Positions 1 through 5,872 of a stretch of 5,872 nt of DNA are shown here, piece after piece. The stretch is from Nitrospira sp. Lineage in GTDB: Bacteria > Nitrospirota > Nitrospiria > Nitrospirales > Nitrospiraceae. The stretch spans positions 24,790 to 30,661 of the forward strand of contig JABMDH010000019.1 of NCBI GenBank assembly GCA_015904075.1. The letters run 5' to 3'. The translations under genes were made by a program, and so were the position numbers. The notes under the pieces were generated by a model, which did no database searches, was not told where the DNA came from, and saw only the letters and a list, made by a program, of their open reading frames with translations. The stretch's first letter is position 1. Every line of letters starts with the position of its first letter.

Positions 1-293
1 GGGATCTCTTCCGGCGCATGCTGGCCGTCGGCATCTAGCGTCATGACGCCGACTGCGCCATGAGTCAACGCATGATCAAATCCGCGCATAAGGCTGCCGG
101 CCTTTCCGCGGTTCTCATCGTTGCGTAAGACCGTCACATCCAGGCCGGCCAATGCCTGCACCGTCCCATCGACAGACCCGTCGTCCACGACGATCACATG
201 TGGACAGTGCCGGCGCGCGCGTGCAGCCACATCGCGTACAGTCGCCGCCTCGTTATAGGATGGAATCACCACCCAATACGCCTCACGTTTCAC
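1..293 (-). CDS. Family 2 glycosyltransferase, N-terminal part (3' end outside window)
   Basis: This is the first 97 codons of a GT-A fold, family 2 glycosyltransferase, which transfers a sugar from a nucleotide donor, often to a lipid. The sequence shows the N-terminal nucleotide-binding strand with IPSYNEA (residues 10-16), the VVDDGSVDGT block (35-44) whose Asp pair contacts the nucleotide, the NRGKAG loop (61-66) and the metal-binding LDADGQH motif (86-92). This arrangement is typical of the dolichyl/polyprenyl-phosphate glycosyltransferase group. The start is GTG at 293-291: an in-frame TGA lies two codons upstream and a good Shine-Dalgarno is correctly spaced. It follows the reductase gene after 43 bp, and GT2 enzymes are common in aryl polyene clusters, where they are thought to act on the lipid or head group. 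The acceptor cannot be read from this fragment. The family call is firm; the role in the pathway is inference. Confidence 0.9.
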   Translation of the reverse strand, partial: MKREAYWVVIPSYNEAATVRDVAARARRHCPHVIVVDDGSVDGTVQALAGLDVTVLRNDENRGKAGSLMRGFDHALTHGAVGVMTLDADGQHAPEEI

Positions 294-336
294 ATGTCAC
301 CTTCCACGTCCCCTTACGCCTTACGCCACACGTTTC
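277..336 (-). repeat. Short degenerate repeats in the spacer and start of the glycosyltransferase
   Basis: Read on the minus strand, GAAACGTGTGGCGTA (336-322) recurs as GAAACGTGAGGCGTA (291-277), 14 of 15 bases identical. Between them GGCGTAA is followed at once by another GGCGTAA (the forward strand shows TTACGCC twice, 314-327). The first unit begins at the base right after the reductase stop codon; the second contains part of the start codon and the first codons of the glycosyltransferase. It looks like a decayed tandem array of a short intergenic unit. I see no hairpin strong enough to call a terminator. Confidence 0.5.
297..305 (-). promoter_or_regulatory. Ribosome binding site of the glycosyltransferase
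   Basis: On the minus strand this reads GGAAGGTGA, with core GGAAGG at 305-300 ending six bases before the GTG start at 293. It is one of two clear Shine-Dalgarno sequences in the window and decides the GTG start. This gene is the only one not overlapping its upstream neighbour, so it needs its own ribosome entry. Confidence 0.6.
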
Positions 337-1062
337 CTACGCCATGCCTCCATTCACCCCGATGACCTGTCCGGTAATATATCCCGCTTGCTCTGACAGG
401 AGAAACGAGACCAGCGCCGCCACTTCTTCCGGAGTGCCGGCACGCTTCATCGGCACCATCGCTTCAACCTGCTCCGGTTTGAACGCATTCCTGGTGGAGG
501 GTGATTCGATCAGGCCGGGCGCCACCACATTGACCGTGATGCCCCGTGACGCCAATTCGATCGCCAGCGACTTGCTTGCCCCATGCAGGCCGGCTTTGGC
601 CGCGGCATAGTTCGTCTGGCCGCGATTGCCGATTACGCCGGCTAACGATGAGATGGAAACGATCCGCCCCCAGCGCGTGCCGATCATCGGCAGCAACAGC
701 GGCTGCGTGACATTGAAAAACCCGTTGAGCGAAAGATCAATGACCCTGCTCCACTGTTCGCCGGTCATCCCGGCCATCGGCGCATCCTCGTGCAGGCCAG
801 CGTTGTTGACCACAATTTGAATCGGCCCGTCCTTCAACAGCGATTCGAGCGATCGGCCGGTCGCATCCGCGTCGGTGATGTCGAAGGACGCACTCGACGC
901 AGTCCCGCCATGAGCCTTGATCTTCTCGGCCATCCGTTGAGCCGACTCGACATGCCGGTACGCATGCAGAATCACAGCATGTCCGTCGGCGGCCAACCGT
1001 TCGGCAATCGCGGAGCCGATGACACCGCTCCCTCCTGTGACCAGCGCGCGTCTCTGCGTCAT
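337..1062 (-). CDS. fabG: 3-oxoacyl-ACP reductase, FabG/ApeQ-like short-chain dehydrogenase
   Basis: This complete 241-aa classical short-chain dehydrogenase/reductase is predicted to reduce the 3-ketoacyl-ACP made by the ketosynthase to 3-hydroxyacyl-ACP with NAD(P)H in the cytoplasm. Visible motifs: Rossmann glycine motif TGGSGVIG (residues 9-16), NNAG (86-89) and the catalytic tetrad Asn113, Ser139 (in VSISS), Tyr152 and Lys156 (YAAAK). The C-terminal GxxxGVNGGMA ending is typical of the FabG group, and the length is normal. The glycine motif has GVIG where housekeeping FabG usually has RGIG. Its ATG overlaps the dehydratase stop codon as ATGA (4 bp) and there is no strong Shine-Dalgarno, so it is probably translated by termination-reinitiation. 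Position next to the dehydratase and KS supports the ApeQ role in polyene synthesis rather than general fatty acid synthesis; that assignment is inference. Confidence 0.93.
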   Translation of the reverse strand: MTQRRALVTGGSGVIGSAIAERLAADGHAVILHAYRHVESAQRMAEKIKAHGGTASSASFDITDADATGRSLESLLKDGPIQIVVNNAGLHEDAPMAGMTGEQWSRVIDLSLNGFFNVTQPLLLPMIGTRWGRIVSISSLAGVIGNRGQTNYAAAKAGLHGASKSLAIELASRGITVNVVAPGLIESPSTRNAFKPEQVEAMVPMKRAGTPEEVAALVSFLLSEQAGYITGQVIGVNGGMA

Positions 1063-1502
1063 ACCGGCGCCCGTTTCAAAAAAATGGAGGCCCGCCCGCT
1101 TATCACCTCGCGGCCTCCGGATGAAATAGCGAATCGGTACAGAAAACTGTCGTCTCCCATGAACAGACGTGTCGCCTCGATCGTCAGTTCATCCGGACAG
1201 TCATCGAGCCGGTCGATGCCGAACACCACATCACGCACACCTCCGACATAGCCGATCGACCCGTTCGACGATCTCCCTCCATTGAGCAACCCCACATGGA
1301 CTCCCATCGCTTGAGCGGCATATTCGATCCCCGCGACGGCATCCAGGCACGCGCCCCGGCGAAGCGGATTTGCCGGATCCTGATGGGTCTTTGTATGGCA
1401 GCGAATCGACGACTCGTCCCACGATGCCGCCCGGTCGAGCAGCCGCATGGCCCCTGCATGGGGAAGAAAGGCGGCCAGGTCGTCTTTGGTCAAATGCGGC
1501 AT
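1059..1502 (-). CDS. ApeP-like 3-hydroxyacyl-ACP dehydratase (hotdog fold)
   Basis: This complete 147-aa protein resembles the ApeP-type dehydratases of aryl polyene clusters, small hotdog-fold proteins distantly related to FabZ/FabA that remove water from 3-hydroxyacyl-ACP to give the trans-2-enoyl unit. Features that can be seen: LPHAGAMRLLD near the N-terminus (residues 13-23), the NPLRRG segment (45-50), the long central helix GIEYAAQAMGVH (58-69) characteristic of the group, and a C-terminal GRASIFLK strand. His15, Glu60 and His69 are conserved-looking polar residues that may line the active site; I cannot assign the catalytic pair from sequence alone. The start ATG lies inside the end of the ApeC-like gene (13-bp overlap) and the stop overlaps the reductase start by 4 bp, which suggests coupled expression. 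In APE systems ApeP works with a second hotdog protein, ApeI; no ApeI is visible here. Confidence 0.85.
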   Translation of the reverse strand: MPHLTKDDLAAFLPHAGAMRLLDRAASWDESSIRCHTKTHQDPANPLRRGACLDAVAGIEYAAQAMGVHVGLLNGGRSSNGSIGYVGGVRDVVFGIDRLDDCPDELTIEATRLFMGDDSFLYRFAISSGGREVISGRASIFLKRAPV

Positions 1503-2290
1503 GGCTCAAGATCCACAATGAGCTGCTGGCTATCCGACAAGCTGAACCCGACGGTTCGCCCGCCGCCGGCAGCGGCAGCGCTCAGTAGAAGCAGCGAGTG
1601 GGCAGCGGGATTACCTTGCCGAACCAGTTCTAATTCGGGATCTTCAAGACCGGCTATTTCGCCTGTATGCGCTGTTTCGAGATGCACCCGCATGACAGGA
1701 GAGGAGCCGTCCGAGGGAGGTGTCAGCACAAGCGCCACGGCAAATCCCTCTGTAATGGGACGAGCCTGGCTGAGCGGCTCCGGCACGACCAGATCGTAGG
1801 CCACCAACAACACCGGCCGTTGCTCCACACATACCACTGTCGCTGCTTCCAACAAACCGGCTGCAAATGAATCGTCGTAGCAAGACAGCGCCGTCGAGGA
1901 CTGTTGCCCGGCCGTCGCAATGCCCCAATAGCCGGCGGCTGTGTTATGTACCGATTGATGAAACAGCGTCGGGGAAATCATCCGATCCGGCAAACAGAGG
2001 GCACGACAGAGTTTGTCGAACACACCCATTTCACCACCCGAGGAAGCAAACACCGTCGGCACCTCGCGAGGGTCCAGGCCCGATCGGCCGATGGCTTCTT
2101 GCGCAACCTGCATGGCCCACCGGACGCAGTCGCTGCTCCGCCGCCGTTCATTCGGAGGCAGCAGTTCCGCTTCCGGATCAGGCACGACTCCCGGTTGATA
2201 GGGACGAGTCCCGGCGAGCACCGCTCGACCGGCATCCCAACCGGCAAGGCCCGAAGCCAGGAGTCCGATACCGCCGATCGCTACCTTCAT
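1490..2290 (-). CDS. ApeC-like ketosynthase-fold partner (chain length factor)
   Basis: This complete 266-aa protein belongs to the short beta-ketoacyl-synthase-like family (Ketoacyl-synt_2) that includes ApeC, the chain-length-factor-like partner of the ApeO ketosynthase. Recognisable blocks are an N-terminal IGGIGLLASG strand (residues 5-14), LPPNERRRSS (44-53), FASSGGEMGVFDKLC (81-95) and the family signature SPTLFHQSVHNTAAGYW (106-122). It is only about two thirds of a normal KS, has no TACSSS nucleophile elbow and no HGTxTxxND or GHTxGAAG blocks, so it should not condense by itself. By analogy with ApeO-ApeC it would pair with the KS encoded just upstream and help shape the chain tunnel. 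Its ATG overlaps the stop of the downstream KS fragment as ATGA (4 bp), so in an intact operon the KS and its partner would be translated in step. The family call is strong; pairing is inference. Confidence 0.88.
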   Translation of the reverse strand: MKVAIGGIGLLASGLAGWDAGRAVLAGTRPYQPGVVPDPEAELLPPNERRRSSDCVRWAMQVAQEAIGRSGLDPREVPTVFASSGGEMGVFDKLCRALCLPDRMISPTLFHQSVHNTAAGYWGIATAGQQSSTALSCYDDSFAAGLLEAATVVCVEQRPVLLVAYDLVVPEPLSQARPITEGFAVALVLTPPSDGSSPVMRVHLETAHTGEIAGLEDPELELVRQGNPAAHSLLLLSAAAAGGGRTVGFSLSDSQQLIVDLEPCRI

Positions 2291-2892
2291 GGCAATTTCC
2301 CAAAAACCAAGCTGCAGTTATTTCCCCCGAATCCGAAGATGTTACTGACCGCGTACGACATCGCGCCGATCTGATTCTCGCGAAGAATCCGGCTTTTCAA
2401 GGAAGGGTCTATACGCCGGCAATTGAGCGTCCCGGGCATCAACCCCTGGGCAAGACAGAGGGTAGAAATGACCGCTTCCGTGATACCGGCAGCGCCCAAC
2501 GTATGCCCGGTCCAGCCTTTGGTTGAGCTACAGGCAGGCCGAGCCCCGAACACACTATAGACGGCCTTGTCCTCGACCGAATCATTCGCCCTCGTCGCCG
2601 TTCCGTGCAGATTGATATATTCAATGTCCTCAGCACGAAGCGAGGCCCGGGCCAAGGAGTCTCGAATCGCGCGAACCGCCCCCGCCCCTTCGGGATGCGG
2701 ATGCGACATATGATAGCCATCCGTGCTCTCACCATAGCCGAGGAGGGCAATGGTTCCGCGCCCGCCCACTCGTTCGCAGGACTCCAACAATGCGTAACCG
2801 GCTGCCTCACCCAACGACAGCCCGTCGCGATCCTCGTCGCAGGGTCTGCACGGATCCGTTGACAACAGTTGCAGCGCAGAAAATCCATACAA
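2287..2892 (-). pseudogene. C-terminal ketosynthase fragment, second copy, without catalytic Cys
   Basis: This open frame encodes the C-terminal half of a beta-ketoacyl-ACP synthase from YGFSALQLL to the natural end FGFGGNNCSLVFGKLP. It has the NLHGTATRANDS and KGWTGHTLGAAG blocks with the two catalytic histidines and the conserved lysine, and a complete FGFGGN terminal strand. It lacks the N-terminal half and the TACSSS cysteine, so it cannot condense acyl chains alone. The only start in frame near its beginning is the TTG at 2892, an internal Leu codon in the intact gene, with no convincing ribosome binding site. It is about 95% identical at protein level to the matching part of the upstream KS, and the frame is free of stops and indels. 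Its stop overlaps the ApeC-like start as ATGA, so this copy carries the true 3' end of the KS gene. It is probably not an independent gene. Confidence 0.8.
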
Positions 2893-2897
2893 CGTCG
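2324..2897 (-). repeat. 574-bp direct repeat, copy B (downstream half of KS gene)
   Basis: This segment aligns base for base with 2898-3471 at a constant offset of 574. I count about 48 mismatches and no gaps (roughly 92% identity). It covers KS codons from the ACGACGTTG stretch before YGFSAL to the G-run of FGFGG. Its left flank holds the true KS 3' end. The match stops at the unit boundary on both sides: base 2323 differs from 2897 and base 2898 differs from 3472, so there is no extra microhomology. Confidence 0.92.
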
Positions 2898-4078
2898 CCC
2901 CCGAATCCGAAGATGTTACTGACCGCGTACGACATCGAGCCGATCTGATTCTCGCGAAGAATCCGGCTTTTCAACGAGGGGTCCACGCGCCGGCAATTGA
3001 GCGTCCCGGGCATCAGCCCCTGGGCAAGACAGAGGGTGGAAATAACCGCTTCCGTGATACCGGCAGCACCCAACGTATGCCCGGTCCAACCTTTGGTTGA
3101 GCTGCATGCAGGGCGAGCCCCGAAAATACTATAGACCACCTTGTCCTCGACTGAATCGTTCGCCTTCGTCGCCGTCCCGTGCAAATTGATATACTCAATG
3201 TCCTCAGCGCGAAGCGAGGCCCGGACCAAGGAGTCTCGAATCGCGCGAACCGCCCCCGCCCCTTCGGGGTGCGGATGCGACATATGATAGCCATCCGTGC
3301 TCTCACCATAGCCGAGGAGGGCGATGGTTCCTCGTCCGCCCACTCGTTCGCCGAACTCCAGTAACGCATAGCCGGCCGCCTCACCCAACGACAATCCATC
3401 CCGATCTTCGTCGCAGGGCCTGCACGAATCCGCCGACAACAGTTGCAGCGCGGAAAATCCATACAACGTCGTGAGACAGAGACTGTCCACCCCGCCGACC
3501 ACGGCGGCATCGCACAGGCCGGCTTGCATCAACCGGGCGGCGGTCGCGAAGACTTTTGCGCTCGAAGAGCAGGCGGTCGAAATCACCATGGCCGGCCCCT
3601 GCAATCCAAGACAGGTCCTCACGAAATGCCCCAGAGAAAACATGTTATGCGTATATCGATACCGCGGACCGTACCAGGCCGGCAGCCTATCGGTATGCAG
3701 GTCGCGCTCGCGGTAGGCATGTTCGGTTTCGAGAATTCCGGACGTGCTGGTGCCCATCACGACCGCGATTCGATGTGCGCCGTATCGCTGCTTCGCCTCC
3801 GCCGCCGCCACCATGAAACCGTCCTGCTGAAGGCCAAGCCAAGCCAGCCGGTTGTTACGGCAGTCGAAGGGCCGCAGTTCGTCATCGAGAGAAAAATCCT
3901 CAAGGCCGTCTACTCGCCCGATTGATGTCTTCAGCGCCACATCTTCAAAGTCGCAGGGCTTCAAGCCTGATCGGCGTTTGCGGAGCGCCTCCAGGACAGG
4001 CCTGACTCCTCTGCCGTTCGCCGTCACGAGGGTATAGGCAGATAAGGCCAGCGGGGGCATCGGTTTGAGATCAGGCAC
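2807..4078 (-). CDS. Beta-ketoacyl-ACP synthase (ApeO/FabF-like) with disrupted C-terminus
   Basis: This 423-codon frame encodes an almost complete thiolase-fold ketosynthase that would condense malonyl-ACP with the growing polyene chain. Seen: the nucleophile elbow STACSSS with Cys170, the NLHGTATKANDS block with His300, Lys329, GHTLGAAG with His334, and the C-terminal SNIFGFGG (387-394). GTG at 4078 is chosen as start because of a strong Shine-Dalgarno six bases upstream and an 8-bp overlap with the exporter stop; the ATG at codon 7 is the alternative. After FGFGG the frame runs into the second repeat copy shifted by one base, so the last 29 residues (DVVWIF...RRAVVG) are not KS sequence. 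The conserved Asn of the GFGGxN loop and the final strand are lost, which likely damages the fold. Deleting one 574-bp repeat unit would give a normal 405-aa KS ending NNCSLVFGKLP. As written the gene is probably defective. Confidence 0.85.
   Translation of the reverse strand: MPDLKPMPPLALSAYTLVTANGRGVRPVLEALRKRRSGLKPCDFEDVALKTSIGRVDGLEDFSLDDELRPFDCRNNRLAWLGLQQDGFMVAAAEAKQRYGAHRIAVVMGTSTSGILETEHAYRERDLHTDRLPAWYGPRYRYTHNMFSLGHFVRTCLGLQGPAMVISTACSSSAKVFATAARLMQAGLCDAAVVGGVDSLCLTTLYGFSALQLLSADSCRPCDEDRDGLSLGEAAGYALLEFGERVGGRGTIALLGYGESTDGYHMSHPHPEGAGAVRAIRDSLVRASLRAEDIEYINLHGTATKANDSVEDKVVYSIFGARPACSSTKGWTGHTLGAAGITEAVISTLCLAQGLMPGTLNCRRVDPSLKSRILRENQIGSMSYAVSNIFGFGGDVVWIFCAATVVNGSVQTLRRGSRRAVVG
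2898..3471 (-). repeat. 574-bp direct repeat, copy A (upstream half of KS gene)
   Basis: This is the partner of 2324-2897, abutting it with no spacer. On its right it continues into the N-terminal half of the KS with the catalytic cysteine. The unit is 191 codons plus one base, so the duplication shifts the reading frame at the junction, inside a run of five G residues on the minus strand (2902-2898). Most mismatches with copy B are silent, and the reading frame is open throughout in both copies. Confidence 0.92.
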
Positions 4079-5872
4079 CAGAATCCTCCCTCTGCGCCAT
4101 CAACCCTGAAAAGAGGAGGCAACAAAACGATCCGCAGGCTGCGGTCAATCCAATTGCATGGAGCACGGGGATCTTCGAGAAGGCCAACAGGCCGAACACG
4201 AGAATCGTCGTCGTGCTACAGACCAGTAAACCAAACACGGTCTTGGCTCGCTCGATTTCAGTCCCCTCCTGTCGATTGAAGAACAGAGAATAATCGAGCC
4301 CCAACCCGATCACAAGCAGAAAGGTTGCCACATGAAATAATGAGAGCGACTCACCTGATCCGTTCACAACGGCAGCCACAACGATCAGTGCGCAGCCGAT
4401 CGGAGCAAGTACCGGTCCGAGCCGAGTGATCGATCCCAATCCGACTGCCAGCGAAACCGTAATGGCAATTGTCCCCCACCCCACTAATTGCATCATCCGA
4501 TTGCGATAGGCCCGCATCAGCCGGTTCGACTCTTCCTTCAAGTCCACATAACTCACCGAGGTGTCTCCCCAGCTTGCCGCTGCCGTCGCAAGCTGGGTCC
4601 GATCAAGAACTCCACGGAGCGGAACAATCGCCAGCCATTCATCCTGATGGGAGAACAGTAACGACTCCAATTTCATGCCCAACGTCGTCCCCCTGAATGT
4701 ATTCCGATCGATAAACGGCAGACTCCGTGCCTCATCGACCGCCGTCACGAATGGAGCGAACAACCCAGACTTAAACGGAAGCCCCTTCTGCGCTGCATCG
4801 AGATTCCTTTCAAGCACCTCCCGATCAGGCAAAGCCTTCAGCCGTTCCTGCTGCAGATGATGGCTCGGCAGATAGCGCGAGACAATGTCGTAGCCGGACA
4901 ACACACGACCTTCTCGCAGCTGCTCCAGCCTCGGCATCATGACTTCTGCCTTCATCAAAAGAGCCTCGACGCTCGTCCCCTCGACGACGAATAGATCCCG
5001 CACATCCGGCGCACCCAGTTCCTGTCGCAGATGCTGATCCAACTCTTTCTTGTTCGCCGACAGGGGACTCAGGCTTTCCAGATCTTCCTGCCAGAGCGGC
5101 GTATCAGACCATATCAGTACAATTGTCGCAAGAATGACCGCCACCGGCGCCACAATCCTCGCTTTCGGCAGACCATCCACGAAGCGTCCCAAATCCGGTC
5201 TGATTTCCCGAGGAACAAATCCGGCAGGGATACAGACAGGGAGCACCCAACGAGTCACCACCGCCGCCGTTCCCAGCCCGGCCACCGCAAAGAGCCCCAG
5301 TTGCGCCAAGGCAGGAAACCCGGCAAGCAGCAACGATGAAAATCCGATGGCCGTCGTCACAATCCCCAGCCGCATCGTCGGCCAGATCGCACGCATCGTC
5401 GTCTGGGCAGACTCCTTCCTGGTCAGATGGCTGAACAAATGAATAGGGTAATCGTCCACGACGCCCAACAACGTGATGCCGAACCCCAACGTGATGCCAT
5501 GAACGAATCCGAACCAACTATTCACGGCAACCAGGCCGGCCAGGATTCCGCTGGTCAGCGGAATCAGACTCAAGACCATCAGGGTGATTGATCGATAGGT
5601 GACGCAGAGAAAGACAACGACCAGCAGGGACGCCGTGACCGAAAGCCACCGAATCTCCTGTTCGATCGTTTGCTGGATTTCCACCGCAAATACCCCGGGG
5701 CCGCTCATAAGCAATCGGGCCGACGACGGGTCCTTGCGTAGCTGTTGAAAGACCGCTTGAATATGCTGCTGAATTGCTGCCTGCGCCTCGGCATCGAACC
5801 CGGCGGCTTTGGTTTGCACCACGAGCAGAGCCCGCTGGAGATCCGCCGACATCCAAACTTCTCGATGCTTCG
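4071..5872 (-). CDS. MMPL/RND-family lipid exporter, ApeN-like (5' end outside window)
   Basis: This large inner-membrane transporter of the MMPL branch of the RND superfamily has its frame open to the window edge. The ATG at 5852 is most likely an internal Met: the preceding codons read KHREVW and a first membrane segment plus the start of the first periplasmic domain are still missing. Numbering from that Met, the end of periplasmic domain 1 (RALLVVQTKAAGFD, 7-20) is followed by a membrane block (about 70-210) with the proton-relay-type motif GVVDDYPIHLF (130-140), a helix near 233-248, a second periplasmic domain (about 250-450), and a second membrane block (455-583) with the matching motif GLGLDYSLFF (516-525). 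The two halves show the usual internal duplication. Family members in APE clusters are near 750-800 aa, so roughly 150-200 residues lie upstream. It probably exports the polyene lipid or its precursor. Its stop overlaps the KS start by 8 bp. Confidence 0.9.
   Translation of the reverse strand, partial: KHREVWMSADLQRALLVVQTKAAGFDAEAQAAIQQHIQAVFQQLRKDPSSARLLMSGPGVFAVEIQQTIEQEIRWLSVTASLLVVVFLCVTYRSITLMVLSLIPLTSGILAGLVAVNSWFGFVHGITLGFGITLLGVVDDYPIHLFSHLTRKESAQTTMRAIWPTMRLGIVTTAIGFSSLLLAGFPALAQLGLFAVAGLGTAAVVTRWVLPVCIPAGFVPREIRPDLGRFVDGLPKARIVAPVAVILATIVLIWSDTPLWQEDLESLSPLSANKKELDQHLRQELGAPDVRDLFVVEGTSVEALLMKAEVMMPRLEQLREGRVLSGYDIVSRYLPSHHLQQERLKALPDREVLERNLDAAQKGLPFKSGLFAPFVTAVDEARSLPFIDRNTFRGTTLGMKLESLLFSHQDEWLAIVPLRGVLDRTQLATAAASWGDTSVSYVDLKEESNRLMRAYRNRMMQLVGWGTIAITVSLAVGLGSITRLGPVLAPIGCALIVVAAVVNGSGESLSLFHVATFLLVIGLGLDYSLFFNRQEGTEIERAKTVFGLLVCSTTTILVFGLLAFSKIPVLHAIGLTAACGSFCCLLFSGLMAQREDSGA
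4085..4090 (-). promoter_or_regulatory. Ribosome binding site of the ketosynthase
   Basis: The minus strand reads GGGAGG within GAGGGAGGATTCTG, ending six bases before the GTG at 4078. It lies inside the last codons of the exporter gene and supports GTG 4078 over the ATG six codons later. Confidence 0.6.

Follow-up and report, generated by a model that had tools for sequence, protein, structure and literature searches.

Kelley and Salzberg (2010) describe 'duplicated overlapping contigs', in which the facing ends of two contigs represent one region from two haplotypes and the opposite ends are unique. Placed side by side, such haplotype contigs mimic a segmental duplication (PMC2864568). Tandem duplications also arise in living bacteria. 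In Streptococcus pneumoniae, merodiploids formed by transformation carry tandem duplications that go back to DNA uptake; the one described for a single clone is large (107.4 kb) and arose between incomplete IS861 copies (PMC3784515).

The window, i.e. the whole stretch of DNA analysed here (5,872 nucleotides), is a Nitrospira-type ketosynthase locus. In reading order, Pfam identified an MMPL-family protein, a ketosynthase (PF00109, PF02801) and a second ketosynthase-like protein (PF13723). The next protein, of 147 aa, matched no family, and the last two were assigned as a FabG-type reductase and a family 2 glycosyltransferase. We take this gene order to resemble that of aryl-polyene loci. The 147-aa protein (window 1059-1502) gave no Pfam match at E 1e-3 and a tblastn match in 28/28 related loci; it presumably occupies the position of a hot-dog dehydratase. 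The nearest genome loci, L001-L003, are from MAGs titled Nitrospira sp. or Nitrospiraceae, with a ketosynthase identity of 94% and a DNA identity of 92-94% over both flanks. Rfam at gathering scores yielded no match in the window, the plasmid collection nothing relevant (one irrelevant 125-bp match) and an IMG/VR scan with a 23-base pattern from the window no match.

Inside the ketosynthase gene of the window two 574-bp units, A and B, lie head to tail. This tandem repeat is very probably an assembly artefact, in which contig ends from different strains were joined, and not new biology. The layout is that of the duplicated overlapping contigs, namely divergent copies with unique outer flanks. 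The published class was described in diploid vertebrates, between separate contigs and at >95% identity, whereas the window is bacterial, has no gap at the join and shows 91.6% identity, below the 95% that served as the search threshold of that paper (PMC2864568). The window probably works like this class outside its identity range, and the strain mixture of a metagenome would create the same condition as two haplotypes. The pneumococcal merodiploids share with the window the bacterial tandem duplication; unlike theirs, the units of the window have no flanking repeat (PMC3784515).

Geometry of the repeat and reading frames

The features of the ketosynthase region are listed below with the evidence for each.

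2287..2323, minus strand: ketosynthase 3' end (last 11 codons and stop), single; open reading frames, comparison with relatives
2287..2892, minus strand: open stretch of unit A together with the 3' end, TTG start, 201 aa; open reading frames
2290..2814, minus strand: listed protein P0121 (TTG start, 175 aa), equal after its start residue to part of the open stretch of unit A; protein search
2324..2897, minus strand: unit A, ketosynthase codons about 203-394 with a partial codon at each end; 48 differences to unit B, dN/dS, PF02801
2807..4078, minus strand: 423-aa open reading frame, through unit B and then out of frame into unit A; open reading frames
2897..2898, no strand: junction of the units without spacer, N or microhomology, proposed false join; sequence, comparison of the units
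2898..3471, minus strand: unit B, the same ketosynthase codons (about 203-394), joined to the right (5') flank; comparison of the units, dN/dS, PF02801
3472..4078, minus strand: ketosynthase 5' part, 607 nt, single; open reading frames, comparison with relatives

Direct comparison of unit A (2324-2897) with unit B (2898-3471) revealed 574 nt in each, a spacer of 0 and 0 gaps. The earlier note had reported these units without spacer or indels and with about 48 substitutions, no microhomology at the boundaries and a natural ATGA overlap with the next gene. All of this was confirmed: there are exactly 48 mismatches (39 transitions and 9 transversions), 0 consecutive identical bases follow beyond the outer edge on either side when the bases past both edges are compared, and the 4-bp ATGA overlap of the ketosynthase 3' end with the next gene is located at 2287-2290. 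A match of 574 bp at 91.6% is far beyond chance. A direct-repeat search of the window returned the same pair at a spacing of 574 bp and, at a minimum length of 30, listed only one other pair (30 nt, 70%). Each copy joins a unique flank on its outer side only, unit A on the left (3') and unit B on the right (5'). In alignments to L001-L003 the left block correspondingly reaches window position 2897 and the right block begins at 2898, and the two blocks overlap by 574 bp in the relative. The initial 40 bases of the two units are identical. This was considered as a sign of a k = 41 graph and set aside, since inner identical runs of 43 and 53 bases exist too.

On the minus strand the gene is read from the 5' part (4078-3472) through unit B and unit A to the 3' end (2323-2287), and both units share one codon phase. 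The arrangement breaks the ketosynthase frame because 574 equals 1 modulo 3 and is not a multiple of three. The 423-aa open reading frame consists of 393 whole native codons up to the junction and a further 30 residues. These start with the native glycine; the remaining 29 are out of frame. The closest relative protein, P0001, comprises 405 aa, and this length and the shared codon phase agree with the intact 405-aa ketosynthase that the earlier note obtained by collapsing one unit.

Selection on the two copies

Between units A and B 37 synonymous and 11 nonsynonymous differences were found, corresponding to a dN/dS of 0.083, which falls inside the range among L001-L003 pairs (0.032-0.106). Polarised with L001-L003, 24 changes were placed on the unit A branch (19 synonymous, 5 nonsynonymous) and 10 on the unit B branch (6 synonymous, 4 nonsynonymous), with 14 unresolved. 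Random mutation of unit A is expected to be nonsynonymous or to create a stop in 68% of cases, so that five or fewer out of 24 has a P of 2.8e-6 under neutrality. With a constrained rate of 13/86, taken from the non-independent L001-L003 pairs, the assumption that half of the unit A changes arose without constraint is disfavoured (P = 0.03) and a share of two fifths is not (P = 0.08). Thus, constraint acted on unit A while no less than about half of its changes accumulated. The unit B branch by itself is weak, with 4/10 changes nonsynonymous and neutrality not rejected (P = 0.07).

Unit A would be the detached C-terminal fragment, and it contains no stop and no indel; the decay expected of the detached copy in an old in-place duplication was not observed. 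The differences between the units are instead of the kind seen between alleles or strains under selection, clearly on the unit A branch and weakly on that of unit B. The A-B distance of 8.4% (A to L001-L003, 8.9-11.0%; B to L001-L003, 7.0-7.5%) looks like that between separate lineages of the group. Apparently, the units diverged elsewhere and not at their present site. Low dN/dS and the 19:5 ratio on the unit A branch indicate that each unit behaves like part of a ketosynthase that is intact and under selection in a lineage of its own. Most simply, the pieces diverged first and were joined later, either inside a cell or by software. Unit A could also be under selection as a useful translated fragment in place.

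Joining in a cell would correspond to a recent, real merodiploid. Here, a cell would have taken up DNA from a second strain and integrated it homologously at one place and illegitimately at the other. The result would be a partial duplication with divergent copies and a ketosynthase with a shifted frame. Natural transformation is a described source of bacterial tandem duplications (PMC3784515), and such an event would account for copies that are divergent yet undecayed. It is nevertheless unlikely: nothing lies between the units, there is no microhomology, a gene that is single in 28/28 related loci would be broken, and the descendants of one cell in which this happened very recently would need to dominate the assembled population. 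Homology-facilitated illegitimate recombination is a known process. In this merodiploid reading, improbable as it is, recombination between strains of a Nitrospira-type bacterium would have linked two divergent ketosynthase alleles end to end at a joint that lacks homology. The enzyme would have exchanged its last 12 residues for a tail of 30, starting with the unchanged glycine, and a C-terminal fragment that is still open would lie next to it.

In a tree of A, B and L001-L024 (24 of the 28 related loci) A and B were sisters (UFBoot 94). An AU test with 9 sequences rejected none of the three placements (p 0.87, 0.19 and 0.11); bp-RELL alone excluded the third. The tree was left out of the decision because the AU test keeps all three A/B placements. 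A grouping of A with B would also be expected from a lineage-specific duplication.

Copy number at related loci and origin of the join

The search for related loci returned 30, of which L029 and L030 were left out as distant. The 28 loci used are titled Nitrospira sp. (24) or Nitrospiraceae, Nitrospirota or Nitrospirae (4). All 28 contain a single ketosynthase with the second ketosynthase-like gene directly after it, and a tandem ketosynthase at the locus was found in 0/28. Between the last base of codon 393 and the start of the next gene lie 36 bp in 26/28 loci and 42 bp in the other two (L017, L018). The corresponding distance in the window is 610, which equals 36 + 574; less one unit, the window has the same distance as the 26 relatives. 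A search of the genus with unit B matched 26/79 genomes, 23 over nearly the whole unit and 3 partially. Scoring the best candidates per genome (at most 7), 25 of these had one match and only G002 had a second among the matches listed, which is 67% identical and located on another contig. No contig with only unit A or only unit B was detected among the related loci, in the genus search or in the protein set clustered at 90%.

The earlier note had offered as one option that two full-length tandem ketosynthase paralogs existed and that a deletion cost the first its 3' end and the second its 5' half. Both copies could then have diverged under selection, and the sister grouping of A and B allows it. 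This option found no support, as no tandem ketosynthase occurs in any of the 28 related loci, G002 with its distant second match on another contig stands alone among the matching genomes, and removal of one unit restores the usual next-gene distance. We therefore regard it as very unlikely.

Repeats within related loci were searched by self-BLAST of 57 loci, several of which represent the same place (E up to 1e-20, length at least 150 nt). Repeats were listed in L012, L029 and L020 (with L052, which represents the same place as L020); no other abutting repeat inside the ketosynthase body was found in the 57 loci. In L012 (9950-10745) two adjoining related stretches with 67% DNA identity and a 113-bp spacer lie beyond the glycosyltransferase; on the minus strand of this locus they appear to encode two small proteins that resemble each other. 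In L019 (about 5855-5980, one extra copy) and L020 (207-563, two extra copies; the same place as L052) the ketosynthase 5' end is repeated in tandem as degenerate, partial copies in the stretch that separates the ketosynthase from the MMPL gene. Their period is about 126-128 bp, they run into stops and their best identity is 68/90 bases. The same stretch of L021 (a close relative), L006, L026 and L027 holds no such copies (6/28 loci checked). Provided that these MAG sequences are correct, the ketosynthase locus does undergo partial duplication, in a form unlike that of the window. Like the repeat of the window, the copies are partial and tandem and concern the same gene and locus in Nitrospira MAGs; they differ in lying upstream of the ketosynthase gene, in their short period and in their stops.

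These copies bear on an old in-place partial tandem duplication, 8% of which has since changed while the second unit drifted or was kept as a fragment. Besides the L019 and L020 copies, the 201-aa unit-A stretch with its TTG start, which remains open, speaks for it. However, unit A should have decayed, and it shows 19 synonymous to 5 nonsynonymous changes (P = 2.8e-6) without stop or indel; the L019 and L020 copies are short, at most 68/90 identical and interrupted by stops. Such an origin is extremely unlikely. The expectation stated earlier, that a duplication with 8% change should be homogenised, deleted or decayed, holds in part: homogenisation is not necessary, and the absence of decay is the stronger argument.

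The other option of the earlier note, two strains' contig ends placed end to end, which the note slightly favoured, gained support from the single ketosynthase in 28/28 loci, from purifying selection and from the published layout. Two co-occurring Nitrospira-type lineages would have contributed a contig X (window 1-2897) and a contig Y (2898-5872), both reaching into one ketosynthase gene and sharing an overlap of 574 bp. Unit A would be the right-hand end of contig X from strain 1 and unit B the left-hand end of contig Y from strain 2. At about 8% divergence the assembler may have left the overlap unmerged; the contigs would then have been linked, presumably by read pairs or graph neighbourhood, and written end to end. 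Each lineage would hold one intact ketosynthase. We infer the two source strains and the joining step.

The artefact is favoured because the units abut exactly, without indel or microhomology, because the ketosynthase is single in 28/28 loci and 610 equals 36 + 574, because purifying selection spans the A-B divergence including the would-be detached copy, and because the layout is like the published haplotype-misassembly class. The join, with no microhomology and nothing between the units, shows no sign of a biological mechanism. Several observations point the other way. The window contains no N letters and hence none at the junction 2897/2898; many scaffolders leave a run of N at joins. From its TTG start the unit-A stretch is still open for 201 aa, contigs with only one of the units were absent from the loci, genomes and clustered proteins searched, L019 and L020 contain genuine partial ketosynthase duplications, A and B group as sisters (UFBoot 94) and the unit B branch alone is compatible with neutrality (P = 0.07). 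Moreover, Kelley and Salzberg state for their search at >95% identity, compared with 91.6% here, that duplications within a contig are seldom misassembled single-copy sequence (PMC2864568).

An unmarked join of this kind simulates a gene duplication, yields a ketosynthase that is falsely truncated and turns the sequence into a chimera of strains. If the artefact is true, the 175-aa P0121 already stands in the searched protein set as such a falsely truncated ketosynthase. The combination of selection on the copy that should decay with the locus length in relatives is a test that needs no reads, and it could flag similar joins in metagenomes.

Divergence along the window

Divergence from L001-L003 is higher in the ketosynthase zone (2287-4078) than in the flanks, with 8.7-10.6% vs 6.0-6.9% on the X side and 9.1-10.0% vs 5.1-7.0% on the Y side (six Fisher tests without correction, p from 0.025 down to 9e-7). 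Among themselves, L001-L003 showed no difference between zone and flank in the X part (p 0.46 to 1.0); in the Y part the zone was more divergent than the flank in one pair (p 0.015) and less divergent in another (p 0.04), with no difference in the third (p 0.71). The excess fits an assembly that breaks where strains differ most, which is only suggestive; possibly, the ketosynthase gene of this lineage is a recombined allele. The flanks X and Y were also considered as proof of two strains and dismissed, both being about equally far from L001-L003.

Within the glycosyltransferase-FabG gap (window 281-336) the alignments break: the window has 56 bp, L001 256 bp and L003 280 bp. The break is narrower in comparison with L002, where 10 bp of the window (326-335) correspond to 92 bp.
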